Below, one piece after another: positions 1 through 9,391 of a DNA stretch of 9,391 nt (position 1 is the stretch's first letter; the number at the start of each line of letters is the position of its first letter). The stretch is taken from positions 1-9,391 of the forward strand of contig NZ_CAAFRZ010000125.1 in the NCBI RefSeq assembly GCF_900765565.1, given 5' to 3'. Below the pieces are notes generated by a model, which did not search any database, was not told the DNA's origin, and saw only the letters and a list, made by a program, of their open reading frames with translations. Source of the DNA: an uncultured Dialister sp. GTDB lineage: Bacteria; Bacillota; Negativicutes; Veillonellales; Dialisteraceae. The translations under genes were made by a program, and so were the position numbers.

Positions 1-116
1 TCACTTGCGTTAAGATTGTGATGAGATTGTACCATGACTGGGACATTTTCATTTGTGGTTACTTGAGACAATATCACTTGTGGTTCATAAACTCTATTTT
101 GTATGTTGACGTAAAT

Positions 117-145
117 TTGACAAATTGCCTCATGTCTGTTACTCT
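117..145 (+). promoter_or_regulatory. Candidate promoter of the arsR gene
   Basis: A perfect -35 hexamer TTGACA (117-122) is followed after 17 bp by a weak -10, TACTCT (140-145). It lies 46 bp upstream of the arsR start. The poor -10 could mean weak or activator-helped transcription. A second TTGAC at 106-110 has no convincing -10. Confidence 0.45.
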
Positions 146-149
146 CTCT

Positions 150-165
150 ATAGAAATAATTCTAT
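150..165. promoter_or_regulatory. Candidate ArsR operator (inverted repeat)
   Basis: ATAGAA-ATAA-TTCTAT is a perfect 6-bp inverted repeat with a 4-bp AT spacer. It lies between the candidate -10 and the ribosome binding site of arsR. AT-rich imperfect palindromes at or just after the promoter are the usual binding sites of ArsR/SmtB repressors, so autoregulation is the natural reading. This is inferred from position and symmetry. Confidence 0.45.
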
Positions 166-190
166 CTATTTGTTGGGAGTTTATATCACT

Positions 191-553
191 ATGGAAAAAA
201 TTTATATTGATACTGCAAAAATTTTAAAAGCCATTTCTGATCCCAAACGACTGAAGATTGTAGACATGCTTTCCTGTCATGAACAGTGCGCATGCAAGAT
301 CCAGGAGGCCTTTGCCATTACCCAGCCCACCCTGTCCCATGATATGAAGGTTCTTGTGGAATCAGGACTTATCCTGGACCGGCGGGATGGAAAGAATATC
401 TTTTATTCCCTGAATCCGGTGGTGCTGAAGGAAGTGTACTCCATTATGGGAGAAATCTTCCGGAATAAGCTGCACTGTGTGTGCGATGGGAAACACCATG
501 GCCATCATCAGGAATCGGTTTCGGACTGTGAAAAAGAACTGACTTCCCTGTAA
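191..553 (+). CDS. ArsR/SmtB-family metal-responsive transcriptional repressor
   Basis: A 120-aa winged-helix repressor of typical ArsR length. Residues 9-28 (AKILKAISDPKRLKIVDMLS) are the classic ArsR opening. Residues 31-35 read EQCAC, matching the ExCxC motif in helix alpha-3 that binds arsenite, antimonite or soft divalent metals in ArsR/CadC-type sensors. Residues 44-60 (TQPTLSHDMKVLVESGL) form the DNA-recognition helix, and 61-75 the wing. The family releases DNA when metal binds. The tail is unusual: C96, C98, H102, H103, H105, H106 and C113 could form an extra metal site. I chose the ATG at 191 because GGGAG (175-179) precedes it and the family alignment begins there; an in-frame TTG at 125 would add 22 unlikely residues. 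No efflux or reductase gene follows, so any target must lie elsewhere, perhaps left of the window. The exact metal is unknown. Confidence 0.9.
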   Translation: MEKIYIDTAKILKAISDPKRLKIVDMLSCHEQCACKIQEAFAITQPTLSHDMKVLVESGLILDRRDGKNIFYSLNPVVLKEVYSIMGEIFRNKLHCVCDGKHHGHHQESVSDCEKELTSL

Positions 554-554
554 A

Positions 555-597
555 AAGAAGCTGGGGAACTGTGGAAAACACGGTCCCCGGCTTTTTA
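555..597 (+). terminator. Rho-independent terminator after arsR
   Basis: Just after the arsR stop, arms GCTGGGGAACTGTG (560-573) and CACGGTCCCCGGC (579-591) pair with one bulged A and two G-T wobbles around a GAAAA loop. A T-run at 592-596 follows. This makes arsR a single-gene transcript. Confidence 0.85.
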
Positions 598-610
598 AAT
601 TTCTCAGAGA

Positions 611-804
611 GTATGCTTACGGTTGGAGCCATTGGGCACAGGGCTTTTAGCTTCTAGCTGTTAGCTTTTAGGAAAACTGACCAGCCTGCGGCGCTTCCCA
701 TCGGGTATGCAACAGTTCTTCATGCCGTAGGCTGCTGAGTTTTCCTGGCTGCTAATAGCTAGAAGCTAAAAGCCCCATGCAGGTAACTCTATCCATCAGC
801 ATGC
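611..804. repeat. Hairpin repeat element, copy A
   Basis: A ~194-bp long inverted repeat. The inner arms, starting GGGCTTTTAGCTTCTAGCT (641-659) and ending AGCTAGAAGCTAAAAGCCC (757-775), pair almost perfectly. Inside them, AGCCTGCGGC (683-692) pairs with GCCGTAGGCT (724-733). The outer ends are more diverged, GTATGCT at 611 against the right end CTATCCATCAGCATGC (789-804). The core GCCTGCGGCGCTTCCCA (684-700) is shared with copies B, C and D. A lies in the same orientation as D and contains no credible gene. It begins just after the arsR terminator. A transposition-derived miniature element or a REP-like structured repeat are both possible. Confidence 0.8.
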
Positions 805-894
805 AAACTTGCGGCGCAGCCGCGGGAACTCAACTCTCAACTCTTTCCAACTATCCTGTTTCATGCAAGTGGATCTATCCATTAGCGTAACAAC
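776..894 (+). repeat. Direct repeat of the element right end, with pyrimidine-rich spacer
   Basis: The right end of copy A (CATGCAGGT...TCTATCCATCAGC, 776-800) recurs about 86 bp later as CATGCAAGT...TCTATCCATTAGC (862-886). The spacer holds a GCGGC-GCA-GCCGC palindrome (811-823) and a period-7 pyrimidine run resembling AACTCTC (about 827-847). The second copy looks like a stranded end of another element of the same family. No coding sequence is visible here. Confidence 0.5.
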
Positions 895-926
895 ACAAAA
901 ATAATATATTTTATCCATTATCTTCT

Positions 927-956
927 GTTTACCATGAAAAAGTGGTAAACTATATA
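927..956 (+). promoter_or_regulatory. Candidate promoter and operator of the 104-aa gene
   Basis: A perfect 8-bp inverted repeat, GTTTACCA (927-934) and TGGTAAAC (943-950), with an 8-bp spacer, overlaps a candidate promoter. That promoter is TTTACC (928-933), 17 bp, then TATATA (951-956), about 50 bp upstream of the start codon. A dimeric regulator bound here would cover the -35 box. The regulator's identity cannot be read from this site. Confidence 0.5.
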
Positions 957-1006
957 CGGAAATAGCAATATGGGATTGCTATAAATTGGTCGTAGAGGTG
1001 ATAAAC

Positions 1007-1321
1007 ATGGCAGAAGTAACAGAAAAAAGTGTTGTTGTCTGCGGCGTTGATAAATACGCTGTAGCAGATCTGAAGCGTGTTTACGGTGGCGTAAGCTATC
1101 AGGGAGAGGAATATGTATTCCTTCAGTTCCCGGTTGTTGGCGACACAGTAAGGGAATATCGTCCGGACAGCTATACCACGGCAATTCGTCTTGGCGATGA
1201 AATTTTCGACGGCAAGACCTTCCACTATCATGTAACCCTGACCTATGATGGCCACGTAAGAGAAGTGGCTTATCTGGGCCTCGATGATGCAGGCAGACCG
1301 GATACCGTTGATATCGAATAA
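1007..1321 (+). CDS. Hypothetical protein, 104 aa
   Basis: I do not recognise this protein. It is 104 aa, acidic and predicted soluble, with no signal peptide or membrane segment. Alternating hydrophobic stretches (SVVVCGV near 8-14, EYVFLQFPVVGD near 36-47, FHYHVTLTYDGHVREVAYLGLDD near 74-96) suggest a mostly beta fold. The only cysteine is C12. The ATG at 1007 is supported by GAGGTG (995-1000), six bases upstream; an in-frame TTG at 986 would add seven residues without a ribosome binding site. The gene stands alone between its own promoter (with a palindrome) and its own terminator, lies upstream of parAB on the same strand, and is flanked by repeat copies A and B. That isolation, good signals and normal codon use argue for a real, independently regulated gene. 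No function is proposed. Confidence 0.8.
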   Translation: MAEVTEKSVVVCGVDKYAVADLKRVYGGVSYQGEEYVFLQFPVVGDTVREYRPDSYTTAIRLGDEIFDGKTFHYHVTLTYDGHVREVAYLGLDDAGRPDTVDIE

Positions 1322-1341
1322 TCCCTGTCATCCAGTAAAAG

Positions 1342-1366
1342 AACCGGGCGTGTCCCGGTTTTTTTA
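1342..1366 (+). terminator. Rho-independent terminator after the 104-aa gene
   Basis: AACCGGG (1342-1348) and CCCGGTT (1354-1360) form a perfect 7-bp stem with a CGTGT loop, followed by a T-run to 1365. It lies 20 bp after the stop codon, so the small gene is monocistronic and parA needs its own promoter. Confidence 0.9.
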
Positions 1367-1381
1367 TTGGAAAAATGGATG

Positions 1382-1580
1382 GCATACTGAGGGGGAGGGT
1401 CACATAGGTGCGGGGGCTTCCAGCTTCTGGCTGCTAGCTGCCAGGAAAGCTGTACAGCCTACGGCATGTTGGTATTACTGGAAATTCTAGGTGGGAAGCG
1501 CTGCAGGCGGATCAGTTTTCCTGGCGGCCAGGAGCTGGCAGCTGGAAGCTCCATGCCGGTGACTCTACACGCAAGCATAC
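1382..1580. repeat. Hairpin repeat element, copy B
   Basis: A ~199-bp inverted repeat of the same family as A, C and D, but inverted relative to A and D. The left arm GCTTCCAGCTTCTGGCTGCT (1416-1435) pairs with the right arm around 1532-1550. The core reads GGGAAGCGCTGCAGGCG on the plus strand (1493-1509). The ends are GCATACTGAGG (1382-1392) and CGCAAGCATAC (1570-1580), which pair imperfectly. The right flank has a further CATCAGCATGC (1597-1607) like the end of copy A. The element follows the terminator of the 104-aa gene and holds no credible gene. Confidence 0.8.
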
Positions 1581-1649
1581 TAACCCACTAACCCCATCAG
1601 CATGCTGTCCGAAATAGCCTATTTTCCTCCCATTTTTCCCATGCAATTA

Positions 1650-1658
1650 TGGTATAAT
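1650..1658 (+). promoter_or_regulatory. Extended -10 promoter of the parAB cluster
   Basis: TGGTATAAT (1650-1658) is a consensus -10 hexamer (TATAAT, 1653-1658) with the extended TGN element. No convincing -35 lies 16-18 bp upstream, which is typical of extended -10 promoters. It is 30 bp upstream of the parA ATG and has no competitor between copy B and parA. Confidence 0.7.
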
Positions 1659-1688
1659 AAAATGGATTATCTATGAAAGGAAGAGACC

Positions 1689-2447
1689 ATGGGAACGATC
1701 ATCAGCATCATCAACCAGAAGGGCGGCGTAGGCAAGACCACCACCGCCGTGAACCTGGCTGCCTGCCTGGCGGATAAGGGGCACAAGACACTCCTCATCG
1801 ATGAAGATTCACAGGGCAATTCCACCAGCGGCCTCAGTAAATCCGTGGATTTCGAAAAGAGCCTGTACGATGTACTGCTGGATGATGAGCCCGTGGACCA
1901 TGCCATCGTAAAGACGGCGGTCAAAAAGCTCCATCTCCTTCCGGCTTCCATCGACCTGGCGGGGGCGGAAATCGAGATTGCTCCCCTTCCGGAACGGGAG
2001 TCCCTGCTGAAGAAGAAAATAGAACCTCTCCGGGAGGAATATGAGTATATACTTATTGACTGTCCTCCGTCCCTGGGACTCATGACGCTGAATGCCCTGG
2101 TAGCCTCGGATTCCATTATCATTCCTATCCAGGCGGAATTTTATGCCCTGGAAGGACTGTCCCAGCTGGTGAAGACGGTGCAGGTGGTATCCCGCCGCAT
2201 GAATCCCCGGCTCCATATCCTGGGCATCCTTCTCACCATGTTTGACGGACGGACGAACCTGTCCCTACAGGTGGCGGAAGAAGTGAAGAAGTACTTCGGT
2301 TCCAAAGTGTTCCGTACTGTGATACCCCGGACCGTCAAGCTGTCGGAAGCACCGAGCTTCGGGGAGCCCATTCTGACCTATGCCCCAAAATCAAAAGGGG
2401 CCGAGGCCTATAAGAAACTGTGTCGGGAGGTTTTGAAGCGTGAATAA
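1689..2447 (+). CDS. parA: ParA/Soj chromosome-partitioning ATPase
   Basis: A 252-aa MinD/ParA-class ATPase without an N-terminal helix-turn-helix, as in chromosomal Soj. The deviant Walker A motif KGGVGKTT is at residues 11-18, with signature lysine K11 and catalytic-loop lysine K16. The A' motif is DEDSQGN at 38-44, where most relatives have DxDPQGN, so serine replaces the proline. Walker B is LIDCPPSLG (122-130, D124). The family dimerises on ATP, binds DNA nonspecifically and is stimulated by the ParB N-terminus, moving ParB-parS complexes and influencing replication initiation. AAGGAAGAG precedes the ATG. The gene overlaps parB by 8 bp, implying translational coupling, and is transcribed from the extended -10 promoter at 1650. 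Identification is secure. Confidence 0.97.
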   Translation: MGTIISIINQKGGVGKTTTAVNLAACLADKGHKTLLIDEDSQGNSTSGLSKSVDFEKSLYDVLLDDEPVDHAIVKTAVKKLHLLPASIDLAGAEIEIAPLPERESLLKKKIEPLREEYEYILIDCPPSLGLMTLNALVASDSIIIPIQAEFYALEGLSQLVKTVQVVSRRMNPRLHILGILLTMFDGRTNLSLQVAEEVKKYFGSKVFRTVIPRTVKLSEAPSFGEPILTYAPKSKGAEAYKKLCREVLKRE

Positions 2448-3294
2448 GAAAAAATTGGGACGGGGGCTGGGAGAGCTCCTGGGCGATGACTACCAGGATA
2501 CGGGAAAGGTCCTGAACCTTTCGGTGGACCGCATCGTTCCCAATCCCTGGCAGCCCCGTCAGGATTTCGATGAAGAATCACTGGCTTCCCTTTCGGCGTC
2601 CATCAAAAAGGATGGCCTCATCCAGCCGGTGGCGGTACGGGATAAAGGGCATTCTTCCTATGAACTCATCACCGGGGAGCGGCGCTGGCGGGCGGCTAAG
2701 ATGGCGGGCCTTGCCACCATTCCCGCCATTGTCCTTGATTATGATGACCGGGGCATGGCAGAAATGGCGCTGGTGGAAAACCTGCAGCGGAAAGACCTGA
2801 ATCCTGTGGAAGAAGGCATGGCTTACCGGAAGCTCATGGATACCTATGGCCTCACCCAGGAAGAGGTATCCGAAAAAGTGGGAAGGAGCCGTCCCTATAT
2901 AGCCAACATGATTCGTCTCCTGGAACTGCCGGAGGAAGTACGAAATCTCCTGTCTGCCGGAAAGCTTACAGCCGGCCAGGCAAGGCCTCTCCTTTCCCTT
3001 GGCAGTGATGCGGAAAAGGTGAGTCTCGCCCGCCGTATCGTATCGGAAGGCCTTTCTGCCCGACGGGTGGAAGAGCTGGTGCGGGCCGGTAAGCCAAAGA
3101 AAGTAGAAAAGAAGGATCCCGTTTCCGAATATCTGAAGGCCATCGAGGAAAAGATGGGCCTTTCCGTGGGGACGAAGGTCCGTATCCGGGTGGGAAAAGG
3201 AAAGAATGCCCACAAAGGGACCATTTCCATTTCCTTTAAAAATGATGAAGAATTCCAGCGAATCGCAGAGCTGCTTGATTCGCAGGGGAAATAA
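2440..3294 (+). CDS. parB: ParB/Spo0J centromere-binding CTPase
   Basis: A 284-aa chromosomal ParB. The N-terminal KLGRGLGELL (5-14) is the short ParA-stimulating peptide. The ParB/Srx-type CTP-binding domain follows, with NPWQPR (35-40), the signature GERRWRA (79-85) and ENLQRKDLNPVEE (113-125). A helix-turn-helix at about 139-160 (TQEEVSEKVGRSRPYIANMIRL) recognises parS, and the C-terminal ~60 residues are the dimerisation domain. Family members load at parS, close as CTP-dependent sliding clamps and spread. Translation starts at GTG 2440 inside the parA stop region, with GGGAGG at 2425-2430. A matching perfect parS lies 3.8 kb downstream (7083-7098). Noc is a related alternative, but adjacency to parA, the N-terminal peptide and a parS-type rather than Noc-type site favour ParB. 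Confidence 0.97.
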   Translation: MNKKKLGRGLGELLGDDYQDTGKVLNLSVDRIVPNPWQPRQDFDEESLASLSASIKKDGLIQPVAVRDKGHSSYELITGERRWRAAKMAGLATIPAIVLDYDDRGMAEMALVENLQRKDLNPVEEGMAYRKLMDTYGLTQEEVSEKVGRSRPYIANMIRLLELPEEVRNLLSAGKLTAGQARPLLSLGSDAEKVSLARRIVSEGLSARRVEELVRAGKPKKVEKKDPVSEYLKAIEEKMGLSVGTKVRIRVGKGKNAHKGTISISFKNDEEFQRIAELLDSQGK

Positions 3295-3319
3295 TACAGG
3301 TGGAGTGTAAAGTACGATT

Positions 3320-3892
3320 ATGATCAATCCCAATACAGTCATTTATGCCGGCATCGGCATTGTTGTTATCCTTTTCCTTTTCATGGTTCTCCAGTACTTC
3401 CTGCTGAGGGCCAAGGTGAACCGGCTGTCCAAAAAATACAAGTACTTCATGAATGGGGAAGACGGCGGTTCCATCGAACTGAAGCTGTCCACGGAAGTCA
3501 GGGAACTTCGGGAAATGGTGGCTTCTTCGGAAAATATGCTCCACCAGCAGGAACTCCTGGCTACCATGCAGCTCCAGTCCTTCCAGAAGGTGGGGCTGGT
3601 GCGGTACGATGCCTTTGATGATACGGGAGACAAGCTATCCTTTTCCCTCACATTACTGGATGGGAAAAATAACGGCTTTATCCTGTCTTCCCTGGCCGGC
3701 CATGATACGTCCCGGATCTATGCAAAACAGATCGTGAAGGGCCAGTGCAAAGAAGCCCTGTCTTCGGAAGAAGCAGAAAGCATCAATATGGCTTTGGATA
3801 CACTGATGCCGGATATTGCCAATGAAGGAATGCCCCAGGGACAGGCCCAGGGCGTTCCGGCAGGCCAGAAAATCGACACCGCAAAGAAATAA
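3320..3892 (+). CDS. DUF4446 family membrane-anchored protein
   Basis: A 190-aa protein with one N-terminal transmembrane helix (about 8-29), a basic and coiled-coil-like stretch (about 31-86), and the conserved block KVGLVRYDAFDDTGDKLSFSLTLLD (90-114) continuing to SSLAGHDTSRIYAKQI (123-138). This block is the hallmark of the DUF4446 family, commonly found beside parAB in Bacillota. The biochemical function is unknown. The C-terminal ~25 residues are Gln/Gly/Pro-rich and look disordered. The topology implies a short extracytoplasmic or unstructured N-terminus with the conserved domain in the cytoplasm. It starts 25 bp after parB, with AGGTGGAG (3298-3305) somewhat far (14 bp) from the ATG, so it is probably co-transcribed but modestly translated. 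A role at the membrane linked to segregation or envelope growth is inference from context only. Confidence 0.88.
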   Translation: MINPNTVIYAGIGIVVILFLFMVLQYFLLRAKVNRLSKKYKYFMNGEDGGSIELKLSTEVRELREMVASSENMLHQQELLATMQLQSFQKVGLVRYDAFDDTGDKLSFSLTLLDGKNNGFILSSLAGHDTSRIYAKQIVKGQCKEALSSEEAESINMALDTLMPDIANEGMPQGQAQGVPAGQKIDTAKK

Positions 3893-4003
3893 AAGCCTTT
3901 GGGAGAGGGCAGGTTTTAAAGAATAGAATTTGATTAAGAATAGGGGGATATTTCAGGGACTTTCCATCCATGGAGAGCCCCATCGTATAGAAGCAGGTTC
4001 TGA

Positions 4004-4954
4004 ATGAAGAAGACAACGAATGAAAAAACAGGAGAAGTGACATTCTCCTTTACCGATAAAGAAATCAGAAAACTGAAAATCGGCGCCATTGCAGGGGCCG
4101 TTGTATTTGTCCTGAGCCTTGGTACGGCCGTGTATTCCGCCGCTTCCATGAATACCCTCAGAAATGAAAATGAGCTTTATAAAAACCAGCTCAAAATGGC
4201 GGAAGAGAAGATGGATGCCCTGGCGGACAAGACGAAGACCATCGAGAAAATGTCCGGCCAGCTCCAGGATATGATCAAAGCCAATAATAACGGTGCGGGA
4301 CAGAATATTTCCACCTCCGGTGAAGGCGGACAAGGCGGCGCATCCACGGTGCCGGACAAGGCCAGGGATGTGAAGGCTTCGGAGCACGAAAATGTCTCTT
4401 CCGATGACGGCGATATTTCCACGCCCGGACAGCTTTTGAGCCGCATGCGGAAACTGGACCAGCGGCTGGACAGCCAGATCAAGACCATGATTGTCCTCCG
4501 GGAAAAACTCCTGAACCAGACCTACGGTTCCGCAGCACCCCTGCTTCATACTTCATCCACCACCCCTGATATCTGGCCTGTGTCCGGAACTGTCTCCAGT
4601 TCCTACGGCTTCCGGAACAGCCCCGGCGGTATCGGTTCCACCTACCATGAAGGCATCGATATTGCCGTGGACTACGGTACTCCCGTGGAAGCCACCGCTT
4701 CCGGCGTGGTGACCCAGGCAGGCTGGGTAGCGGGCTACGGCAACCTGGTGGAAATCAAGCATGACGGCGGTATAACCACCCGGTACGGCCACAATTCTGC
4801 CCTCCTGGTGTCCGTGGGACAAGAGGTGGACCAGGGCACGGTAATTGCCCTGGCAGGAAGCACGGGAAACAGCACAGGCCCCCACTGCCACTATGAAGTG
4901 CGCATCAACGGGGACGCCGTGGATCCGGTATACTTCCTCCCGGCAAACCAGTAA
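4004..4954 (+). CDS. Membrane-anchored M23 (LytM-type) peptidase
   Basis: A 316-aa protein with a short cytoplasmic N-terminus, one transmembrane segment (about 25-48), a coiled coil (about 50-92), a low-complexity Gly/Ser/Asp linker (93-142), a second helical stretch (143-172) and a C-terminal LytM/M23 domain (about 190-312). All catalytic-site residues are visible: zinc ligands H215 and D219 (HEGID), H263 (YGHNS), H294 and H296 (GPHCHYEV). M23 enzymes cut peptidoglycan peptide cross-links outside the membrane. The intact site suggests a real hydrolase rather than an EnvC-like degenerate activator. It follows the DUF4446 gene by 111 bp with no terminator between, and is closed by a strong terminator, so it is likely the last gene of the parAB unit. 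A cell-wall factor beside parAB suggests coordination of segregation and septal wall processing, which is inference. Confidence 0.93.
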   Translation: MKKTTNEKTGEVTFSFTDKEIRKLKIGAIAGAVVFVLSLGTAVYSAASMNTLRNENELYKNQLKMAEEKMDALADKTKTIEKMSGQLQDMIKANNNGAGQNISTSGEGGQGGASTVPDKARDVKASEHENVSSDDGDISTPGQLLSRMRKLDQRLDSQIKTMIVLREKLLNQTYGSAAPLLHTSSTTPDIWPVSGTVSSSYGFRNSPGGIGSTYHEGIDIAVDYGTPVEATASGVVTQAGWVAGYGNLVEIKHDGGITTRYGHNSALLVSVGQEVDQGTVIALAGSTGNSTGPHCHYEVRINGDAVDPVYFLPANQ

Positions 4955-4965
4955 CTTTTAAAATC

Positions 4966-5010
4966 AAAAGCACGGAGAAAGGGAAAAATCCCTTTTCTCC
5001 GTGCTTTTTT
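4966..5010 (+). terminator. Long Rho-independent terminator of the parAB-M23 cluster
   Basis: AAAAGCACGGAGAAAGGGA (4966-4984) pairs with TCCCTTTTCTCCGTGCTTTT (4989-5008) across an AAAA loop with one extra T, ending in a T-run to 5010. The A-run on the left gives it bidirectional character, so it may also stop the convergent lysR transcript. Confidence 0.93.
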
Positions 5011-5204
5011 GTGCTGGCGGATAGAGTCATTTGGGCGGAGCTTCCAGCTATTAGCTGCTAGCTTTTAGGAAAGCTCATCAGCCAACGGTACGAATGATTG
5101 GACTGAAATATCGGATGAGAAGCGCCGCAGGCGAATCATCTTTCCTAACAGCCAGGAGCTAGCAGCTAGAAGCCCCACTCGAATGACTCTATCCGCCAGC
5201 ATGC
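5011..5204. repeat. Hairpin repeat element, copy C (best preserved)
   Basis: A ~194-bp inverted repeat with the clearest ends. GCTGGCGGATAGAGTCATT (5013-5031) is an exact reverse complement of AATGACTCTATCCGCCAGC (5182-5200). The inner arms GAGCTTCCAGCTATTAGCTG (5039-5058) and the matching right arm near 5155-5174 continue the stem. The core appears in minus orientation as GAAGCGCCGCAGGC (5119-5132). It directly follows the M23 terminator and ends 12 bp before the lysR stop codon, filling the gap between convergent genes. No target-site duplication is evident. Confidence 0.88.
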
Positions 5205-5216
5205 CTTTTGGCCAGC

Positions 5217-6089
5217 TCAATGCCATGCATTAAGGCCGATCCCTGTCTTTACCCATGAACAGGCAAAAGACGCCAGGTCCTCCGCTTCCTTTGTGGGATG
5301 GAGGGGCAGCGCTATACCCAGGGTCCGGTGGACCTCAGGAACCAGGGGAAGGCACAAGACCCCCTCCGGCAGACGGGAAAGGCTGAGACGGGGCATGGCG
5401 GTGGCGCCCAGGCCTGCTTTCACCATGGAAAGGAGGGTATAGTCATCGTCACAGGTGACGGATATGTCCTTTCGTGGAGGAATATCCAGATAATAGGTGA
5501 GGTCATTCATGGGAGCCATGAGGAGGGGATAGGCTATGAGCTCGTCCCTGGTGATTTCCTTCTGTCCGGTATGGAGGAAAGAGGGCGGAAGCACCGCCTC
5601 ATACCGGTCTTTTTGCAGGGGAATGAAGGAAAATCCCCGGCACCTGCGGTCATCGCCAAAGGCAATATCGATTTTTCCTTCCGTCAGCCACTGGTGAATG
5701 ATATCCGTACCGACACGGATATCGAAAAGAAGGGATTCATGGCGGCCTTTATATTCCTTCAGTATTGACGGAAGCCAGAGGTTGGCCATGCTGGAAAAGG
5801 CGCCGATACGAAGGGGCCTCTTTCGCCCTTCCCGGATGCGCCGGGTCTTTTCCTCCAAAAGGCTATAGCTCCCTTCCATGTCCAGAAGGAAAGGATAGAG
5901 CTCCTGTCCCTCCTTTGTGAGGCCAATGCCCCGGTGGGTTCGTTCCAGTATTTTAAATCCCAGTTCCTGCTCTACGCCGTTCATGAGCTGGGACAGGCCG
6001 GACTGGGTGCAATGCAGCTTTTCCGCTGCCCTGTTCAGACTTCCTGTTTCGATGGCGCAGAGGAGCGCTTTCAGCTTGTATTGGTCCAT
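5217..6089 (-). CDS. LysR-family transcriptional regulator
   Basis: A 290-aa LTTR of normal length. The N-terminal winged helix-turn-helix spans residues 1-60 (LKALLCAIETGSLNRAAEKL at 6-25, then TQSGLSQLMNGVEQELG at 28-44, FKILERTHRGIGLTKEG at 45-61). A linker helix (about 65-90) leads to the periplasmic-binding-protein-like effector domain (about 93-285). I chose the ATG at 6089 because AAGGAA lies six bases upstream and the family alignment begins at DQYKLKALL; in-frame upstream starts lack ribosome binding sites. The gene is divergent from an EamA transporter with a 119-bp shared control region, the usual arrangement of an LTTR and its target. The effector cannot be inferred. Confidence 0.95.
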   Translation of the reverse strand: MDQYKLKALLCAIETGSLNRAAEKLHCTQSGLSQLMNGVEQELGFKILERTHRGIGLTKEGQELYPFLLDMEGSYSLLEEKTRRIREGRKRPLRIGAFSSMANLWLPSILKEYKGRHESLLFDIRVGTDIIHQWLTEGKIDIAFGDDRRCRGFSFIPLQKDRYEAVLPPSFLHTGQKEITRDELIAYPLLMAPMNDLTYYLDIPPRKDISVTCDDDYTLLSMVKAGLGATAMPRLSLSRLPEGVLCLPLVPEVHRTLGIALPLHPTKEAEDLASFACSWVKTGIGLNAWH

Positions 6090-6134
6090 GGCAGTTCCTT
6101 CCAGTAAAGACATAGTACGATTTCTACTAACCCT

Positions 6135-6163
6135 ATTATAGAGTCTCCTTATCTTTTTATCAA
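6135..6163 (-). promoter_or_regulatory. Promoter of lysR
   Basis: Read on the minus strand, TTGATA (plus 6158-6163) is followed after exactly 17 bp by a perfect TATAAT (plus 6135-6140), 45 bp upstream of the lysR ATG. This is the best sigma-70/sigma-A promoter in the window. Confidence 0.8.
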
Positions 6164-6168
6164 AAGAT
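6151..6168. promoter_or_regulatory. Inverted repeat in the lysR-eamA divergent control region
   Basis: ATCTTTT-TATC-AAAAGAT is a perfect 7-bp inverted repeat with a 4-bp spacer that covers the lysR -35 box. It is a good candidate for the LysR regulatory binding site, giving autorepression and placing the regulator just upstream of the transporter promoter. A weak -10 for eamA (GATAAT, 6173-6178) lies immediately to its right, without a clear -35, as expected of an activated promoter. Confidence 0.55.
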
Positions 6169-6208
6169 GAGAGATAATAACGATAAATCATGGATAAGGA
6201 GGAAAACC

Positions 6209-7114
6209 ATGAATCAGTCAGACCGGCAGGGGATAGTAGAAGTACTCATAGGAAGTATGCTGTGGGGTTCCATCGGTGTCTTCGTTCTTTGGATGGACCG
6301 GCTGGGGTCTTCCTCTGCCCTCACCGCCTTTCTCCGCATGGCCTTTGCTTTTTTGATTCTTTTCGGTATGACCCTGTTCCATGGCGGATGGAGGGCCCTG
6401 CGGATTTCAAAGAAGGGGCTTCTCTGGTCTGCTCTTCTGGGGCTGGTGTGCCAGGGGCTGTACAATGTTTTCTATAATGAAGCCATTGTGGATATCGGTA
6501 TGACCCTGAGTGCGGTCCTTCTGAATGTGGCTCCCCTCTGTACCATGACCCTGTCCCACCTGGTATTTAAAGAGCGATTTTCTTCCCGCAAATGGACGGC
6601 TCTCTGTGTATGTATGGCCGGCTGTTTCTTCACTGTCACCGGTGGCTGCCTTTCTTTTGGAAACCTTTCGGTCCCGGGCATTCTCTGTGGCCTTCTTTCC
6701 GGTATTTCCTACGGTATGACTTCCATATTCGGAAAGCTGGCAGGAGAAAAGGCCGATGTCTTTACTATGAGCCTTTACAGTTATTTCTTTGCGGCCCTGT
6801 TTCTTCTTCTCTTTTCCCATTCCTTCCTGTATGAACCCTGGAATGGGGCGGTGCTTCTGGCGGGCTTTCTCTATGCTTTGATACCTACGGCCATTGCCTA
6901 TATCCTCTATTACCGGGGTCTGCAGAAAATCAGGGAAAACAGCCGGGTCCCGGTCATCGCTTCAGCGGAAACGGTGGTGGCTGCCATTCTGGGTACGTTC
7001 TTTTTTCACGAATCCCTGTCCTGGGCCCAGGCCCTGGGGATCCTGATGGTCCTATTTTCCATCGTTCTTATGAATGGCCAAATGTTTCACGTGAAACAAA
7101 AAGACTGGATTTGA
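6209..7114 (+). CDS. EamA/DMT-superfamily transporter
   Basis: A 301-aa integral membrane protein of the drug/metabolite transporter superfamily, which has about ten helices in two EamA halves. Typical signatures are IGSMLWGSIGVFV (helix 1), LTAFLRMAFAFLIL (helix 2), NEAIVDIGMTLSAVLLNVAPLCTM (helices 3-4), the second-half GLLSGISYGMTSIFGKLAG and ALIPTAIAYILYYRGLQKI, and the closing SAETVVAAILGTFFFHESLS. Relatives export amino acids, metabolites or drugs; the substrate is unknown. The ATG at 6209 has a full AAGGAGG (6196-6202) six bases upstream; an upstream in-frame start at 6167 overlaps the regulatory palindrome. It is divergent from lysR and is the likely target of that regulator. The last codons (residues 291-297) contain a perfect parS site. 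Confidence 0.95.
   Translation: MNQSDRQGIVEVLIGSMLWGSIGVFVLWMDRLGSSSALTAFLRMAFAFLILFGMTLFHGGWRALRISKKGLLWSALLGLVCQGLYNVFYNEAIVDIGMTLSAVLLNVAPLCTMTLSHLVFKERFSSRKWTALCVCMAGCFFTVTGGCLSFGNLSVPGILCGLLSGISYGMTSIFGKLAGEKADVFTMSLYSYFFAALFLLLFSHSFLYEPWNGAVLLAGFLYALIPTAIAYILYYRGLQKIRENSRVPVIASAETVVAAILGTFFFHESLSWAQALGILMVLFSIVLMNGQMFHVKQKDWI
7083..7098. promoter_or_regulatory. parS: parS centromere site, perfect match
   Basis: TGTTTCACGTGAAACA is an exact 16-bp palindromic parS, the binding site of chromosomal ParB/Spo0J. It is embedded in the 3' end of the eamA coding sequence, encoding part of QMFHVKQ. It is the only copy I find in the window. Its presence 3.8 kb from parB supports an origin-proximal location and a functional ParABS system. 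Confidence 0.95.
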
Positions 7115-7189
7115 AGTTTGGATTTTGAGGATGTATTGGGATATTTTAGTATATCAAGCTTTCCGGTGAGGTCGGTGTATGGCCCCAAT

Positions 7190-7498
7190 GGGGTGAATGG
7201 TTCGTAATGGTTGTGGGTTGGCATCGCTGCGCTTGCCAACCGGGTTGTGGCTGCATGCCAAAGCTGACGCCTTGGCGCAGCGGGGGCGTAAGGTAGGACG
7301 GCCTGCGGCGCTCCCAACAGAATCCCTCACTCCGGTGGAGTGGTAAACAGACGGTGTTTGTAGTGAATCGGAGTTGACGGAGGTTGGCCGTTGGAAGTGC
7401 CACAGGCGAATCCACTTTATGCCCCCGGTGCGAAGCACCTACAACCCGGTGAACGAGCGAAGCAATGTTCACCCACAACCTTTAGCCCCATTCACCCC
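7190..7498. repeat. Large branched inverted-repeat element E
   Basis: The left arm (7190-7318) and right arm (7390-7498) are reverse complements over most of their length. GGGGTGAATGG (7190-7200) pairs with CCATTCACCCC (7488-7498), GGTTGTGGGT with ACCCACAACC, GGGGGCGTAA with TTATGCCCCC, and CTCCCAAC (7311-7318) with GTTGGAAG. Each arm carries an extra hairpin at the equivalent place (TTGGCA...TGCCAA on the left, GTGAAC...GTTCAC on the right), so the fold is branched. The centre has CACTCC-GGT-GGAGTG (7328-7342). The core GCCTGCGGCGCTCCCA (7301-7316) matches elements A-D, and the right arm carries a diverged inverted copy. Short reading frames inside follow the symmetry and look non-coding. 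Confidence 0.8.
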
Positions 7499-7574
7499 GT
7501 TTGGGGGTGCTCGCCAACCACAGACCCAAACACCTAGACAAACCTTAATATGACGGGCTGGTAGGAATCCATTA

Positions 7575-7608
7575 AAAAATAGCGGCGCCATTCAATTTGT
7601 GCGCCGCT
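7575..7608 (-). terminator. Minus-strand intrinsic terminator without an upstream gene
   Basis: AGCGGCGC (7581-7588) and GCGCCGCT (7601-7608) form a perfect 8-bp GC-rich stem. The A-run (7574-7579) on its left becomes a U-tract only for leftward transcription, while rightward the stem is followed by CCTTCACTCC. No minus-strand gene is visible between here and 9391, so it may guard against antisense transcription from the sel1 side. Confidence 0.6.
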
Positions 7609-7611
7609 CCT

Positions 7612-7647
7612 TCACTCCTAACTCCTCCCTCCTCACTCCTCACTCAC
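7612..7647 (+). repeat. Pyrimidine-rich period-7 tandem repeat
   Basis: About five degenerate units close to CTCACTC or CTAACTC run through 7612-7647. A related period-7 stretch occurs near 827-847 beside element A. Both lie next to hairpin elements. Confidence 0.5.
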
Positions 7648-7667
7648 AGGCACTCATTTCCAATGGA

Positions 7668-7727
7668 TTGAGCAAGCAATTCCATACAGTTACATACCTT
7701 GACCTCGCTTCCCATGAATTATATGAT
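7668..7727 (+). promoter_or_regulatory. Two candidate promoters of the sel1-repeat gene
   Basis: The distal candidate is TTGAGC (7668-7673), 17 bp, TACATA (7691-7696). The proximal and stronger one is TTGACC (7699-7704), 17 bp, TATGAT (7722-7727). The proximal start would be near 7734, giving a leader of roughly 37 nt. The distal start would be near 7703 and include the whole hairpin described at 7702-7765. Confidence 0.6.
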
Positions 7728-7765
7728 TGAACCAAAGGTAAAGATCATAAGTTCACAAGCGAGGT
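7702..7765 (+). promoter_or_regulatory. Leader inverted repeat pairing with the sel1 ribosome binding site
   Basis: ACCTCGCTT (7702-7710) is an exact reverse complement of AAGCGAGGT (7757-7765), which contains the GAGG ribosome binding site and is followed by TTTTTT. Partial inner pairing (GAATTATATGAT against ATCATAAGTTC) supports a hairpin. In RNA from the distal promoter this would hide the ribosome binding site; it could instead be a DNA operator. It matches no riboswitch class I know. Confidence 0.4.
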
Positions 7766-7770
7766 TTTTT

Positions 7771-9114
7771 ATGAAAGATACCATTGAAGAAGCACAGAAA
7801 CTGTATAATGCCGGGAAGTATCTGGAATGCCGGGCCATGTACCAGCGCATTGCAGAAGGTCCCTATGATGACAGGGAGAGAGGCATTGCCTCTTCCATGC
7901 TGGTCCATATCTATGGCCGGGGCATGGGAACCCCGGAGAACGATGCCCTGTCCGATGAGTGGCTTTCTAAAGGGACGGCCCTGAAGTGTCCGCTTTCCCT
8001 GTTTTTCCTGTACATGCAGGATACGGATATGGAGAGCCGGGAATTTGAAAATTTCATGAAGAAACTTCGAAACCTGGCAAAAGAGGGATCCACCCTGGCC
8101 ATGCAGGAACTGGGGCTCATTTATGAAATGGGATTCCATCGGAAGAAGGATCTGGCGAAGGCCCTTTCCTGGTATGAAAAGGCGGGGGACCTGGGCGATG
8201 CGTCGTCCATGCTCCAGGCGGGATGGCTCCTGGTTGATGAATCTTCTCCCCTCTACGATGATCATAAAGCATACCTCTGGTTCCTGAAGGGGGCGGCCCT
8301 TGGTTTTTCAGGCACCGAGTACGAACTGGGAAACTGTTACTGGCTGGGCCGGGGCGTGGAACGGAATGAAGAAAGGGCGATTACTCTCTTTGAGCGGGCC
8401 GCAGACCATGGAAATATGGAAGCCTGCGGCACCCTGTGGCAGATTTATGCCCGGGAAGGCAGGACCGATGAGAAGGGCCAGGTCCACTATGACAAGGAAA
8501 AGGCTTTCCGCTATCTGAAAATGGGAGTAGACCGGGGCGACCGGGATGGCATCATCGTGCTGGCCATGTGTTACCTTATGGGAGAAGGAACGCCGAAAAA
8601 TCCGGAAAAGGCCTTTTCCCTGTACCAGGCAGCCTGGGACCAGGGAGATGCCATGGCGGGAGCCATGATGGGGACCATGTATGTCAATGGTCTTCTGGGG
8701 GAAGAAAACCGGGAAAAGGGCATTGCCTACCTGAAGCAGTCCGCCAGTGAAGGATGCCTGGATGCGGTGCGGGAACTGGGCAGCTGCTACCTGGAAGGAA
8801 AGGGCATCCTGCCGGATGAGGAGGAAGGACTTTCTCTCCTTCGGGAAGCGGCGGAAGAGGGGGACGGCGAAAGCTATACCCGCATAGGATGCCATTACCT
8901 GGAGGAAAAGGATGCCCAAAGGGCCTATGATGCCTTTGTAAAGGCAGAGGGCCTGGGAAACGGGAATGGAGAGTTTTACCTTGCCTGTTTCTACCTCCAT
9001 GGAACCGTGGTACCCAGAAACCTTCGGAGGGCGGAGGAACTGTTCCGCCGGTCCGCAGAAAAGGGCGTCCAGCCGGCGGTGGACATGTTGAAGGAACATT
9101 TTTATCGGGATTAG
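7771..9114 (+). CDS. Sel1-like repeat (SLR) protein
   Basis: A 447-aa soluble protein without signal peptide or membrane segment, built from about ten Sel1-like repeats of ~36 aa after an N-terminal TPR-like helix pair (IEEAQKLYNAGKYLECRAMYQRIAEG). Good units include FSGTEYELGNCYWLGRGVER..., DGIIVLAMCYLMGEGTPKNP..., AMAGAMMGTMYVNGLLGEEN... and DAVRELGSCYLEGKGILPDE..., each showing the A..LG..Y..G.G pattern followed by A...YL..AA..G. Such alpha-solenoids act as protein-binding scaffolds in signalling or envelope processes; the partner here is unknown. I chose the ATG at 7771 because GAGG (7761-7764) sits six bases upstream and the repeat fold begins there. An in-frame TTG at 7699 falls within the promoter. 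The gene is isolated, and element D begins 10 bp after its stop. Confidence 0.93.
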   Translation: MKDTIEEAQKLYNAGKYLECRAMYQRIAEGPYDDRERGIASSMLVHIYGRGMGTPENDALSDEWLSKGTALKCPLSLFFLYMQDTDMESREFENFMKKLRNLAKEGSTLAMQELGLIYEMGFHRKKDLAKALSWYEKAGDLGDASSMLQAGWLLVDESSPLYDDHKAYLWFLKGAALGFSGTEYELGNCYWLGRGVERNEERAITLFERAADHGNMEACGTLWQIYAREGRTDEKGQVHYDKEKAFRYLKMGVDRGDRDGIIVLAMCYLMGEGTPKNPEKAFSLYQAAWDQGDAMAGAMMGTMYVNGLLGEENREKGIAYLKQSASEGCLDAVRELGSCYLEGKGILPDEEEGLSLLREAAEEGDGESYTRIGCHYLEEKDAQRAYDAFVKAEGLGNGNGEFYLACFYLHGTVVPRNLRRAEELFRRSAEKGVQPAVDMLKEHFYRD

Positions 9115-9124
9115 TGGAGAAAGT

Positions 9125-9260
9125 GGCTGAGGGGTAGAGTCACTTTCACGGAGCTGCTGGCTTTTAGCAACTAGCTGTTAGGAAAACTGATTCGCCTGCG
9201 GCGCTTCCCACCTAATGTTTCTGCCCATTCATGCATGCCGTAGGCTGACCAGCTTTCCTA
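9125..9260. repeat. Hairpin repeat element, copy D, left part only
   Basis: It begins GGCTGAGGGGTAGAGTCACT (9126-9145), like the left end of copy C. The left arm runs through GCTTTTAGCAACTAGCTGTT (9160-9179), then the core GCCTGCGGCGCTTCCCA (9195-9211) in the same orientation as A. The right half starts GCATGCCGTAGGCTGACCAG and stops after TTTCCTA (9254-9260). The last ~57 bp expected from copy C are missing because another element begins there. As no separate terminator follows sel1, this hairpin may end that transcript. Confidence 0.8.
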
Positions 9261-9391
9261 GGGAAGCGCTGATTAATTCGCAGAGTCAGATTTCATAAGG
9301 ATCTTTATGCACTGCTTCGTCATAACTCTCCTTAAATAGCTCGCTATTCGCGTCGAGTTATTCCTCGCATTGCATAAAAATCCAAGAATGA
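9261..9391. mobile_element. Hairpin element F (MITE- or IS-end-like), truncated by window edge
   Basis: From GGGAAGCGCTGATTAATTCG (9261-9280) to the window end there is no match to the A-D family beyond the first ~11 bases, but there is strong inner symmetry. GGATCTTTATGCACTGC (9299-9315) pairs with GCATTGCATAAAAATCC (9368-9384) at 15 of 17 positions, AACTC (9324-9328) with GAGTT (9355-9359), and AATAGC with GCTATT around 9342. The centre near 9342 implies a right end near 9422. On the minus strand a 16-codon frame (9273-9323) follows AAGGAG, but it is too short to support. No transposase is visible. A miniature transposable element or an insertion-sequence end are the main readings. Confidence 0.6.

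Follow-up and report, generated by a model that had tools for sequence, protein, structure and literature searches.

Correia/NEMIS, ERIC, RUP and RPE are palindromic elements of bacteria that are described as MITE-like in the sections of the literature drawn on here (PMC2229807, PMC10969869). Transcripts of Correia elements are reported in the same sections to be cut by RNase III. BrickBuilt is a MITE of Porphyromonas gingivalis with a 23-nt minisatellite (PMC4596501, abridged account). Heptameric repeats are reported to be in excess in bacteria; there is no agreed reason for this, although slippage has been proposed as their source (PMC4692102, in the portion used here).

In this study, a family of hairpin elements was characterized in a stretch of 9,391 nucleotides from an uncultured Dialister sp. 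(the window). With a probability of roughly 55%, the elements belong to an old, non-autonomous family of MITE-like mobile hairpins, which a transposase acting on their common ends would move in trans; their heptad stems probably gain and lose length through replication slippage. What we infer from the sequences described below is transposition, a CATR target and arm slippage.

Hairpin elements in the window

A sequence-only reading had proposed four related hairpins of about 195 bp, one of them interrupted, and this was confirmed by the repeat search and the covariance model R1. In the repeat search of the window, copies A to D have their ends in common, together with long arms and a core on one side only (Table 1). 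The ends are GCATGCTGRYGGATAGAGTCA and its inverse, with drift. The core orients each copy, and the best R1 strand places A and D one way (+) and B and C the other (-), as had been read. The limits first given for A and B stood; C begins at 5010 instead of 5011, and D was extended to 9261.

The sequences behind R1 are those of A, B and C plus three copies from another genome of the same genus (G006), with D left out. A, B and C therefore match R1 by construction, while D is independent of the model; its match spans model positions 53-143. Copy D is 80% identical to A in the repeat search and folds with a z of only -1.4, its right arm being missing. Full copies measure 194, 199 and 195 bp in the window and 173, 189 and 194 bp in G006, a range of 173-199 bp. 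Helix 1, formed by the ends as terminal inverted repeats, has 86.8% of its cells paired over these six copies. No open reading frame of at least 60 aa lies wholly within a copy, and no transposase gene is inside. Copy C adjoins a terminator-like inverted repeat 3' of an M23 gene.

Table 1. Positions and build of the elements in the window (z, folding against 100 dinucleotide shuffles).
Feature	Coordinates	Strand	Remarks
Copy A, complete hairpin, 194 bp	611..804	+	core-first; R1 184 bits; dG -106.9, z -11.4
Copy A, left arm	642..672	+	four heptad units (643-670), then GG; read from sequence
Copy A, one-sided core AGGAAAACTGACCAGCCTGCGGCGCTTCCCA	670..700	+	read from sequence and R1 alignment
Copy A, right arm, facing heptad units	744..775	+	lag-7 identity, right arms
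Partial extra end adjoining A	862..886	+	80% to A's right end (repeat search)
Copy B, complete hairpin, 199 bp	1382..1580	-	R1 163 bits; z -5.0
Partial extra end CATCAGCATGC adjoining B	1595..1605	+	read from sequence; short, may be chance
Copy C, complete hairpin, 195 bp	5010..5204	-	R1 189 bits; z -10.9
Larger hairpin, 332 bp, different arms, GCCTGCGGCGCT core motif in common	7180..7511		not a clear member
Copy D, interrupted: left end and arm, core, start of right core	9125..9261	+	R1 63 bits
Second palindromic element, interrupts D at CTAG	9262..9391	+	cut by window end; matches in relatives

The second repeat sitting inside D is counted among the observed features of the family. Copy D ends at 9261 and this repeat begins at 9262; its complete length is about 159 bp, and it has 53 matches in G006 (at about 40 places), 54 in G005 and 2 in G002. 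The larger hairpin folds strongly (dG -195, z -11.7). It was rejected as a family member, with an R1 score of 16.5 bits (E 0.013) and no DNA match in 12 genomes.

The arms of the elements are arrays of YAGCNNN seven-base units that face each other, a build that the sequence-only reading missed. Over all copies, identity at a lag of seven bases is 0.54 in left arms and 0.55 in right arms; lag 14 gives 0.47-0.49, and the remaining lags in the range 2-13 give 0.12-0.30. The heptad build of both arms is new here. The kind of genome repeat is itself known, and the build is unusual.

Copies and their sites in related genomes

Twelve genomes of the family were searched with R1. A search of related genomes had been proposed as a check, and it gave further copies in G006, where three are full (C2:97846-98039, 177 bits; C3:102269-102457, 173 bits; C3:100862-101034, 136 bits) and one is a half copy, among 150 of 267 candidates scored. 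No full copy outside G006 was among the matches listed. Together with the four copies of the window, these form a dispersed set, and the G006 copies adjoin other genes than the window copies, at unrelated intergenic sites. Mobility is favoured by the shared ends and core, the unrelated intergenic sites, the occurrence in two genomes and the presence of both orientations. Full copies are 63-71% identical within and between genomes, and sharing a genome does not make two copies more alike. This level of identity points to an old spread, and the suggestion of a recent one was dropped.

With the core alone as query, merely 17-25-base matches were found besides G006, in G004 and G002. The end motif, with up to three mismatches, occurs 4 times in G006, 8 times in G004 and 11 times in G001, and its reversed control occurs in none of the 12 genomes. 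In G001 and G004 it is single, not paired, and mostly borders other intergenic repeats, as if ends and interiors were exchangeable. No transposase family was recognized by Pfam in 19 proteins near end motifs of relatives (loci reaching at most about 1.5 kb on each side); nine of these proteins have no Pfam family at all.

CATR-like tetramers flank the ends when read by eye. The flanks are CATA/CATA for B, CATG/CATG for the G006 copy G6c, and TATG/CATG for A and the G006 copy G6a. C (TGTG/CATG) and the G006 copy G6b (GTTG/CACC) show no target duplication, and D starts after GTGG. The 4-bp flanks of the six full copies are identical in two, alike at three of four bases in two, at two in one and at none in one, counts in which the palindromic CATG may belong to the repeat; the CATG flank could be just the last bases of the inverted repeat. 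Both neighbour genes of the gap that holds A are kept in G006 and G002 without the element, across flanks too diverged for a base-exact join.

In the mobile reading, a transposase supplied in trans would recognize the shared ends and move the hairpin. The length of the stem would change as replication slippage adds or removes seven-base units. If transcribed, a copy should form a long RNA hairpin that, by analogy with Correia elements, might be a substrate of RNase III.

Origin of the arms and alternative explanations

Could the hairpins have formed in place? Heptamer slippage, followed by fold-back copying of the nascent strand, would make the facing arm without transposition. Intergenic DNA elsewhere in the class does carry heptad arrays that lack the Dialister core, and some of these fold as hairpins. 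Across 400 kb from seven other genomes, in stretches on contigs with hits, period-7 runs are mainly intergenic (51 versus 19 coding), and periods 5, 8 and 10 give one intergenic run each. Regions of period 7 fold with a z below -4 in 17 of 46 cases; among 159 other intergenic pieces, the share is about 3%. These counts rest on a broader period-7 measure, chosen after a strict YAGC hairpin pattern that gave merely 4 hairpins in the same sample. Inspection by eye shows the R1 matches in G001 (E 0.002-0.005) to be heptad arrays, and the same holds for 17 of 19 loci inspected among the class-wide matches; the slices viewed for the other two missed the match. The published excess of heptamers and the slippage proposed for it (PMC4692102, in part) also fit. 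However, slippage leaves unexplained the ends and core common to seven copies (A to D and three in G006), and formation in place is judged unlikely.

A doubtful extension would combine the two readings. Facing heptamer arrays would be a kind of intergenic hairpin found throughout Negativicutes, which seven-base slippage and fold-back copying build on the spot; in the Dialister family, such a hairpin would have gained a core and recognizable ends and become mobile. If true, microsatellites would give birth to MITEs. To our knowledge, the origin of MITE stems is mostly unclear. Two-arm heptad hairpins, with and without core and ends, would join the question of heptamer excess to that of stem origin, and their loci would form a set where strain comparison could separate slippage, fold-back copying and transposition.

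Pairing between the arms bears on formation in place and on selection for structure. Compensatory changes had been named as a check, and pairs changed on both sides number 14, against 7.3 in shuffles (1/500). When right halves are exchanged between copies in the register of the model, only 3 of 720 arrangements (counting the true one) reach the pairing of the true copies. The structure was drawn from the same six sequences, which favours the covariation, swap and G.T tests. An identity-based swap of halves was not significant (181/720), nor was homogenization of arms by identity. Identity between the two arms of a copy is not clearly higher than identity to arms of other copies (147/720), which counts against formation in place; the pairing result (3/720) would follow from arm copying. 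Own arms pair slightly better than swapped ones in one of two tests, which fits either RNA selection or arm copying at the DNA level.

A role as a structured RNA or mRNA-stability element, with selection preserving the fold and an action on transcripts like that of ERIC or Correia elements, is slightly less likely than formation in place. The double-sided changes and the half swaps would agree with it, as would the excess of G.T over A.C oppositions on the core-first strand (41 to 26 in a free alignment, 46 to 19 in the RNA-derived structure). Against it, the count of 41 to 26 is weak, the identity swap is not significant, and the copies have no single orientation with respect to the gene upstream. 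A, B and C each lie after a terminator-like repeat and so may be rarely transcribed. Rfam gives three matches in the window at E up to 1, none of which reaches its gathering score.

Of the three options first offered, the non-autonomous mobile family remains the best, and REP/BIME palindromes mobilized by a RAYT (Y1 transposase) are the most improbable by far: intergenic palindromes in both orientations would suit them, but Y1_Tnp has no match in G006, which carries copies, and occurs in 2 of 12 genomes (G001 and G007), neither with a recognized full copy. Typical REPs are also shorter than elements of about 195 bp with paired ends. Phage or plasmid origin was rejected: copy C, the sole copy tried, had no match in a viral or plasmid collection. 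Pattern scans of viral contigs were empty in four of five cases, and the fifth gave two loci with an 18-base match and no R1 match at E up to 0.1.

Comparison with known systems

The hairpin element of Dialister resembles Correia/NEMIS, ERIC, RUP and RPE elements, as their published descriptions were drawn on here, in its size (about 100-200 bp), its dispersed copies, its terminal inverted repeats, its full-length stem-loop and the lack of a transposase gene. Compared by description, it differs in arms that are heptad arrays, in an end motif that also borders other repeats in relatives, and in having no confirmed target duplication or partner transposase. Its ends are flanked by CATR-like tetramers, whereas several of these families are listed with TA. 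BrickBuilt is likewise MITE-like and always intergenic, with internal tandem repeats and inverted-repeat ends; its tandem units are of 23 nt, whereas the Dialister arms are opposed 7-nt arrays that form a stem (PMC4596501, abridged account). The P6b stem of the Nostoc tRNA-Leu intron is also made of seven-nucleotide motifs and changes in length by whole motifs, but it lies inside a group I intron at one locus, unlike the dispersed Dialister element (PMC4476775, in the part used). Heptameric repeats of Xanthomonas, Nostoc and Beggiatoaceae share the seven-base unit, the mostly intergenic location and the many occurrences per genome. In the sections consulted, they are described as direct arrays, whereas the Dialister arrays face each other and carry a core and ends (PMC4692102, PMC4679880).

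The four hairpin copies and their setting

The four ~195-bp copies and the orientations proposed for them in the sequence-only reading were borne out. The copies were recovered by repeat search, by folding and by R1, a covariance model built from A, B, C and three full copies (G6a, G6b, G6c) of the related genome G006, and the strands were assigned with R1. All four are intergenic in the window. On the strand on which the one-sided core precedes the loop, the element begins with the end GCATGCTGRYGGATAGAGTCA, followed by variable bases, an arm of YAGCNNN heptads and AGGAAA. Next come a core near CTGATTCGCCTGCGGCGCTTCCCA, the loop, ATGCCGTAGGCTG and TTTCCT, and then the opposing arm and the inverse end. 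Inverted repeats with T runs, as read from the sequence, precede A, B and C, and a simple scan lists only that of B, on the minus strand. A 332-bp hairpin elsewhere in the window has other arms and shares the core motif GCCTGCGGCGCT; a DNA search of 12 family genomes gave no match to it.

Features of the window and of G006; tetramers are the four bases outside the inner end, read by eye
Feature	Coordinates	Strand	Site or basis	Flanking tetramers
A	611-804	+	arsR / 104-aa gene	TATG/CATG
B	1382-1580	-	104-aa gene / parA	CATA/CATA
C	5010-5204	-	M23 / LysR genes	TGTG/CATG
D, interrupted	9125-9261	+	after Sel1 gene	
G6a (G006)				TATG/CATG
G6b (G006)				GTTG/CACC
G6c (G006)				CATG/CATG
Second palindromic repeat	9262-9391		~159 bp, ends GGAAGCGCTGATTA, mostly CTAR-flanked; left part, read as cutting D	
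332-bp hairpin	7180-7511			
parS-like site	7083-7098			
ArsR-type regulator gene (arsR)			Pfam	
104-aa gene	1007-1321		without Pfam family	
parA	1689-2447		Pfam, ORFs	
parB	2440-3294		Pfam, ORFs	
DUF4446 gene			Pfam	
M23 peptidase gene			Pfam	
LysR regulator gene			Pfam	
EamA transporter gene			Pfam	
Sel1-repeat protein gene			Pfam	
DUF559 gene beside G006 half copy	L096:12224-12607		PF04480	

Among the matches listed, the best relative of ParB was that of Dialister sp. UBA7295 (G001; 68%), and the closest of six genus genomes to the window was G006 (ParB 72%, ParA 91%). Downstream of parA/parB lies TGTTTCACGTGAAACA, a perfect parS-like site; the replication origin is therefore probably close to the window. 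Relative to parA, the arsR/104-aa gene pair is flipped between the window (191-2447) and the genomes G006 and G002 (L105:5997-7906).

Copies, ends and insertion sites in relatives

A DNA search with copy C over the six genus genomes gave matches in G006 only. A query with the core alone matched G006, and also G004 and G002 by 17-25 bases only. At least three full copies were found in G006 with R1 (150 of 267 candidates scored): one downstream of an enoyl-CoA hydratase gene (PF00378), one downstream of a bioA-like gene and one flanked by two apparent promoters, the last two judged by eye. Among the candidates scored in 12 family genomes, R1 matched only G006 and G001, where the matches (150 of 515 candidates scored) are heptad arrays by eye. 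The six full copies are 63-71% identical in all 15 pairs. A half copy in G006 (C2:101936) lies near a DUF559 gene, and a DUF559-like gene also stands amid repeats in G001 (L220, by eye); a link between DUF559-type nucleases and repeat spread is possible.

The end motif, with up to three mismatches, occurred in five of the 12 genomes (G006 4, G004 8, G001 11, G002 2, G011 2), and its control in none of the 12. By eye, the motifs in G001 and G004 mostly stand at one edge only of other intergenic repeats, which have neither heptad arms nor core, and those in L215, L223, G002 and G011 resemble chance matches, partly inside genes. No transposase family was found with Pfam among 19 proteins from loci with end motifs. 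The flanking tetramers fit an old CATR target and do not prove it. In G006 and G002, arsR and the 104-aa gene are adjacent and the element is absent from the gap, where R1 gave no match; the only R1 match in L105 (19 bits, 5628-5764) lies past the 104-aa gene. About 100 bases of this gap align well on the promoter side and the arsR side aligns poorly, so the junction at site A is inexact.

The repeat that follows D belongs to a family of its own. A search of 12 genomes for it gave at least 53 matches in G006, from 40 scored candidates out of 56 (about 40 places and 13 second ends), at least 54 in G005, from 40 scored out of 190, and two in G002. A script located both ends in eight copies; these measure 152-160 bp and are flanked by CTAG or CTAA on the left in all eight and on the right in the seven with a full right flank; two further copies (L235, L236) have TTAA at one or both sides. 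Because the window's repeat is flanked on its left by CTAG within the right core/arm of D, D is most simply read as interrupted by a nested insertion, with its far side past the window end.

Pairing and heptad arms

The stems had been proposed to be kept despite sequence drift; the co-adaptation seen within copies is slight. On the RNAalifold structure, drawn from the same six sequences as were tested, 91.9% of cells paired versus 89.3% in shuffles, with 14 double-sided pair changes versus 7.3. When whole right halves were swapped among the six copies, the observed value was reached in 3/720 orders, including the true one, for standard and Watson-Crick pairs alike; by part, the Watson-Crick figures were 124/720 (ends), 23/720 (arms) and 25/720 (core). 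Identity-based swaps under free alignment, however, gave 181/720 for whole halves, 295/720 for ends, 147/720 for arms and 113/720 for the inner part with the core. On the core-first strand, G.T oppositions exceeded A.C (41 versus 26, free alignment), which leans weakly to an RNA; matched changes would also be expected from arm copying at the DNA level.

The arms repeat with a period of seven: identity at lag 7 was 0.54 (left) and 0.55 (right), at lag 14 0.47 and 0.49, and at the remaining lags from 2 to 13 0.12-0.30. Three YAGCNNN units followed by YAGC were present in 11 of 61 order genomes, with overlapping matches against a backward control of 290 versus 0 (G001), 39 versus 9 (G006), 24 versus 2 (G005), 38 versus 17 (G014) and 40 versus 14 (G018). 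The arrays at 49 Dialister-group loci around such matches are mostly one-way and non-hairpin. Dialister intergenic DNA (L105, L148-L196) also appeared by eye as a mosaic of other short repeat modules.

Across 380 genomes of the class, with stricter filters and six candidates scored per listed genome, R1 had matches at E <= 0.001 in at least 20; the top score besides G006 was 49 bits among the candidates scored. Many matches span model positions 31-165, the arms without the ends. Heptad arrays were seen at 17 of 19 loci inspected (the other two slices missed the match), commonly as (AGCTNNY)n - AGGAAA or similar - (RNNAGCT)n. Period-7 runs were counted in 400 kb (20 stretches from seven of the matching genomes, genes by a simple ORF rule), every stretch being on a contig with an R1 match, which fell inside 9 of the 20. 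There were 51 intergenic and 19 coding runs; intergenic runs of periods 5, 6, 8, 9, 10 and 11 numbered 1, 2, 1, 4, 1 and 6. Unit types vary (e.g., GGAATTA, GTGATTA, AGCTTTT), and the strict YAGC hairpin pattern gave only four hairpins in the sample. A fold z < -4 was found in 17 of 46 merged intergenic heptad regions versus ~3% of 159 other intergenic pieces; strong hairpins thus make up under half of the heptad regions. At L264:2080-2169 and L258:17487-17570, facing arrays differ in unit type and lack clear complementarity.

Origin of the elements

Among the titles and abstract openings listed in a literature search, with few subscription papers, none dealt with such elements from Dialister or Negativicutes; their novelty is unproven. 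A MITE-like mobile origin is preferred, at a probability of roughly 55%, because ends and core common to unrelated sites require copying. The heptad arms require a second process, probably slippage. Known systems to set beside the elements are bacterial MITEs (reviewed in PMC2229807 and PMC10969869), BrickBuilt (PMC4596501), heptameric repeats (PMC4692102, PMC4679880, PMC2700814) and the stem of a Nostoc intron (PMC4476775).
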